Part shown: positions 1 to 64,000 of the stretch, in pieces
Layout of the letters: every line of letters begins with the position of its first letter
How positions within the stretch are numbered: position 1 is the stretch's first letter
Origin: a virus
Virus record (IMG/VR): IMGVR_UViG_3300032326_002451
Location: 1 to 64,000 of that record
DNA: 64,000 nt
Direction: 5' to 3' (one strand)
The notes under the pieces: model-generated
Told to the model about the DNA's origin: nothing
Databases searched by the model: none
Seen by the model: only the letters and a program-made list of their open reading frames with translations
Made by a program: the position numbers and the translations under genes

Positions 1-31
1 ATAATTTATTTTTATCAATAAAAATGCTCAT
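1..31 (-). CDS. Start of a further minus-strand gene (partial)
   Basis: An ATG on the minus strand at 31-29 shares its first base with the TAA stop of the 981-residue gene, giving a TAATG junction. The open frame runs off the window edge after ten codons (begins MSIFIDKN). The same one-base stop/start overlap occurs at 6373, 10821, 25091 and 37184, which supports a real, translationally coupled start. Nothing can be said about function. The neighbours suggest another tail or baseplate gene. Confidence 0.55.
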   Translation of the reverse strand, partial: MSIFIDKNKL

Positions 32-2976
32 TATAATTCGCCTGTAGGTTCTGGATATGGATCATATGACAAACTGTCAACTACTACTGACCAAGATACT
101 GATTTACTTTGTACGCTATCAACAGTTGAATTTGTACTATCTGGAGACCATGTGATCTGTGGCAGTTCTAACTTGAATGGACCAAAGTTGAATAAAATTC
201 CACTTTTGTTAATGTTGCTTGGACCAGCTAATCTCTCTGCTAACAGCCAAGGTTTCATAGGGCTGTTATATTTTATTGTTCCACTTATAGTTCTTCCATC
301 AGAATAGTATGCATATGGTTGAAGATTTTTGTTGAAATTTTCTATTTCATTGCTTGAGTTAGAGTTTAATGAATATATAGCCTGTAAATTATTCTTGATA
401 TCAATTGTCATTTCAGTTATTTCAAAATCTCTCAAATCATATTCTTGATAACCATGGAACAACTTAGAACTCTTTGCGTCTCCTAAGTTGAATGTAAAGT
501 TAGATGTTGAAGATTGTGAATTTGAAACTGTAACCAATGAAGAACTTAATAAGTAATTTGGTTTTCTATTATTCATATTTGACATAATAGTATTGAAATT
601 ATTGAAGAAATTCTTTTGATACTTTCTATCTAAATCTGTAAACTTAACACTAATATTTGCTGTTATATTTTCTCCTGGAACAATCCTCAATGAGATAGAA
701 TCGACTAAACACCCACTAAATAATCCCTCTTTTGAAGAAAATAAGGAAAACGATGGCTCTCTATTTGTTCCTGGGTTTGTAGTACTTGCCCATACATACG
801 AAATAGCTGGAGTGTGTGTATTTACTGTGTTTGAAGAGAATATTATTGTTTTGCTTGCCTTGTTCACACTCAATACAGTCAAAGATTCAGAAGTCTCAGA
901 ATTATCATCACTCTTAATTATTGCAGTATATCCTGTACCTAAGCTTTGAAAATCAGATATATTATCAATTACAAATCTATCTGTAGAACCTATAGATACA
1001 GACATATTATCAGCTAAAATTCTACCTACAAAGTTACTGGTTGAACCCTTATATCCTTGAATACAATAATCATATAATGCTGCAAATACAGGGTCAACAT
1101 CACCCCAAGATTCAACCTTAACTGGCAGAGAAAAATCAAATGAAAATTCTCTTTTATCAACCTTAAATGTATTAGGGCTCGCTCCTTCACCTGCTAATCT
1201 TTTCTCAAAATTCGAGTTTTGCTTATAATTCAAATTCATATTATTTATTGAGAACATGTAATCTGAATTCAATGTTGAAAAAGATAAATCATAATATGGA
1301 TCGTTATTAATATCTCGAGTCAAAGCAACACAATCAAAATATCCCATTTCATAAGAAGGATAATGAATTTGATTAAGGAATGAAAGTGTTCTAACTTCTC
1401 TTTGGAGTTCATGCAATCCAAGATGCTCACCAGAAATAATTGAGTATGGATAAATAAAAGTACCATATTGTATAGTATGAATTCCTAAAATATCCGAAGC
1501 TGTAATTGGATAAGGTCTGATAAATGATTCAGATAATATTCTATGCAGACCAGTAATTTGAACAGTATTAGGAGGATAAGGAATTATAAAAGCTTCAGTT
1601 CTCAAAGTATGAAGACCTGTTTGCTCCTTGCCATCTGCACCATAGGGATAAATAAAAGCTTGAGAATATAATCTGTGATTGTTTAATATTTCTTCAGATA
1701 ATTCAGGATATGGATAAATATATGCTTGGGAATACAAAGTGTGTAATCCCAACATTTCTATAGTTTGTATTGGTCTTGGAATAATATTTGCATTTGACCT
1801 TAATGTTGGTACTGGAAAATTATTATCTTCGGGCAAAATAACTGGAGAATAATTAAATTTATTTTCAACTGTTTGAACAGAATAAGGACTTATATAAGCC
1901 TGTGAGTAAAGAGTATGTCGGCCTAATTTTTCTAATGAAATTATTGATCTATCTTGAAGATTCAACAAAGCTGTAATTCTATTATTGCCAGTAAATTCTA
2001 AACTTCTAATTGAAAAAGGACGTATATTGACATTTCCTGGGTTTAGTCTATGTCTACCAATTAATTCAAATGATGTTTGTGAATAAGGTTGTATTCTTGA
2101 CGAAGTATTAAGTCTCGTACCTGGAGCTGGTATTTGTGAGTTTACTACTTCTGTTGTCTTAACAGAATAAGGTTGAATTTGTGCTGGTTGCGCTGATAAT
2201 CTATGATATCCAGTTTGAAAAAAACCATTAATTGGATATGGAGTAATACTTGGAAGAATGTATGTGATTGTTACTAATACACTATCAAGTCCCCAGTTAA
2301 ATGATTCTTTTGCAGTATTAGAAAGTAAAATTCTTGCTGCAAAACGTATATTTGTTAAGGCATTTTGCCAAGTACTTGGTCGATATACAATATTTTGTAG
2401 AGTAGTTGCTGCGTATAAAGTTGACAAATCATAAACAAAATCAGTAAGTACATCTGGCCAAAATCCAACTTTTTCACCTCTATTTGATGTAGTTCCTCGG
2501 CTTGTTACTGTTGGAAAGACTTGAGCTGTAAAAAAAGCATCATCAATTTGCGCAAAAGTAGTGCCTCCAGTATATGGGCTTCCTTCTCCTGCTTTTCTGA
2601 TTGTGATAGTAACACCAGTAATTGTCCAAGATGAATTTGGTTTTACTGCAAGATTTGATAATATCAAAGTATCAGTAAAAGTGCGCTGAGCCGGATTCGT
2701 AGGAACACTCCAAGTATTTTGAGGTGGATTATAGTTAGCTGAATCTTGATCATAAGCACATCTAAATCCATCATTATTCGCTTGCAAAGAAATTGGATTT
2801 ACGACTATCGCTGGATTATGAGGGGTTGGTCTTGAAGGTATAAGTTCAACCCAGCTCCATAAATTTCCCGCTGGCCAGTTTGTTGTTGGAGAAACAACTT
2901 GTCCTCCTACTGCTGGATACAAAAAAGCATTATTGACACTATTTACAGTTGTAAAATACGTAGTAAGCGTTGGCAT
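31..2976 (-). CDS. Tail-tube-like protein with a 22-residue repeat array
   Basis: 981 residues. The first ~240 residues are beta-rich with no family I recognise. Residues ~252-530 hold about eleven degenerate units of ~22 residues with consensus LGxHxLYSQAYIxPYP; the clearest run from 351 onward. The C-terminal ~430 residues have the look of a phage tail-tube fold: a segment containing GLFSGCLVDSISLRI near 760, then alternating strands ending in a WSVVVDSL-type strand. A GAGG ribosome-binding site lies eight bases before the ATG. It is the last complete gene of the minus-strand structural run, 15 bases after the 821-residue gene. I infer a tail-tube or tail-sheath-associated virion protein whose repeat could form a fibre, collar or decoration. 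The tube assignment rests on overall pattern rather than a diagnostic motif. Confidence 0.45.
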   Translation of the reverse strand: MPTLTTYFTTVNSVNNAFLYPAVGGQVVSPTTNWPAGNLWSWVELIPSRPTPHNPAIVVNPISLQANNDGFRCAYDQDSANYNPPQNTWSVPTNPAQRTFTDTLILSNLAVKPNSSWTITGVTITIRKAGEGSPYTGGTTFAQIDDAFFTAQVFPTVTSRGTTSNRGEKVGFWPDVLTDFVYDLSTLYAATTLQNIVYRPSTWQNALTNIRFAARILLSNTAKESFNWGLDSVLVTITYILPSITPYPINGFFQTGYHRLSAQPAQIQPYSVKTTEVVNSQIPAPGTRLNTSSRIQPYSQTSFELIGRHRLNPGNVNIRPFSIRSLEFTGNNRITALLNLQDRSIISLEKLGRHTLYSQAYISPYSVQTVENKFNYSPVILPEDNNFPVPTLRSNANIIPRPIQTIEMLGLHTLYSQAYIYPYPELSEEILNNHRLYSQAFIYPYGADGKEQTGLHTLRTEAFIIPYPPNTVQITGLHRILSESFIRPYPITASDILGIHTIQYGTFIYPYSIISGEHLGLHELQREVRTLSFLNQIHYPSYEMGYFDCVALTRDINNDPYYDLSFSTLNSDYMFSINNMNLNYKQNSNFEKRLAGEGASPNTFKVDKREFSFDFSLPVKVESWGDVDPVFAALYDYCIQGYKGSTSNFVGRILADNMSVSIGSTDRFVIDNISDFQSLGTGYTAIIKSDDNSETSESLTVLSVNKASKTIIFSSNTVNTHTPAISYVWASTTNPGTNREPSFSLFSSKEGLFSGCLVDSISLRIVPGENITANISVKFTDLDRKYQKNFFNNFNTIMSNMNNRKPNYLLSSSLVTVSNSQSSTSNFTFNLGDAKSSKLFHGYQEYDLRDFEITEMTIDIKNNLQAIYSLNSNSSNEIENFNKNLQPYAYYSDGRTISGTIKYNSPMKPWLLAERLAGPSNINKSGILFNFGPFKLELPQITWSPDSTNSTVDSVQSKSVSWSVVVDSLSYDPYPEPTGEL
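1389..2223 (-). repeat. Array of ~11 degenerate 66-bp / 22-residue repeats inside the tail-tube-like gene
   Basis: In protein the units read LGRHTLYSQAYISPYS, LGLHTLYSQAYIYPYP, NNHRLYSQAFIYPYG, TGLHTLRTEAFIIPYP, TGLHRILSESFIRPYP, LGIHTIQYGTFIYPYS and more divergent relatives upstream. The spacing is 22 residues with occasional indels. The conserved positions are G, H, L/I and the PY pair. A single stray unit (KLGRHQLVN) ends the 304-residue protein at 5459-6373. The repeat is conserved in protein more than in DNA, so it is old or under selection rather than a fresh tandem duplication. Confidence 0.85.
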
Positions 2977-2991
2977 ATTTTATACCTCTGC

Positions 2992-5457
2992 TTACGGAAC
3001 AGTTTCGACTGTTATTAAATCATAAATGTCCCAAAGGATTGGTCCATTTCCTACTCTTGTTACATTGGTTCCTGGGCTTACTACTACATTTGTGACCCTA
3101 TCATACAAATCAGATTCAGCTCCAAGTATAAATCTTGTATCTCTTGCAGTTCCTTTTGGCACAGTTGTAGTCATAGTAACTTCTGTGCCACCTGTTCCAT
3201 ATTTAGCTGTTACAGATACAAACAACTCATTTTTTATAGTTTTATCTGTAGTGCTGGCTATTGCTACTGAAGATCCATTAAATATCAATCCTGTATCATC
3301 GACAATATCATCTACCGGAGGCACATATACAGATAATCTTCTTGGAATATTAGCTATTCTGTTAGTAAACTTAATGCCTCTTCTAAAAGATTCACCAATA
3401 GTATTCCCGTCATCAAGAAAGCCCCTCATTTGAAAATATGCACTTCCTCCAGTGCTTGACCAGACACTTGAGCCATCAAAGTCAGTAGCTAAAGTTTTTA
3501 TTTGATTCGAACCAGAATTCAATATTCTTGTTCTTAGGTCTGTTGTGCCAAGCCCAGTTGAAAAATCTATTGGTTTATTTATGACAAGCCAGTAGCTTGT
3601 GTTAGCATCCAAATTAACACCTGGTGTAAATTTAATAGTATAGTTAGCACTTCCTTCTAAAATATCTACATAGGGTAAAATTGGTTGATCAGAAAGTTGG
3701 TTATTATAATCTGGTGAGCCACTTAGATTTTGGTATAAAGCAAAATTCAATCCAGTAGATCCTGTGGATGCAACTTGATTAGGAGCATTAAAACCTAACT
3801 TGATTGTCAATCCTCCAATGAAACAATCTTCGTTCGTTGTAATTTTGAATGCTGTATTTTTACTTAAATTTAGAAAACTATTATCAGTAACTGGAGTCAC
3901 TGTAAAATATGGTGGATTTTGAATGTCATCAACAAGTGTCAATCTTTTTTCTATAGACTCTGTTGATAAACTTGGTCTTTTATATACGTGATAAAACAGC
4001 GCATTGGTAGTTCCTAAGCCTTGCCAATTAAGTTCGACCATGTAATTTGAATTTGTTGTGTTGGTTGATATCTTGCTTACGTATGTTGGAACTGTTTCAA
4101 CATATGAAGTACCTGCGATTGATGAAACAGCAGTAACTCCATATATTTGTGTACCAGGAACTAAAGAAGATAAACTTGCTTGTGAAGAGATTACTGTTCC
4201 AGTCAATTCCGAAGTACCAATTCCAGAAGTACCTAATACTGCTGAATTATATGAAACTAAATCTCCCCTAAAAATTGCAAACGTATGTTGCAAATCTAAA
4301 GCTGTTCTATTGTAATATGCAGTTGTAAAGTTTTTTGGGAATTCGAATCTTTCAAGACCACTAAAAGAAACTCCTTTAGAATAATATTGAGTTGGTCTAA
4401 ATGGTTGTAATGCCCAAAATTGATTAGAATTCAAGGTTGAGCCTTGAATAAGCTCAGAAGAATATGCTCTTATAGCGTCAACAAAATTGTTAATTACTAT
4501 GTCATTGCGATAAGTATTAAGATTTGATATTGCAGCATTACAAGCGTTGACTACATCTTGGACATCATCTGTATTTCCTAAAATTAAGTTGCTTGAAGTT
4601 GCAGTTGGTATATCGTTTGCATTTCGCACATATGCATTGTAAGTGTTACCAGCAACTCTTGGGTCTTCTGGATTTTTTATCAAAACTTGCGCAACTGGTA
4701 ACCAATTTGATGGAAGAGGTGGATAGTAATTAAAAGCTAATGGATCTTCACTGTTTGTTTCAACAGGAAATCCAGTCAAATACTTTAGTTTAGGCTGAAA
4801 TACAAACTTGACTGGAGTATCAACACTTACATTTGAAGAAAGCACTCCATAGCTTGATCCATTGTAAAAATTTGGGTCAATTATAAGACCATTATTTAAT
4901 GTATTTATTCCACTAAATTTCAAATACAATGAACCAACATGAGCTTCTAATGGAAAACCTAAACTAAGGGCTGTTTCAGTACTTGTTACATATAATATGT
5001 TTGAGCCTGATGTTGAAGCTGTACTAACAGTTGTATTGAAAGTTTGAATTGCTTTTTGAGCTTCTAAAATTGGGAATCCAACTGTTATGCCATATTTATG
5101 TGCAGTAGATCCTGAGCCTACTAAATTGTAATCTTTTAAAAATTCTTTTTTAATAGGTATCTTTTGTTGGACAAGCTGAATAAGAGAACCATTATAAGAA
5201 ACAGTACCTGAGCCAAAAATCACATTGTATTGATCAGAAGAAAAATTATATGAAGGCAAAAAACTCAATGGATCAGTTTCAACTATTCCAAAATAAGGAT
5301 ATCCAGTCTGAGCAGTTGTGAGCAAATTGTTTATTTCAAAAATAGCTGAAGACGGGGTATCAATGTCTCCCACTCCAAGAGTCATAGCATCAGAAATATT
5401 TCCAGCATTTTTTGCTATTTCTAAAATTACTTCTTCTATTTTTGATGATATCGCCAT
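2992..5457 (-). CDS. Large virion structural protein, baseplate/tail candidate
   Basis: 821 residues with no signal peptide or membrane segment. The N-terminal ~30 residues are helical (begins MAISSKIEEVILEIAKNAGN); the rest is Gly/Ser/Thr/Asn-rich beta structure. Residues ~526-660 resemble a beta-sandwich module that recurs in three other proteins here, ending in a YWLVINKP-like strand. The last ~100 residues form another beta domain. The gene begins one base after the stop of the 304-residue gene with no clear Shine-Dalgarno, so it is probably translated by coupling. The long ORF antisense to its 3' end (3026-3433) is a shadow. The family is not recognised. A baseplate or tail-fibre role is inferred from the neighbourhood. 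Confidence 0.6.
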   Translation of the reverse strand: MAISSKIEEVILEIAKNAGNISDAMTLGVGDIDTPSSAIFEINNLLTTAQTGYPYFGIVETDPLSFLPSYNFSSDQYNVIFGSGTVSYNGSLIQLVQQKIPIKKEFLKDYNLVGSGSTAHKYGITVGFPILEAQKAIQTFNTTVSTASTSGSNILYVTSTETALSLGFPLEAHVGSLYLKFSGINTLNNGLIIDPNFYNGSSYGVLSSNVSVDTPVKFVFQPKLKYLTGFPVETNSEDPLAFNYYPPLPSNWLPVAQVLIKNPEDPRVAGNTYNAYVRNANDIPTATSSNLILGNTDDVQDVVNACNAAISNLNTYRNDIVINNFVDAIRAYSSELIQGSTLNSNQFWALQPFRPTQYYSKGVSFSGLERFEFPKNFTTAYYNRTALDLQHTFAIFRGDLVSYNSAVLGTSGIGTSELTGTVISSQASLSSLVPGTQIYGVTAVSSIAGTSYVETVPTYVSKISTNTTNSNYMVELNWQGLGTTNALFYHVYKRPSLSTESIEKRLTLVDDIQNPPYFTVTPVTDNSFLNLSKNTAFKITTNEDCFIGGLTIKLGFNAPNQVASTGSTGLNFALYQNLSGSPDYNNQLSDQPILPYVDILEGSANYTIKFTPGVNLDANTSYWLVINKPIDFSTGLGTTDLRTRILNSGSNQIKTLATDFDGSSVWSSTGGSAYFQMRGFLDDGNTIGESFRRGIKFTNRIANIPRRLSVYVPPVDDIVDDTGLIFNGSSVAIASTTDKTIKNELFVSVTAKYGTGGTEVTMTTTVPKGTARDTRFILGAESDLYDRVTNVVVSPGTNVTRVGNGPILWDIYDLITVETVP

Positions 5458-5458
5458 T

Positions 5459-6373
5459 TTAATTTACCAGTTGATGTCTGCCCAATTTTTGTTGTGTCAA
5501 TATTCCAGTTGGTTGAAATTGAAATACGACATTTATGCCTAACTCATTATCAATAAAATCTCTGAGTTCCTTTGGCAATTGAGGATCTGCTGTTTCCCAA
5601 TAAGTTTGAAAATCAGGATCCCAACCATCCAAATCAATCCACTTTTGAACTAATTTCTTGATATTTTCAAGCAAATCAGATTCTAAATTGTTAATGTCTT
5701 GTTTTGATTGAATAATTTTTGGAGCTACTTTGGTATACAAAATTTCTTCTGGTAAGCCATAGTAGCCTCTTGGTTTTCGTTCATCTCGCACAAAAATAAA
5801 AACTCTATCTTTTTTATACTCGTTATAATACTTTTCAACATCTAAGATAAACTTAAAAAGCAACACACTTGAACTTGAATTTCCTGTTGGATAAGGAAAT
5901 TCTATATCAGTGCTGTATTTTAATACATCTTCAATTTCTGAAAAAACAATATCTTTTGAAAATATACAAGTTTCGCTGTTAGGTATTTTTTTAGATTTAC
6001 AAAGTGAAAATTCGATTTGGTTATTTTCTGTAAGCCATGCGCATCCCAAAACATAACAATCTGAAATATCATTTAGATTTCCTAAAATATCAGATGCTGA
6101 AAAACCAAATTGATTATCGTCATTGTTTGGCAACTCAGATCTTACATTAGAGTTATAAATCAAACCTTTGCCCAAAACCAAAATGTTTTTCATCATTTCA
6201 GGTCTTGAAGGATCTAAATATGACAATCCATAGTTCAACTTTAATGAATCGTTATTATTGATTGAAAGACAATATTCAAGAATAGACTGAGAATATTCTG
6301 TAGAGGATAATGAAATATTATATGATTTAATTAAGTTGTTCAAAATCACCGCTGAAGCATAATTAGGAATCAT
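5459..6373 (-). CDS. Conserved-looking tail/baseplate-region protein carrying a stray repeat unit
   Basis: 304 residues, mixed alpha/beta, not recognised. It is less Ser/Thr/Gly-rich than its neighbours and contains a compact middle part (FIFVRDERKPRGYYGLPEE near residue 200) followed by a helical, acidic stretch. The protein ends in KLGRHQLVN, which matches the start of the 22-residue repeat of the 981-residue protein two genes downstream. The ATG overlaps the stop of the preceding gene by one base and has a good AAGGAG site eight bases upstream. By size and position it could be an adaptor joining the two large neighbours. That is a guess from context. Confidence 0.5.
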   Translation of the reverse strand: MIPNYASAVILNNLIKSYNISLSSTEYSQSILEYCLSINNNDSLKLNYGLSYLDPSRPEMMKNILVLGKGLIYNSNVRSELPNNDDNQFGFSASDILGNLNDISDCYVLGCAWLTENNQIEFSLCKSKKIPNSETCIFSKDIVFSEIEDVLKYSTDIEFPYPTGNSSSSVLLFKFILDVEKYYNEYKKDRVFIFVRDERKPRGYYGLPEEILYTKVAPKIIQSKQDINNLESDLLENIKKLVQKWIDLDGWDPDFQTYWETADPQLPKELRDFIDNELGINVVFQFQPTGILTQQKLGRHQLVN

Positions 6374-9300
6374 TATTTACTCCTTAGAACAATTCTGTCA
6401 CCAGGAGATGATCCAAAATTTGCATCGCTTATTTCACTCAACGTTTTACCAACATATATCAAAGACAATCTTTCCACATCAGTATCTATAAGGATTGGAT
6501 CATTTGTAGGCAATTGGTAAAAACTGTTGTCAATATATTGCCAATCAGACGTGCCTCTTACTTTCCATAACCCAATCAAAGTTTGACCAGTTCCTGCAGT
6601 ATTTTTAAAGTTATTAAATTGAACCTCTAAAATAACTCGCTCTTCTACAACAGAAAGAGTGTGCGCAAAAGTTACACCAGTAGCAGAACTTGATTTCCAA
6701 TTATCAACAGCTGGCGTTAATTCATTATTTACATAAACTCTTACACCATACGAAGATATAAATTTAAATTCAAAAGAAGTTCCAATACTTGATTTAGTAA
6801 TAAAATCTCCAAGAGCATACCCATTCAAATAATTAGACTGAGAATTTACAGCAAAATTTTCAAAATCTAAATTGAACGTGGCAGATACAAGATCAGAACT
6901 AATATTTTTATCTAAGAAATTATAATTATATTTTGCTCTTTGATACCAATTTGTTTGCCATGTTGGTGTTTTGCCAAGAGTGACTGTAGTTGTTGCTAAT
7001 CCACCATTTTTGTAATAATTTAAATTTACAAAAATATCATTTGCTCTACCTATAAAAGTGGAATAATTAGTGCCGAAACCAACATATGAATTGGCAAAAG
7101 AGTTATTTACATTACTTGACAAATGAACGTTGTAAGAATTGTTTGAAGAGTTGTAAATTATGCTTGTTATGCTTGTGCCAGCAGATATGTTAGAATCTTC
7201 TGAAACTCCAAGACCAACTAACAATTTATCATTATAATTTGTTGATCCTATAGATATTATATTTGAATTAGCAATACCAGAAGATAGAATATTTATTTTT
7301 TGCAGAGTCAATGATCTTGGATACAAATATAGGTCATCATTTATATCTTTGCAATTAAAATTCCAATAACCATCAACTATAAGATTTGTCTGTTCTCTGT
7401 ATCTATTTGGTGGTGGTAAAATTAAGTTGCTTGAACTAAAATCTCTGTTCATTGAACCATATATTTCTTGGTCTGGAATATAAAACTCTACAAATGCTGT
7501 GCCTTCAAGAGATGTCCATCCAGTAGATGCCTTGTAAGCTAAATTTGTTGATGCTCCAATTGATGAACTTTCTTTGATCCCCAATTCATATTTGTATCTT
7601 ATGGCATAACTTTGCTTATTCGAAGTTACTGCAGAACCAGAAACAGTCATGCTTGTTGAAGATCCAATTGCTGTTATTGGATACCATGTAGATATACTAT
7701 TTCCGTTAGTGGACCCTATACCTAATTCTGCTCCAATTTTATACCTTGAAAAATTAGCATATGTATTATTATTTTTGTTATAAACACCAGTTACATCATT
7801 GTTGCTTATATTAACCATTCCACTAATAAATGGGTCATAAATTAATGGCAGAGTGTCTGTATATAAAACAATCCAATAGTTTTTATTCTTAAAAAGCTTG
7901 TAATGTAAGTCAAAGTAATAATCATCAATAAGATTTGAAATATTTTTTGTGTATATTGATGACCCAGTTGAAAGAATGTCACCTGGTAAATTGTTTTTAT
8001 CACTGTAAAGATATGCTTTGATAGAAGAATTTTGATTTATATAATCTGATGTATTCTTGAGCTTTACTTTGAATGAATTGACTTCTTGATTTTCAGAACA
8101 GTATATTCTAATAGCTATGTGGTTATTGGATATACTTTTAACTCCAGCGTAAACTGACTGATTTATTGAACTTCCAATACTCGATAAGATAGCTTGATCT
8201 CTAATGTTTTCAATATTTCTTATTGAGTCATTTGTTACTGAAAAACCTGATTTTGCAATAATAAACGAATCCGATCTAAAATCTTGGACATTTGACACTG
8301 GATATATTTTTGGTAATAACTCATTTCCATATAAATGTTCTGTATTATTTACCCAATATGAATTATTATTTAATGAGTAGTTTGCTATAGACAAACCTAA
8401 TTCTGTCAAAGTATTAAATAATGTACTTGGTTTTGATGAATCTGTAACATAAAATGAATCTGTAACTGCAAAACCTGCTTTGGCAGCAATAATTTGATCT
8501 TTTGTAATTGATGGATTTGCAGTTCTAAGATTTTCTTCATATTCTGCTTCAGTAATTCTATCTGTATTTACTGGGGCATTTTGTTTAAAATCAATTTCAA
8601 CAAATCTTTCAGGTTTCAAATCTGGAACAACTGCTGAATATCCATGAAGTTTGAAATCTGCAATATTATTCAAAGTAGAACTTTTGTAATATCCAACAGT
8701 AGATAAGTTGTTGTCAACTCTATATTGATAATCAGAATCTGTAAGATAATACTTTGAAGCATTTAAAAATATATCCTTGACAAAATATTCATTAAATGAG
8801 TTTTTAAATTTTACTCTGAATGTATAGTCTTTATCCAGTCCATTCATAGATTCTGTCAAAAAGTCTAAATCAGTTGAGTTTACTTTTTCAAGATAAGCTT
8901 CAAAATTTGTATCTGATGACAATAATATATTGTTGTTATATAGACTCGTGCCATTAAAACCAGCGATGATTTTAGATGGTTGCAATCCACCAAATGAATA
9001 TATTACATCTGCTGCATCTTCATTAAATTGAATTGCAAATGGTTCTTCATTAGATAAGAGCAATTCGTCTTTTGGACTTTTGAGCAGATTATGTAATGAT
9101 ATTTTTTCCAAAGACCCATAGCTGGAAAAATGACCTTCACTTCTGATTTTTGTAATATCGTATCTTGAAAATCTTGATACTAATCTATTGCCAAGATTAT
9201 TAAAATGTTTAAGATATTCATTGGTTCTTAGTTTAGTGGATAATCTTATGAATGTATCTGTTAAGTATCTTGACAAATTTTCATCTGATTGGGGAGAAAT

Positions 9301-10821
9301 AAGTGCGTTATCTGCTAAAAGCTCAATATAAACTATAGCTCTGTCTTCTTCTAAGCTATCAAGTAAAACAAAATCTTTAGAATATGAATTGCCATTCATC
9401 GGGAATTGAGCAACTATATTTGCAACTATTTGATATCCCTCTGATGGTTTTGGGTAATAAGTGAAATCTTCTAAATTGTCAGGAATGTCAGAATAAGGCA
9501 CTGGTTCGCCTACAATAACTTCAAAATCTGAATTAGGTTCATCATAATATAAACCCATATTCTTAGTTACAATTCTTATTCCTATATATTCATTAGTTGA
9601 TAAATTTTTAGATCCAAGTATTGTATTTGTTGATCCAGTTGATCCGATTATTTCATCATTTACTTTATATCTAAAAGGATTGTTTATTGAATTGTATTTA
9701 CTTTCTTGATAAGTGACATTTGTTCTATTTGGATTATATAAGTAAACATTTTGATCATTTACACCAGACTTTGTAAATCCAACTCCAGATGTTATTCTTT
9801 TATTAAAAAAAGATTTAGTGGAAAATATAAACCAGTTTTCATCTGTAGTTGGAGGGTAAAATGTTAAAGCTGTACCTGGCAAATATGTTGGATATGAGTT
9901 TGAGAAAAAAGTATCTCTTGTTCCCCAATAAAAGACGAAGTGAAAATATAAATTAGGACCCCAGTATGAACCTGTGGGTAAAATAATTTTTACTAAATAG
10001 TGATCTCTCAGCCTTGAAGAGTTTCCATGATGATCACATTCAGAAATATCAAAAGCTAATTTATTTAATGTATCTGATACACCTACAATTCCCATTAAAG
10101 AGTTTACAGTTGCTTCAGAAAAACTACTCGTAAACAATCTCTCATGTGAGTAGACAGCCAGATCAATAGGTGTGTTTGTATATGGATTGATATTTTCAAC
10201 ACCTTCAAAATATTTTTTAGGTATGACGATTCTGCATTCTGTAAAAACTGAACCTGTGTCATTGAAAACTGTAACCCATCTTGCAAAATTAAATAAAGGA
10301 ACTCTTGCGTAAGTTGTACCTGTGTATCGGACTGGAAAATTGTAAGATGTTCTTGAAGCTCCTGTTCCAGGTTCTCCAAGTGTGTTATATATTATGTAAT
10401 TAGTGTTTGCCAGACCAGAAGAATTGTATTCAGGGATGTAGTTTGAAAATGCATTGTAATCATATATATTCCATCCTTCTGGAGATGGTGGAGATACGAT
10501 AGTAGGATTCCATATTGATGTAGTACCAAAGCCTGACAATTTCTTTTCGACAGCTACTGATCCACCTTGCATAACAAAATTTGCAATATCAAGAGTATTG
10601 AAAGTATTAAACTCAGAATCTGTATTGCCAAATGCTGACTTTTTATTCAAATCATAATCGTGGTAGATGGTAGAACCACGAAATTTAATTAAATTATTTT
10701 CAAATACAAGTTTTATAGAACTGCCAGAAAAGGTGTCACCAATCAAATTTTTCAATGCTTTTTTTGCATTTCCAATTTGATTAGCAGCAAATATGATTCC
10801 TTTTCTTTTTGCGGTACTCAT
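6373..10821 (-). CDS. 1482-residue modular virion protein (PA14-like and sugar-binding-like domains)
   Basis: This large beta-rich protein is the longest gene of the minus-strand block. Residues ~889-1004 contain a beta-sandwich module (KAYLYSDKNNLPGDILSTG, then NYWIVLY) that closely matches one in the 1733-residue protein on the opposite strand. Residues ~1307-1420 resemble PA14: a FEFKFISSYGVRVYVNNEL strand pair, a bridging segment and an LIGLWKVRG strand. Residues ~590-700 and 770-880 are more helical, with EYEENLRTANPS-type stretches. There is no signal peptide. It overlaps both neighbours by one base (TAATG junctions). PA14 modules are known in other systems to bind carbohydrate, so a host-recognition or tail-shaft appendage is plausible. 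The exact position in the virion is unknown. Confidence 0.55.
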   Translation of the reverse strand: MSTAKRKGIIFAANQIGNAKKALKNLIGDTFSGSSIKLVFENNLIKFRGSTIYHDYDLNKKSAFGNTDSEFNTFNTLDIANFVMQGGSVAVEKKLSGFGTTSIWNPTIVSPPSPEGWNIYDYNAFSNYIPEYNSSGLANTNYIIYNTLGEPGTGASRTSYNFPVRYTGTTYARVPLFNFARWVTVFNDTGSVFTECRIVIPKKYFEGVENINPYTNTPIDLAVYSHERLFTSSFSEATVNSLMGIVGVSDTLNKLAFDISECDHHGNSSRLRDHYLVKIILPTGSYWGPNLYFHFVFYWGTRDTFFSNSYPTYLPGTALTFYPPTTDENWFIFSTKSFFNKRITSGVGFTKSGVNDQNVYLYNPNRTNVTYQESKYNSINNPFRYKVNDEIIGSTGSTNTILGSKNLSTNEYIGIRIVTKNMGLYYDEPNSDFEVIVGEPVPYSDIPDNLEDFTYYPKPSEGYQIVANIVAQFPMNGNSYSKDFVLLDSLEEDRAIVYIELLADNALISPQSDENLSRYLTDTFIRLSTKLRTNEYLKHFNNLGNRLVSRFSRYDITKIRSEGHFSSYGSLEKISLHNLLKSPKDELLLSNEEPFAIQFNEDAADVIYSFGGLQPSKIIAGFNGTSLYNNNILLSSDTNFEAYLEKVNSTDLDFLTESMNGLDKDYTFRVKFKNSFNEYFVKDIFLNASKYYLTDSDYQYRVDNNLSTVGYYKSSTLNNIADFKLHGYSAVVPDLKPERFVEIDFKQNAPVNTDRITEAEYEENLRTANPSITKDQIIAAKAGFAVTDSFYVTDSSKPSTLFNTLTELGLSIANYSLNNNSYWVNNTEHLYGNELLPKIYPVSNVQDFRSDSFIIAKSGFSVTNDSIRNIENIRDQAILSSIGSSINQSVYAGVKSISNNHIAIRIYCSENQEVNSFKVKLKNTSDYINQNSSIKAYLYSDKNNLPGDILSTGSSIYTKNISNLIDDYYFDLHYKLFKNKNYWIVLYTDTLPLIYDPFISGMVNISNNDVTGVYNKNNNTYANFSRYKIGAELGIGSTNGNSISTWYPITAIGSSTSMTVSGSAVTSNKQSYAIRYKYELGIKESSSIGASTNLAYKASTGWTSLEGTAFVEFYIPDQEIYGSMNRDFSSSNLILPPPNRYREQTNLIVDGYWNFNCKDINDDLYLYPRSLTLQKINILSSGIANSNIISIGSTNYNDKLLVGLGVSEDSNISAGTSITSIIYNSSNNSYNVHLSSNVNNSFANSYVGFGTNYSTFIGRANDIFVNLNYYKNGGLATTTVTLGKTPTWQTNWYQRAKYNYNFLDKNISSDLVSATFNLDFENFAVNSQSNYLNGYALGDFITKSSIGTSFEFKFISSYGVRVYVNNELTPAVDNWKSSSATGVTFAHTLSVVEERVILEVQFNNFKNTAGTGQTLIGLWKVRGTSDWQYIDNSFYQLPTNDPILIDTDVERLSLIYVGKTLSEISDANFGSSPGDRIVLRSK

Positions 10822-11627
10822 TATTTATAATTTATTGCATTCGTTGGTACATTGTCAGGGCCAAATTCTGTTTGTTTTACAAGTTCTTTAGCGGTTATTG
10901 TAATATTTCCGCCTTTCATTAATGCTTGACCAGTAGCATCATCAGAAAATGTTCCATCATTGCATGTAACATCATATAAAATTCTTATTGGTTCAACAAA
11001 ATCTTTTTGCATTCTTAAAATATTTTTTCTTGCTGTAGATGACAAATTAGCTACAGCCTCAGAATTTCTTACATCTTCATACATTCTTAAAAAAGATTCA
11101 GTTGCAAGTGAAGAATTTGGCAATGTTGGAGCTGTTATAGAAGCGGGATGGGTTTCTTGCCATAATGAGTCATAATCAGCTTGAACAGCGATTGCATACC
11201 CTGAAAGAATATCATCTCCAGCATTGGCAGGATTTCCATGAGCTATTAGAAAATGCTCAGGCGACAAAGTGAATTTTTGACAAATAGGACAAATGTCTAC
11301 AATCCACATTCTTCTATGTCTTCTTAAAACAGTAATCATGAGTCTTACTGTCTCTTGTACGAGTCTTTCAGATAAATCTATATTGTCAGCCCCAGCATTG
11401 ACTTCTACTGATATGTTATGAGTGAACTCTTGCATACCTAAAGCTATATCTTTAATATTGCTTTTACCACCTTTTAAAGTGACTGAAAGATTTGTATTCT
11501 TGATATCTCTTTCACCTACATACCATGCAGTAATTGGTCTGTCATAAATTATAACTTTTCCGTTGTTGTCTTGTGGCATTTCATAATACAAAATGCCTCT
11601 TATGGTATCGTAAATTCTATCTAACAT
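10821..11627 (-). CDS. Neck/tail-completion candidate with a CPIC-type metal site
   Basis: 268 residues, alpha/beta, following the connector-like gene by eight bases. An AGGTAAG ribosome-binding site precedes the ATG. Residues ~70-105 (SVEVNAGADNIDLSERLVQE and onward) form the strand-helix pattern often seen in tail terminator and minor tail proteins. Near residue 110 the sequence ICPICQKF, followed by two histidines (EHFLIAHG), could hold one zinc ion. The size and the position directly after a connector-like protein suit a tail-terminator or neck protein, but no family signature is decisive. Confidence 0.4.
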   Translation of the reverse strand: MLDRIYDTIRGILYYEMPQDNNGKVIIYDRPITAWYVGERDIKNTNLSVTLKGGKSNIKDIALGMQEFTHNISVEVNAGADNIDLSERLVQETVRLMITVLRRHRRMWIVDICPICQKFTLSPEHFLIAHGNPANAGDDILSGYAIAVQADYDSLWQETHPASITAPTLPNSSLATESFLRMYEDVRNSEAVANLSSTARKNILRMQKDFVEPIRILYDVTCNDGTFSDDATGQALMKGGNITITAKELVKQTEFGPDNVPTNAINYK

Positions 11628-11635
11628 TTACTTAC

Positions 11636-12130
11636 CTATTGGCTCTTTCCTTTTGAGCTTCCATCTTTTCTTGGGTTATTTGGGATGCCACGTAATGTAG
11701 ATCTAACAAATCTGTCCCCTCTTGTATTCCTCTGACCAAATAATCTAATTTCACCATTTTGAATTCTTACAAGTTCATTCATTGCAAAATCAAACCTGTC
11801 TTTTTGTGCTTCTGAAAATTGTTTGTCTGCACCCTGTAAAGCTTGTGAATAATACATTTGTGCAGCCAATATAGCGCAAATAACTGGGATTGGGTGAGGA
11901 TAAGAAACTTCACCACCAATGTTCATTTGTTTTAATGGTACATCATAAATTATTGCTAAATTAGCGTCTATTTGTGCTGATGCTTGTTGGATAAAAAAAT
12001 CCAGATTTACATTTGAAGCTGTCTCTGGAGCTGGATTTCTGAAGTTTGGATTTGGATTTGATCCTTCAGTTACAACATTAGGTGGTAAATACTGCTTTAC
12101 TTGATCTGTATTACAATATGCTCTTGCCAT
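11636..12130 (-). CDS. Head-tail connector/adaptor-like protein (DUF1320 / gp6-like)
   Basis: 164 residues. The layout matches small phage head-tail connectors: an N-terminal Tyr-Cys-Asn-Thr-Asp-x-Val-x-x-Tyr motif near the start, a long helix with NLDFFIQQASAQIDANL around residues 40-60, a short loop, then a helix with ICAILAAQMYYSQAL near 85-100. A basic tail rich in Arg, Asn and Lys ends the protein. Such proteins form rings between portal and tail. The start is fixed by TGGAGG nine bases before ATG. The gene begins inside the last codons of the PHP-like gene (20-base overlap). Confidence 0.55.
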   Translation of the reverse strand: MARAYCNTDQVKQYLPPNVVTEGSNPNPNFRNPAPETASNVNLDFFIQQASAQIDANLAIIYDVPLKQMNIGGEVSYPHPIPVICAILAAQMYYSQALQGADKQFSEAQKDRFDFAMNELVRIQNGEIRLFGQRNTRGDRFVRSTLRGIPNNPRKDGSSKGKSQ

Positions 12131-12812
12131 TTGATAATCCTCCAGGTTTTGGTTTTAAATATTTAGGTACAAAATTTACACCCTCTTCAGGCAAAATTAA
12201 ATTCATTTCTTCTGCTGTTTTTCTGTCTAATAAAGTAAAGACATCCGTAGTTTCGAGATCTGTTGCAGAAGTTGCCCCTGAAGATACAAATTTTGGATAA
12301 TCAATATTGAGATCTCTGTATCCACCAATTTTTGAATTGAATATCTCAACTGCATCTGGTGCACTATCACTACCCTGCAATTTATCTAATATTTGAGCTT
12401 GTCTTTTGGTTATGTTAGAGGCAACTACAAAACCATTATACGAGTGAGCTGTTCGACAAGCATCAGCAAATGCAAGTCCTGGTTTTAATGGTTGTTGCAT
12501 ATTGTAAATATACAGCTCCATGCCTTCTGAACATATATATGTTTGCCCAGGAACTACGACTAAATCCATCTGTTGTTGTTTAGCCATCTGGACAGCTTTA
12601 ATTCCGATGGATGGATTTTTAGGGGTAAGAATACCAATAATATCAAGTCCCTTGATGATAGCTGCTGTAAGAATTGATTTTATTGTGGAGTTTAAATAGT
12701 TTTCATCAGCAAATGCTTTTTCTTCGTCTATAAAAACGCAAAGGTCAACCCTTAATACATGCTTTCGAAGGGCTGTACATAGTTTTGAAGTTTCATACCA
12801 AGAAAGTCTCAT
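12111..12812 (-). CDS. PHP-domain-like protein lacking the metal-binding histidines
   Basis: 233 residues. The order of motifs follows the PHP (polymerase and histidinol phosphatase) fold: RVDLCVFID (21-29) where active proteins have DLHxH; GLDIIGILTPKN (55-66) where they have GLDxIGITDHN; VVVPGQTYICSEGMELYIY (85-103) where they have PGxEIxTxxGH; then FADACRTAHSYNGFVVAS (114-131) in place of the usual helix and HP strand. Every metal-ligand histidine in these motifs is replaced, so I expect no hydrolase activity. The position between a zinc-ribbon gene and the connector gene suggests a structural or assembly role. There is no clear ribosome-binding site. The PHP assignment is by eye. Confidence 0.55.
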   Translation of the reverse strand: MRLSWYETSKLCTALRKHVLRVDLCVFIDEEKAFADENYLNSTIKSILTAAIIKGLDIIGILTPKNPSIGIKAVQMAKQQQMDLVVVPGQTYICSEGMELYIYNMQQPLKPGLAFADACRTAHSYNGFVVASNITKRQAQILDKLQGSDSAPDAVEIFNSKIGGYRDLNIDYPKFVSSGATSATDLETTDVFTLLDRKTAEEMNLILPEEGVNFVPKYLKPKPGGLSNGKSIL

Positions 12813-12850
12813 ATTTAGTTTTTTCTAAATTTTGAGCCTCAAATCCTTGA

Positions 12851-13447
12851 TTATCTTTTAGTTCCACAATCTGGACAAAACTTTTCTAAACCAGGGAAAT
12901 TAAACCCACACTCAGTACAAAATTGAGACAATTGAGCAGTACCACACTTTAAACAAAATTTTGCATCTTCAGGCAACTCATATAAACATTGCTTATTTAT
13001 GCAATCTTTTTGCTTGATCGTAGTCTTGCGTATGTTATCAGAAGAAATGACTTGAGTAAAAGGAGCAGGCTTTGAAATTCCAGCATTAGAATTAGCCATT
13101 TCATCAAGTTCTGATATTAAATCAGTATATATGCTTCTGCCTTCTAAATGAGGCTGAATTTGGCTTTTTTGAGTCTCTATAAAGGATTGAATGGTTAGAG
13201 GAGGCTCAGGCTCAGAATGCAACGATTCTGAAAGCTTTGAGATCAATTCATTATTCTCAAGCCAACCTTCAGAACTTGCCTCAACCTCCCCATGCTCATT
13301 AAGTGCTATTTTCACATTTGAAACATCCAGTAAATTTTCATCACCAAGAACTGTGTGTCCAAACTGATTTATTTTTACCTTGGTTGCTTCTTCTTTTTTT
13401 GAAGTAGTAAAACTATGTCGAAGGCTCTTAATTTCTTGCTCGTCCAT
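12851..13447 (-). CDS. Double-zinc-ribbon protein
   Basis: 198 residues from ATG at 13447. A longer frame is open upstream but would overlap the previous gene and has no support, while a TATAAT box sits exactly six bases before this ATG. Residues 1-145 are charged, Glu/Ser-rich and probably partly disordered. The C-terminal ~50 residues hold four CxxC-type pairs (CINKQC, CLKCG, CTECG, CPDCG), enough for two zinc ribbons. Such double ribbons usually mediate protein or nucleic-acid contacts. The gene sits in the neck region between two unrecognised or degenerate genes. It could be an assembly factor or a regulator. Only the zinc ribbons are secure. Confidence 0.65.
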   Translation of the reverse strand: MDEQEIKSLRHSFTTSKKEEATKVKINQFGHTVLGDENLLDVSNVKIALNEHGEVEASSEGWLENNELISKLSESLHSEPEPPLTIQSFIETQKSQIQPHLEGRSIYTDLISELDEMANSNAGISKPAPFTQVISSDNIRKTTIKQKDCINKQCLYELPEDAKFCLKCGTAQLSQFCTECGFNFPGLEKFCPDCGTKR

Positions 13448-13453
13448 AGCATT

Positions 13454-13459
13454 ATTATA
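13454..13459 (-). promoter_or_regulatory. -10 box TATAAT, N6, ATG (leaderless promoter candidate)
   Basis: On the minus strand TATAAT ends six bases before the ATG at 13447. Transcription from such a box would normally start on the A of the ATG. No convincing -35 hexamer and no Shine-Dalgarno are present. The same geometry occurs before five other genes here. Confidence 0.5.
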
Positions 13460-13460
13460 C

Positions 13461-13865
13461 TTATTGTTGTTTCTTTTTGTCGTCTCTTCTTTCGTACTTG
13501 AAGCTGACAACTTCAAATTTTGGCATTTCATTACCAGATGCAAAATCAGATGTCATTTCATTGTCAACGTTTGATTGGGTTTCAATTGCTTCAAGAATTT
13601 TTGACATGAGTTGAGTGTCAGGGATTGGACCATCTTTACTTGCTTTGATTTCGACAGCGAATGAATGGATTGTACCACTGTCATTCACTACGCTGACGCT
13701 TGCCTTAGGTTTTGCAAATGATTCAATCTTTGTGCTTGTAGGTGTATGAACCATAGGATTGATGTCATAATCATTAACCATTTGATCAATGTTATTTGCG
13801 AGGTCAGGATTTGCTTGCGCTATTTTATTTCTTACTATTACCAACTTGTCTCTTAAGCTACTCAT
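13461..13865 (-). CDS. Small hypothetical protein of the neck/head region
   Basis: 134 residues from the ATG at 13865, chosen because GGAG lies six bases upstream. A TTG four codons earlier overlaps that site. N-terminal helical segment (LRDKLVIVRNKIAQANPDL), a Pro/Thr-rich linker near residue 40, a beta segment (KASVSVVNDSGTIHSFAVEI) and a basic tail ending in KKKQQ. The family is not recognised. It follows a very AT-rich stretch that probably carries the promoter, and precedes the double-zinc-ribbon gene by 13 bases. Confidence 0.6.
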   Translation of the reverse strand: MSSLRDKLVIVRNKIAQANPDLANNIDQMVNDYDINPMVHTPTSTKIESFAKPKASVSVVNDSGTIHSFAVEIKASKDGPIPDTQLMSKILEAIETQSNVDNEMTSDFASGNEMPKFEVVSFKYERRDDKKKQQ

Positions 13866-13914
13866 TTTCTTCTCCAAAAAGATTTCGTTTTTTTTACACC
13901 CGATAAAAGGGATA

Positions 13915-13920
13915 TCTATA
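13915..13920 (-). promoter_or_regulatory. Possible -10 box for the minus-strand run starting at 13865
   Basis: TATAGA on the minus strand, directly downstream of the AT-rich block. It would give a leader of roughly 43 bases that includes the GGAG site. No clear -35 is seen in the AT-rich DNA, which might act as an UP element instead. This is a weak call. Confidence 0.3.
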
Positions 13921-14005
13921 ATTACTAATTAAATTGTTAATTTAAATTGATTAATTAAATTACTAATTTTAATTTATATATAATTAATTAATTTAAATTA
14001 AATTG
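13915..14005. other. Extremely AT-rich intergenic block with ATTAATTAA-type repeats
   Basis: Only a handful of G or C bases occur across 13921-14003. The block is built from overlapping AATTAATT and TTTAAATT words, and the word ATTACTAATT appears twice (near 13921 and 13960). It separates the 369-residue gene from the small-protein gene on the minus strand. It could be an UP element for a strong minus-strand promoter, a DNA-unwinding element of a replication origin, or a protein-binding array. No gene is visible in it. Confidence 0.6.
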
Positions 14006-14022
14006 CAAATTTAGAAATACTC

Positions 14023-15132
14023 TTAGTTTGCTCCTCCAATATTCCAGATGTATCTGAAGAATCTTGATCTTCCTCCTGGCATGTTGAACTCTGGAACTAC
14101 TATTCCTCTTATACCTGGATACCTTGAAATTGGAAGTTTTTCTAAAAGCTTATCAAAGTCTTCTTTGTACATTCCTGCTGTTTCTTTGATATTTGAAAAC
14201 ATTGAAGCATCTGGGTCTTCTAATAACAATCTTCTTTGTCTTTGTGTGAGCTGTACTAATAAACTTCTAAGCAAATAATATGCTGCACCAAAAACTAAAG
14301 CAGGATCATAGTAATATGGAACTGATGCAATAGATGGGTACTTGGAAGCACCTGGTTGAGCATTTATAACTTGTAATGCCATATTTAAGCTCGAATTCAT
14401 ATGTTGAGATGTAAAAGCCTTGACATTGTATGAAACGAAAACAGTATCATAGGATTGAATTGCTTGAGGTGTTCCATTATCTTTCACAAAATAAATATTG
14501 CCCATGTAATCACATTTATATTTTAATCCATCAGAGTAGTTGTTCCCACTTGGATAGTTGTTTATTTCACCATCTCTGTTATATTGAATAGGATCAAAAT
14601 CCGGGTTAATTGTTTTGTAAATTGGGTCATATTCTGATAAAGTAAACATTGCATCTTGATCACCTTCATTTGATGATCCTGTAATTCTTACTTCTGGCCT
14701 TGGATAGAAATTCCAGAAAGGAAAAGCAACTGTAGCTTGTGTTCTACCTTTTCTAAATAAAACTTCTTCATCGTAAATAGGAATATTTAAGAGGTGTTCT
14801 AATTCGTATCTTAGACTTGACTTGATTAATAATTCATCACCAGCAATTGGAGCTGAAGTTGATAGAATGGTAGTAAGATCACTTGCTATTTCTTGAATTT
14901 TATAAAAACTGGATGGTGACCCCCCTCCATCTACATATTCATTTATAGGGAATAAAATTTCGTCTATTTCAGTATATGTACCGTCAAAATAATCACTTCT
15001 AAATATTTTATATGAATAAACTCCAGACAAGGTATATCTTTCCCATTCTATGTAAATTCCTGGGTTTGCAGCATTAGTATTGTAATAGACTAAGTTGCTC
15101 TGTGAGAAAGATAATTGTGTAAACTCTGACAT
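14023..15132 (-). CDS. Virion protein with FN3-like N-terminus, neck/portal-proximal candidate
   Basis: 369 residues from the ATG at 15132. An in-frame ATG four codons earlier lacks a ribosome-binding site, and its following GGAG serves the internal start. Residues ~20-70 look like a fibronectin-III-type domain (IYIEWERYTLSGVYSYKIFR), and ~100-235 form a mixed region with TVAFPFWNFYPRPEV. The last ~130 residues are helical, with YYYDPALVFGAAYYLLRSL, an Arg/Leu-rich helix, then a Pro/Gly-rich tail. The helical part suggests a structural scaffold with an exposed FN3 module. It lies just after an intrinsic-terminator hairpin, so its expression may depend on read-through. The family is not recognised. 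Confidence 0.5.
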   Translation of the reverse strand: MSEFTQLSFSQSNLVYYNTNAANPGIYIEWERYTLSGVYSYKIFRSDYFDGTYTEIDEILFPINEYVDGGGSPSSFYKIQEIASDLTTILSTSAPIAGDELLIKSSLRYELEHLLNIPIYDEEVLFRKGRTQATVAFPFWNFYPRPEVRITGSSNEGDQDAMFTLSEYDPIYKTINPDFDPIQYNRDGEINNYPSGNNYSDGLKYKCDYMGNIYFVKDNGTPQAIQSYDTVFVSYNVKAFTSQHMNSSLNMALQVINAQPGASKYPSIASVPYYYDPALVFGAAYYLLRSLLVQLTQRQRRLLLEDPDASMFSNIKETAGMYKEDFDKLLEKLPISRYPGIRGIVVPEFNMPGGRSRFFRYIWNIGGAN

Positions 15133-15143
15133 CAGTTTCTCCA

Positions 15144-15174
15144 TAAAAAAAAGCTACCCAAAACGGGTAGCTTT
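15144..15174 (-). terminator. Intrinsic terminator / attenuator upstream of the 369-residue gene
   Basis: AAAGCTACCC and GGGTAGCTTT form a perfect ten-base-pair stem with a five-base loop. Read on the minus strand it is followed by eight T. It lies between two co-directional genes, only a few bases before the Shine-Dalgarno of the downstream one, so it either ends the upstream transcript or attenuates the downstream gene. No promoter is evident between hairpin and gene. Confidence 0.85.
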
Positions 15175-15199
15175 AAAGGTTCCGTTCATCTTAGTTTTT

Positions 15200-15973
15200 C
15201 TAAACTCTACGTACTGAGCCCTTTTCACCATCTGAATCCATCGCTTCTAAATCAATAGCTTCTGCAATAGGCGCATCATCTATAGCAGCATAGTCAAAAT
15301 CTCCACCAGCAATAAATCCATCTCGATTCATGTTTGTCATTTGCATTTTTTGGACAGATGTGCCATTTGCGTTCTCACCTGAAGTCGCAACATAAGCTTG
15401 TGCTTTTCTTGTTGTTCCTGAAACTGAAGAATTAGCATTCAGGTTTTTTTGCATACTAATCATTCTCCCAACGACTCCTGGGTCATTTCTTACTTGGTCA
15501 GCAAACTCTTCTACAGTAAGTTCATCACCTCTAAGTTGCGCCTGTTGTTGAGCAATATCTAAGGCCATAGCATATGAAAGGGAATCATTAGCATACCCTG
15601 CTGTGCTTACGGTACCATCTGGATTGTATGCTTTTTCAGCATCAATTGTTTCTGCTTGCATTTGTCTACCATCTACTTCTACATCTTGAAGTTTAAGGTT
15701 GTTTTGTTGCTTGAGAAGTTCTTTCTTTTCTCTGATAGCTTGCCTTTCTTCAATTTGGTCAAACTGGTCAACGGATATTTTTTTCAATAATCCCATCCTC
15801 AATGATTGTCGAAGATCTTTAGAATTCTTGACATGAGCTGGATCCATCCATGTGAGGTCAATTGCTTGTAGAGGAGAAAAGTTTAGCTTAATATCACTTA
15901 CATAGTGAGGACCAAGAGTGACATTCTGCACTATGAAGGATTCTGGTTCATTTGATTCAGGAACATTATTCAT
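15200..15973 (-). CDS. Hypothetical virion-associated protein
   Basis: 257 residues. The N-terminus is a short beta segment (FIVQNVTLGPHYVSDIKL) followed by LQAIDLTWMDPAHVKNSKDL and RQSLRMGLLKKIS, a compact module. A charged, Gln-rich coiled-coil-like helix (~75-110) follows, then an Ala/Gln-rich middle and an acidic tail. I do not recognise the family. The start overlaps the end of the FmdB-like gene by eight bases, with an AAGGT site about eight bases before ATG. A strong terminator follows the gene. With the FmdB-like protein it forms a two-gene unit. Confidence 0.5.
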   Translation of the reverse strand: MNNVPESNEPESFIVQNVTLGPHYVSDIKLNFSPLQAIDLTWMDPAHVKNSKDLRQSLRMGLLKKISVDQFDQIEERQAIREKKELLKQQNNLKLQDVEVDGRQMQAETIDAEKAYNPDGTVSTAGYANDSLSYAMALDIAQQQAQLRGDELTVEEFADQVRNDPGVVGRMISMQKNLNANSSVSGTTRKAQAYVATSGENANGTSVQKMQMTNMNRDGFIAGGDFDYAAIDDAPIAEAIDLEAMDSDGEKGSVRRV

Positions 15974-16322
15974 ATTTTTTTACCTTTTTATCTATCGGTA
16001 AAGATGTGATACCATCAAGTCCTTCTTTACCTGTCCATAACTCATTAGTATTAGCTTCTCTACTATTGGGGTCATAAGAACTTTTTCTTACATCCCTTTG
16101 ATCTTTGACATACTCAGCCATGTCTTTTCTGTTTTTATTTGAGCCAAATTTCTTTTCATTAGCAGTTAATCCTTGGACAACACTAACATTAGTGAATCTT
16201 CTCGCAGCTAAACCTTTACCACAAGGGCAAGGTATTTCTGGTTTATATTCACTAAAAGAAAGTCTGACTGTGTATGTTTTTTCTTGTCCATCACAGTTGC
16301 AAATGTACTCGTAACGTGGCAT
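15966..16322 (-). CDS. FmdB-like zinc-ribbon protein
   Basis: 118 residues. It opens MPRYEYICNCDG and has a second cysteine pair in CPCGKGLAARRF, the pattern of the FmdB-type putative regulatory zinc ribbon (MPxYEYxC...C...CPxCG). The remainder is charged and probably extended, with KFGSNKNRKDMAEYVKDQRD. Family members are small zinc proteins of poorly known function, and phages often carry relatives in head or tail regions. It is the first gene of the minus-strand block and is transcribed divergently from the DUF5679-like zinc ribbon at 16388. The 65-base gap between them must hold both promoters. Confidence 0.65.
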   Translation of the reverse strand: MPRYEYICNCDGQEKTYTVRLSFSEYKPEIPCPCGKGLAARRFTNVSVVQGLTANEKKFGSNKNRKDMAEYVKDQRDVRKSSYDPNSREANTNELWTGKEGLDGITSLPIDKKVKKYE

Positions 16323-16348
16323 TTTGAAGCTAACCTTAAAGGTATTTG

Positions 16349-16354
16349 TACAAT
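16349..16354 (+). promoter_or_regulatory. -10 box candidate in the divergent promoter region
   Basis: TACAAT lies inside the palindrome TTGTACAA, so both strands carry a similar box: TTTGTACAATAA on plus, ATTGTACAAATA on minus. Transcription from the plus box would give a ~27-base leader ending in AAGGAG. The palindrome could also be an operator controlling the left and right blocks together. Confidence 0.4.
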
Positions 16355-16358
16355 AATT

Positions 16359-16376
16359 TATGAAATTGTTTTCATA
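16359..16376 (+). promoter_or_regulatory. Leader hairpin abutting the Shine-Dalgarno of the zinc-ribbon gene
   Basis: TATGAAA and TTTCATA form a perfect seven-base-pair stem with a TTGT loop. The 3' arm ends on the first A of AAGGAG, the ribosome-binding site of the gene at 16388. The hairpin would sit near the 5' end of the leader and could protect the mRNA or modulate ribosome access. Confidence 0.55.
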
Positions 16377-16387
16377 AGGAGATTATT

Positions 16388-16570
16388 ATGTCATCAGAAA
16401 ATTTGTCAGATGCAGCCACAACTCACCAGATGTATTGCGTAAAATGCAGAACTATGGTCACTATCACTGCTCCTAAAAAAGTTGTTATGAAAAGTAGTAG
16501 ACACGCTTTACAAGGTAAATGCCCTCATTGTTCTATTTCAACATATAAAATTATAGCTAAAACAGAGTAA
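16388..16570 (+). CDS. DUF5679-like zinc-ribbon protein
   Basis: 60 residues. YCVKCRTMVTITAPKKV, then MKSSRHALQGKCPHCSIS and a short strand match the layout of the DUF5679 zinc ribbon: CxxC, a basic loop with K-x-x-R-x-A-L-x-G, then CPxC and an IxxK-type end. A full AAGGAG site sits six bases before ATG, after a small hairpin. It heads the long plus-strand block and is three bases from the next gene. Function is unknown in the family. Being first in the operon, a regulatory or RNA-polymerase-associated role is conceivable. Confidence 0.7.
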   Translation: MSSENLSDAATTHQMYCVKCRTMVTITAPKKVVMKSSRHALQGKCPHCSISTYKIIAKTE

Positions 16571-16573
16571 ATC

Positions 16574-19500
16574 ATGTTCCAAAAAATTTCAGCTACACCT
16601 AAGTTCAAAAATCCATTTAGCAGGACTCCTAAAACTCCAGATACTCCTGACACCCCTGAAACACCAGATCCAAAGAAAGTAAAAGAAACAGATCCATTCA
16701 AATCAGGTGCACAGGCAGCAGCAGCTGCTGCCGGAACTGGTTTGGTTATCAATAAATTCCAATCTTTGGGTGACTCAAAAAATGCCGCTGATCGATTAGT
16801 TGGTAAAGTTCTGGATATGTCTCAGGAACAAGGTAAAAACGCAGACAAACTGGCTGTTGAATTAGGTGAAAGAGAAGTATTAATTTCACAACTTTTAACA
16901 AGTATGCCAGAAGATTTGTTGGCAAAATACTTTGATGAGTTTTTATTTAAGAAAGATATACCTTGGACTGCTACAAGAGAGTTTATGCAAAAAGCAGTAA
17001 ACGCAGAACAACAAGGTGCAGAAGCTGAAGATGTTTTGGATTTTGCTTTAGTATTTTATGATAAAAGAAGAAATTTTGGAAATACAATAACAATTATTGA
17101 CATGGCTTTGGATTTACAGCCTCAAATGAGAAATGTAAATATTTTTAAAGCAATGAAAGGTAGCTTACAAGGCACAAGAGAAGCTGCAATTAGTTTTCTG
17201 CTTATTGGTCCAGAAAATATTGATAAAACTATTGTTCTAAATAAACTATTGGGAATGGTTTTAGCAAGAGGTGCTGAAGATTTAGAAGTTCTTAGAAGAG
17301 AATTTCAATTAAGCAAAGATCAGCTTCAAAGAAAAAGAGAAGTTGGAGACAGATTCAGAGGCATTTATGACGCAATGATGTCTATGGAATTTCAAAGTGC
17401 TTTAAAAAGAAATGTACAGTTCGTAACTGAACAATTTGCCTTGAGCGTTAATGATCCTCAAGTACAATCATTTGCCAAAATTCTATATGATATCAAACTT
17501 GGACAAGAATTTAGAAGTGAAATCTTTGCCTCTCTCGAAGGGAGGCAGACTGCAGAAACTACTCCAGGTTTAGCAGAACAAAGCAGAGTTACCCAAAGAA
17601 GATCAAGTTCAAAAAACAGTAGATTTGTTATTGCGCAAGAAGCACCGAAAAAAGCTCAAACTGTCAACCCAGTGTTTTTAACTAACTTTAGTAAATACCT
17701 TGCAGAACTTATTAAGGTTGCTGAAGTTTTGAAAGTTAGAATTGCCAAGGCAACTGGTAATGATATTCAGATTGCAAACGAAATTAAGGGTTTAGTTACA
17801 ACCGCTTCAGACAGCCTTAAAAATGCTCAAAATAAGATTAGTGTTGCAGATTTCAGCACTGTATTTGCCTTTTACTTAGAAGCATTGAATAAGTTTGAAG
17901 CTGTAAATGTAGTGTTAAAACAAAATCCAGAAAAAACTGCTTCAAATGTAACAAATGCAACAAATTTTAGGTTTGCACAAAACCCAGTCAATAATCCACC
18001 AGGAGTTGCAGTTGGTGTTACTGGTCCAACTTCAGGAGCTGGAGGTGGGAATGGAGAGTTTTTATCAGACGAAGCAAAAAAAATAGCAGATACAGTTTTC
18101 AAAGGAGTAGCTGGTGTAACTGGAGTTGTAGCTTTAGCTACAGGTGATTTCAAGTCTGCGCTTGCAGCTGGTACTGCACTATTTTTGCAGCAAAAAAACA
18201 AAAATGCTCTTGCAATTGCTAACACTGCTGGAATTGAACCTCCAAGAGATTTAACTCCACAATATGTTCTGGATGATGCTGCAGAAGCACTGAAGGCCCT
18301 CGGAGCAAATCTTCAACAACAACAAGAGTTTGTTGCCAATGATCAGTTTATTAAACAAGTTAGTTCAACGATAAATGTCATGGAAAGAAGTTTATTGTTG
18401 GTTATAGATGCACAAGTAAAGACTGCTGATGGAAGTACAGAAACACCACTTGAAAGTCCAGAAAAAGTTGATAAGCTTTACAGAGATTTCATGGCGTATT
18501 TGAGACAGGCAAATGACTATTGTTCAAGGCAGATTGATTTAGTCAACACACTTGCTAAAAATACTAATAATCCAACAGTTCAACAAAAGTTAGGTTCAAT
18601 TAAGCAATACCAAGCAATGGTTCAAGCAAGTGTTGAAGAGATCAGATCTAAAATATCTGAATATGCTTCAATAACAGAAATCATTTCAAATGTACAAAGT
18701 CAGAAATTCTTATTACTTAAAATAAAAGAGCTTATTCCTCAATTAGATAAGTATCTTGCAACAGGATTATCAGTTGCAGATGTGCTTGGTTCTGAAGGTG
18801 GGGTTCTTGGCAAAATCAAGGATTACATAAGTTTTGAAAGAGATAGCTATAATAAACTTTACAAAAAGTGGAGTGAGTTGATAGCTAAGTTTCCTAACCT
18901 TAGATATGACAATGTAACATCCCCTGAAAGACCACCAGTTCAACAAACAGCTAATGTTCCATCTTCTGTTGCACCTAATCAAACTCAAACAGTTAGTGAA
19001 GGTGTAAATGTAGATCAATCTGGCAACATGAGTGAAGGTGGAGATATTCAAGGATATCAAAGATCAGCAAGTGTTCAGTTTTCAAACCTATTGTTTGAGA
19101 AGAAAATTGTAACTTCAGCAACAGATCCTGGACAGCAAGCTAAATATAATTATTATATTACAAAAATGAATCAGCCAGGTATGAACTATCAAAATCTTGT
19201 TAGAGCTTTAGATGGCGATATGACATTTGTAGATGCTAACTTAAAGCTTCTTGCAAGAAATGCTATATTAGCAAAGTCTGTACCACCAATGGCTCAATCT
19301 TTAATCCCACAATATGAGGGAAGTGTTTCAGATGCTCAAGGTAGAAATGTTTCTCCAGGAACTCTTCAAGCTCAACAAGCAGCTCAGACAAATCAACCTG
19401 TAGGACAAACTGCTAACCAAGCAACTCCAGCACCTCCGGCTTCTCAAGCAGGCGCTGGAGTAGGATCTACTGTGCCTGGAAGACAACTCTCTTCTGAAGC

Positions 19501-19948
19501 TGAAGTTGATAGATTTAAAGATCTTAAAAACGTCTATAAAGAGTTTGAGAAACAGTTTGGCAATTATGGAATAATGCCAAGCGCAAATACAGTTGAATAT
19601 GATCCAAAAAGAATGATTGCAAGTATGAGAGCACAATTGCAAAAAGTTTTTGAAAATATTCAAGTGATGGAAAAAATTTATTATCAACTATTACAAAATC
19701 CACAAGATTTTGGAGGCATCATACCAGCATTGAAAAGAGCATCTACAAAATTTGTAAAAGTTTCAGGATTCAAGAAAGTTGAAGAATCTAAAGAAGTAAA
19801 AAAAGCTGATGAATATCTTGAAGACTATTACAATAACGAAATGGACTACGCACCTTACGGAACAGCTTTAGAGCATCCACAAGAGAATAGAAATAAATTA
19901 ACAGACGAAATCAAAGTTCATAGCACAAGCAAGTTCAAGAAAATCTAA
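16574..19948 (+). CDS. 1124-residue helical protein, tape-measure or internal virion protein candidate
   Basis: The sequence begins with a Thr-Pro-Asp-rich spacer (residues ~15-35) and an Ala-rich patch (AAAAAAGTG near 50). Long predicted helices follow over most of 80-470 and 570-800. A hydrophobic Gly/Ala/Val segment at ~517-550 (GVAGVTGVVALATGDF) resembles the hydrophobic stretch of many tape-measure proteins. Two Gln/Pro/Ala-rich linkers occur near 800 and 930, and the C-terminus is charged. It lies upstream of the hub-like gene, as tape-measure genes do. It could instead be an internal head protein. There is no lytic transglycosylase or peptidase motif. The antisense frames opposite its repeats are composition artefacts. 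Confidence 0.35.
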   Translation: MFQKISATPKFKNPFSRTPKTPDTPDTPETPDPKKVKETDPFKSGAQAAAAAAGTGLVINKFQSLGDSKNAADRLVGKVLDMSQEQGKNADKLAVELGEREVLISQLLTSMPEDLLAKYFDEFLFKKDIPWTATREFMQKAVNAEQQGAEAEDVLDFALVFYDKRRNFGNTITIIDMALDLQPQMRNVNIFKAMKGSLQGTREAAISFLLIGPENIDKTIVLNKLLGMVLARGAEDLEVLRREFQLSKDQLQRKREVGDRFRGIYDAMMSMEFQSALKRNVQFVTEQFALSVNDPQVQSFAKILYDIKLGQEFRSEIFASLEGRQTAETTPGLAEQSRVTQRRSSSKNSRFVIAQEAPKKAQTVNPVFLTNFSKYLAELIKVAEVLKVRIAKATGNDIQIANEIKGLVTTASDSLKNAQNKISVADFSTVFAFYLEALNKFEAVNVVLKQNPEKTASNVTNATNFRFAQNPVNNPPGVAVGVTGPTSGAGGGNGEFLSDEAKKIADTVFKGVAGVTGVVALATGDFKSALAAGTALFLQQKNKNALAIANTAGIEPPRDLTPQYVLDDAAEALKALGANLQQQQEFVANDQFIKQVSSTINVMERSLLLVIDAQVKTADGSTETPLESPEKVDKLYRDFMAYLRQANDYCSRQIDLVNTLAKNTNNPTVQQKLGSIKQYQAMVQASVEEIRSKISEYASITEIISNVQSQKFLLLKIKELIPQLDKYLATGLSVADVLGSEGGVLGKIKDYISFERDSYNKLYKKWSELIAKFPNLRYDNVTSPERPPVQQTANVPSSVAPNQTQTVSEGVNVDQSGNMSEGGDIQGYQRSASVQFSNLLFEKKIVTSATDPGQQAKYNYYITKMNQPGMNYQNLVRALDGDMTFVDANLKLLARNAILAKSVPPMAQSLIPQYEGSVSDAQGRNVSPGTLQAQQAAQTNQPVGQTANQATPAPPASQAGAGVGSTVPGRQLSSEAEVDRFKDLKNVYKEFEKQFGNYGIMPSANTVEYDPKRMIASMRAQLQKVFENIQVMEKIYYQLLQNPQDFGGIIPALKRASTKFVKVSGFKKVEESKEVKKADEYLEDYYNNEMDYAPYGTALEHPQENRNKLTDEIKVHSTSKFKKI

Positions 19949-19956
19949 TGAATTAG

Positions 19957-19962
19957 TATAAT
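19957..19962 (+). promoter_or_regulatory. -10 box TATAAT, N7, ATG (near-leaderless promoter candidate)
   Basis: TATAAT ends seven bases before the ATG at 19970. A poor -35 (TTCAAG) lies 17 bases upstream of it. No Shine-Dalgarno is present. It would provide an internal promoter within the 37-kb plus-strand block. Confidence 0.45.
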
Positions 19963-19969
19963 TAATTAC

Positions 19970-20923
19970 ATGGAAGATGAAAGCATTAGTTTTTTGAGAT
20001 ATGTGAAAATAGCTCAAGATTCTGATGCTTTTTTTCATTCATCACAGTTTTGCCCTTTTATTGAAATCCAATTGTCCACAGCTCATACTAATTTGCCATT
20101 AGAGGCAAATTACTACACAGCCGGAACGACAAATGATCCTGAAGATTACAATTTACCAGAAACAAAAAATTCAGTAAATCCTAAAAAATTAATAAGAATT
20201 AATCCATTTTCATCAAATTCAAGTGATGAAATTTCTACATATGAGTTTGGTAGTGATGAAGAAATTATTCAAGAAGAAGTTTATGAACCTTTTGTAAATG
20301 ATGAAGCAAAAAGATTATTAGCATACATAAAAAACAAACCAAAACAAAAATCCAAAATTTCTGGTTCAAGTTTAGTGCTAAGTGAATCAAACTTTAGTGA
20401 ACATATCTTTGAAATAAGACCCAGACTTGAATCAGAAAAAGGAAGTTTTTCTTACGAGGAAAATGATAACGTAACTTACAGCAATGGATCAAAAGAAAAA
20501 TCTGATTCAATAAAGCAAGTCAATAACAAGACGGAAAACATAAATAAAATAAATAATACTCAAGAATTCTATACTGATATCAAAAATCAAAGAATAGAAT
20601 ACAATTCTGGAGATATCAATTACGACTTAAATAATCAAAGTTTTTCAACCAACATTGATATAAGTAATAATTTTAATACCACTAATATAGTAAACGAAAT
20701 AAAGACAGAAATTATAAATGAAGTAAATTCAAGTATAACCAAACTTGAAAATACTTTTATCAATCAATCTGTAACAAGAAATGACATTGTAAAAGTTGAG
20801 AATAACATAGTTAAAGTTATTGAAGAAAAAATGGTCGAGAGAGAATCAAAAATTTTAGAAAAGATTGAAGAAAAAAATAAAAAGGATTTGAAATCTTTTT
20901 CAAGAGATTTTTTAAATAGTTGA
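19970..20923 (+). CDS. Asn/Glu-rich protein with C-terminal coiled coil
   Basis: 317 residues. The N-terminal ~60 residues look folded (SFLRYVKIAQDSDAFFHSSQ). Residues 60-235 are Ser/Asn/Glu-rich and probably disordered. Residues ~235-310 form a strongly charged heptad-like helix (VIEEKMVERESKILEKIEE). The family is not recognised. It lies between the tape-measure candidate and a 1388-residue structural protein, whose ATG follows its stop by one base. A tail-assembly or oligomerisation role is possible. A TATAAT box directly before the start suggests it can be expressed independently of the upstream gene. Confidence 0.5.
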   Translation: MEDESISFLRYVKIAQDSDAFFHSSQFCPFIEIQLSTAHTNLPLEANYYTAGTTNDPEDYNLPETKNSVNPKKLIRINPFSSNSSDEISTYEFGSDEEIIQEEVYEPFVNDEAKRLLAYIKNKPKQKSKISGSSLVLSESNFSEHIFEIRPRLESEKGSFSYEENDNVTYSNGSKEKSDSIKQVNNKTENINKINNTQEFYTDIKNQRIEYNSGDINYDLNNQSFSTNIDISNNFNTTNIVNEIKTEIINEVNSSITKLENTFINQSVTRNDIVKVENNIVKVIEEKMVERESKILEKIEEKNKKDLKSFSRDFLNS

Positions 20924-20924
20924 T

Positions 20925-23900
20925 ATGCCAAAAAACTTACTAAATGATCGAGACATTGAAGAAATTTACGTAAATATACTGCCATCTCAACTTCAATTTC
21001 ATTATATTGATTATCATTACACAACAAGAATAGGAGCAGCATATACAAGACCAGCATACATTCCTGCGGGATTGGCTCCAAGTTATGTTTTACCAAATAC
21101 TATTGAATGCATTGGTCATTGGAATGATGCTGGTTTTAAAAGTATTGTGTTCGTTGTAAAAACTAATCTTACAACCACAGCGTTACTTACACAATATTTA
21201 GGTTACGTTCCATTTAATAATCATACAGTAGCAATGTATGATTACTTCATGACTGTTCAACTCAATACCGGATTTGGAGCTGCAACAAATAGAGTATACA
21301 CAATACCACTCCATAGAGGTTTCTCAGCTCACCAAAGAACAGTTGGAGCAACACAAGTATGGGTAGGTGACTATTTAACCACAGTAGCTGCTCCTGCTCC
21401 AGGGGTCTACGAAAAAGTTATTTCTTTAGGAATAGAATATTCTTATAGACCAGTGAGAACTGATAATATCTATTCAGATACAAAATTTGTAACAGTTGAT
21501 AGCACTCAAGTACCTCCTAAAAAGTATTTAGATATATATGAATCAATCAATCCGCCGGTAAGCTCAAATTTTTCAGTCAATGTCGTAAGCGGTAATGCTA
21601 CTAATACTTTTGGAGTCATAAATAATATACCTTCAATTGCTCAGCTACCTCCAAATTTTGTTCATCAAGGAACATTGGCCTTAAGTAGAACAGCTGGTCG
21701 TTACTCAATAAATTACACTTTTAATGGGCCAGCAACTCAAATAAACAGAGCATCTTATAGCATTGGATTTTTATTTAGATTTACTGGTGAAGATTTTAGA
21801 GCTTACAATGCTGCGTTGGGTGTTTGGAACTATGACACGAGAACATCAGGATGGGATTATTCAAATGGTGGCAGGTCATTAAGAGGAATACTTAATCTTA
21901 ATAATGCTGGATTTGATAATTTCTTGCTTCAAAATAAAAGCACTTTAAGGAGTGCCTTTGTCACTGCAAATACTGCAACAACTATCAGTGTAGCAAGAAC
22001 ATCAGTGTCAGCAACAGATAATAGATCTTTGCCTTTTATAGACTTCAATATAACAGGAAGATTTTCAAGAGGATATGCAGAATTAACTGACGCTACAGGC
22101 TTCGCTGGAATGAACCTAACATTTCCAAAAATTGTTAGAGTTGTTCCACAGTTGAAAATATACGATAAAGATCATGTATTCACTAATGATAATATCTACT
22201 ATGCAATTAGATGTCCTTTAGGTAACGTAAATAATGATCACATTCCATCTTTGTGGAATGCTTCTCAGACTTTATCATTTACAAATTACGATTCGAGGGC
22301 TTTTGTTTCTCAAGCTACAAGATCATTAGCTAATTATCTTGCACCAGGTTCTTCAGTTCAAGTTTTTAATAAAGCTACACAAAATAATTATCTCGGTAGA
22401 CAACTTGTTACAATTGACCTTGATGCTCGTGTAGGTGGTTCAAGAACTGCAGCTCTTTTGAATACAAGAGATTCATCCATTGATGCTCCTGTTTATATGC
22501 GTGGGCAAATGATTCCAGCAATGACATACAATAGGCCAACATCATTAAACCTAAATTCTATATTCAATGTTGTCAATCTAACAAGTGTTCCAACAAATTC
22601 AATGAGTGGAATTTACTTAAATGCTTATAGGTATTTGAGATTTAGTGTAAGAGCAAGTCCTTCACTTGTAGTTTTGACACAGCCTTATAGATTGACTGTA
22701 TGGGAGTCTGCAGGAGATAAAGTTATTGAAAAATACTGGAATGGCACCATAACTTTATCAAGAACTGTAAATACGACTGCTGTTATTGATCTTTTATTTC
22801 CAAATTATCCTGGTTTGGAAATAGATACTCAAGATGACCCTTACCCAAGATCAAGAATTGCTTTAGATCCAAATGAGAGAGTCAACAATGTATATTATGG
22901 ATGCAATAGGGTCATTAGAATTGATTTAAGTTCAAATGGAAATGTTTTCGATCTTACAAATTATTTATGTGAGGCTGTAGTCAACACTACCACAGCAGCA
23001 GATGTTTTAAATTTTGTACCATCATCTGGTAGTGATTTGAATTTGAAACAAATAGAGGTTTCATCAGTTGCAAATAACATAACAACATCTAAATTTGGAA
23101 GACGTTTTCTTTTAATGAGGCATGAAAATAAACCAGAAGAAGAAACAGATATAGTATATACATCTATTGGCGGTCAAACTACAAATATCAACTTGACTGT
23201 CTTGGAGTTTGTAAATAGATTAAATTCTCTTCATGGTTTGAATTGTGTATCTTTGAATAACAATTTGTTAGCAACTTATATGCAAGGAGTTCATTGGAAT
23301 TTTTCATCTACTACAAATATCAACAATACTTCAATTTCAATAAACTCAAATGCTGTTCAAACTATCAACGCATCTGACATTTATCATGGAGTATATTTAG
23401 ATTTCCCTCCATTTATTCAAGATTTTAACAACCATGCAATAGCTGATACATGGCTGAATCAAGTCAATCCGCTTAGGAGATTGGAGTCTTCTACAGTTCA
23501 CATGGAGATAAGAGCTTATTGCAATTTAAGAGGATATGCTTATGGTTCTCAAAGTGACGCATCGAATAGACCCTTAGTTGGAACTGCTAAACTTTTTAGT
23601 GGAGAAGTAACTGTATCCCCAACATTAGGCGGAGCAATAAAATCTTCTACCTCTCCTACTATAAGTAATGGTTTTATTCTTAATGGATTTTATGCGACAG
23701 GTAGACCAAACGTTTATTCACCATATGATTATTTGAATTCACAAAATAACGTGGTTACTTTATTTGCTGCTAACATACAAGTTGGAAATTATAGAACTCC
23801 AGCTAAATTTCTCCCAGCTAAAATAACAAGAGTTTCGCTTGGTTTCGTTCAATCATATATTGTAAATCCATATGTCAGTTTAGCTTCCGGATACAATTAT

Positions 23901-25091
23901 GTGTCAGCAACTGAATTAACTACAAAAAATCAAATAATTGTATGTCTTGGTCAAACATTTAATTCTTTATCTCCTTACATTGCACCAACCACAGTGACAA
24001 ATGCAAGACTGTCTGCAGACGGAACAATAAGAATATTAACAATCAATTCTTATGATAGTCAGGCTTATGACTTGAAACCAACTACTAATGTAACAACAAC
24101 ATACAAATATGGTTTTAATCCTAACCTTATTATTAAGAATAAGTCTTTTGACTTGACAAGTAATTTATTTTCTGAAACTTACTACAACAATAATATTTCT
24201 AACACCATTGCTTTCAATAATCCATCTTTAGTTGATGAAAATAGTTGGTATTACTATGACGATCCTCAGTATATTATGTCAAAAAGTTTTGCTTACACTG
24301 AAAACAATACATACTCAACATCTGAGTTTAGAAATGATTTATTTTGTTTAGGCACACTTAGAAATACTTTATTTTTGCAAAAAACATCTTTTGATAGAAT
24401 TTTACAAATAAACAACACAGCAGCATATAATGCTTTACCATTTGCACCAGAAGAAGTTTATTTATTAGATGGTGCTAACTACACAGGTACAGAATTTACA
24501 GGAATTATTTCTTCTGGAACAAACTCTGGGACAGTAAATAAATCAGGATCACTTGTTCAGGTTGATGATAATACATTAATTGCATTTTATAACCTTTCTG
24601 GTGATTTACTAAATATCTATTATAGATTTGTTGATTATGGAGTTATTTCAAACAGGACTTCAATTGTAAATACAGGATCTGTTTCAACAAATCCACAAAC
24701 AGCTTTGTCTAATGTTTCAGTAATTCATGATCCAGATGCAAAACTCTTAAGACTTGTGTTTATGACATCATTAACTGTTGCTGGTACAAATTACAACAAT
24801 ATAATTTACACTGAAGCTCCTTATATTGACGGGGTCATATCAAACCCATTAAGGTATCACCATGTAGCTGGAAATTATATAAATGGGCAATTTGTAGTAA
24901 ATAATTTCTTCTATACATCAACCAACAACGATAATCAAGTTTTACCTTATCAAAAACCAGGCATAGTTGTTTACAATAATTCTGATCAAAAAGGGCAGAT
25001 TGGAATATTTTATGTAAATAACAGTGGAGCTCTGTGTTCTACAACCATAATTCCATTCGTTTCAACTGATCCAAAAAGTGAGTTTATTTAA
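20925..25091 (+). CDS. 1388-residue virion structural protein
   Basis: Asn/Thr/Ser-rich, almost wholly beta, without signal peptide or membrane segment. No domain is recognised with confidence. The last ~200 residues (IAFYNLSGDLLNIYYRF, then VSVIHDPDAKLLRLVFMTS) have a repetitive blade-like pattern that might be a partial beta-propeller. It starts one base after the preceding stop without a ribosome-binding site, and its stop overlaps the next ATG by one base, so it is probably translated by coupling within the block. Position just before the hub-like gene suits a baseplate or tail-tip protein. Confidence 0.5.
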   Translation: MPKNLLNDRDIEEIYVNILPSQLQFHYIDYHYTTRIGAAYTRPAYIPAGLAPSYVLPNTIECIGHWNDAGFKSIVFVVKTNLTTTALLTQYLGYVPFNNHTVAMYDYFMTVQLNTGFGAATNRVYTIPLHRGFSAHQRTVGATQVWVGDYLTTVAAPAPGVYEKVISLGIEYSYRPVRTDNIYSDTKFVTVDSTQVPPKKYLDIYESINPPVSSNFSVNVVSGNATNTFGVINNIPSIAQLPPNFVHQGTLALSRTAGRYSINYTFNGPATQINRASYSIGFLFRFTGEDFRAYNAALGVWNYDTRTSGWDYSNGGRSLRGILNLNNAGFDNFLLQNKSTLRSAFVTANTATTISVARTSVSATDNRSLPFIDFNITGRFSRGYAELTDATGFAGMNLTFPKIVRVVPQLKIYDKDHVFTNDNIYYAIRCPLGNVNNDHIPSLWNASQTLSFTNYDSRAFVSQATRSLANYLAPGSSVQVFNKATQNNYLGRQLVTIDLDARVGGSRTAALLNTRDSSIDAPVYMRGQMIPAMTYNRPTSLNLNSIFNVVNLTSVPTNSMSGIYLNAYRYLRFSVRASPSLVVLTQPYRLTVWESAGDKVIEKYWNGTITLSRTVNTTAVIDLLFPNYPGLEIDTQDDPYPRSRIALDPNERVNNVYYGCNRVIRIDLSSNGNVFDLTNYLCEAVVNTTTAADVLNFVPSSGSDLNLKQIEVSSVANNITTSKFGRRFLLMRHENKPEEETDIVYTSIGGQTTNINLTVLEFVNRLNSLHGLNCVSLNNNLLATYMQGVHWNFSSTTNINNTSISINSNAVQTINASDIYHGVYLDFPPFIQDFNNHAIADTWLNQVNPLRRLESSTVHMEIRAYCNLRGYAYGSQSDASNRPLVGTAKLFSGEVTVSPTLGGAIKSSTSPTISNGFILNGFYATGRPNVYSPYDYLNSQNNVVTLFAANIQVGNYRTPAKFLPAKITRVSLGFVQSYIVNPYVSLASGYNYVSATELTTKNQIIVCLGQTFNSLSPYIAPTTVTNARLSADGTIRILTINSYDSQAYDLKPTTNVTTTYKYGFNPNLIIKNKSFDLTSNLFSETYYNNNISNTIAFNNPSLVDENSWYYYDDPQYIMSKSFAYTENNTYSTSEFRNDLFCLGTLRNTLFLQKTSFDRILQINNTAAYNALPFAPEEVYLLDGANYTGTEFTGIISSGTNSGTVNKSGSLVQVDDNTLIAFYNLSGDLLNIYYRFVDYGVISNRTSIVNTGSVSTNPQTALSNVSVIHDPDAKLLRLVFMTSLTVAGTNYNNIIYTEAPYIDGVISNPLRYHHVAGNYINGQFVVNNFFYTSTNNDNQVLPYQKPGIVVYNNSDQKGQIGIFYVNNSGALCSTTIIPFVSTDPKSEFI

Positions 25092-28000
25092 TGTCCATTT
25101 CTATTCCTGACGACAGAGAACTAAAAATAGATGTCAGTTTATCTGCTATCTATATGCCAGAAGTAGGTCAAGCCAATGGATATTATTCTGTTTTTAATTT
25201 TGCGCCTGATCCACAAAATCTTAGATCCCTGAACTACGATAATAAAAACAATAATCCTAAAATAGTTTTTGATTATGCTGGCAACCTTGGAACACCTCTA
25301 ACTCAATATGCAGATTTCAAATTGGGATCAAGAGTGAAATTTGTACCATCTTTACAAAATGCTCATGTTTTAGAACCAATTACACACCCAACTGCATCAT
25401 CATGTACTTTTGCATTTGGAGGAATAATATCAGATACTGTTCATCCTATTTTTACAATGTTGAAGGGTCCAACAAATGCTGACTATACTCAATTTCCGCA
25501 GTATTCACCAGTAAGAGCTTCAACTGTTTCAAATCTTACAACTTTAAATTTCAATTATGATTTTAGTGACTTAGATAATTTTAAACCCTTAATTCCATTT
25601 ATTAGGGAATATTCTTTTTCATCTGGTGGTAATAACTTTTCTCCAATTCCACCTTATACCAATACTATAAGATTTTCTCACTGGGTCATGTTTAATAATT
25701 TAAATTCAAATGGCCCTTATGCAACATATAATATCTGGAATTTAGTAGATAGCAATGAAGTCCCAAGATCAACATCGGTTAGAGAATACGAAGGACCTGT
25801 AGGATCAACAGTTTCCGGAAAAAGCAATGCATCAATAAAGACAATAAGAGATGGAATAAATGGTGCAAGATTATTTATAGATTCTAAAGGGAAAGGTAAA
25901 TCTTGTGTTGTTAAGAGGATTTTTCCAACATCTAAAGATGTTATTTTCAACAGCCCATTTATATTCTTTCCTTCAAAAATAAGAAATGCTCAACAATCGA
26001 ATATTGGATATCTTGTATTAAATGGTGAAAAGATAACATCAGTATCTGGAGCTAATAATGGATTTCATATTCAATTATCTAATCTGAACGCATCCTCATC
26101 AGATTCAAACATAAGTATTATTTATGAGGACAAAGCTCCAAAAGATAACACTATTTATTCAGTGACTATCAATCTTACTCCTAACTCTTTACCTCAAATA
26201 ATAACCAAATATAAGAAGAATAATGTTGATTTGTACTATCAATATTCTCAAATAAAAGCTCCTTTATTTGATGGTAAAGCTACATTAGGCTATGATATAT
26301 TTTTACACTTTGTTGGTCCTGTGATGCTAATTGGTTTCACAAGTGACCAATCAAATTGGAATGCAATTTATCCTGAAGAAATTCCATCAACTACAGATGT
26401 TTCACCAAATCAACCTATTCAAGATAAAGCAAATATTGAGCATTATTTTGGAAAAGATACATCGTATATTAAAATACTATCTACTAATTCCAGTTATGAA
26501 ATGCGATACTCAGCAATTTTATTCAACAACTATGCTAAGCCATCAACTGTTGTAGATAACAATTATGAGTTAAGAAACTTCATTTCACCTACTATTTTGA
26601 GTAGCTATGTCACTTCTTTTGCTGGTGTAGAATTGCTCAATACTAAAAATCAAATATTAATGACATTTACTGCTCCGCAAGATAAAAAATCTCTTATAGC
26701 TGCCAGTAATATTGAGAATACTTTCCATTTGGCTAAATATTTTGGTGTTAATGGCTTTAGATACAATTCTTTACCAGATAAGACAATATCAGCTATGCCT
26801 GACTGGAGATCATTCATCCCTGCAGATTTAGCTACAAACCCAACTGATTTTGTATTTAAACAAATTGCCACTTCTGTAGATGCTAACCCACCATTTGTCA
26901 CTAAGCAATATTCTCAATCATGGGGTAACTTATTTTTCAATGGAACTATTGAAGGCCCAGCATTTTTAAGTTTAGAATCACCGGCTCAAAATACATTTAA
27001 AACTGTAGATTTTTTATATCCAATTGTCAAAGGGAATCTTACTCCTTGGGTAAACAATATCTCAGTCAGTTGCTCCACAGATTTACAAAATTTTTCATTG
27101 ATCAGGAAAACATCTACTATCTCATTGACCAACTTAGACACAACTCCTGAGGGATTGAGATTGCTGGAACTTATGGAAAAAAATATTTTAGTAGTTACAG
27201 TAAAAGCTGGATATGGAAAAATTGGAGCTGACAGTACTTATTTTCAAGGAGTAATCAATGCAGTAACTACCTCACGCACTGGTAGTAAAAGCAATACCAC
27301 CTTAGAGTGTCAAGATTTAGGAAATTATATTTTAGACAATTTATATTTTGACTACATTGTGCCTTTTGGAAATAGAAGTATCAAGACATGTATCCAAGCT
27401 GTAATTAATTTCTCAGGGTTTTCAAAATATTACACAACACAAAATGAAAATCTTATTGGTGGATTAAATCTTAGAATTGTCAACAACCCAGCAGCTAACC
27501 AAGACGCAATAAGAGCTACAAACTTAGATAAAATTGGTGAAAAATTACAAGTATTTTTGACAAAGTTAATGACTTTAGAACAATTACCAACTTTTAGATG
27601 GCAAGAAGATTCTGGTTTTGTTCTTGATGCAAGATACGCAGATGCTAACATTGATCAAGATTTAAAATTTGTTGGATATGATGTAGACACAAATCAAACA
27701 TACAATCTAAGAACAACAGGTTTAAATAGTAACAATATAAATATTAGTATTCCAGATTGGCATGGATTATTGTCTGGTGATTTCAATGTCTCAACAAGAT
27801 TAAGTCCATTGTCTTATCACATATCTACCTATGGATTTACTTATGAAGGTTTGATTGAACAACATACAGATCAAAAATTTCATGATTTAAAAATGTCTAC
27901 AAATTCATTAAATAGTGTAGTCAACGCAGTAGTAAGTACTGATCCTGTCATACCAGCTTCATATGTAGGTTTTAGAAAAAAAGTTATTGATAGTTTGGAA

Positions 28001-28294
28001 AGAAATGAATTACCTACAAGTGAATTAGTAAAACTCAAACACAAACAAAATGAGTTTATTACTACAATTCCAATTCATGACATTCAATTTAACTGTTACG
28101 TTACAAAACCATTAAAATTTCATGGAGTCTTTAGAATCAATGCAATTGCTGGATCTGACAATACAGTTACAAGTAAATACATCTACCAGTCAGTAAATTA
28201 CACTATTGACAAATCACAAAACTTAATAACTGCATCGGTAACAGGATATTCGCATCCATGGACAGTTAAAGATTTACAAATTGGTGGAGAATAA
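25091..28294 (+). CDS. Baseplate-hub-like protein
   Basis: 1067 residues. The region ~655-800 resembles the hub family (phage Mu gp44 / P2 gpD / T4 gp27 type). It contains NNISVSCSTDLQNFSLIRK, a helical turn TPEGLRLLELME, a strand leading to YFQGVINAVTTSRTG, and NTTLECQDLGNYILDN, the usual order of an F-x-G-x-I strand followed by a conserved D near the barrel end. Residues 800-1060 continue with alternating strands and helices. The N-terminal 600 residues are beta-rich and unrecognised. The hub forms the central ring on which the spike sits. The neighbourhood of tail genes fits. The assignment is by motif order rather than alignment. Confidence 0.4.
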   Translation: MSISIPDDRELKIDVSLSAIYMPEVGQANGYYSVFNFAPDPQNLRSLNYDNKNNNPKIVFDYAGNLGTPLTQYADFKLGSRVKFVPSLQNAHVLEPITHPTASSCTFAFGGIISDTVHPIFTMLKGPTNADYTQFPQYSPVRASTVSNLTTLNFNYDFSDLDNFKPLIPFIREYSFSSGGNNFSPIPPYTNTIRFSHWVMFNNLNSNGPYATYNIWNLVDSNEVPRSTSVREYEGPVGSTVSGKSNASIKTIRDGINGARLFIDSKGKGKSCVVKRIFPTSKDVIFNSPFIFFPSKIRNAQQSNIGYLVLNGEKITSVSGANNGFHIQLSNLNASSSDSNISIIYEDKAPKDNTIYSVTINLTPNSLPQIITKYKKNNVDLYYQYSQIKAPLFDGKATLGYDIFLHFVGPVMLIGFTSDQSNWNAIYPEEIPSTTDVSPNQPIQDKANIEHYFGKDTSYIKILSTNSSYEMRYSAILFNNYAKPSTVVDNNYELRNFISPTILSSYVTSFAGVELLNTKNQILMTFTAPQDKKSLIAASNIENTFHLAKYFGVNGFRYNSLPDKTISAMPDWRSFIPADLATNPTDFVFKQIATSVDANPPFVTKQYSQSWGNLFFNGTIEGPAFLSLESPAQNTFKTVDFLYPIVKGNLTPWVNNISVSCSTDLQNFSLIRKTSTISLTNLDTTPEGLRLLELMEKNILVVTVKAGYGKIGADSTYFQGVINAVTTSRTGSKSNTTLECQDLGNYILDNLYFDYIVPFGNRSIKTCIQAVINFSGFSKYYTTQNENLIGGLNLRIVNNPAANQDAIRATNLDKIGEKLQVFLTKLMTLEQLPTFRWQEDSGFVLDARYADANIDQDLKFVGYDVDTNQTYNLRTTGLNSNNINISIPDWHGLLSGDFNVSTRLSPLSYHISTYGFTYEGLIEQHTDQKFHDLKMSTNSLNSVVNAVVSTDPVIPASYVGFRKKVIDSLERNELPTSELVKLKHKQNEFITTIPIHDIQFNCYVTKPLKFHGVFRINAIAGSDNTVTSKYIYQSVNYTIDKSQNLITASVTGYSHPWTVKDLQIGGE

Positions 28295-28299
28295 TTAAA

Positions 28300-28518
28300 A
28301 TGGCATTCAAAAGTCTTTCAGCAGCTATCAATACTCGTGTGGTGCAAGCTCAAAACAATATGATGTCGGCTGTAAAAATAAGTTCTTCCACCATGAACAA
28401 TTTGGGTGCAGTAAGAGCTAACGAACAGATACTTGCAGAAGAAGAAAATGTATTAACTTGGGGAAAGTCAACTTGGGGAGTAGAAAAAGTAACTTCTTAT
28501 AGTAAGCCAATCAATTAG
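28300..28518 (+). CDS. Small tail-region protein
   Basis: 72 residues, helical N-terminus (FKSLSAAINTRVVQAQNNMM), acidic middle and an aromatic C-terminus (LTWGKSTWGVEKV). A GGAG site lies eleven bases before the ATG. It fits exactly into the gap between two large genes (five bases on each side), which argues that it is real. The family is not recognised. It may be a small baseplate wedge or chaperone-like component. Confidence 0.6.
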   Translation: MAFKSLSAAINTRVVQAQNNMMSAVKISSSTMNNLGAVRANEQILAEEENVLTWGKSTWGVEKVTSYSKPIN

Positions 28519-28523
28519 AATTA

Positions 28524-31500
28524 ATGGGAAACACACCTTTTTATAATTTAGGATATCTTGAGCCGAGCCAAGATTTATCAAAGAACTTAGATCTTGATGA
28601 AAAAAGATTTCGTACTATTGATACACAACTTTATGCTGTCTATCAAATTTTCAGAAATGGTATCATCGAAGATTCTAATAATAATGTATCCTGGCAAGTT
28701 GAGACATATGCTGACTCAAATAAATTTTTAAAGGTTTCTGTTACTTCAGGAAAAGGTCATGTTGCATATAAAGCAGCAGAAACAACAGCTTCCAAAGATG
28801 TAACTTTACCTGTTATTCCTCTTGAAGCTACTGAAGTCAAGATTTGGATTTATGCAGTTGAAAATCTAAATACTCCAATAACAAAAGATGTAGATTTTAT
28901 TGCATCTTTACTCAGAATTGATGATTATGATAACTATGTAAATGTCGGTGGTGTTGTAATTAATGTTTCAGCTAATACCATAAACGTTTTTACAGATGAA
29001 AGACAAATCATCACCCTTTTTAGCTCATTATCTAATTCATTAAGAACTCATAAACATATTGGTGGATCCGTAAACCCAGCTCCAATAAACCTCAAAGAGC
29101 ATGTTATGAACAAGTTGTCTGGTGAATATATAGACGACTTGAATTTAGATAAAGTAACAACCGGAAAGCTTGATGCCTCAAGACTACCTCAAATTGATCA
29201 TAATATTCTTACTAACAAAGGTACTCTTTCCCATACACAAATAGACTCTTTACTTACTCAGTATTTAGAACAAGATAGTACATACAAATTAGCTGACCTA
29301 TCAATTGCAAACAGATTGCAGACTTTGATCGCATTAAAAAAGCAGACTGGTTTTGACTATATAGACAAGACACAGATAAATACTATTGTTTATGTGCCTG
29401 GAATTTGGCCTAATACTGCTGCTAATACATCAACAGGAACAACATCTAACTTTAGCGATAGAAATGTACCAAATGCCTTAATAGGAGCCACTATTTTAGA
29501 TACAGCTCCATGGTCAAGTGGATTAGGTATCAGTGGATCAGTTTCTGATTCTGTTTTTTCAGATGTTAGAACTTATTCAACAAGAAGAGATTTTGAAACA
29601 GCTAAAACATACAATCAAGATCAAAGTATTGGTTTTTTTGAAAACATTACTATAGTTGGTGATAATCTTGATGATTCAGCTGGATACTTTAAGATTTCAA
29701 GTCCATTGAATTTTAGTGCTATAGAACAGCCTGTTACAAATATTTTCAATGAAGCAAGTGGCTGGAATAGAGCTATAAACACTACTTCAAATTATTCTGG
29801 TGGCACAGTTAGTGTAGACACAAGATTATATTCTTACAAGCTTTTCGATAACCCAATACCGATGAATGAAGTAAGTAAAGTAGGTATTGGATTTTCAGTA
29901 GGATTAGGTACTACAGTTTCTAAAATAGGTCAGATTTACATGTATCTGATTTTAGGAACTGGAGATAATGATCCTCAGTTTGCTAATGATATCGCTGTGA
30001 CTTTTGACAGTGGACAATATTATCCAACAACAAGTCCTTCAAAATTATATTTATCATCTACTGATGGATCTGAAATTGGATATAAAATTTTTGATGATTC
30101 TACTGATTCTGCAAGCATAGGTTCAAGTGTTTATAAAATTGTTTCTTTGGAAAATTTATGGCCAGCACAAAATAGAACTTCTGTCAAGGGGTTAGGTTTT
30201 TATTGGTCATCCTTAAAAGGCTGGAATCCTGAAAAATCTATAAACTTTTATCTGAACACTCCAAGTGATGATCAAGTTAATCCATTTCCATACAATTATG
30301 ATTCATTGCAAACTGCAAGAAAATCCTCAGCTACAAACAGCACAGCATCAATGTTCTTATGGAATGACTCTTTATATGCTGGAACTGGTAAATTTTTATT
30401 TAGGTTTGATTCTGGATTAAATAATACAACATTCAATTTGATTCAGTGGTCTACTACCAAACCTAATGGGACGACATATTCCTTAACCACAAGAACTGAT
30501 ATAGATAATACAGTATTTGATGATTTGAATAATGTTGATGACACAACAGATCTTGCATATGGATATCTTGCTTCAACTTCAAGTCAAGGTAGATATTTGG
30601 ATGTATTAGTGACGTTAAATTCTGATTCAACTAAAGCCAACTCTCCAGAATTTGATTTATTGAAAATTTATTATTCTACTGTTGGAACAGGTAATACAAA
30701 AACTTATAATGCAAGGTTTTCAAACTTCTCAACAAAACAGACTGGTTGGGAAACTGAACAATATTATGCAAAAAATATTGGCTTTGGAAGCACTTATGTT
30801 GATAATAATGAATTAAAAAATACAATGAAAATCTCATCTACCAATTCGATTGGTAATTGGATTTTCTTAAGAAATAACTCAGCAATTTCAGCATATACAT
30901 CACAAGCTGAAGTTGTGTATGAAGATGGAATAGATGTTGCAAATTTATCAACTTATCTTTCACCAGTTCAAATTTATAACAAATCTTTAGACAGAGGATT
31001 CAATAGTCCTAAAGATTTTCAAGCATTAGCTGATGGTTCTAATATTTATTGCGATACATTAAATGACAGAGTTGTAATTTTTGATTTAGATGGAAATATT
31101 ACAAGAATAATACAGGGAAATATTAGACTCAAGCAATCAAATAGAGATTTTGTTGTTTTAGGCGCATACTTCAATCCAAATATAAGAAAAATTTGGGTAG
31201 CTTTCTCTCAAAATATTTCTACAACAACACCTTTTGATTCAACTAAAATTTATATTGATTATGATAGTGTTACAGTCAGATTAGATGATACAAGAATTGA
31301 CCAAAACAATACTGGTCTTTTTGACTTAATATCAAATACCTCTTCTACTCTTGAAATTACATTTAAGAATAATGATTTAGGTAATGCTTTAGCTACGGCA
31401 ATCAGCTCAGCAAGAACAAGACGAATTAGATTTGATAAAGGCGCAGTAACAAATGGTGGATTTGAGCAAAATACAGTAGGAGTTGGAACAGCTACAACTT

Positions 31501-32225
31501 CTACATATAATGGAAAGACAACAAATTCATTGACCTACTTTAATTCTTACAATTCCAGTTACTCAGGAGCTGCTTCAACATCTTATGGATTACCTGTTAC
31601 GACTGTAGTTGCAACAATTTCAAATGATTTTAACGCTGACAATATAGTTCCAACTTCAGATGTAATAAGTCCAGTAGGTGATATTGGAAATGTTTCAGTT
31701 GACTTATTTGAGGGACCAATTCATTTTTCAAATATTTACAATCCAATATCAGTTCATTATTCAAATAGTAAAATTATAATTGCCCAGCCATTTTCTGATT
31801 CTGTACTTGCTTACAATGACGATTCTTCACTTTCTTTAGCATGGAAGATATCAAGTGATGTAGCAGAATTCATTGATACAAAACTTGGATCAGTTTATGA
31901 ACTTGCCGAAGGTGTTGTTATTTTAGGCTGCCCAATCACTGACAACAACCCAACAGGTAGATTGATCAAGTACAGAGTGTCTGGTGGAATCATAGAAACT
32001 AAACTTTTATTTAATAATCTTGATGTTGTCAAAGCTCTTCCAGGACCAGACCAGGACAATTTCTATGTTCTTTTAGATGACAATGTAAGCAGTGGAAACA
32101 ATACAAGATTAAAATTAGTTGATATATCTGGAAATACAATATCATCATGGGGCGATAATTACGAAATTATTCACCCTAAAGGATTAAGATTATTGTCTAA
32201 TAACGATATTTTGGTGTCTGAATAA
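28524..32225 (+). CDS. 1233-residue baseplate/fibre protein with HKH cassette and NHL-like repeats
   Basis: The N-terminal ~170 residues are typical of phage baseplate or fibre-anchoring proteins (FRTIDTQLYAVYQIFRNGI). Residues ~171-243 hold a cassette: HKHIGGSVNPAPINLKEHV, then TGKLDASRLPQIDH and a LSHTQIDS turn. A related cassette occurs in the 2832-residue protein. Residues ~827-862 (SPKDFQALADGSNIYCDT, VVIFDLDGNITRII) and the extreme C-terminus (HPKGLRLLSNNDILVSE) look like NHL-type propeller blades. There is no signal peptide. The domain order suggests a virion anchor at the N-terminus and a ligand-binding propeller at the C-terminus. Confidence 0.5.
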   Translation: MGNTPFYNLGYLEPSQDLSKNLDLDEKRFRTIDTQLYAVYQIFRNGIIEDSNNNVSWQVETYADSNKFLKVSVTSGKGHVAYKAAETTASKDVTLPVIPLEATEVKIWIYAVENLNTPITKDVDFIASLLRIDDYDNYVNVGGVVINVSANTINVFTDERQIITLFSSLSNSLRTHKHIGGSVNPAPINLKEHVMNKLSGEYIDDLNLDKVTTGKLDASRLPQIDHNILTNKGTLSHTQIDSLLTQYLEQDSTYKLADLSIANRLQTLIALKKQTGFDYIDKTQINTIVYVPGIWPNTAANTSTGTTSNFSDRNVPNALIGATILDTAPWSSGLGISGSVSDSVFSDVRTYSTRRDFETAKTYNQDQSIGFFENITIVGDNLDDSAGYFKISSPLNFSAIEQPVTNIFNEASGWNRAINTTSNYSGGTVSVDTRLYSYKLFDNPIPMNEVSKVGIGFSVGLGTTVSKIGQIYMYLILGTGDNDPQFANDIAVTFDSGQYYPTTSPSKLYLSSTDGSEIGYKIFDDSTDSASIGSSVYKIVSLENLWPAQNRTSVKGLGFYWSSLKGWNPEKSINFYLNTPSDDQVNPFPYNYDSLQTARKSSATNSTASMFLWNDSLYAGTGKFLFRFDSGLNNTTFNLIQWSTTKPNGTTYSLTTRTDIDNTVFDDLNNVDDTTDLAYGYLASTSSQGRYLDVLVTLNSDSTKANSPEFDLLKIYYSTVGTGNTKTYNARFSNFSTKQTGWETEQYYAKNIGFGSTYVDNNELKNTMKISSTNSIGNWIFLRNNSAISAYTSQAEVVYEDGIDVANLSTYLSPVQIYNKSLDRGFNSPKDFQALADGSNIYCDTLNDRVVIFDLDGNITRIIQGNIRLKQSNRDFVVLGAYFNPNIRKIWVAFSQNISTTTPFDSTKIYIDYDSVTVRLDDTRIDQNNTGLFDLISNTSSTLEITFKNNDLGNALATAISSARTRRIRFDKGAVTNGGFEQNTVGVGTATTSTYNGKTTNSLTYFNSYNSSYSGAASTSYGLPVTTVVATISNDFNADNIVPTSDVISPVGDIGNVSVDLFEGPIHFSNIYNPISVHYSNSKIIIAQPFSDSVLAYNDDSSLSLAWKISSDVAEFIDTKLGSVYELAEGVVILGCPITDNNPTGRLIKYRVSGGIIETKLLFNNLDVVKALPGPDQDNFYVLLDDNVSSGNNTRLKLVDISGNTISSWGDNYEIIHPKGLRLLSNNDILVSE

Positions 32226-32226
32226 A

Positions 32227-33150
32227 ATGATAACACTCATAAATGAAAACAATAAAACTATACATGTAAACAAGACATTAGAAATAAGTTTTACATCTAA
32301 AGATGTAACTTTTGATCAAACAAAAGTTACATTGGATAAAAACTTTGATATATCTTTAATTTCAGAAGACAATAATTTATTTCTTAATTTCGACAACACT
32401 CAAAATATCAAAAATAGTTTTTCTATAAATTTCAATTATGATATTTTGGTTGAAATTAAATTCAATAGTGTTTTATTTGCGAAAGACGATTATAACTACT
32501 ATCTTACATCAGATGATTGTTTGTTTGAAGTTGACAATGAGGGATTCATTAATGTAAGAATTAATGATAAAAGCAAATCTGTAAAGTTATCTTACTATAA
32601 TCATCACAATAAGCAAAAGAATTTTCAATCTTTAGCATATGCCGCTAATGCTACTTATATAACCGAAAATGATTATGTTCCCGAGTTTTCCATATCAACT
32701 TTTGATGATAGTAATTTTACTATATCAAGACCTATAAGACAAGGTGTGCCAATTATTTCCACAGTCCCATCTTTTATAGATGGAAATTCTTCAGCTTCAG
32801 ATGTTTCTTTTTACAACACAGGTAAAGGCAACTACTTCAAAACTATATATTTTAGAATCATTTGCAACAAAATTATGGAAAGCATATCTCCTAATGATCT
32901 TTCTGATATGCAACTTAAGATTTATATGCCAAATGGTTTAGATACAGTAAAAACTGCAATATATAATGACATGTTTTTGGTATCAAATGATTCAACGAAT
33001 AATTATTCTATTTATCGTTCAAGTTTCAATTTTTATATCCAAGGCAATTATGACGGAATAGATTATGTTGATGGGTATATGTATGCAGATGTACATGTCC
33101 CCTTAACTGTACAAACAATTATGCCTATAGAGATAGATTTCAGTCTGTGA
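32227..33150 (+). CDS. 307-residue hypothetical virion protein
   Basis: Beta-rich and Asn/Asp/Phe-rich, with a repetitive N-terminus (DVTFDQTKVTLDKNFDISLI). Around residues 110-250 it has the alternating pattern of a small fibre or adaptor domain (YFRIICNKIMESISPNDLSD). It follows its neighbour by one base without a ribosome-binding site. A 62-base gap separates it from the next gene, the widest gap inside the 37-kb block. The family is not recognised. Confidence 0.5.
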   Translation: MITLINENNKTIHVNKTLEISFTSKDVTFDQTKVTLDKNFDISLISEDNNLFLNFDNTQNIKNSFSINFNYDILVEIKFNSVLFAKDDYNYYLTSDDCLFEVDNEGFINVRINDKSKSVKLSYYNHHNKQKNFQSLAYAANATYITENDYVPEFSISTFDDSNFTISRPIRQGVPIISTVPSFIDGNSSASDVSFYNTGKGNYFKTIYFRIICNKIMESISPNDLSDMQLKIYMPNGLDTVKTAIYNDMFLVSNDSTNNYSIYRSSFNFYIQGNYDGIDYVDGYMYADVHVPLTVQTIMPIEIDFSL

Positions 33151-33212
33151 TAGGTTCTGAAACTGTCAAATTAGAATATTAATAACAAATAAAACAAGCC
33201 TTGGTGGATCAT

Positions 33213-36200
33213 ATGGCCTTTGATGTCACAATAATTTTACCCAATAATCTAAGAAGTGGATATTTACAATCAGAATTTGTAGCCTCTGGTTTAGCATATA
33301 CCACTAACAAATTCTCATTTGATCCAACTCTTGATACTAACAAAAATCAAATTAGTCTTGGTTTTCAATTAAGAAATAAAACAACTCGTGATCTTTCTGA
33401 TTTAGCAAGAATCAAGACTTTATATTTATCCAACGACCCATATTTTGAACCTACATCCACAATAACCATAAGCAACTGGCCACCAAATCCTGAGTTATAT
33501 AATTCTTCATATAATTACATTTACGATATAAATGCAAATTATTTCTTTGACAACAGTTTGAGTCAAGGATCTTTTGGAGGTACAGAATCTGGAACTGGAT
33601 TATATAAGGTAAACAATTGGGCATTATCTGCTAATGGTGGACTTTCAAGAGTTTATTTGAAAGCAATCATTGAAGCTCCTAATGGGCAATTAGTTGAATA
33701 TCCAAATGGTTACGGTATATTTGATACAATTATATGGGAAGGCACTTTACCAACAAACCCTGATAAGCTTGAATATTCTTCTTTGAAATCTGGGTATACA
33801 GGTAAAAGTTCTATATTCAATTTTAAATCTTCCACATCAAAAGCTCAAACAAATGATGATGGTATAGGCGCATATCTATTTAGTTCATATGAAGTTACAA
33901 GCACAGGCAATACATATGATTTATATACTCATGTAGGAAATCAAGTTTACAGATCTTTGTGTCCGTCATCCAGTGTGGCTTCAACAACATCAAGTGCATA
34001 TAAATTCTTAACAACTGCTGGTGTAACAACATATAGTTCAACTTCTTACACTATTAACACAGGAACAGCTATTTCATCATTTGGACTGAACAGTGGACTA
34101 ATTTTATATAGCAACTCTAAGGTTGCAACTTCTTCACTAAAGCCTGATGTAATGATCCAGGGATATATGGATTACACTTCTGGAAGTATTTCTGATACAT
34201 CATATTCGTTTTTGAAAATGTATAAATTTCCAGAATATCAAGCTACTAATGATGAGTTAGTCATAAGAGTTGACATTCCTGAAAATGACAATCCTGTTTC
34301 ATATCTTTACAGAATTATAAATGGAACAGCTTCCACCAGTCAGCAAGTGACAACTCTTCCAAATAGCCTATTGCCATTATTAAAGGATGGCGGTTTGTAC
34401 GAGATGTATTACTCACAACTCGATAGTACTTACGGATATGTCGAAGGATACTTTACACCCACAACTGACCAAGGACAAGATTCAAGAAAAAGCTATTTAT
34501 TGGCAAATTCATTAATTACGAGTTTTGGCACAACCAGTTTAGGTGCTGCTATTGGATACCAAAAATCATCAGATATTCCAAGTGAAGGTTCTGTTTCCTT
34601 TGGAGAACTTTGCATAGCTCAAGGAAAAAATATTCTTTCAGCTGATATTGGCGATTGTTTAAATGATAATCTTACAAGTTCAAACCCTCCAGTTGTGACA
34701 ATAACATCAGATTGGGTTGGTTCAGAAAATGTTGATTATATATTTCTAAATGATTTGAATCCAATCTTGACATTGAATTATTCTGCAAATGCTTCATATG
34801 TAGAAATACAAAAAATAGATGCTAATAATGAAACTTTAAATATTAATATTTCTGAAGTACAACTATACAAACCATCTATGTCTACGAGATGTTCTTTGGA
34901 AGTAAAAGTAAGACATAAAACAGATGATTTTTATATAGCGTTGAGTCAAAAATCATCATATAGGCCTCACACAGAAAATAATATACAGGTCGAGTGGGAT
35001 GCACCCATGGGCTCAAGATGCTTAGATACTTATGTATATTCTGAAAATCCTGTAAATGCTCCAACAATATCTGTAGTATTTAGTAAAGTAAAAAATCAAA
35101 TAATGATTATTCAAAGAAATGAAGATAATACCATTTCTAAAACATTATTGAAAACTTACAAGCCAAGTGCATCTTTTGATAGATATTTAATTGAAATTAC
35201 GGATAAGGTTCCAAATTATTTAGAGGGCAAATCAGCAGATAGCACTTGGATTTTTGTAAAAACTATAACAGGTTCAAATCTTGATGTGTTAGGATATGCA
35301 AGACTCAATAACAAAATGCCAAGTTCAACATCTGGATTAGGCTATTATGCTTCTTGTGGTTTTGTGAATTCAACATATGATGATTCAAGTAGCACCAATT
35401 ACAATAGAATCTATGAAATGATTTTTAGAGGCATGCCAAGTTTCAATACCCTTGAAACTGAAAATTATGCATCAATAAGAACAGTATCATTAGCTCCTGA
35501 AGCTTTGTCAAATAATAAATTTTATCTTGGACAAAAATTATTATCCGGTCTTACTGATTTTCAAAACTTTGGATATACAAATCCTGAATCCAGCGCTATA
35601 GGAGTTACTGTTTCAGTAGCTTCAAATGGTACAAATGTAAATACTGCAACTATAGCTTCAGCAACAATAGATGGAATCTCATTAGCTTCTCTACCTTTGA
35701 ATTCATATGTATTATTGAAGGACCAAACAACCTTAAACCAAAATGGTTTATATTTAAAAAGCGGAACTTCAACATATACTTTAGACACTTCAAACTATAA
35801 TATTCCTTATAACATTACAGAGGGAGACGTTAATGGAGGAGCAACATTCTATAAAGTTAAAACTCAAAAAGACAATGAAGTTGCTGATTTATTTTTATCT
35901 ACAAGTTATTTTGCACCAATCACAATAGGTGAAATATCATCGTTTGTTTCAACTCTCAGAGCACAATTATTTGAGTTCAAGTTGAATTTCACGAACTATG
36001 AAGTGCCTGTAGACCTTACAAAAATTAAGACAAGATTTTATAGCGACTCAAGCGATTCACCAGATTTTGATAATCCATTGACAGATTGGTTGACTATTTC
36101 TACAACACCTTTGATTGATACTTATACTATTGCCCCTCAGCACAATTTAGTTCAAGTTATTATGTCAGATTCAGCCAGTTTAGCTCCTGAAGTTTCAGCT

Positions 36201-37184
36201 TTAGATAAAATATGGGTTCAAATTGTACTTCCATTCAATACATCTTTAGCCACTGCATTTGGTCCGTCTACCACTGCAAGTTATGTCACTAAGGGGAAAT
36301 TTACCTATTATAAATTAGCTAATAATTTGTGGCATAAGTTGTTTGCAAGATATAAGTCAAAAGCTTTCAATTCAACACACAAAAATATTCAACATGCAAG
36401 ATTAAGAGCAAAGTCTCACGCACAATTAGAATCAAATGGGACTAATATTACAGGACCAGCAATCATAGACATTAATGGCCCTCAATATAATGGTGGAGTT
36501 CCTAAAGTAGACAACCTTACAAATGATAACTTGAGATCTATTGAACTTTCAATTTTAGCTGAAGATGATGAATCTGGTATTTTAGCTTTTAGAGTTGGAA
36601 GATATATTGATAATTTCAGAACTCAATACACTCCCTGGATGTCTTGGAATCAATTTACAGTAGAAAATGGTGGAAAATATTTTATTTATTTGTATGGAAA
36701 TCTAAATTACTACACTTCTGGAATTGCAAATACTGGTTTTGATTATCAGAATATGGGATTTTCAGGTCCAAGAAAAATTTGGATTCAAATGATGGACTAT
36801 TCTGGAAATGTTAGCCAGTCCTATCCAATAACTTTCGTGGCACAATCTTGGGCTTTAGTTGATACCAATCCTCCAATTGGAAGTGCTTCTTTCTACAGTC
36901 CAAAAACTTATTCAAATGTTGAAGTAACTAACTTGATATCTTCTGTTGTAAAGCTTGAATCTAATGACACTGTATCTGGAGTTAAGGATTTCAAGATGAG
37001 AAGAATTTATGATTCAGGCGCAGATAATTGGAGTGAATGGCAATATTACAGCCCTTCCACAAACATTAACTTCGGGAATGAAAAAGATGGAGTTAAAAAA
37101 GTTGAATTTGTATTCAGAGACTTTGGCAATAATGCAATGCAACCTGACATTATTTGGGAAAAAGTAAAGAGGCCAAGCAAATAA
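33213..37184 (+). CDS. 1323-residue tail appendage protein with a shared KDQ module and Ig-like C-terminus
   Basis: Start taken at ATG 33213, with TGGTGGAT just upstream; a TTG four codons earlier overlaps that site. Residues ~796-852 contain a module (TIDGISLASLPLNSYVLLKD, then NGLYLKSG) that recurs in the next gene and twice in the 2832-residue protein. Residues ~1110-1320 look like two Ig/FN3-type domains (DESGILAFRVGRYID, MMDYSGNVSQSYPITF, FRDFGNNAM). The rest is beta-rich. The modular plan is that of fibre or receptor-binding proteins. The stop overlaps the next ATG by one base. Confidence 0.5.
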   Translation: MAFDVTIILPNNLRSGYLQSEFVASGLAYTTNKFSFDPTLDTNKNQISLGFQLRNKTTRDLSDLARIKTLYLSNDPYFEPTSTITISNWPPNPELYNSSYNYIYDINANYFFDNSLSQGSFGGTESGTGLYKVNNWALSANGGLSRVYLKAIIEAPNGQLVEYPNGYGIFDTIIWEGTLPTNPDKLEYSSLKSGYTGKSSIFNFKSSTSKAQTNDDGIGAYLFSSYEVTSTGNTYDLYTHVGNQVYRSLCPSSSVASTTSSAYKFLTTAGVTTYSSTSYTINTGTAISSFGLNSGLILYSNSKVATSSLKPDVMIQGYMDYTSGSISDTSYSFLKMYKFPEYQATNDELVIRVDIPENDNPVSYLYRIINGTASTSQQVTTLPNSLLPLLKDGGLYEMYYSQLDSTYGYVEGYFTPTTDQGQDSRKSYLLANSLITSFGTTSLGAAIGYQKSSDIPSEGSVSFGELCIAQGKNILSADIGDCLNDNLTSSNPPVVTITSDWVGSENVDYIFLNDLNPILTLNYSANASYVEIQKIDANNETLNINISEVQLYKPSMSTRCSLEVKVRHKTDDFYIALSQKSSYRPHTENNIQVEWDAPMGSRCLDTYVYSENPVNAPTISVVFSKVKNQIMIIQRNEDNTISKTLLKTYKPSASFDRYLIEITDKVPNYLEGKSADSTWIFVKTITGSNLDVLGYARLNNKMPSSTSGLGYYASCGFVNSTYDDSSSTNYNRIYEMIFRGMPSFNTLETENYASIRTVSLAPEALSNNKFYLGQKLLSGLTDFQNFGYTNPESSAIGVTVSVASNGTNVNTATIASATIDGISLASLPLNSYVLLKDQTTLNQNGLYLKSGTSTYTLDTSNYNIPYNITEGDVNGGATFYKVKTQKDNEVADLFLSTSYFAPITIGEISSFVSTLRAQLFEFKLNFTNYEVPVDLTKIKTRFYSDSSDSPDFDNPLTDWLTISTTPLIDTYTIAPQHNLVQVIMSDSASLAPEVSALDKIWVQIVLPFNTSLATAFGPSTTASYVTKGKFTYYKLANNLWHKLFARYKSKAFNSTHKNIQHARLRAKSHAQLESNGTNITGPAIIDINGPQYNGGVPKVDNLTNDNLRSIELSILAEDDESGILAFRVGRYIDNFRTQYTPWMSWNQFTVENGGKYFIYLYGNLNYYTSGIANTGFDYQNMGFSGPRKIWIQMMDYSGNVSQSYPITFVAQSWALVDTNPPIGSASFYSPKTYSNVEVTNLISSVVKLESNDTVSGVKDFKMRRIYDSGADNWSEWQYYSPSTNINFGNEKDGVKKVEFVFRDFGNNAMQPDIIWEKVKRPSK

Positions 37185-40162
37185 TGAGTAAAACATTATA
37201 TACTGCCATGACTACTTGGCAAGGACCATATGACACAGAAGATGTAGTTTATTTAGCTGGTATCACTCAAAAGATATACAAAAATCTGAAGCTCGTTAAT
37301 AGTTTTGATCCTGATTACCCAGAAAATACAGCTTTCAAGTTAGTTGGCACAAGTTCAAGTGATTTTGATAGGATATATGAACCATTATCTTCTGATAACC
37401 TTGTATTGACGAATATTGATACATCAGTTGCATATGGTATTGATGATGATAAAAATTTACTTATCTTTCCAGAATCATATCCTTTATCTGAAGCTGAAGC
37501 ATCAATAGTTACAGTCAAATTAATTAATAATTATGCTTCAATTTACAAAGCTAATCTTGTAAGTTTTGAATATGCAATAGATTTCTCTCACCTAAAAGAA
37601 AAAGCAATTACTTGTATGCTGTCTACAAATAATGGAATTTTCTTAGGCGGTGTATCAGGAAATATTTGGTTTTATGATGGAAACGTGATTTCTGGTCCTG
37701 TATTTTCATTATATGATGGGCAAAATTTACCAGTTACATCTTTACTTAGACATAGGTTTGCATTCGAAACAGAAGATTATATTTATGCTGGAGCAGATAA
37801 AAAACCAAGACTTTATAGGTCAAAAATTTCTACAGCAGCTCAAGGTCAAGATTGGGAAGAAGTGTATGGCGCTGGAGAACTTGCAGCAAGTTCAGGTGGA
37901 GTACTAAGTCTTTTATCTGCTTTTGATAAAATTTTCATGGGTTGTAGAAATAATATAATATTAAAATATTCAAGATCAAATTCTATAACTTTAGGACAGC
38001 CAACAGATTTCATTACTGAGGCAGTTGTAGAAATCAATAACCCAGTAGAAACTTTAGAAAAAACAACTTTAGTTTCAAATAATATAACAGACTTTGAAGC
38101 ATCTGTATTTGACATAAAGACTTTAGAAATAGGTAGAAATCAAATATTTGCTGGACTGTCTAACAAACCTGAAATTTGGGCTTACTCTGAAGCAATAATG
38201 AGTAATCCTTCATCTTATGAAGCTTGGGCTAATACATTATTTGATGAAGTATTTAGGAATGACCCAGCTCCAGCTCAATATTATTCTTATAATGGAAATA
38301 CATTATCAAGAAATGACAGCAATTTAGCCATAGCTCATTATATTAATGATGCAAGTGAAAACCATTATCAAACAGCTCTTGTAATAAAGGGTAACACAAC
38401 AAGTTCAACAGGATCATCTGTTTTAGGACAAAGATTTTTTGAGTGGTCTGAAGGTTCAGATTGGGAACAGTCTTTAGGAACAAACTTACCTGATCAAGAT
38501 TTTATAAATGTGCAATGTGCTTCAGTTGCAGAGATCACTTCTCTTACTGATGTTACATCTATTGATGGATATACTTTGCAGCAATTTGATACAGTTCTTT
38601 TGAAAGATCAACCAAGTAGTTCATCTATTAAGAATGGAGTTTATATATTTGATAATGGAACTTTATCTTTGTCGAATAACTTCATTATTTTAAATTCTTC
38701 CTCTTTATTGGGTTTTTACATTCAACATGGGTATGTCAATGCTACAAATAGATTTTTATTGACAGTAGCCAGTTTTGACAGTCAAGAATTCGCAATTTAT
38801 AAACCAAAATATACAATTGAATTTGAAACTAAAAATTTAGCATACAGTAGAGCTATTTCCTGTAATCCTTTAGAAGGATGTAGATATCTCAACAATTTAT
38901 ATAATAATGACGAGACTGTTGGAACATCTACAACTTATGTTGGATATCAAGGTTTAGATGTATCTGATCTTTATGGATCATTTAAGTTAGAAGTCAATCA
39001 CGAAAATATAAAACTTACAAGCGGAAACAATATTGTCGAAAAATCCTTGATATCTTCAGGTATTTACAAAAACTGGATTTTCAGCAATGCAACTGGTGCC
39101 ACTACGAATGGTTGGACAGCTGGAGATTTCATTACAAGTATTGGTGCTACTACAGAAGCAACAACTGACTATTTAGGCAACTCCTATGATAAATATATTC
39201 TTAGCATTGATCCTGCAAGATCTGGTGATCCTTCAATAACAATATCAGACTTAAATTTAGATGTAAACCCAGAAGCTGTAGTCAATATTCGAATGAGAAT
39301 TACTCCATATAGCTCTTATGGACTCAAAGATGCCAAGATCAACTTATATTGGTCAAGTCAAGGAGCAGATTATACTAATTATTCTTCAGTCAATTTGAGA
39401 TCCGAAGATGATTTTATAGACTATATAATTAGACCTGTTTGGAAAAATAAAATATCTAATATGAAATTAAAGTTTGAAAATTTACCTGAACTTTCTAAAA
39501 GACCACTTTTGATTGATATAGATTATATTAAAATTATAGACGAACTTCAAACATTTGATGTAAACAATGAGTTTTCTACAATAAGAGTAGCTGTAGAAGG
39601 CAAAGATGTCAAAGTATGGTTAGGAAAGCAATTTTACCCATATATCTATCAAAAGAATTTTATATCAGTTGACAATTACAATGAAAAATATATAAACCCT
39701 GATAAAGTTTCAAATGATTATGACAAGCCTTATATAAGAATTGGCAAAGTTTCTACTTCTAATGAAAATTCTCTATTTGCTTTCAGTAGATTATCATATA
39801 TTGTTGGCGAAACCTATGAACCATTGACAGTCAAAGTTTTTGATTTTCACCATCAGCAACAGCTTCAAGATTCTGGAGGTGTTAGGATGTTTACTTATCA
39901 TGATGGAACAATATATAGTATAACCGATGGATTTAATTCTAATAAAGTAAATGAAAATCCAGATGATAGGCAGTGTAATCTTTTTAAGTATGACTCAACT
40001 CATCAAACTTGGTTAAAAGAGGATTTGACTTTCGAAAGGAAGCAAATTTTTAATACTGACGGAACATACAATCTTTACGGCATAGTAAGACCTTTATCAA
40101 CTATAAGCTACAAAGGTGTCTTGTATCTTAGTGGTCAGTATGGAAATATTAAAGTGACATAA
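37184..40162 (+). CDS. 992-residue appendage protein with beta-propeller and shared KDQ module
   Basis: Start taken at ATG 37184, overlapping the previous stop by one base. The TTG-initiated extension lies inside the upstream gene. Residues ~130-330 have propeller-like blades (ITCMLSTNNGIFLGGVSGN, YIYAGADKKPRLYRSK, IFMGCRNNIILKYSRS). Residues ~442-491 carry the shared module (SIDGYTLQQFDTVLLKDQ, then NGVYIFDN). A jelly-roll-like region follows at ~620-800. It is related in style to the following 1733- and 2832-residue proteins, which use similar blades. Probably a virion surface protein. Confidence 0.5.
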   Translation: MSKTLYTAMTTWQGPYDTEDVVYLAGITQKIYKNLKLVNSFDPDYPENTAFKLVGTSSSDFDRIYEPLSSDNLVLTNIDTSVAYGIDDDKNLLIFPESYPLSEAEASIVTVKLINNYASIYKANLVSFEYAIDFSHLKEKAITCMLSTNNGIFLGGVSGNIWFYDGNVISGPVFSLYDGQNLPVTSLLRHRFAFETEDYIYAGADKKPRLYRSKISTAAQGQDWEEVYGAGELAASSGGVLSLLSAFDKIFMGCRNNIILKYSRSNSITLGQPTDFITEAVVEINNPVETLEKTTLVSNNITDFEASVFDIKTLEIGRNQIFAGLSNKPEIWAYSEAIMSNPSSYEAWANTLFDEVFRNDPAPAQYYSYNGNTLSRNDSNLAIAHYINDASENHYQTALVIKGNTTSSTGSSVLGQRFFEWSEGSDWEQSLGTNLPDQDFINVQCASVAEITSLTDVTSIDGYTLQQFDTVLLKDQPSSSSIKNGVYIFDNGTLSLSNNFIILNSSSLLGFYIQHGYVNATNRFLLTVASFDSQEFAIYKPKYTIEFETKNLAYSRAISCNPLEGCRYLNNLYNNDETVGTSTTYVGYQGLDVSDLYGSFKLEVNHENIKLTSGNNIVEKSLISSGIYKNWIFSNATGATTNGWTAGDFITSIGATTEATTDYLGNSYDKYILSIDPARSGDPSITISDLNLDVNPEAVVNIRMRITPYSSYGLKDAKINLYWSSQGADYTNYSSVNLRSEDDFIDYIIRPVWKNKISNMKLKFENLPELSKRPLLIDIDYIKIIDELQTFDVNNEFSTIRVAVEGKDVKVWLGKQFYPYIYQKNFISVDNYNEKYINPDKVSNDYDKPYIRIGKVSTSNENSLFAFSRLSYIVGETYEPLTVKVFDFHHQQQLQDSGGVRMFTYHDGTIYSITDGFNSNKVNENPDDRQCNLFKYDSTHQTWLKEDLTFERKQIFNTDGTYNLYGIVRPLSTISYKGVLYLSGQYGNIKVT

Positions 40163-40163
40163 A

Positions 40164-43100
40164 ATGCCAAGAAAAAAGAAAAACTCAGAAGATCAAAATA
40201 ATTTTGTTGCATACTCAGGTGCTGCTCCAACGCCAGTAGAATTAGGACAGACTAACGAATCTTACACGTCTGCAGACGGAACAAAAGTTTATCTTCAATT
40301 TATTGATGTTGATAGTAATGGATTATACCCTTCAAGTGGCATTCAACTTAGATTTAGTGTTACAAAAGTAGTAGGAGGAACTGCAACTACAGTCACTCCA
40401 GTTTCAACATTTATTGACAGTGCTTTACCTAAAACACTTCAGTTAACCTTAAATTCATCCGATAGAGTTATTGATGGATTATATAATGCAGCAGGTATAG
40501 TAACATCTTATCAATCTGTTTTTGTATCTTACAATACATCAACTGCTGGCGGTTTCGGAACCATTCCATTACTTTCAGACAATGACACTGTTAAAACCAG
40601 TGTTCAGGCTTTTGCTGGTTTAGCGATCAGTAACAGAACAAGTGAAGCTAATGGTCCCCAAATTTTATATGCATTTTCATCTACAGATGGAACTTCTATC
40701 AATGCAGTATTCAGAGAAGCTACACCACCATTACTGCCAACAACAGGTATTGCTGGGTTTGCTGTCACTCAAGGCACAACTCCAATATCTATTTCAAATG
40801 CATATGTTTTAAATCCATCATCAGCTACTGGTGGAACTACAGTTGTCATAGAATTATCAAGCCCTTTGTCTATTGCCACAGGCTCAAATGATGTAAAACT
40901 TTCGTATATTTGGCCATCTTTATATTCAACAAGACTAAGGGATTCATCAGCTTTAGGAAATACTGCAGTAGCTTTTTCAGGTTTAGCAGTAACTAATCTA
41001 ACATCAGAAACCACTGCTCCACGGGTTGTGGATGCATATACAAGTAACACTGGCGTAAGACTAATATATGTAAAAATGTCTGAGCCTACTCTGCCAGGAG
41101 ACTCAGGCACTGGTTTTTCTGTCGCAATTGGTAGTTCTTCTTTCCCAGCTACAATTATTTTAGCAGATAATTCAACTTACGCTGGCCAAGGTGTTACTGA
41201 ATATGTAATGACAATATCTCATGTCTTTAATGATGTTGATTTATTGGAGCTTGATTATAATAAGTTCTCGAATGATTTTATCACTGACCAATCTGCAAAC
41301 TTAAATCCACTTTTATCGTTTTCAAATAAATTCAGAATTAGAAATCTTTATTCTAATTATAATCCTTTAGCACCTGAAGTCGTAGATGTTTTCAATGCTG
41401 GCGAGTCATATGTAGATGTCAATGGTTTAGATATTTATTTAACTTTTGACATAAACAAATACTACAAAACTTATCCTGATGATGGTATAGAAGGTTTGCA
41501 GGTCTTTGTCGATGGTCAGTTGACTCCAATTAAAAGTGCAATTTCGTTAGATAGAACATTCTTTCCACACGTAAAATTAACACTTTATAATAGGATATAT
41601 TCAGGAAGCGAAGTCAAAGTAGGTTTCATTCAAGGCAATCTGAGAGATAGCAATTTAGTTATCTTTGGCAATTTTGAACCAGATACAATTGTAAATAATG
41701 CTGCAATAGATCCAGTAGATTTTTTTGATGTTCTAACTTGGTATGACAATTCAAATAACAGCATTTCATATGATTTTGAAATAGATGATAATACATCTGA
41801 ATTATTCAGGAAATCAAAAATTCACACTAACACGTCAGTTGTTTTAGATACAACAGCTCCTCAAGGTGTATTGATTTTGAATAGAGCTGAAGGGGATGTG
41901 TCCAGCGGAATTAAAATACATAAATTTGAAGCTTATGGTACTGAAGAAATAGAATATAGTTCTTCGTCAACTGATGTAGATATTCGTAATGATGCAGTAG
42001 CTTGGTCAATTAATAGTACAATAAATAAATCTATCAACAAAATTACAATTAAACTTAAGCTTGATTTTTCAATTACAAACACACTTGATTTTGTGAGAAT
42101 AAGTTTACATTCTAATGATACTGAAAGTAATGTTCCTGGAGATTTATTATCAACTTTAGGTAAAATCAGTTTTGGAAGTTTATCTACTTCTTACCAAGAA
42201 TTTGAAATAAGTTTTGACAAGTTTGATATTACAGCTAATACTTTGTATTGGATACAAGTTGCATGTGACAATATTATTGATGCAACTGTGAACACTGTTA
42301 GTATATTCATACCAAAACATACTTCAGTAGGCAAATTTTTAGCTAACACCTCTGGAGACACATCAACAGGTTGGTTATCAACTAAAGATACTTCAGTATA
42401 TTACAAATTATCTTCTGCTGATGATAATGACTTAGAACTTGTTTCTCAAGATTATGTTTTAGATATTTTTGAAAAACCTATTCGTCAAGCAAATTATTTT
42501 ACTGAATCTTCATTAAGAAACTTTGAATTGATAGGAGACTCTCAGTCTAACTTCTTACAAAAAAGATTGAGTAAAATTCAAATTGATGGCACTATGGTAT
42601 ATCCATATGTTTCAAAAATAATATTAGGAGCTACATCTACTAAACCAAAAAATTATATTTTAGAAGTAAGATCAACACCAGAAACTATTTGGACAAAAGT
42701 TTTTGATACAATTGTTGACGAATCAACTCTTGATAATTTAGTCTACACATTTGATACACCTGTTCAAATATCAGACATCAGAATAGTATACAAAGGTGAT
42801 TATTTCACTATTGATTCAGTAGCTACATTAACTTTAGCTGCAAGTGATAATTTTAGTGATGTAGTTTCTGCTCAAATTTCTCACTTTTCAGATTTCAGAG
42901 ATGCTAAAGATTTCAGTTTGGCTGGTTCTAATGGATATTTTGATTTCTCAGAAGGCAGTACTACATTTCTTAATTATGCTTACACGAATAATGCAGAAGT
43001 TTTCAAGGCTACAACAGGTTCAGCTGATTCTGAAATTTTGACAGCAATCAGTCATAGTGGAAAAATAATTCTTGGAGCGAACAATACAGCTTTCACTTTT

Positions 43101-45365
43101 TACAATGGCACTACTTCTGCTATTTCAAACTCAGACTTAGTAAGCAATAATATTCAAATTACATGTTCAGCTATTTATAAAAATAAAATTTATTTAGGAA
43201 CATCTAATGGTCTTCTTTTAACATCAATAACTGGTGACTATTGGAATGTTGTCAATCCTGTAAATCCTAATGATTCAACAAGCTACAAGTACACAAAACC
43301 TATAGTAAGCTTAAAATCAATGGGAGACAAACTTTATATTGGCACAGAAAAAGGCACATCATCTTACCCAAGTATTTATTCATATGATGGCAAATCTATC
43401 ATCAAGATAAAAGATTTTGATGCCACTTTTCAAAGAGTATCATCACTCGGATCATGTAATTTTACATTATTTGCGGGATTGGGCGGACTATATTCTTCTG
43501 CTAATTCAACAATATATAAGTACGATGAAAATGAATGGACTGCTACACTTGCAACCACATATGATGATGTAGAATATTTAGAATACTCTACTGCAAGAAA
43601 GTCTTTAGTAGCAGGTTTTAGAGGCGGTTTCATTTGGGAATTACCATTTGTTGACAGTTTACCAACCGCATGGGCATCAATATATGATACTAATGCAGAC
43701 CATATATATTCAATAAATGACGATAGTCTTGGTAACTATTTGTTCATAAATACAGATGTCAAGAGTGCTATTTATGTCAAGTCCTTAGATACATTCAAAT
43801 CTGTAGATACTTATCACTCTCAAGAAGATGGACTTAATTTACGCTGGAGAAAATATGATACTTACGCTGAATCTTATAGTTCAGATTTAGCTGATAACGA
43901 AAACTTTACATATCAAAACTTTTCTTTATTGAATACTTCTCTTGACACAACTAATTTTTCTATTACTGGATTTACATCAAATTCATCTGTTTTAATTGAG
44001 GGATATATCAAGATTAAAACAGCTGGAGATTATAAGTTTAAGTTATCTACAAATATGGGTGCTAAATTTACTATTAGCACTGCAGCAGCAGAATCTGATT
44101 TCGATACAACAAATAAAACATCAGATGCTGACTTGATTACACCAAGTGCGTTTACATTATCAGAAGATGATTTAGTTTATGTAAAGATAGAAGCATTTAT
44201 TTCTGCATCTACTACACCAACAATTCATCTATATTGGAATAATCTAAATGAAATACAAGGTTATCAAATAATCCCAATTACATATTTAAAAAGATCAAGT
44301 AAAATTAAGTCCATTTTAGAAATAAATGAAAATTATTATGGCGTTGGAAGTGATGGTTTAGTTTATGAATTTGATCCTACATATTACGCTACAAAAGTAA
44401 GAAATGTGTATGCAAGAATCAAAGATAGCGCTGGAAATATTCATGGTTTAGCGTTGGCTGGAAAAACTGATATTGATGAAATCTTGACAGATAAAATTGT
44501 CCAAGACTTAAATACTGTCGAAGGTACATATCAAACTAAAGGAAAAATATTCCAAGTTTTGAAAAATGCCGATAATACTTTACAAACCAGAGTAGTATAT
44601 ACTCCAAATACAAGGCAATATTCTATATTTGCTCCAGATAGAAAAGTCAGAGAAACTGGATATTATGAAGCTGAACCATTCTTTGTGCCAACACTTGTAA
44701 AGTGGTCAAACCTTGTAGTTTTAGTTGCAAATAAATATTCAATCAATACTTACAATGGAAGTATTTTACCAGGTCTTGATGCTGGTACTTCTGTCAAGGT
44801 TTATGTAAGAACAGGAGCTTCAAGGGCTGAATGTTTATTAGCAAATTGGAGTACAGCTTACGAAATAAGCTACATCAATATCAATACGAGTATTCCGCCT
44901 GTTGAAACTTTAGATATTGAATTGCAAGCATACAACGGGAAATGGTTGCAATATAAATTTGAATTAATATCTGCTACTAAAAATGTATCACCGGAAGTTA
45001 TATCTACAACTGTCTCGTACAGTGCAGGTACTTCAAGTTACTATTTTACAAAAATATTTGATACAGCTGATTATGATTCTTCTACTCCTGTGATTAGAAG
45101 AGGTTTGCTTACATCTAATGAGCTACTTAACAATGGAACTATAACTTATGGATACATAAATAGCGAAAATGTAAATGATATTTATGATTTCAACAAGTAT
45201 AAACAAATTACACCAAATGAAGTATTCACAATTGATTCTCCAACAAGCACAATAAAATTTGGAATACTTTTTACATCTGTTGGAGCTAATCCTTCAGTTG
45301 TTTACGATTTTGCAGTTCAATTGGATTTAGGCGGCTCTAACATAAGATTTATGCCGAGTTTGTGA
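40164..45365 (+). CDS. 1733-residue modular adhesin-like virion protein (SwmB-like repeats, propeller, PA14-like)
   Basis: Residues ~30-391 contain three repeats of ~120 residues resembling SwmB-type extracellular repeats: a strand, a GFAV strand, a variable loop, LSYIWPSLYSTRLRDSSAL, then AVTNLTSE. Residues ~611-745 carry the beta-sandwich shared with the 1482-residue protein (NVPGDLLSTLGKI, then LYWIQVA). Residues ~956-1212 form propeller blades (KIILGANNTAF, KIYLGTSNGLLL, KLYIGTEKGTS). Residues ~1223-1378 look like PA14 (RWRKYDTYAESYSSDLAD, AGDYKFKLSTNMGAKFTI, PTIHLYWNNLNE). SwmB repeats and PA14 occur in surface adhesins, so a host-binding appendage is likely. There is no signal peptide, as expected for a virion protein. 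Confidence 0.6.
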   Translation: MPRKKKNSEDQNNFVAYSGAAPTPVELGQTNESYTSADGTKVYLQFIDVDSNGLYPSSGIQLRFSVTKVVGGTATTVTPVSTFIDSALPKTLQLTLNSSDRVIDGLYNAAGIVTSYQSVFVSYNTSTAGGFGTIPLLSDNDTVKTSVQAFAGLAISNRTSEANGPQILYAFSSTDGTSINAVFREATPPLLPTTGIAGFAVTQGTTPISISNAYVLNPSSATGGTTVVIELSSPLSIATGSNDVKLSYIWPSLYSTRLRDSSALGNTAVAFSGLAVTNLTSETTAPRVVDAYTSNTGVRLIYVKMSEPTLPGDSGTGFSVAIGSSSFPATIILADNSTYAGQGVTEYVMTISHVFNDVDLLELDYNKFSNDFITDQSANLNPLLSFSNKFRIRNLYSNYNPLAPEVVDVFNAGESYVDVNGLDIYLTFDINKYYKTYPDDGIEGLQVFVDGQLTPIKSAISLDRTFFPHVKLTLYNRIYSGSEVKVGFIQGNLRDSNLVIFGNFEPDTIVNNAAIDPVDFFDVLTWYDNSNNSISYDFEIDDNTSELFRKSKIHTNTSVVLDTTAPQGVLILNRAEGDVSSGIKIHKFEAYGTEEIEYSSSSTDVDIRNDAVAWSINSTINKSINKITIKLKLDFSITNTLDFVRISLHSNDTESNVPGDLLSTLGKISFGSLSTSYQEFEISFDKFDITANTLYWIQVACDNIIDATVNTVSIFIPKHTSVGKFLANTSGDTSTGWLSTKDTSVYYKLSSADDNDLELVSQDYVLDIFEKPIRQANYFTESSLRNFELIGDSQSNFLQKRLSKIQIDGTMVYPYVSKIILGATSTKPKNYILEVRSTPETIWTKVFDTIVDESTLDNLVYTFDTPVQISDIRIVYKGDYFTIDSVATLTLAASDNFSDVVSAQISHFSDFRDAKDFSLAGSNGYFDFSEGSTTFLNYAYTNNAEVFKATTGSADSEILTAISHSGKIILGANNTAFTFYNGTTSAISNSDLVSNNIQITCSAIYKNKIYLGTSNGLLLTSITGDYWNVVNPVNPNDSTSYKYTKPIVSLKSMGDKLYIGTEKGTSSYPSIYSYDGKSIIKIKDFDATFQRVSSLGSCNFTLFAGLGGLYSSANSTIYKYDENEWTATLATTYDDVEYLEYSTARKSLVAGFRGGFIWELPFVDSLPTAWASIYDTNADHIYSINDDSLGNYLFINTDVKSAIYVKSLDTFKSVDTYHSQEDGLNLRWRKYDTYAESYSSDLADNENFTYQNFSLLNTSLDTTNFSITGFTSNSSVLIEGYIKIKTAGDYKFKLSTNMGAKFTISTAAAESDFDTTNKTSDADLITPSAFTLSEDDLVYVKIEAFISASTTPTIHLYWNNLNEIQGYQIIPITYLKRSSKIKSILEINENYYGVGSDGLVYEFDPTYYATKVRNVYARIKDSAGNIHGLALAGKTDIDEILTDKIVQDLNTVEGTYQTKGKIFQVLKNADNTLQTRVVYTPNTRQYSIFAPDRKVRETGYYEAEPFFVPTLVKWSNLVVLVANKYSINTYNGSILPGLDAGTSVKVYVRTGASRAECLLANWSTAYEISYININTSIPPVETLDIELQAYNGKWLQYKFELISATKNVSPEVISTTVSYSAGTSSYYFTKIFDTADYDSSTPVIRRGLLTSNELLNNGTITYGYINSENVNDIYDFNKYKQITPNEVFTIDSPTSTIKFGILFTSVGANPSVVYDFAVQLDLGGSNIRFMPSL

Positions 45366-45372
45366 GATATAA

Positions 45373-48300
45373 ATGGCACAGAGAACATCTAAATATAGAT
45401 TTGTTTATCTTCAATATGGGGATAAATGGTATCCAGGACATGATTATGAAAATATGCAAACTGTCGAAAATCAGTTTGAATATTTATATAAATTCATCGG
45501 GCCAAGTGTTGGATTAGGATGGACTGCTGATTTATTAACAAATTATAGAGATGATCAACTTCAATTGATCTCAGGTTACTTGAGTAATCCTTTAGGTGAG
45601 TTTGGTAAATACATGACAAGCATGAACCTTAATTTTGGTTCATCGTATATATGCGCAGCTGGAACTACTAACAATATAACACTTTCTGGTGGAGCACCTA
45701 ATTCTCTTGATGGCATAAGCCTTGCATCAAACGATAAAATTTTAGTCAAGAATCAAACTGATAAAACAGAAAATGGTGTTTATTATGTTTCCACTTTGGG
45801 GACAGGGTCTGATGGTACTTGGTTACGATCTTCAGTATTAGATGAAGCAAGTGATTTCAGTACAAACTTTTTATCTTATGTTTCTTCTGGTTCTGCAAAC
45901 ACTTCTACACTGTGGTTGGCTTCTTCTCTTGGAAGTTCTTTTGGTTCAACTAACTTGTATTTTATTGATGCATTTTCACAATGTATCAAAGTTTTTCCAG
46001 GTTCAGGAATTGTTGATGTTTTTTCTGCAAAAACAGAAAAGCCTTATTACTTTAGGTTTCAAAATGCCAATAGTTATCATGTTTGGGCTGAACCTTCATC
46101 GAGCTTAAATTACAATAATGTTTGTAAAATTATAGCCCCTAATACCCCCAATATTAATTATGACGATACTCACAAGGCTACATATCTTCTGACAGCAAAA
46201 TCTTCTTTGGGTTCAACTCTTTATGATGCGCCCTCAGTATCTGAAATAATTTATGGATACAAAAGAAAAAATTTGATCAATGAGTCAGAAGAGTTTCAAG
46301 ATAGTCTGACTAAAGGTTTTTTGAGCCATAAACATCTTGGATCTTTGTCAAGTCCTTCAAAGATAGATTTGACATCAGATGTAATTCTTTTTGGATCTTC
46401 AACATACAATGAAGTGCAAAGAGTGTCAAATTCATCTTTTGTATTAGTTTATCCAGACAACACTTTGTTTTCAGGGAATTTTGATATTTATGGAATGCCG
46501 AGCGTATATGTAAATGATTTAAAGCTTTCTGAAAATGATTATAGGTTTGAATTAGATACCACACCATGTAAAATTATTCTCAAAAATAGTATTTCTCAAA
46601 ATAGTGTCATAAGAGTAATTCTTCCTATTTTTACTCAAAAAGAATTGGTAGCTATTGATTCAAATGGTAACTTGGCTGGATCAACAATAACTTCAGCTGG
46701 CTATGTGTATATTTCAGATGGAGTGCTGGAAGATAGAAATCCTAATGATAATAATGCCGAGCTTGTATATAGGAATTTTTCTTGGAGTAAATCAAAATAT
46801 CAAACTCCAGAATTATATTTAAATGATAATAAAATCAATCCAAAATACTATACTTTAAATAACGATTCTGCACTTTTGTACTTTGATGATACTCTCCCAA
46901 ATATAAGTTCATATACTTATAGTAACTTAAAAATAAAATTATCATCTGTAGGAAAGGAGTTCACTGAAAATATAAGTAGCTCCAATACTCAAGATATAAA
47001 TGCTTCTTCATTTTCTTCTGGCACATTATCGAACAGTAGGATTTCTAATTTATCTCATAACTTCTACATGAGATATAAGAAAAATTGTACCTTTACCGCA
47101 AGTAAACATCTTATTACAGGAAGTGGTTCAACTTTCTTTTATCCAGAAAATACAATCTCTGATTTGCAGTTTAATATTGCAACATACTCAATATTTTCGA
47201 GTGCTAATTTTGGAAATACAAATGTTTTATTAGGCACACAAAGAGGATTGATGACTTCAAGCTCATCATTGACTCCAATAAAACTTTCATCTAATTTTAA
47301 CAATGATTTAGGTAGACCCAAAGATTTTCAAGACAATATACTACATCCTGATGAAACCAACTATTTCAAAGAAACATATATGTCTACTTTGCAAGGAAAA
47401 CTTTTCTATACTAAAAATGATGGAAATACATGGACAGAGATAAAACTTCCATACACAACCGCAGAGAGACAAGCTATAGTTTACGATTTTGATGTTTCAA
47501 CTGAGAAAGTGCAAGAGACTGATACTTCCTTTTATTACAAAACAAACTTATATGTCACAACTGACAATGGCTTGTATTATGCACAAATTAGAGAAGGCTA
47601 TACTGAAGAAAACTGGGATTGGAATCTTGTCAATCGATATGTTATCAATGACACAATAAATTATTCTGTTGACAACCTTACATCTTCTGTGGAGATTGTA
47701 ACCAAAAATATTGAAATTATTCCTGGTGAAAATGATCTTGTAACATACGATAGAAATTTGTATGTTGGGTCTAATTCAGATCAATATCCTGGATTGTATG
47801 TTGGAACAGCTTCTGGTTTAGAGCAAATATTTTACGAACCAGTAAATGGAATTTTTTGGATTCAAGATGGTAAGGTTAACACAAACAAAAATAACCTTAT
47901 ATGGTGGAGTGACTATGATGTATATCATACACATTCATCAAAGTACGTTTCTAATGAAAACGGTGCTTACTGGATTCCACCCTTCACAGACACAAATGCC
48001 CTTTTTTCACCAGTATATGCAGCTACAACAGCAAATGTGACTCTCTCTGGTAATCAAACTATAGATGGTCAATTTTTAGTTGATGGTGATACAGTTTTAG
48101 TAAAAGATCAAGATAATGAAGAAGAAAATGGTATTTATATCGTGTCTTCAGGAGCATGGACAAGACGAACAGATTTTGATTCAAGTTTGGATTATGAAAC
48201 TGAAAAAAGAGTTGAAGTCCAGAATGGCAACTTATATGGTGGATCTTTATGGTTTTTAGTACCAAGAGATTCATTCACAATAAATGTAGATCCGATTATC

Positions 48301-51300
48301 TGGGATATTTATAAAACTATCTTGTATAGTACTTTTCAATACCCTTATGCAACATCTCGTCCAAAAATACAAAACGTGATAATGCGAAATAATGGCGATA
48401 ATGAGTACTTCATCATTACTACTGATTCAATTATTTTAGTCAATGATAGCGGAGTTCGTCCTGTATTAACTGAATTTCCTTGGGACACTCCTTTCCAAGG
48501 CACACTTAGAAATGCTTTGAGTGTAAGAACTTCTGATGCAAATGGATTATTGTATGCAGTTTCAGATAGAGGCCTGTTTGTTTCAACATCATATTTATGG
48601 GCCGACAAAAATTCAATTACTCAAACATTAAATCTTACTGATCACTGGAACAGAGTAGATAATTTTTTCCTTGACTCAGATACATTAAAATTATTTGATG
48701 TAAACTCAGGGGCACAAAATAATTCTTTTTCTTTGATTCCACAATATCAAATAGTTTTATTCAATACTGCTATAGAAAAAGGAACAAACTATTACTATGA
48801 AAGATCGTTTACAGATTTTTACACGGATCCATGGGAACAATCTTTCATTGATGATAATGGAAATACTTATGAGAATAGAGTAGTAGTTTACATAGACAAT
48901 GAGCCTACCAAAATACCTTATATAACTGACCCATCTTTAGGTTTGATAAGGTTTACATCAAGTGTGGACTCAAAGTATCTGAATAGTGTTCAAGTTTCTA
49001 TATCTGCAAATAATATGTATTTGACTAATATTGGACAAAGAACTCATGAAGAAATATTCATAGGAGTTGGAAAATCTGAACCTATAGCTGTTTTATTTTC
49101 AGAAAATTCTATTTCTTCTGATTCTATATTTCTAAATCAAACCATAGATTCTAATATTAAAATTTTACTTCTTGAAAATGGCACTAATAGAGAAGTAGTA
49201 TATGTCAAAAAAATAGACAATTATGCTAATCCTGTCAGAGTAGATCTGCAATATGCAAGGTCAAGCGCTGGGCCTTCATTCATATTTCCAGAAGGTTCGA
49301 CAGTTTATTCAGTAAGTGACAGCCTTAGTTCCAGTATAGAAAACGATCTCTATGGATTACTTTCTAATGAAACTTACAATTTGGCTTCTGATAATAATGT
49401 AAACACCGAAAAATTAATTTTAGGTTTGCAAAACGAGATTCCAAATTTATTTGATATTTCTCCAGCCGCTGTAATTTCTCAAACTGATACAAGGGGCCTC
49501 AAGAATGTCAAATATGTGAATGACTTTGAAAATGATAATTTATTTGATATTGCTGATTCTTATATAAATGAAAATATTGGCTTGGAATATAGTGCAGATG
49601 ACCCAGCTTTTGAAGTAAAAGACATTTCAAGTATTACAAATTTATCAACTGAAGGCATAGACACGATAGTTTCAACAGACAAAGGTTTATGGAAGTTTAC
49701 TGGTGGAATATGGAAGAGTTTATTACCGTCTGAGGTATACAGATTCAACTTTGTCAAAAAACTTACAGATGGATCCTATATTGCTGCTTCTGAAAATGGT
49801 CTTTTTATTGGTGACAATTCTTATAACTTTACAAAAGATTCATTATTTACTCAAGATGTCTTAGATTTAGAAGAAGGTTTGTGGGGCAATGAATATTTCA
49901 GAGTTTATGGTAAAAGAGATGGCTTACTATTTATAAAATCTCCTGATACTTCATTTTTCACTTCTGAATATGTTTCTGAATTAGACAATGTAGCTACAAA
50001 CGGAATTGCAAAATTATCTTCTAATAGGATTATAGATTCTGTCCTGACTTCTTATGACATTATTTTTGCATGTTCAGATATTGGTTTTTATGGAATTTGC
50101 AATGGTATAAATTCTGATGTTTTTTCGAATTCACTTACTTGTAAAAAGCTTATAACTAATAACCCGTCTGGAGTGACTAAATATTTCAAATGTTTTACGC
50201 CATTTATTACTCCAACAATACCTGCCAATAATAATACTTCAAATTATTTATTCATATTGACTGATGATGGAGTATTGAGAGTTGACAATTGGAAATGGTG
50301 TGACCCTACAAGTTCAACAGGTGCTACTTTCAATATTGATCAAAGATTTTTACAGGGAGTTCAATGTTATAGTTCTACTCTTGATGTTTCTGAAAGTCCT
50401 GATAATGTTTTGCCTGGAAAATCTAAAATATTTATTGGCACTGAAAAAGGTGTATACAGATCGCTTGATGGTGGTTTATCTTTTGAGCCAACACAAAAGT
50501 TTAATGATTTATTTCTGGTTATTCATAATTTAGAAATATTCGAATCTACTTATTTATCAAACAGTTCTTATGTAACCAACAATGTTTTAGTTGCAAGTAC
50601 AAATATGGGTATTTGGTATTCTGTAAACGATGGAGACAATTGGTACCTAAGTGGATCTGCTACAGATGATAATGAATATCCTTTGCTGATTACAGAAAAG
50701 CCATCAAATAATGTAAAAACAACTGAAAATATAGCTGTAGATGGATACCTTGCTCAAACATTTGTGACTAAAAATAGCGCTTCGACCATAGATAAAGTTT
50801 TTGTTATGCTTGAAGTTAATACGGAGCTTTCGAGTAACCAATACTATAATAATTCAGTCACAAGTAACACATTACAAGCATTTTTATGTAATCTTGACGG
50901 AAATGGTAAGCCCGATATGTCAAGTGTATTAGCTTCAAGTTCTAACACTAAAAATCCGAAAGATATAGTCAAGGGTGATTTTTCTTATTTCAACTTCAAC
51001 TACTCAGCTTCAGCAAATTCGAACATTGGCTTAGTTATTAAGGAAACCTTAGCTCCTAATTCTATTTCAGTTGTTTCTTGGAAAAAATCTAATTTGCAAA
51101 ATGCTTATCTAAATGGAAAAGCATTTACTTACACTTCACCCAATTGGAGTGTATTAGATTCAGACAATGATAATGATTTTTTATTCAAAGTTTTTTACAG
51201 TACAGAATCTACACAAACTGAAACAATAGTACCAGTAGGAAATGAGGATGGGTCTGTAATAGGGTGGGATAGTGGTGTGTCAAGAGGTGTTATTTCTACA

Positions 51301-53871
51301 GACACAGGAAGACTGACCTTAGACATAAGATTCTTAGTAAGTCTTATCATTGATGATTCGCTATCTATGCAAGTCTCAGCATCTAATTCTAATTATGAAG
51401 AAAAAATATTAGAATTGCTTACTAATATAAAAGATAGAACCATAAAGTCAGTATCATCTGAAAACCAAGAATTCACTGCTTATGATTTGTGGCTTGCAGA
51501 TACAATAACAAACCACAAGACAAAACCAGGATTTGTAAGAAGCCTTTCTCAAATTGAAAATTATATAAATAATTTAAATCAAGAAGGAATAAATACTGAT
51601 TTATATTCTGCAATTGATATAGCTTCTGTGGGCATGAATCCAGCTGCTGTAAATGATTTATATATAAAATTAAATGATGAAACAAATAATGTTTTAAGAT
51701 CTGAAATAGTCCTTGACTATTTATCTCAAAACACAAGACTTAGACTCAATGACTTGACACTGCAATATCAGAGTGAGACAATTATAAATGATTGGGATGA
51801 AACAGAAGCTGGTATTACGACAAGCGAAACCGCAAGAAATTTGATGCTTGATAGATTTTCAAGCACCTATATACCCTTGATGATTGTTGTAACTGATGGT
51901 GAAAACATAACTTACACTAATATTGATGGAATTCTAAAGAATACAGAATTGTTCTGGAACAATCAAGGTTTTGATGTTCTTGTTTTTGGATTATCTGGGT
52001 CTGATTTTCAAACAAGTTTAATTCATTTGACTCAAAATGGTGGCTATTATTTTAGCCTTGAAAATGATACAGATTGGGATAACGTAATTGATTTACTATT
52101 GCATGGTGGTAATAAGTCTTTATTCAAGGGGTCCTGGAGCAAAGAATATTATTACGACGTTCCAAAATACATAAAATCAGTATATGCTGATTACACATAT
52201 AGTACAGGTCAACTTTATGATAGCGAGTGTACAGTTGAGTTCAGATATTCTGAAGATTACTTAAATTTTACCAGCTGGATATCTTTATCTTCTACTACAT
52301 CTTATTCTATTGATAAAAAAATAACAAATATAGAATACAGAATTAACATGACTGAAGGATGGACTGGTTCAGCTATAGTTACACCATATGTTTCTTCGCT
52401 TTATCATATAGAAGTTGAGCCATCAGAAAAAATATTATTCAGTAATGAAATCACAACAAATGGTTACTTAAATGAATATATATTGACTTCAAACGAAGAT
52501 GAATACGAAACTGCTAAATTTGAGTGGGGAATTGTAAGAGGAAACAGCACTAATTGGAATAATTTTGAAAAAATTGTAGTTGGAAAGAACTCTGTCTTAG
52601 CACAAAGACAAAAAACAATTCAAAATACCAATGAAGTAAATTATAATGGCCTTATTGCAATCAGTATAGATAATGGTTACATAAAATACCAAATTTATAA
52701 AGACGGAGAAATTTTCAAGTGGGATACAAATGCTACCATAGATGTTTTTGTTTCTGGAACTTTGATTTCTCAAAATTTTTATAGATATGATAATAATCTT
52801 GGACTTATTACTTTTGATAGTCCATTGTCAAGTCAAGACACTGTAATTGTTAATATTGTTTTACTTTCTTCAGATTACATATCTTTCGGAGAAAATACCA
52901 CTACGAATGATTACAAAACATATCATGCAGAAAATGGTTCATGGATTAATGATGAGGACATTGTAGTTTATGTAAACAATGAAATTCAAAGAGGCAACTA
53001 CGATCTTGATTCATTTTCTGGTGCAGTGGTTTTCAATAAATATCTAAATTCTACCGACAAAGTAAACATATTTGTAAAATTGTCCAATTCTTTTAGAATT
53101 GCAGTTAAAATTTATGATTATGATACGTCAGTTTCAAAACCTATAGATTTTGCATTGACATATACAACTTTGAATAATCTGAATAAAGTTTCAGAGTATA
53201 GAAATTATGCTCTACCAAGTATAGTTGATAATAAAATAACTTTAAAATCTACACTTATTACTGATAGTAATGGAGTTTCTATTAAGTATCCGATTTATGT
53301 CGAGTATGTATATGATAGCTCTGATGGATCTTCTGAAAAATCTACGAACATTTACTGGTTCAGAACAAGAAGTGGTACTACCACACAAATTAATGTAACT
53401 AACCTATTGCCAAATTATGACAATAGAGTTTTACAAAGACAATATGACCTCAATGGGCAAGATAATGTGTTTTTGTCTGGTGATGAAATATTTGTTAGGG
53501 TAGAACCCAAAAATACATTCAAGACAGGCTTGCTATATACATCTGAAATTTACACATTGTCTTCAGTTTCAAAACCATACACTGTTGATGTGAAAATTAA
53601 ATCATCAACAGCAGTGGTTTCTAATGCAAGCATTGGTTCAGGAAATACTTTGACTGCGTATTACGGTTACACAGATACTGATTTGTCTACTGATTCATCA
53701 ATTGTGACTTGGTATGATTGGTCAACAGGAACAAGAGTGGAAATTTCTACAGGAAATACATTAGATTCATCTTTTGTTATTGCTGGTAAAATTATTTCAT
53801 TTGTAGTTCTTCCTTTCAATGGAGTTACATACGGAGATCAAGTAGAGAGTGATCTTGTAGTAATAGTATAA
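45373..53871 (+). CDS. 2832-residue giant appendage protein with Asp-box propeller and von Willebrand A domain
   Basis: The largest gene in the window. Modules seen: two copies of the KDQ/NG-Y module (~93-140 and ~883-937); an HKHLGS cassette (~318-343) with a GTLSNSRISNLSH piece near 545; Asp-box-type blades (KNDGNTWTE ~680, SLDGGLSFEP ~1696, NDGDNWYLSG ~1752); and a von Willebrand A domain at ~1988-2215. That domain has an apparently complete metal site: D1994-x-S1996-x-S1998, T2075 and D2175 in VVTDGE. At least five short strand-turn modules of the type VYVN...Y...G.I.F are scattered through the protein. The C-terminus (~2500-2832) is FN3-like. A long tail fibre or tail-tip adhesin binding a host surface protein or glycan is the best reading. 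It closes the 37-kb block. Confidence 0.65.
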   Translation: MAQRTSKYRFVYLQYGDKWYPGHDYENMQTVENQFEYLYKFIGPSVGLGWTADLLTNYRDDQLQLISGYLSNPLGEFGKYMTSMNLNFGSSYICAAGTTNNITLSGGAPNSLDGISLASNDKILVKNQTDKTENGVYYVSTLGTGSDGTWLRSSVLDEASDFSTNFLSYVSSGSANTSTLWLASSLGSSFGSTNLYFIDAFSQCIKVFPGSGIVDVFSAKTEKPYYFRFQNANSYHVWAEPSSSLNYNNVCKIIAPNTPNINYDDTHKATYLLTAKSSLGSTLYDAPSVSEIIYGYKRKNLINESEEFQDSLTKGFLSHKHLGSLSSPSKIDLTSDVILFGSSTYNEVQRVSNSSFVLVYPDNTLFSGNFDIYGMPSVYVNDLKLSENDYRFELDTTPCKIILKNSISQNSVIRVILPIFTQKELVAIDSNGNLAGSTITSAGYVYISDGVLEDRNPNDNNAELVYRNFSWSKSKYQTPELYLNDNKINPKYYTLNNDSALLYFDDTLPNISSYTYSNLKIKLSSVGKEFTENISSSNTQDINASSFSSGTLSNSRISNLSHNFYMRYKKNCTFTASKHLITGSGSTFFYPENTISDLQFNIATYSIFSSANFGNTNVLLGTQRGLMTSSSSLTPIKLSSNFNNDLGRPKDFQDNILHPDETNYFKETYMSTLQGKLFYTKNDGNTWTEIKLPYTTAERQAIVYDFDVSTEKVQETDTSFYYKTNLYVTTDNGLYYAQIREGYTEENWDWNLVNRYVINDTINYSVDNLTSSVEIVTKNIEIIPGENDLVTYDRNLYVGSNSDQYPGLYVGTASGLEQIFYEPVNGIFWIQDGKVNTNKNNLIWWSDYDVYHTHSSKYVSNENGAYWIPPFTDTNALFSPVYAATTANVTLSGNQTIDGQFLVDGDTVLVKDQDNEEENGIYIVSSGAWTRRTDFDSSLDYETEKRVEVQNGNLYGGSLWFLVPRDSFTINVDPIIWDIYKTILYSTFQYPYATSRPKIQNVIMRNNGDNEYFIITTDSIILVNDSGVRPVLTEFPWDTPFQGTLRNALSVRTSDANGLLYAVSDRGLFVSTSYLWADKNSITQTLNLTDHWNRVDNFFLDSDTLKLFDVNSGAQNNSFSLIPQYQIVLFNTAIEKGTNYYYERSFTDFYTDPWEQSFIDDNGNTYENRVVVYIDNEPTKIPYITDPSLGLIRFTSSVDSKYLNSVQVSISANNMYLTNIGQRTHEEIFIGVGKSEPIAVLFSENSISSDSIFLNQTIDSNIKILLLENGTNREVVYVKKIDNYANPVRVDLQYARSSAGPSFIFPEGSTVYSVSDSLSSSIENDLYGLLSNETYNLASDNNVNTEKLILGLQNEIPNLFDISPAAVISQTDTRGLKNVKYVNDFENDNLFDIADSYINENIGLEYSADDPAFEVKDISSITNLSTEGIDTIVSTDKGLWKFTGGIWKSLLPSEVYRFNFVKKLTDGSYIAASENGLFIGDNSYNFTKDSLFTQDVLDLEEGLWGNEYFRVYGKRDGLLFIKSPDTSFFTSEYVSELDNVATNGIAKLSSNRIIDSVLTSYDIIFACSDIGFYGICNGINSDVFSNSLTCKKLITNNPSGVTKYFKCFTPFITPTIPANNNTSNYLFILTDDGVLRVDNWKWCDPTSSTGATFNIDQRFLQGVQCYSSTLDVSESPDNVLPGKSKIFIGTEKGVYRSLDGGLSFEPTQKFNDLFLVIHNLEIFESTYLSNSSYVTNNVLVASTNMGIWYSVNDGDNWYLSGSATDDNEYPLLITEKPSNNVKTTENIAVDGYLAQTFVTKNSASTIDKVFVMLEVNTELSSNQYYNNSVTSNTLQAFLCNLDGNGKPDMSSVLASSSNTKNPKDIVKGDFSYFNFNYSASANSNIGLVIKETLAPNSISVVSWKKSNLQNAYLNGKAFTYTSPNWSVLDSDNDNDFLFKVFYSTESTQTETIVPVGNEDGSVIGWDSGVSRGVISTDTGRLTLDIRFLVSLIIDDSLSMQVSASNSNYEEKILELLTNIKDRTIKSVSSENQEFTAYDLWLADTITNHKTKPGFVRSLSQIENYINNLNQEGINTDLYSAIDIASVGMNPAAVNDLYIKLNDETNNVLRSEIVLDYLSQNTRLRLNDLTLQYQSETIINDWDETEAGITTSETARNLMLDRFSSTYIPLMIVVTDGENITYTNIDGILKNTELFWNNQGFDVLVFGLSGSDFQTSLIHLTQNGGYYFSLENDTDWDNVIDLLLHGGNKSLFKGSWSKEYYYDVPKYIKSVYADYTYSTGQLYDSECTVEFRYSEDYLNFTSWISLSSTTSYSIDKKITNIEYRINMTEGWTGSAIVTPYVSSLYHIEVEPSEKILFSNEITTNGYLNEYILTSNEDEYETAKFEWGIVRGNSTNWNNFEKIVVGKNSVLAQRQKTIQNTNEVNYNGLIAISIDNGYIKYQIYKDGEIFKWDTNATIDVFVSGTLISQNFYRYDNNLGLITFDSPLSSQDTVIVNIVLLSSDYISFGENTTTNDYKTYHAENGSWINDEDIVVYVNNEIQRGNYDLDSFSGAVVFNKYLNSTDKVNIFVKLSNSFRIAVKIYDYDTSVSKPIDFALTYTTLNNLNKVSEYRNYALPSIVDNKITLKSTLITDSNGVSIKYPIYVEYVYDSSDGSSEKSTNIYWFRTRSGTTTQINVTNLLPNYDNRVLQRQYDLNGQDNVFLSGDEIFVRVEPKNTFKTGLLYTSEIYTLSSVSKPYTVDVKIKSSTAVVSNASIGSGNTLTAYYGYTDTDLSTDSSIVTWYDWSTGTRVEISTGNTLDSSFVIAGKIISFVVLPFNGVTYGDQVESDLVVIV

Positions 53872-53930
53872 AGGAATATATATAGATTCGTCAGGAATTT
53901 AAAAATATCTCGTTCAAAAAAGGAAATACA

Positions 53931-54854
53931 ATGGAACAAGAAATTCAGTTTCTTCCTGATGTAAAGCCAATAGAAATCGCTGATCTTATCGCTCTATCGC
54001 AAGAACAAAATTGGGGTATAGCTGCTTGCTCTATACAAGAAGCTTGGAGAGTTACTAAAGGAGCTGGAATCAGAGTCGCAGTTTTGGACACTGGTATAGC
54101 TGCTCATGATGACTTGAAAGATGCTTGGACTGAAGCATATAATTGTAGTAACGAATCATCATATGATGATATTGGGTCAGGACACGGAACTCACGTTTGC
54201 GGAATTGTTGGTGCAAGAGATAATGCTCTGGGAGTTGTTGGTGTAGCTCCTGAATGTACATTGATACCAATTAAAGTTTTGAACAATAATGGTTCTGGTA
54301 ATTTTGCAAATATTGCAGCTGGTATAAGAAAAGCTATTGAAATAAAAGCTGACATTATTACTATGAGTCTGGGTACTTCGCAAGAACCTCCAATAGATGT
54401 ACATAGAGCAATTAAGGAAGCAACCAATGCTGGAATAATTGTTTTAGCAGCAGCAGGTAATGATTCTGGAAAAACTAATTATCCTGCAAGACTTGAAGAA
54501 GTGATTGCAGTTGCAGCAATTGATGAAAGTGGGAATTACGCTCATTTTTCAAGTGGTGACGAGACAGTAGACAGTGTTGCTCCTGGAGTCAACATTTACT
54601 CTACTTTCTTGAACAATACTTATGCAAAAATGTCAGGTACAAGTCAAGCTTGCCCTTTTATAGCAGGTCTTTGTGCTTTGATATTAGCGCATAACAGAGC
54701 AAACCCAAATATTCCAAGGATAAATAATTATGTTGATATGTTAAAAGCTCTTGATTTAGTTTCAGATGAATCAAGATATATCAATACTCCTGGACAAAAG
54801 AAATGGGGATTTGGCGCTCCCAAAATTGCCAATATTGACTGGAATCAAATTTAG
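53931..54854 (+). CDS. Subtilisin-like serine protease, intracellular (ISP) type
   Basis: 307 residues of peptidase family S8. The triad is visible: D53 in VAVLDTG, H85 in GHGTHVCG and S238 in MSGTSQA, plus the oxyanion N177 in AAAGNDSG. There is no signal peptide and no long I9 prodomain. The N-terminus (EIQFLPDV) resembles the short LIPY-type extension that blocks the active site of Bacillus intracellular subtilisins until cleaved. AAAGGA lies six bases before ATG. It is the first gene after the giant appendage gene and is followed by a terminator-like hairpin. It could process virion proteins or degrade host proteins. Both are inference. Confidence 0.9.
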   Translation: MEQEIQFLPDVKPIEIADLIALSQEQNWGIAACSIQEAWRVTKGAGIRVAVLDTGIAAHDDLKDAWTEAYNCSNESSYDDIGSGHGTHVCGIVGARDNALGVVGVAPECTLIPIKVLNNNGSGNFANIAAGIRKAIEIKADIITMSLGTSQEPPIDVHRAIKEATNAGIIVLAAAGNDSGKTNYPARLEEVIAVAAIDESGNYAHFSSGDETVDSVAPGVNIYSTFLNNTYAKMSGTSQACPFIAGLCALILAHNRANPNIPRINNYVDMLKALDLVSDESRYINTPGQKKWGFGAPKIANIDWNQI

Positions 54855-54858
54855 TTTC

Positions 54859-54901
54859 AAGAGCAAAGCAAAAAAACAAATGAACTTTAGCTCTTCTTTT
54901 T
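54859..54901 (+). terminator. Probable intrinsic terminator after the subtilisin gene
   Basis: AAGAGCAAAG and CTTTAGCTCTT can pair with one bulged A around a 16-base loop, followed by CTTTTT. The stem is moderate and the T-run short, so partial read-through into the signal peptidase gene is likely. Confidence 0.5.
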
Positions 54902-54921
54902 CATAAATGAGAGGAAGTGCT

Positions 54922-55389
54922 ATGAATCAGAAGTTTATTAAAATATTATTAATCGCTTTTGTCTTAATAATTTTTATGGTATTGAATCCATATAAAATTA
55001 TAGTCGTAAGGGGAGAATCTATGTATCCGACCTATAAAAATGGTGACATTTTATTAGGTGTGAAAAGTGAAAATTATCAAAAAGGAGATATTGTAGTTAC
55101 TAAAAATGACTACAATGAAACAATTATCAAAAGAATTACATATATGCCAGGAGAGACTTATTACACAGTTTCAAAAATTTTGGCTCATGAATGTTTTGTT
55201 GAAATGGTAGATAAAACTACATACGATAGCATAAAACACAATAGTAATTCAAAATACGTGATTGCAATTAAAGACAAAGTCCCTTTCAATCAATATTTTA
55301 TTACTGGTGATAACAAAAATAATTCTGATGACAGTAGAAGATTTGGATCTATTGAAAAGGATAAGATTCTTTATAAAATAATAAAATGA
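54922..55389 (+). CDS. lepB: Type I signal peptidase
   Basis: 155 residues from ATG 54922, chosen because AGAGGAAG lies just upstream; an ATG five codons earlier lacks such a site. A single N-terminal membrane helix (KILLIAFVLIIFMVLNP) is followed by box B with the catalytic serine (RGESMYPT, S33), box D with the lysine base (IIKRI, K70) and box E (GDNKNNSDDSRRFG, 129-142). The family cleaves signal peptides on the outer face of the cytoplasmic membrane using a Ser/Lys dyad. The protein is short and near-minimal. No signal-peptide-bearing protein is visible nearby, so its substrate is unknown. It overlaps the next gene by four bases (ATGA). Confidence 0.88.
   Translation: MNQKFIKILLIAFVLIIFMVLNPYKIIVVRGESMYPTYKNGDILLGVKSENYQKGDIVVTKNDYNETIIKRITYMPGETYYTVSKILAHECFVEMVDKTTYDSIKHNSNSKYVIAIKDKVPFNQYFITGDNKNNSDDSRRFGSIEKDKILYKIIK
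55374..55379 (+). promoter_or_regulatory. TAAAAT, N6, ATG (leaderless promoter candidate)
   Basis: TAAAAT ends six bases before the ATG at 55386, inside the end of the signal peptidase gene. No Shine-Dalgarno precedes that ATG. This is one of the weaker members of the set, since the box lies in AT-rich coding sequence and the ATGA overlap could supply translation by coupling. Confidence 0.3.
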
Positions 55390-56054
55390 TAGATGTTAAT
55401 TACTTAGAGATGTTTGTGAAGACATCTCAAACTCGCAAGAAGATTGAAGACCCAATTAAAGAGCTTACTCAAATTGGACTGCAATCTTCTTGCACTATTT
55501 TTGTCAAACATGGCAAAGGTGGACAAAATCAATGGTCCGGAAGCGGATTTCATATCGGAAATGGTATGATTGTAACTGCAAGCCATGTAGTTCCTCCAGA
55601 TCTAAGCAATTTACAGATTGATATCACTTTTGACGATCAATCTTATTATCCTGGAACAGTATACAAATCTGAGCCAAATTTCGATGCTGCTATTATTCAG
55701 TGCCCAGATGTTGCAAATAAAATACCAGCCTTGCAGTTGGGTGATTCTGAAACTTTAGAAGTAGGCGATTTAGTTGTCGTAATAAGTGCTCCAGAAGGAT
55801 TTCATGACACCGCAACATATGGCCGAGTAAGCAATACGCATATGACTTTAGGCGAAAATGCACCATCAGCAGCTTGGCAAGATTTTATTTTTATTGATGC
55901 TGATATTATGGAAGGATCATCTGGTGGTATGGTATTGGGCACAGATGGTTTAGTTTATGGTCTTGTGATGGGTGTAACAGGCCAACACGCTGAAAGTGGG
56001 TTGGGGGAAAATTCAATTTCTCCATCAAATAAAATCAAACAATTACTTTCTTAG
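55386..56054 (+). CDS. Trypsin-like (S1/Do-type) serine protease without PDZ domain
   Basis: 222 residues. Catalytic triad H67 (VTASHVV), D100 (NFDAAII) and S179 (EGSSGGMV), with the GSGFHIGNG strand that precedes the histidine in the Do/DegP family. There is no PDZ domain, no signal peptide and no membrane helix, so it should act in the cytoplasm. The N-terminal ~35 residues are helical and unlike Deg proteases. It overlaps the signal peptidase gene by four bases and precedes dnaJ by twelve. Standalone Do-like proteases can act in protein quality control or precise processing. A role in prohead or tail maturation cannot be excluded. Confidence 0.88.
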   Translation: MIDVNYLEMFVKTSQTRKKIEDPIKELTQIGLQSSCTIFVKHGKGGQNQWSGSGFHIGNGMIVTASHVVPPDLSNLQIDITFDDQSYYPGTVYKSEPNFDAAIIQCPDVANKIPALQLGDSETLEVGDLVVVISAPEGFHDTATYGRVSNTHMTLGENAPSAAWQDFIFIDADIMEGSSGGMVLGTDGLVYGLVMGVTGQHAESGLGENSISPSNKIKQLLS

Positions 56055-56060
56055 TATAAA
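56055..56060 (+). promoter_or_regulatory. -10 box TATAAA, N6, ATG (leaderless promoter candidate)
   Basis: TATAAA overlaps the stop region of the protease gene and ends six bases before the dnaJ ATG at 56067. There is no Shine-Dalgarno and no convincing -35. Geometry is identical to the boxes before the genes at 13447 and 57786. Confidence 0.45.
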
Positions 56061-56066
56061 ACATAT

Positions 56067-57056
56067 ATGTCAGATCCTCATTCAGTGTTAGGTGTTGCAA
56101 AAAATGCAACGGCTGATGAAATTAAATCAGCATATAGAAAATTAGCAAAAAAGTATCATCCTGATGTCAATAAAGATCCTGAAGCGGAATCTAAGTTCAA
56201 GGAAGTTACAAAAGCTTACGAGGATATATTGAATCCTCAGCCTGTACAAACGCATCAAAATGTTCATCCAGGTTTCAATCCTTTTGATTTTTTTAACCAA
56301 CAATCACAACATAGATCATTAAACACTCCAATATCTGTTGCTGTAACACTTTCAGTTCAAGAGGCTTTCAAGGATGTAACAAAAACAATAAGTTATGTCA
56401 GAAATGTTTTTTGTGAAACTTGTGATGGTAAGGGTGGTTTAGGGTCAGTTAATGCTTGTACTTCATGTATGGGTTCAGGACAGCATAAAATTACATCGCA
56501 ACAAGGCTTTTTCTTTGTAGAGCAAATTTTGGGACCATGCCAAAATTGTTCTGGAAAAGGAAGGGTGTTTTCAGACCCTTGTAAAAATTGTGGAAGTTTT
56601 GGCTACAAGAACAAAGAAGAATCATTCACTATGAATATTCCAAGGGGTTCATTATTCAAATCATCTGTGGTTGCAGACTTAGGTAATCATATTGACAAAG
56701 GTCAAAAACCAGGTCCATTAATTTTAGAAATACACTTAGATCATGAACCGGGTATTAATTTTGACAGAGAATACAACATATTTATTGATAAATATATAGA
56801 TCCAATAGCTGGAATAATTGGTTTTGAAACTAAATTGAATCATCCAGATGGAACTAAGTTAAATTTGAAACTTAAAAATAAAATAACTCATGGACATATT
56901 CACAAATTGGCTAAAAGAGGATTGCCAAAATCTCAAACTGAATATGGTGATTTAAACATCAGATTTTTGTATAATATCCCTGAAGATTTATCTGATGAAG
57001 AAATAAAGAATTTGGAATCTTATTTGGAATCCAGAAGGAAGAGAGAATTATTATGA
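56067..57056 (+). CDS. dnaJ: DnaJ/Hsp40 co-chaperone (type A)
   Basis: 329 residues. The J domain spans ~1-55 with HPD at 31-33, which stimulates Hsp70 ATP hydrolysis. The usual Gly/Phe linker is reduced to a short PGFNPFDFF segment. Four zinc-binding repeats follow: CETCDGKG (116), CTSCMGSG (131), CQNCSGKG (158) and CKNCGSFG (172). The C-terminal substrate-binding beta domains extend to ~310. Bacterial type A DnaJ proteins are usually ~370-380 residues, so this one is somewhat trimmed. The partner is very likely the DnaK encoded at 60230. No GrpE is seen in the window. The next gene overlaps its stop by four bases. Confidence 0.93.
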
Positions 57057-57265
57057 GCATGATTAAGAGAGCTAATGGACAGATTGAAAACTTCACTGAC
57101 GAACAAGGCAAGGAAGTACAGGCTGATAATCTCGTTTGGGCCGATGAAAAGCAGAAGAAAGAGGAAGTCGAAATCAAGGATGCTCTTGATCTCCCCACTG
57201 TTGAAGATTTGACTCTTGACCTTAATGCTCCTGAGGATGATGATGTAATAGCTAAGGATTGTTAA
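57053..57265 (+). CDS. Small acidic protein
   Basis: 70 residues, begins [14 protein letters not shown], acidic C-terminal half ([17 protein letters not shown]). It overlaps dnaJ by four bases (ATGA) and has an AAGGAAGAGAG-like site upstream. Codons are less AT-biased than in neighbours (CTC, CCC and CTT appear close together). No family is recognised. Small acidic proteins can mimic DNA or inhibit host enzymes, but nothing here shows that. Being translationally coupled to dnaJ, it may be a co-chaperone partner or simply share expression. Confidence 0.6.
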
Positions 57266-57266
57266 T

Positions 57267-57713
57267 ATGGAAAAAATCTTGAATTTTTTATTGCACTCAC
57301 TTGATGGCATAACACTCTATGTAATCCTTTTTATTGTAGGATCTTTTGCTTTGTACCATTTGGCAAGACTGAAAAACCAAAGAGCTTTTTTATTTTCAAC
57401 AATTAAAATTATTTCTTCAGTGTTGGGTTCAAAGTTTGGCTCAAAAGCTGAAGGACTTCTTGAAATTTTTGTTGATGGATTGGGCAAGATTCAAGATGGT
57501 AATTTTTCTAATGATGATGTTGTAGATTGGTTTCTTAGGTATGTTAGATTATCAGCTCAACAAAAAGGCATTGTATTGACAGACGAAGATGTAAACAATT
57601 TACATACTCTGATTTCTTCAACTGTTCTTACTTTTGTAGGCACCAATTCAAAACAAATTGAGCATGCTGTGAATCAGTTTAGTGCATTTCAAACAATGTC
57701 AAACAAAAAATAA
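57267..57713 (+). CDS. Membrane-anchored protein, possible holin-like
   Basis: 148 residues with one hydrophobic segment at ~14-34 (ITLYVILFIVGSFALYHLA), followed by a basic patch and an amphipathic helical domain of ~110 residues. An AAGGA site lies 11 bases before ATG. It is followed by a strong intrinsic terminator, making it the last gene of the dnaJ transcription unit. Single-helix holins of this size exist, but no endolysin gene is next to it. A membrane anchor for other complexes is equally possible. Confidence 0.4.
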   Translation: MEKILNFLLHSLDGITLYVILFIVGSFALYHLARLKNQRAFLFSTIKIISSVLGSKFGSKAEGLLEIFVDGLGKIQDGNFSNDDVVDWFLRYVRLSAQQKGIVLTDEDVNNLHTLISSTVLTFVGTNSKQIEHAVNQFSAFQTMSNKK

Positions 57714-57736
57714 ACTTTTCAGAGAAGTTTCATTTC

Positions 57737-57769
57737 AATGCCCATGATTATCATGGGCATTCTTGTTTT
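57737..57769 (+). terminator. Strong intrinsic terminator
   Basis: AATGCCCATGA and TCATGGGCATT form a perfect eleven-base-pair stem with a TTA loop, followed by CTTGTTTTA. It closes the unit from the signal peptidase to the membrane protein and sits 17 bases before the helicase gene start, immediately followed by that gene's own promoter. Confidence 0.85.
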
Positions 57770-57770
57770 A

Positions 57771-57779
57771 TGATATAAT
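57771..57779 (+). promoter_or_regulatory. Extended -10 promoter TGATATAAT, N6, ATG (leaderless)
   Basis: A textbook extended -10 (TGnTATAAT) ends exactly six bases before the helicase ATG at 57786 and follows a terminator directly, so it must serve the helicase gene. Expected initiation is on the A of ATG. No Shine-Dalgarno exists in the remaining space, so the mRNA would be leaderless. Confidence 0.65.
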
Positions 57780-57785
57780 AAAATT

Positions 57786-59594
57786 ATGTTTATTGTTTAT
57801 GTTTACAATGATAAATCAGTGGTATTCAATGACCAACATCCTCAAGGTAAGCTTGAAAACATGTATCAAGAGGCATTGCGATCTGAACTTGCATATGATG
57901 TTCCTGATGCAGAGTGGAGTGCCAAGTTTAAACAAGGTCAATGGGATGGAAAGATTTCCATATACAATAAGCGTGACCAATCATTTCCTACAGGCTTAAC
58001 TAATAAGGTTAAAAAATTATTTGATCTATTGAACATTGACTATAAATTTGTTGATCAAAGACAAAAACCAGATGAGAATTATCCTGTAGATGTAGATTTT
58101 GGTGGCAAAGAGCTTAGAGATTACCAATTGAGTTCTGGTGTGTTGTCAAAAAAGTTTCAGCGAGGCATGTTAGCTTTATGTACTGGAGCTGGAAAAACTA
58201 TGACTTCGTGCCAAATATTTAAGGATTTGGCTGTATCTCCAGTTGTTTTTATTGTTCCAGCCATTGAATTATTGAAACAAACTCAAAAAGAATTTGAAAA
58301 ATATCTTAGGCTTAATGGAAGTCCTGTCAAGGTTGGAATAGCTGGCGGTGGGCTATGCAACATAAATATGCAAGGTATTAATGTTATTACATACCAAACT
58401 GCCTTGAATTCTCATAACAAAAAATATGTTGAACGTGGCAATAAAATTATAGAAGATGAAAGTGGCGATGGTCAATCTAAATCTACAGCCCAGTTGCAAG
58501 CTGAATACGATCTTGCTGAAAAAAACTGGAAGAATAAACATGAACAAGCTAAAAAACAATTAGCAAAAGATTTAGTTGTTATTAAAAATCTCAAGATTGA
58601 TTTGGAAAATGAATCAGATTTACGAAAGAAAAAATCACTTTCTGTATGCTTAACAAATTTAGAGAAAGTATATGAAAAGCAACTTAACACAATAACAAAA
58701 GTTGAACTTACTGCATACAAAAAAGCTCAAGTTGCTTGGGACAAAAGACAAGATACATTATTTCAAAAATCTCTTGTAAGAGAAGTTATATCCAATTGTC
58801 AAGCTTTTATTGTAGACGAAGCTCATGTTGCATCTGTTGTTATAGAAGAATTAGGTAGATATGCTAAAAATGCTTTCTATAAACTTGGACTTTCAGGCAC
58901 TCCATGGAGAACAGATAATCAGGAAATAAGAATTGAAGGCGCTTTAGGTAGAAAAATAATTCAAGTTTCTGCAAGTGATCTTATAGAAAGAGGTTTTCTT
59001 GTTCCTCCAAAGATATTTATATGCAAGATAAACGAACAGCATCATGCAAATACTTATCCTGAAATATATACTTCTAATATAGTAAACAATTGGGAAAGAA
59101 ATTTCAGAATTAAACAATTTTCTGAGCAATTCAAATTAAAAGGAAGGCCGACATTAATTCTTGTTGAAAGAAGAGAGCATGGAGCCATTCTTGAAAGCAT
59201 GATAGAAGATGCAGTTTTCGTGCCTGGAGGAGATAAAGGTGAAGAAGACCCAACAGACGAGGAAAAGAATTACAGAAGACGGATGCTTAATGCTGTGGAA
59301 AACAATGAGATTATCCTCATTGCTACTCAATGGGCTAATGTAGGTGTCGATGCTCCAAGGATCAGTTGCTTAGTTTTGGCTGGCTCTAATCAATCTTCTG
59401 TCACAACATATCAGCAAGTGGGAAGAGTTCTAAGATGTGTTGGTAAAGATATTGAAGAGTCTATTAAAAACGGAAAGCCTGATGCAATCATTTTAGATTT
59501 TTCATCAGACCAGAAGAATTTGAAAACTCATATTAACATGAGAAAAAAAGTATATAGAAATGAAAGAGCTTGGACTTTGACAGAGCTGAAATAA
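57786..59594 (+). CDS. UvsW-like SF2 DNA helicase with coiled-coil insertion
   Basis: 602 residues. The N-terminal domain (DAEWSAKFKQGQWDGKISIY, then FPTGL) resembles the small UvsW DNA-binding domain. The SF2 core shows the Q-like LRDYQ, Walker A CTGAGKT (132-138), DEAH (344-347), SGTPWRTD, a helicase C domain with ATQWANVGVDAPRI, and motif VI QQVGRVLRC. Between motif Ia and DEAH sits an unusual ~110-residue charged helical insertion (~226-335). T4 UvsW unwinds branched DNA and R-loops and helps switch from origin-dependent to recombination-dependent replication. A similar role is likely. The gene has its own extended -10 promoter. Confidence 0.85.
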   Translation: MFIVYVYNDKSVVFNDQHPQGKLENMYQEALRSELAYDVPDAEWSAKFKQGQWDGKISIYNKRDQSFPTGLTNKVKKLFDLLNIDYKFVDQRQKPDENYPVDVDFGGKELRDYQLSSGVLSKKFQRGMLALCTGAGKTMTSCQIFKDLAVSPVVFIVPAIELLKQTQKEFEKYLRLNGSPVKVGIAGGGLCNINMQGINVITYQTALNSHNKKYVERGNKIIEDESGDGQSKSTAQLQAEYDLAEKNWKNKHEQAKKQLAKDLVVIKNLKIDLENESDLRKKKSLSVCLTNLEKVYEKQLNTITKVELTAYKKAQVAWDKRQDTLFQKSLVREVISNCQAFIVDEAHVASVVIEELGRYAKNAFYKLGLSGTPWRTDNQEIRIEGALGRKIIQVSASDLIERGFLVPPKIFICKINEQHHANTYPEIYTSNIVNNWERNFRIKQFSEQFKLKGRPTLILVERREHGAILESMIEDAVFVPGGDKGEEDPTDEEKNYRRRMLNAVENNEIILIATQWANVGVDAPRISCLVLAGSNQSSVTTYQQVGRVLRCVGKDIEESIKNGKPDAIILDFSSDQKNLKTHINMRKKVYRNERAWTLTELK

Positions 59595-59612
59595 ACTGCT
59601 CCATTGCAGTTT
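59593..59612. other. Small hairpin at the helicase stop codon
   Basis: AAACTGC and GCAGTTT form a seven-base-pair stem with a TCCATT loop, beginning within the helicase TAA. On the plus strand it lacks a T-run. On the minus strand it is followed by TTTATTTC and could be a weak terminator for the antisense micro-ORF. Confidence 0.45.
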
Positions 59613-59619
59613 ATAAAGA

Positions 59620-59691
59620 TTAGAATTCAGCTTTGAATAATGTTACAAAAATAGTGTCGAACAACTTTTCAATATCTTTCAGAATATTCAT
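59620..59691 (-). CDS. Antisense micro-ORF of 23 codons with a perfect ribosome-binding site
   Basis: The minus strand reads AAGGAGGT, five bases, ATG, then 23 sense codons and TAA. The peptide starts MNILKDIEKLFDTIF and continues VTLFKAEF. Leu, Ile and Phe recur on one face, so it should form an amphipathic helix with little net charge. It has a strong hairpin immediately upstream and a weak one downstream, and a TATAAT on the minus strand at 59754-59749 could be its promoter. Amphipathic peptides of this size include type I toxins and membrane-active peptides, but no homologue is recognised. The alternative is that the plus-strand sequence matters, as an anti-Shine-Dalgarno in the helicase 3' region. 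Confidence 0.45.
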   Translation of the reverse strand: MNILKDIEKLFDTIFVTLFKAEF

Positions 59692-59712
59692 AGATTACCT
59701 CCTTGACAAAAT

Positions 59713-59746
59713 AAAAAACCGCTGACTTAGTTACCATCAGCGGTTT
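59713..59746. terminator. Strong hairpin, bidirectional terminator candidate
   Basis: AAACCGCTGA and TCAGCGGTTT form a perfect ten-base-pair stem with an 11-base loop. Minus-strand reading gives TTTTTT after the stem, plus-strand reading only TTTC followed by AT-rich DNA. It probably ends helicase transcripts. For the minus strand it sits between the putative TATAAT at 59749-59754 and the micro-ORF's Shine-Dalgarno, where it would form a 5' stem-loop. Confidence 0.7.
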
Positions 59747-59748
59747 CA

Positions 59749-59754
59749 ATTATA
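59749..59754 (-). promoter_or_regulatory. Possible minus-strand -10 box for the micro-ORF
   Basis: TATAAT on the minus strand. Initiation about seven bases on would start within the hairpin arm, giving a short RNA that begins with a stem-loop and then AAGGAGGT and the micro-ORF. No good -35 is seen. This is speculative. Confidence 0.3.
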
Positions 59755-59806
59755 TTTTACCACTTTTCTCATAAATTTCCCTTTTATAGAATGATTTATG
59801 TATATT

Positions 59807-59836
59807 TTGTCGAATAATATATTACAGCACTATAAA
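59807..59836 (+). promoter_or_regulatory. Promoter candidate for the zinc-ribbon gene at 59853
   Basis: TTGTCG (59807) and TATAAA (59831) are 18 bases apart. Initiation from this -10 would start inside the GGAGG ribosome-binding site, so the alternative -10 TAATAT at 59815-59820 may be the functional one and would keep the whole site in a short leader. Confidence 0.35.
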
Positions 59837-59852
59837 GCTGCGGAGGTGAGTT

Positions 59853-60212
59853 ATGTTCCACCAAACTATCGTTGGCAAGCCAAAACATTGTTTGAATAGA
59901 AATTGTAAAACTCCTTTCTTTAAGGAATCTCATTTAGGATGGTTGCCAAAGTCAGAAGTAGAAGTTTATGCAATCATGAGATGCCCAAAATGCAAAGATA
60001 CATTTGCAGTTGTTCAATTGATATCTATGGCGCATGATTACAAAACTGCTCTACCAAAAGACCCAAGTCAAGTTTCTCCTTCTGGACCTATAACAAAAAA
60101 AGAACTCACGAATTTCAAAAAGAAACTTGATAACAAAGATTCATTAAAAAGTTTATTAGAAGGATACAAACCTGGAGGGTCTGTTATTTCTGAAGACGAC
60201 ACTGACATCTAA
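59853..60212 (+). CDS. Zinc-ribbon protein
   Basis: 119 residues. One zinc ribbon is visible: HCLNRNCKTPFF near the start and MRCPKCKDTFAV near residue 45. The C-terminal half is Lys/Ser/Pro-rich and ends in an acidic EDDTDI. It has the best ribosome-binding site in the window (GGAGGTGA, seven bases before ATG), so it should be well translated. It lies just upstream of dnaK. No family is recognised. A nucleic-acid-binding or regulatory role is plausible. Confidence 0.65.
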   Translation: MFHQTIVGKPKHCLNRNCKTPFFKESHLGWLPKSEVEVYAIMRCPKCKDTFAVVQLISMAHDYKTALPKDPSQVSPSGPITKKELTNFKKKLDNKDSLKSLLEGYKPGGSVISEDDTDI

Positions 60213-60217
60213 TCCTG

Positions 60218-60223
60218 TACAAT
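60218..60223 (+). promoter_or_regulatory. -10 box TACAAT, N6, ATG (leaderless promoter candidate)
   Basis: TACAAT lies in the 17-base gap between the zinc-ribbon stop and the dnaK ATG and ends six bases before that ATG. No ribosome-binding site is present in the gap. A TG directly abuts the box. Confidence 0.45.
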
Positions 60224-60229
60224 ACTTTT

Positions 60230-61942
60230 ATGAGTATTGCAGTAGGAATAGATTTAGGTAGTACATTTAGCGTAGTTTCTTATGTAAAAGCAGATGGAAG
60301 TATTGAGGTAATTCCTAATTCAGAAGGAAACCGCATTACACCATCTGTTTTTGCAATTGATGACCAGTCGCAAATTATGATTGGCGATTTGGCTTCAGAA
60401 TACGAATTAGTTTATCCGGAAAGAGTTGTTAGATTAGTCAAGAGAAACATGTCTGATGGCATGAATAAAATTTATAATTTTGACAATTTTGTTAATTCAA
60501 TAAAATTATCTCCTTGCGAAATATCTTCTGAAATATTAAAGAAACTTAAAAAAGATACAGAAGATTATTTAGGAGAAGAAATTAAAGAAGCTGTGATTAC
60601 AGTGCCAGCTTATTTTAATAACAGTGAAAGAGAAGCAACAAAAGCCGCTGGAGAATTGGCAGGGCTGAAAGTTCTAAGAATTATCAATGAGCCTACTGCA
60701 GCATCTTTAGCTTATGGTCTTGATAAGAACAATGATTCGACAATCTTGGTATACGACCTTGGCGGGGGTACTTTTGATGTTACTGTACTTAAGCTATCTG
60801 ATGGTTGTGATTTTCATGTCCTATCAACTTCAGGAGACACAAAACTTGGAGGAGCAGATTTCGATTCTGCTTTAGGAATTATTATTCAAAATAAATTTGG
60901 CTTTCATATTGAATCTTCCGAATTGAGATCTTTAGCTGAAAAAACCAAAAAAATGCTATCACAATTACAAATAGCAAATGTTCGATACGCAGGACAGCAA
61001 GTTTCAATAAATAGAGAAGAATTTGAACAATCAATTGATAGTTTGATTATGGAAACTAAACATTGTATAGATCAAGCCTTGTCTGATGCAAATTTGAGCA
61101 TAAATGATATAGATGAGGTGGTTTTTGTAGGTGGATCAACAAGAATCCCATACGTTGCTCAAAAAGTGCAAGAATGGCTAAATAAAAGGCCAAATAAGTC
61201 AATCAATCCAGATGAAGCTGTTTCCGTGGGTGCAGCAATTCAAGCTTCTGTTCTTTCGGGTAATTCAAAAAAAGAAGTTTATTTGTTAGATGTCACTCCA
61301 TTATCATTAGGAATTGAAACTCAAGGTGGTTTCATGACAACTATGATCAAGAGAAACACACAAGTGCCTACAGAATTTAAAGAGACTTTTACTACAGCTA
61401 CTGATAACCAAACAGAAGTAGATGTCAAGGTCTTTCAGGGCGAAAGACCAAGAGTAATTAATAATCATTTTTTGGGAGAGTTTAATTTAGAAAATATTAA
61501 TGCAGCACCTCGTGGAATTCCAAAGATTGATGTTGTTTTTGAGGTTGATGCTAACGGTATTGTGTTTGTCAAAGCAATTGATGAAAACACAAAAGAAGAA
61601 AAATCTATGGTTTTGTCTGGAGCAAGTAGTCTATCAAGCTTAGATGTTAATAAAATGCTTCAAGATGCAGAAGATAATAAAGCCAAGGATGAAAGAGACA
61701 GAACCATAAAGAAGTTGACAGATTATCTCATAGATTGTAAAATTCAAATAACTCATCTTCTGAAGTCTGATATTTTGAATAAATCAGAAATCAATGAACT
61801 GATTGACTTAAAAAAATCTATTGACAATGATATAAATTCTGAAAATGTAGAATTTTTATCTTCTTTGTCAGAGTCAGCTAAAGATTTGTTAGAAGTTTTA
61901 TCTGATAAAGTTCATGAAGAAGCAAGTAAATTATTATTATGA
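60230..61942 (+). CDS. dnaK: DnaK/Hsp70 chaperone
   Basis: 570 residues. The nucleotide-binding domain shows GIDLGSTFSVVSY (phosphate 1), K71 in LVKRNM, a connect-1 segment with VPAYFNNSEREATKAAGE, YDLGGGTFDVTVL (phosphate 2), T204 in GDTKLGGADFD and VFVGGSTRIP (adenosine motif). The interdomain linker LLDVTPLSLGIET is intact, followed by the substrate-binding beta domain and a shortened helical lid. It is shorter than typical bacterial DnaK (~640) through a reduced lobe II and no C-terminal disordered tail. All residues needed for ATP-driven cycling appear present. The DnaJ at 56067 is the likely partner. The next gene overlaps by four bases. Confidence 0.95.
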   Translation: MSIAVGIDLGSTFSVVSYVKADGSIEVIPNSEGNRITPSVFAIDDQSQIMIGDLASEYELVYPERVVRLVKRNMSDGMNKIYNFDNFVNSIKLSPCEISSEILKKLKKDTEDYLGEEIKEAVITVPAYFNNSEREATKAAGELAGLKVLRIINEPTAASLAYGLDKNNDSTILVYDLGGGTFDVTVLKLSDGCDFHVLSTSGDTKLGGADFDSALGIIIQNKFGFHIESSELRSLAEKTKKMLSQLQIANVRYAGQQVSINREEFEQSIDSLIMETKHCIDQALSDANLSINDIDEVVFVGGSTRIPYVAQKVQEWLNKRPNKSINPDEAVSVGAAIQASVLSGNSKKEVYLLDVTPLSLGIETQGGFMTTMIKRNTQVPTEFKETFTTATDNQTEVDVKVFQGERPRVINNHFLGEFNLENINAAPRGIPKIDVVFEVDANGIVFVKAIDENTKEEKSMVLSGASSLSSLDVNKMLQDAEDNKAKDERDRTIKKLTDYLIDCKIQITHLLKSDILNKSEINELIDLKKSIDNDINSENVEFLSSLSESAKDLLEVLSDKVHEEASKLLL

Positions 61943-62340
61943 ATAAACTTGATAGATTAGGATATATAGCTTCAATTATTTGTGCATTACATTGTACAGT
62001 GATGCCTTTTGTATTGGTTGTTTTTCCTATTTTGAGTTTGTCTTTGTTTGTTTCTGAAACTTTTGAGTGGTTTTTTCTTTCAGCCTCTTTACTGCTTGGT
62101 TTGACAAGTTTATGTTTTGGTTACAAAAAACATAAATCTTTGAGAGCATTTCCTTTACTTGCTTCTGGTCTTGCCTTGATTGTAGTAGGTAGAATTATGC
62201 ACCAACACACAATACATCAAAAAGAAATGCATATTGATTTATATAATGTAATTCTTTTTTGTGGTGGAATGTTAGTGGCGTTATCTCATAAAATAAATAG
62301 TTTACTTTGTAATACTTGCTCGAAATGTAACTTAAAATGA
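61939..62340 (+). CDS. MerC-like four-helix membrane protein
   Basis: 133 residues, overlapping dnaK by four bases (ATGA). Four hydrophobic segments. The first contains the signature ASIICALHCTVMPFVLVVFP (Cys and His then Cys), and the C-terminus has NSLLCNTCSKC, the arrangement of the MerC family, in which cysteine pairs pass Hg(II) across the membrane. Relatives occur in chromosomal settings with unknown metal or redox roles. No other mercury gene is near, so the substrate is open. A MerC-like gene fused in expression to dnaK is unexpected in a phage. Confidence 0.65.
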   Translation: MNKLDRLGYIASIICALHCTVMPFVLVVFPILSLSLFVSETFEWFFLSASLLLGLTSLCFGYKKHKSLRAFPLLASGLALIVVGRIMHQHTIHQKEMHIDLYNVILFCGGMLVALSHKINSLLCNTCSKCNLK

Positions 62341-62849
62341 AAGAAAAAAATTTAGACCTATCCAATGTTGATAACTCTCTTGATCTTGAGCTTCTTCCAG
62401 TAGAAATAGATCATATAGTGGTTAATCCTGATAAAAGAGTATATGTTGTTTTAGCAAATGAAGACAGACAAAATGGAGTTGAATTAAATCCATTTGAAGC
62501 AAGTCATTTATCTTTTGTCCATAAAGGTTTACACAAAAATTCTCATATCCAAACAATGCATCAGCTATATATTAAAACCTTAGACATTATAAAATCTAAA
62601 GTTGAAGATGTTGTGATTGAATCTAAAGTTGGCGATGTAATTTATTGTTCTGTTAAAATTGTAGATAATAACCATAATCGTTATTTCACAATTGTTTCAT
62701 TAGCTGATGGACTAATATTGTCTAAAATTACAGATAGTCCCATCCATGTGATATCCAATGTTTGGTCTGAAATGGATCCTATCGATGAATGGGACTATGA
62801 AGATTATATATTAGATTTTGAAGATGATGAAGATGACGACGATCAATAA
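62337..62849 (+). CDS. DUF151 / bifunctional-nuclease (BFN)-like protein
   Basis: 170 residues, overlapping the MerC-like gene by four bases. The core (~30-145) follows the BFN layout: a strand ending VVLANEDRQNGVELNPFEAS, a helix with IQTMHQLYIKTLDIIKSKVE where the family has a conserved T-x-H-x-L helix, paired strands GDVIYCSVKIV and YFTIVSLADG, then ITDSPIHVISNV. The family includes plant and bacterial proteins reported as nucleases or stress regulators. A very acidic tail (FEDDEDDDDQ) ends the protein. The assignment is by pattern. Whether nuclease residues remain cannot be judged. Confidence 0.5.
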   Translation: MKEKNLDLSNVDNSLDLELLPVEIDHIVVNPDKRVYVVLANEDRQNGVELNPFEASHLSFVHKGLHKNSHIQTMHQLYIKTLDIIKSKVEDVVIESKVGDVIYCSVKIVDNNHNRYFTIVSLADGLILSKITDSPIHVISNVWSEMDPIDEWDYEDYILDFEDDEDDDDQ

Positions 62850-62850
62850 A

Positions 62851-62867
62851 TTACTTGATCCAAGTAA
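62851..62867 (-). terminator. Hairpin at the convergent stop codons
   Basis: TTACTTG and CAAGTAA form a perfect seven-base-pair stem with an ATC loop. It contains the stop codon of the minus-strand tail-tube gene and is followed on that strand by TTTATT. An overlapping inverted repeat (GATCAA at 62841, TTGATC at 62855) can form instead and would cover the plus-strand stop. It is a weak bidirectional terminator at best. Confidence 0.4.
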
Positions 62868-63945
62868 TGAAGTTAAAGTCTACAGTCATCAAACCAGGAC
62901 TCAAAGAAAAGTTCGAAGTATGAACTATTGCTCTTGTTGTGTCAATATCTGAAGAAAGTAATGATGTCCAACCAAATCCAGAAGATGGAGTCAAACCACC
63001 AGAAATTTGAGCAGCATGCCAAAGTGGGTCATATATTTCCACCCTGAAGTCAGCATTCTCGTATCTTACAACACCAGGATCTTGCAATGTCATATCTGTA
63101 GTTCCTGATTGCAAAGATAAGTTTATGGCTTCATTTGCATCTAAAAATGTACTTGATCCTGTTCCGCCACTGTCAGTAAGGTTTTCAAGAAGTACAGCAG
63201 CTTTGCCACTTCCAGAAACTTTCAAGCCAGAAATACCAATAAATGGAAATTGTGTTCCTGGTTGAAAAGTGATTCCTGAGCCAGATCTTGGAGATCCATC
63301 AGCATTTGTGATTGTTAAGTTTGTACTACCTACACCAGTTGCAACATCGTAACCAGTAGCTCCTCCAAGAGTTCCCCAACCTCTGTAGTCATTCCAATCT
63401 CCTGGGATAAAGAAGTATTTCTTATCAGTACTTGCAGCAACATTGATATTTGCTGACATGACAAAATATTTTCTTGATCCAATTTGCACTCTAATATCAT
63501 AGAATTTTGCTAATCTTGTGGGAGTACCTAAAGGGTTCAAAGCTTCAATCGAGCTGCTACTAATTTCGAATGCTGAAGTATTATTTGGATCACCATCAGA
63601 TTCTAAAGTCAGGCTTACACTTGAAGCATCTTGTCCAATAGAAAAATTAGCTCCAGTAAGAATTGGAAGTACAGCAGTTTGAGGATTGAGAATTTCTCTT
63701 ATTTTTTGGTTTGCTATGTTTCTTCCATCCACAGTGGAACCAGCACCAACAAAAATAGGAGCTTCTATTGAAATTGTCTCATCAACAGTGCCAATATCCA
63801 TAACTCTGGCTTTGGGTGTACCTTGAACATAATTGATGGAGCTTGCTTGCATATTCCTATTTCTGGAAAAGCTTGATGCAACAACTTCTTTGCCACCTAA
63901 TTTTACTGACTTATATACACCAAAAAGGTTATTGTTTATAGGCAT
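62851..63945 (-). CDS. Tail-tube-like or major virion protein
   Basis: 364 residues. Compact beta-rich sequence, richer in Gly/Ala and less Asn-rich than the appendage proteins. The N-terminal half has an ETISIEAPIFVGAG segment and a helix before LPILTGANFSI; the C-terminus ends in LSPGLMTVDFNFITWIK. This pattern of strands with a central loop suits tail-tube-like proteins (G-x-x-E strand, long loop, closing strand). GAGGA lies seven bases before ATG and a -10-like TATAAC is ~30 bases upstream. It sits at the other end of the window from the repeat-bearing tail-tube-like protein. The assignment is by pattern only. Confidence 0.45.
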   Translation of the reverse strand: MPINNNLFGVYKSVKLGGKEVVASSFSRNRNMQASSINYVQGTPKARVMDIGTVDETISIEAPIFVGAGSTVDGRNIANQKIREILNPQTAVLPILTGANFSIGQDASSVSLTLESDGDPNNTSAFEISSSSIEALNPLGTPTRLAKFYDIRVQIGSRKYFVMSANINVAASTDKKYFFIPGDWNDYRGWGTLGGATGYDVATGVGSTNLTITNADGSPRSGSGITFQPGTQFPFIGISGLKVSGSGKAAVLLENLTDSGGTGSSTFLDANEAINLSLQSGTTDMTLQDPGVVRYENADFRVEIYDPLWHAAQISGGLTPSSGFGWTSLLSSDIDTTRAIVHTSNFSLSPGLMTVDFNFITWIK

Positions 63946-63975
63946 TCAATTTTCCTCAAACTTAATTTAATCTTA

Positions 63976-63981
63976 GTTATA
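63976..63981 (-). promoter_or_regulatory. -10 candidate for the tail-tube-like gene
   Basis: TATAAC on the minus strand, placed so that a ~24-base leader carrying the GAGGA site would precede the ATG at 63945. This is a normal leadered arrangement, unlike the six-base set. Any -35 would lie at the window edge. Confidence 0.35.
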
Positions 63982-64000
63982 TATTTTTTGAAACCTACAG

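What the first reader, a model, noticed from the sequence alone, without database searches (positions are those of the whole stretch)
1389..6373. 22-residue LGxHxLYSQAYIxPYP repeat fused to a tail-tube-like domain, with a stray copy two genes away
About eleven units sit in the 981-residue protein and one half-unit ends the 304-residue protein. I know of no named repeat with this consensus. The conserved His, Tyr-Pro and Gly positions suggest a short hairpin or beta-solenoid rung. The stray copy may be a docking tag that joins the array by strand complementation.
Basis: seen in the sequence. Interest (0 to 1): 0.6.

Follow-up and report, generated by a model that had tools for sequence, protein, structure and literature searches.

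The report
Widespread unnamed phage tail-protein repeat
The odd 22-residue repeat is real and is one branch of a large, unnamed repeat family in the tail proteins of many phages; single copies at the end of separate neighbouring tail proteins recur in unrelated phages, which suggests a shared assembly contact.

Summary
p981 (window 31-2976, minus) has about 12 units (1390-2247), and p304 (5459-6373, minus) ends in one unit (5468-5518). The consensus is not new. It is a divergent branch of a repeat (I-x-P-x-G-I-x-S-x-E-x-F-G-x-x-x-L, 20-24 residues) in mycobacteriophage minor tail proteins (phrog_13352, E = 2e-56) and in about 49 other IMG/VR viral loci. Pfam and the open literature searched have no name for it. 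AlphaFold gives a repetitive two-to-three-strand pattern per unit at low-to-moderate confidence; a beta-solenoid-like arm is the best reading. The stray unit survives in both relatives found, so the proposed refutation failed. In one relative, however, the neighbouring array has largely decayed while the stray unit persists. Independently, a different small protein beside the array gene ends in one unit in 5 of 5 contig lineages. A terminal unit on a separate protein is therefore a recurrent arrangement. Docking is plausible but unproven; strand complementation was not tested. The tail-tube reading of p981's C-terminus is weakly supported.

The parts
31..2976 (-). 981-residue tail protein: N-terminal domain, repeat array, C-terminal tail-tube-like region
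   Evidence: orthologues of 966 aa (L012, 68% identical) and 952 aa (L030)
2248..2976 (-). N-terminal domain of p981 (residues 1-243), predicted by eye to be a beta-sandwich
   Evidence: related to the N-terminus of the L030 orthologue through r966 (E=2e-9); that orthologue's N-terminus also matches the N-terminus of a classical SxEAFG array protein, L066 (E=1e-5)
1390..2247 (-). array of 12 repeat units (residues 244-529)
   Evidence: A2 alignment
31..1389 (-). C-terminal region of p981, tail-tube-like
   Evidence: Pfam Phage_tube_2 E=0.003, 17.6 bits (cut-off 27) for this region, E=0.0014 for the L030 orthologue; below the curated cut-off, so suggestive only
2992..5457 (-). 821-residue protein between the two repeat-bearing genes; no repeat units found
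   Evidence: 87% identical in L012; no significant family hit
5459..6373 (-). 304-residue protein carrying the stray C-terminal unit
   Evidence: orthologues at 75% (L012) and in L030
5468..5518 (-). single C-terminal repeat unit FQPTGILTQQKLGRHQL
   Evidence: 10.8 bits, best non-array hit in the genome; shuffle maximum 10.1 over 20 proteomes; kept in both relatives found

Best explanation
The repeat is a divergent member of an unnamed phage tail-repeat family whose common core is I-x-P-x-[GSA]-I-x-S-x-E-x-[FL]-G-x-x-x-[LV] with a period of 20-24 residues (shown by profile similarity and an in-register alignment). Tandem units most likely stack as coils of a beta-solenoid-like rod, making an elongated arm on tail proteins (inferred; low-to-moderate confidence model). 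In this phage group two tail proteins carry arrays: p981, between an N-terminal domain and a tube-like region, and p2570, with about 75 units, two inserted lectin-like domains and an N-terminal domain related to that of a classical array protein. Single units at the extreme C-terminus of a separate protein (p304 here; an unrelated small protein in other phages) most likely act as an attachment or capping coil that joins that protein to an array during tail assembly (inferred; the recurrence and terminal position are shown, the contact is not).
For: Family: phrog_8501 (minor tail protein) hits p2570 at E=1e-8; phrog_13352, the mycobacteriophage minor tail protein with the SAEAFG repeats, hits the p2570 orthologue at E=2e-56 with six stretches; profile-profile P=5e-7 against 0.81 for the reversed control; a two-unit DNA pattern built from the motif retrieved about 49 other viral loci, all with tandem SxE-[F/L]G arrays; one 28-row alignment keeps E and G in register across both branches. 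Structure: repeated short strands per 22 residues in two AlphaFold runs; weak structural neighbours are largely beta-helix proteins. Stray unit: kept in 3 of 3 contigs of this group; five lineages of an unrelated small protein beside the array gene all end in one unit, 51% identical in the unit against 37% in the body. Two of those lineages were found by similarity to the family alignment (patterns from the body) and then proved to have both the unit and an adjacent array. No single-unit protein had the unit internally.
Against: AlphaFold confidence is only 65-67 and no structural match is significant. In L030 the p981 orthologue retains only two weakly recognisable units while its stray unit is intact, so the tag does not track that array. 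No p2570 homologue was seen in the 119,812-base L030 record, which may be a fragment. The stray unit alone is only slightly above the shuffle maximum. Most array loci show no detectable single-unit partner, though many are truncated. No complex could be modelled.
Confidence: 0.55

Rival explanations
1. The stray unit has no docking role: it is a terminal beta segment that p304 and the other small proteins acquired by recombination from a common repeat pool and kept for their own folding or stability.
For: In L030 the stray unit is intact although the neighbouring array is largely decayed; the stray unit there resembles the classical SxEAFG form rather than its neighbour array.
Against: Two unrelated protein families place it at the very C-terminus beside array genes, and in one of them it is more conserved than the body.
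Confidence: 0.35
2. Each unit is a linear binding motif for a third tail protein, and the array is a multivalent scaffold. The adjacent phrog_644-type protein is the candidate partner.
For: A phrog_644-type gene lies on the same strand, mostly within about 1 kb, in 40 of 58 array loci, including beside p2570.
Against: phrog_644 genes are common without any array: 8 of 8 sampled phages with the gene had none nearby, so the gene is a general tail-locus neighbour.
Confidence: 0.12
3. The repeats form a trimeric fibre shaft such as a triple beta-spiral, not a single-chain solenoid (a rival for the fold only; it does not exclude the family assignment or docking).
For: Alternating hydrophobic positions, a conserved Gly and a Pro fit a beta-spiral repeat in general terms; phage fibres are often trimers (general knowledge).
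Against: Single-chain AlphaFold predictions give regularly spaced short strands, but a trimer could not be modelled, so this is weak.
Confidence: 0.25
4. The conserved S-x-E is a maturation-protease cleavage site of the kind reported for phiKZ-like head proteins, so single terminal copies are cleavage signals.
For: S-x-E is conserved in most units; the phiKZ precedent is recalled, not tested.
Against: Some 75 sites in p2570 would shred it; Ser and Glu are embedded in a longer conserved unit; units lie in tail, not head, proteins.
Confidence: 0.02

Closest known systems
SxEAFG repeats of mycobacteriophage minor tail proteins (phrog_13352, phrog_8501; Cosmo gp45, Kumao gp32, Marvin gp88)
   Same: same unit core and spacing; tail proteins; phrog_644-type gene next door, as beside p2570
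   Different: window branch has L-G-x-H-x-L and P-Y-S-I instead of A-F-G-x-P-x-L and P-T-G-I; arrays up to about 75 units instead of about 5; the mycobacteriophage arrays read here sit at the N-terminus
IMG/VR SxEAFG arrays (for example L045, L061, L066, L075)
   Same: same repeat; long arrays (more than 70 units in L061); L045, L046 and L061 have E-A-F-G-S-H-Q-L, so the His is shared; L066 has an N-terminal domain similar to that of p2570 and of the L030 p981 orthologue
   Different: unrelated phages; no tube-like C-terminal domain was looked for or seen in them
Phage tail tube protein (Pfam PF18906 Phage_tube_2; p318 at contig 64014-64970 is a member)
   Same: p981 C-terminal region matches weakly
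   Different: match is below Pfam's cut-off and p981 carries an N-terminal domain and array
Beta-helix adhesin and pectinase folds (PDB 3ljy, 3lyc)
   Same: repeated short strands resemble the AlphaFold model in kind
   Different: no significant match (E>=1, TM<=0.42) and no sequence relation

Membership tests
SxEAFG phage tail repeat (phrog_13352 / phrog_8501 type) | sequence core I-x-P-x-G-I-x-S-x-E-x-F-G with 20-24 residue period | tested here: met
   phrog_13352 E=2e-56 on the p2570 orthologue, phrog_8501 E=1e-8 on p2570; hhalign P=5e-7, reversed 0.81; in-register alignment
SxEAFG phage tail repeat (phrog_13352 / phrog_8501 type) | present in tail proteins near tail genes | tested here: met
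   p2570 lies next to a Phage_tube_2 tail tube protein and a phrog_644 gene
SxEAFG phage tail repeat (phrog_13352 / phrog_8501 type) | p981 itself hits the family profile | tested here: inconclusive
   p981 alone gives no PHROG hit; it joins through p2570 and weakly by the general profile (up to 8.5 bits)
Phage_tube_2 tail tube (p981 C-terminal region) | reaches Pfam gathering score | tested here: not met
   17.6 bits against 27; the L030 orthologue 18.8
Beta-solenoid | stacked beta coils in a confident or solved structure | tested here: inconclusive
   pLDDT 65-67, pTM 0.61, no significant fold match
Trimeric beta-spiral fibre | trimeric assembly of interleaved chains | not testable with these tools
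   no complex prediction available
Strand-complementation or docking pair | tag and array bind each other | not testable with these tools
   only comparative evidence

The most novel reading that the evidence does not exclude
A general, undescribed assembly code in phage tails: tail proteins carry arrays of a shared beta repeat, and separate tail proteins carry one matching unit at their C-terminus that adds on as a terminal coil, so that the array acts as a modular socket reused across unrelated phages.
Probability: 0.3. Interest if true: 0.75.

Novelty: new variant of a known kind. Interest (0 to 1): 0.5.

Why it matters
A repeat found in many phages, including cultured mycobacteriophages, has no Pfam model and no paper in the library searched, so it goes unannotated. 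If terminal single units dock on arrays, this would be a simple interchangeable way to attach proteins to phage tails and could be tested in cultured phages.

Tried and rejected
tblastn of the full array proteins against cultured phages found nothing at default thresholds, so shorter queries and profiles were used. Single-unit profiles of the two branches do not find each other reliably; multi-unit profiles do. A first internal alignment with overlapping windows lost register and was replaced. A Thermus phage phiLo hit shows no repeats in its protein and was dropped. Another protein with LGFHRL near its C-terminus (contig 78826-79488) is an unrelated helix by eye. A Microcystis phage protein with similar motifs (P0006) hits phrog_13352 but not the local profile comparison, so it was left out of the argument. 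A three-unit (67-residue) super-period in spacing is clear in the first p2570 array (p=0.0002) but not in the others, and it is shared by descent with the relative; not used. A phrog_644 partner was considered and demoted because the gene is common without arrays. p304, p821 and p1482 have no significant family hit.

Full report
Observation. The window is the first 64 kb of a 110,315-base virus record. p981 (31-2976, minus) carries 12 units between residues 244 and 529 (window 1390-2247); ten are 22-23 residues long and two have insertions. p304 (5459-6373, minus) ends FQPTGILTQQKLGRHQLVN. Aligned in the I-x-P register this is a 17-residue unit, not a half unit. Across all reading frames of the genome it is the best place outside the arrays (10.8 bits; best of 20 shuffled proteomes 10.1).

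A larger array outside the window. Searching the same record with p981 found a 2570-residue protein at contig 65272-72984 (minus) with about 75 units, two copies of an inserted lectin-like domain, and a Phage_tube_2 tail tube protein two genes away. Unit lengths and order are conserved in a relative's 2708-residue orthologue. Position-matched units are 54-57% identical against 38-46% for others, and the position-matched unit is the best match for about half of them, so the array is old and mostly inherited unit by unit.

What the repeat is. Pfam has no model for it. PHROG phrog_8501 (minor tail protein) matches p2570 at E=1e-8. From memory I recalled SAEAFG repeats in mycobacteriophages; this lead was tested. 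Ninety-eight cultured phage records hold such repeats. phrog_13352, whose members Cosmo gp45, Kumao gp32 and Marvin gp88 have SAEAFG units at their N-termini, hits the p2570 orthologue at E=2e-56 in six stretches. Profile-profile comparison gives P=5e-7, and 0.81 for the reversed control. A DNA pattern for two tandem units with only I, P, I, E and G fixed was scanned over 2.9 million viral contigs: besides the known relative, the retrieved loci all carry tandem SxE-[F/L]G units, up to more than 70. In 84,980 prokaryote genomes the same pattern hit one 7-kb contig whose array is nearly identical to a viral one. A 28-row alignment of both branches stays in register. Some classical arrays read EAFGSHQLN (L045, L046, L061), so the G-x-H-x-L of the window branch is shared too. 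The N-terminal domain of p2570 and of the L030 p981 orthologue also matches that of a classical array protein (L066, E=1e-4 and 1e-5). I conclude homology; the window branch is a variant. A full-text search for SAEAFG listed one unrelated paper.

Fold. Two AlphaFold runs on eight units with 13 and 28 rows gave the same pattern of two to three short strands per unit, mean pLDDT 65 and 67, pTM 0.61. Foldseek found nothing significant; weak PDB neighbours are largely beta-helix proteins. A beta-solenoid-like arm is the best reading but is not shown. A trimeric fibre could not be tested.

The stray unit. Two relatives have the p981 and p304 genes. L012 (315,852-base contig): p304 orthologue ends FQLKSVVSQQTLGRHRLVN. 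L030 (119,812-base contig): its orthologue ends IESTGIATKQVFGTARLDSI, a classical unit. However, in L030 the p981 orthologue shows only two weakly recognisable units, so the tag does not follow that array. Independently, scanning array loci for single units in other proteins showed every clear case near the C-terminus. Five contig lineages of one small protein (30-54% identical), with no detected relation to p304, end in one unit beside an array gene; two of these were found by similarity to the family alignment. The unit is more conserved than the body (51% against 37%). The five are homologous, so they are one origin, not five. This makes a role in joining proteins to arrays the best single explanation, at moderate confidence; strand complementation remains a guess.

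Neighbours. A phrog_644-type gene lies near 40 of 58 arrays, including p2570, but also in many phages without arrays (8 of 8 sampled). It marks the tail locus and is at most a candidate partner. The tail-tube reading of p981's C-terminal region rests on Phage_tube_2 at E=0.003 and 0.0014 in an orthologue, both below the curated cut-off.

Verdict.

Noticed in passing
contig 80034-85892 (L010:3034-8892, minus): A 1952-residue protein holds many copies of another repeat around I-L-V-K-N-Q-T-T-x-x-Q-N-G-I-Y; no Pfam hit.
   Followed up: no
contig 65272-72984, C-terminal end of p2570: After the array come three copies of a short K-x-Q-T-I-E-x-[DE]-[IL] motif (QTIESEI, QTIEVDI, QTIEVDL), a different repeat at the extreme C-terminus.
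   Followed up: no
p2570 residues about 353-560 and 1266-1490: Two nearly identical lectin-like domains (starting FRNRFYDxLD) interrupt the array; the relative has the same two insertions.
   Followed up: partly
L017 (relative), residues about 245-380 of the 2708-residue protein: A run of 20-residue units at the start of the array, absent from p2570, looks like a lineage-specific expansion.
   Followed up: no
p2570 residues 650-1190: Unit lengths follow 22-22-23 in groups of three (p=0.0002), conserved in the relative but not seen in later arrays.
   Followed up: partly
window 13920-14000: AT-rich tandem repeat (period 13/26) between genes, the strongest DNA-level tandem repeat in the window.
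   Followed up: no
contig 60230-61942 and 74106-76622: The phage encodes an Hsp70-like chaperone and a DNA gyrase A-like protein flanking the tail genes (by eye).
   Followed up: no
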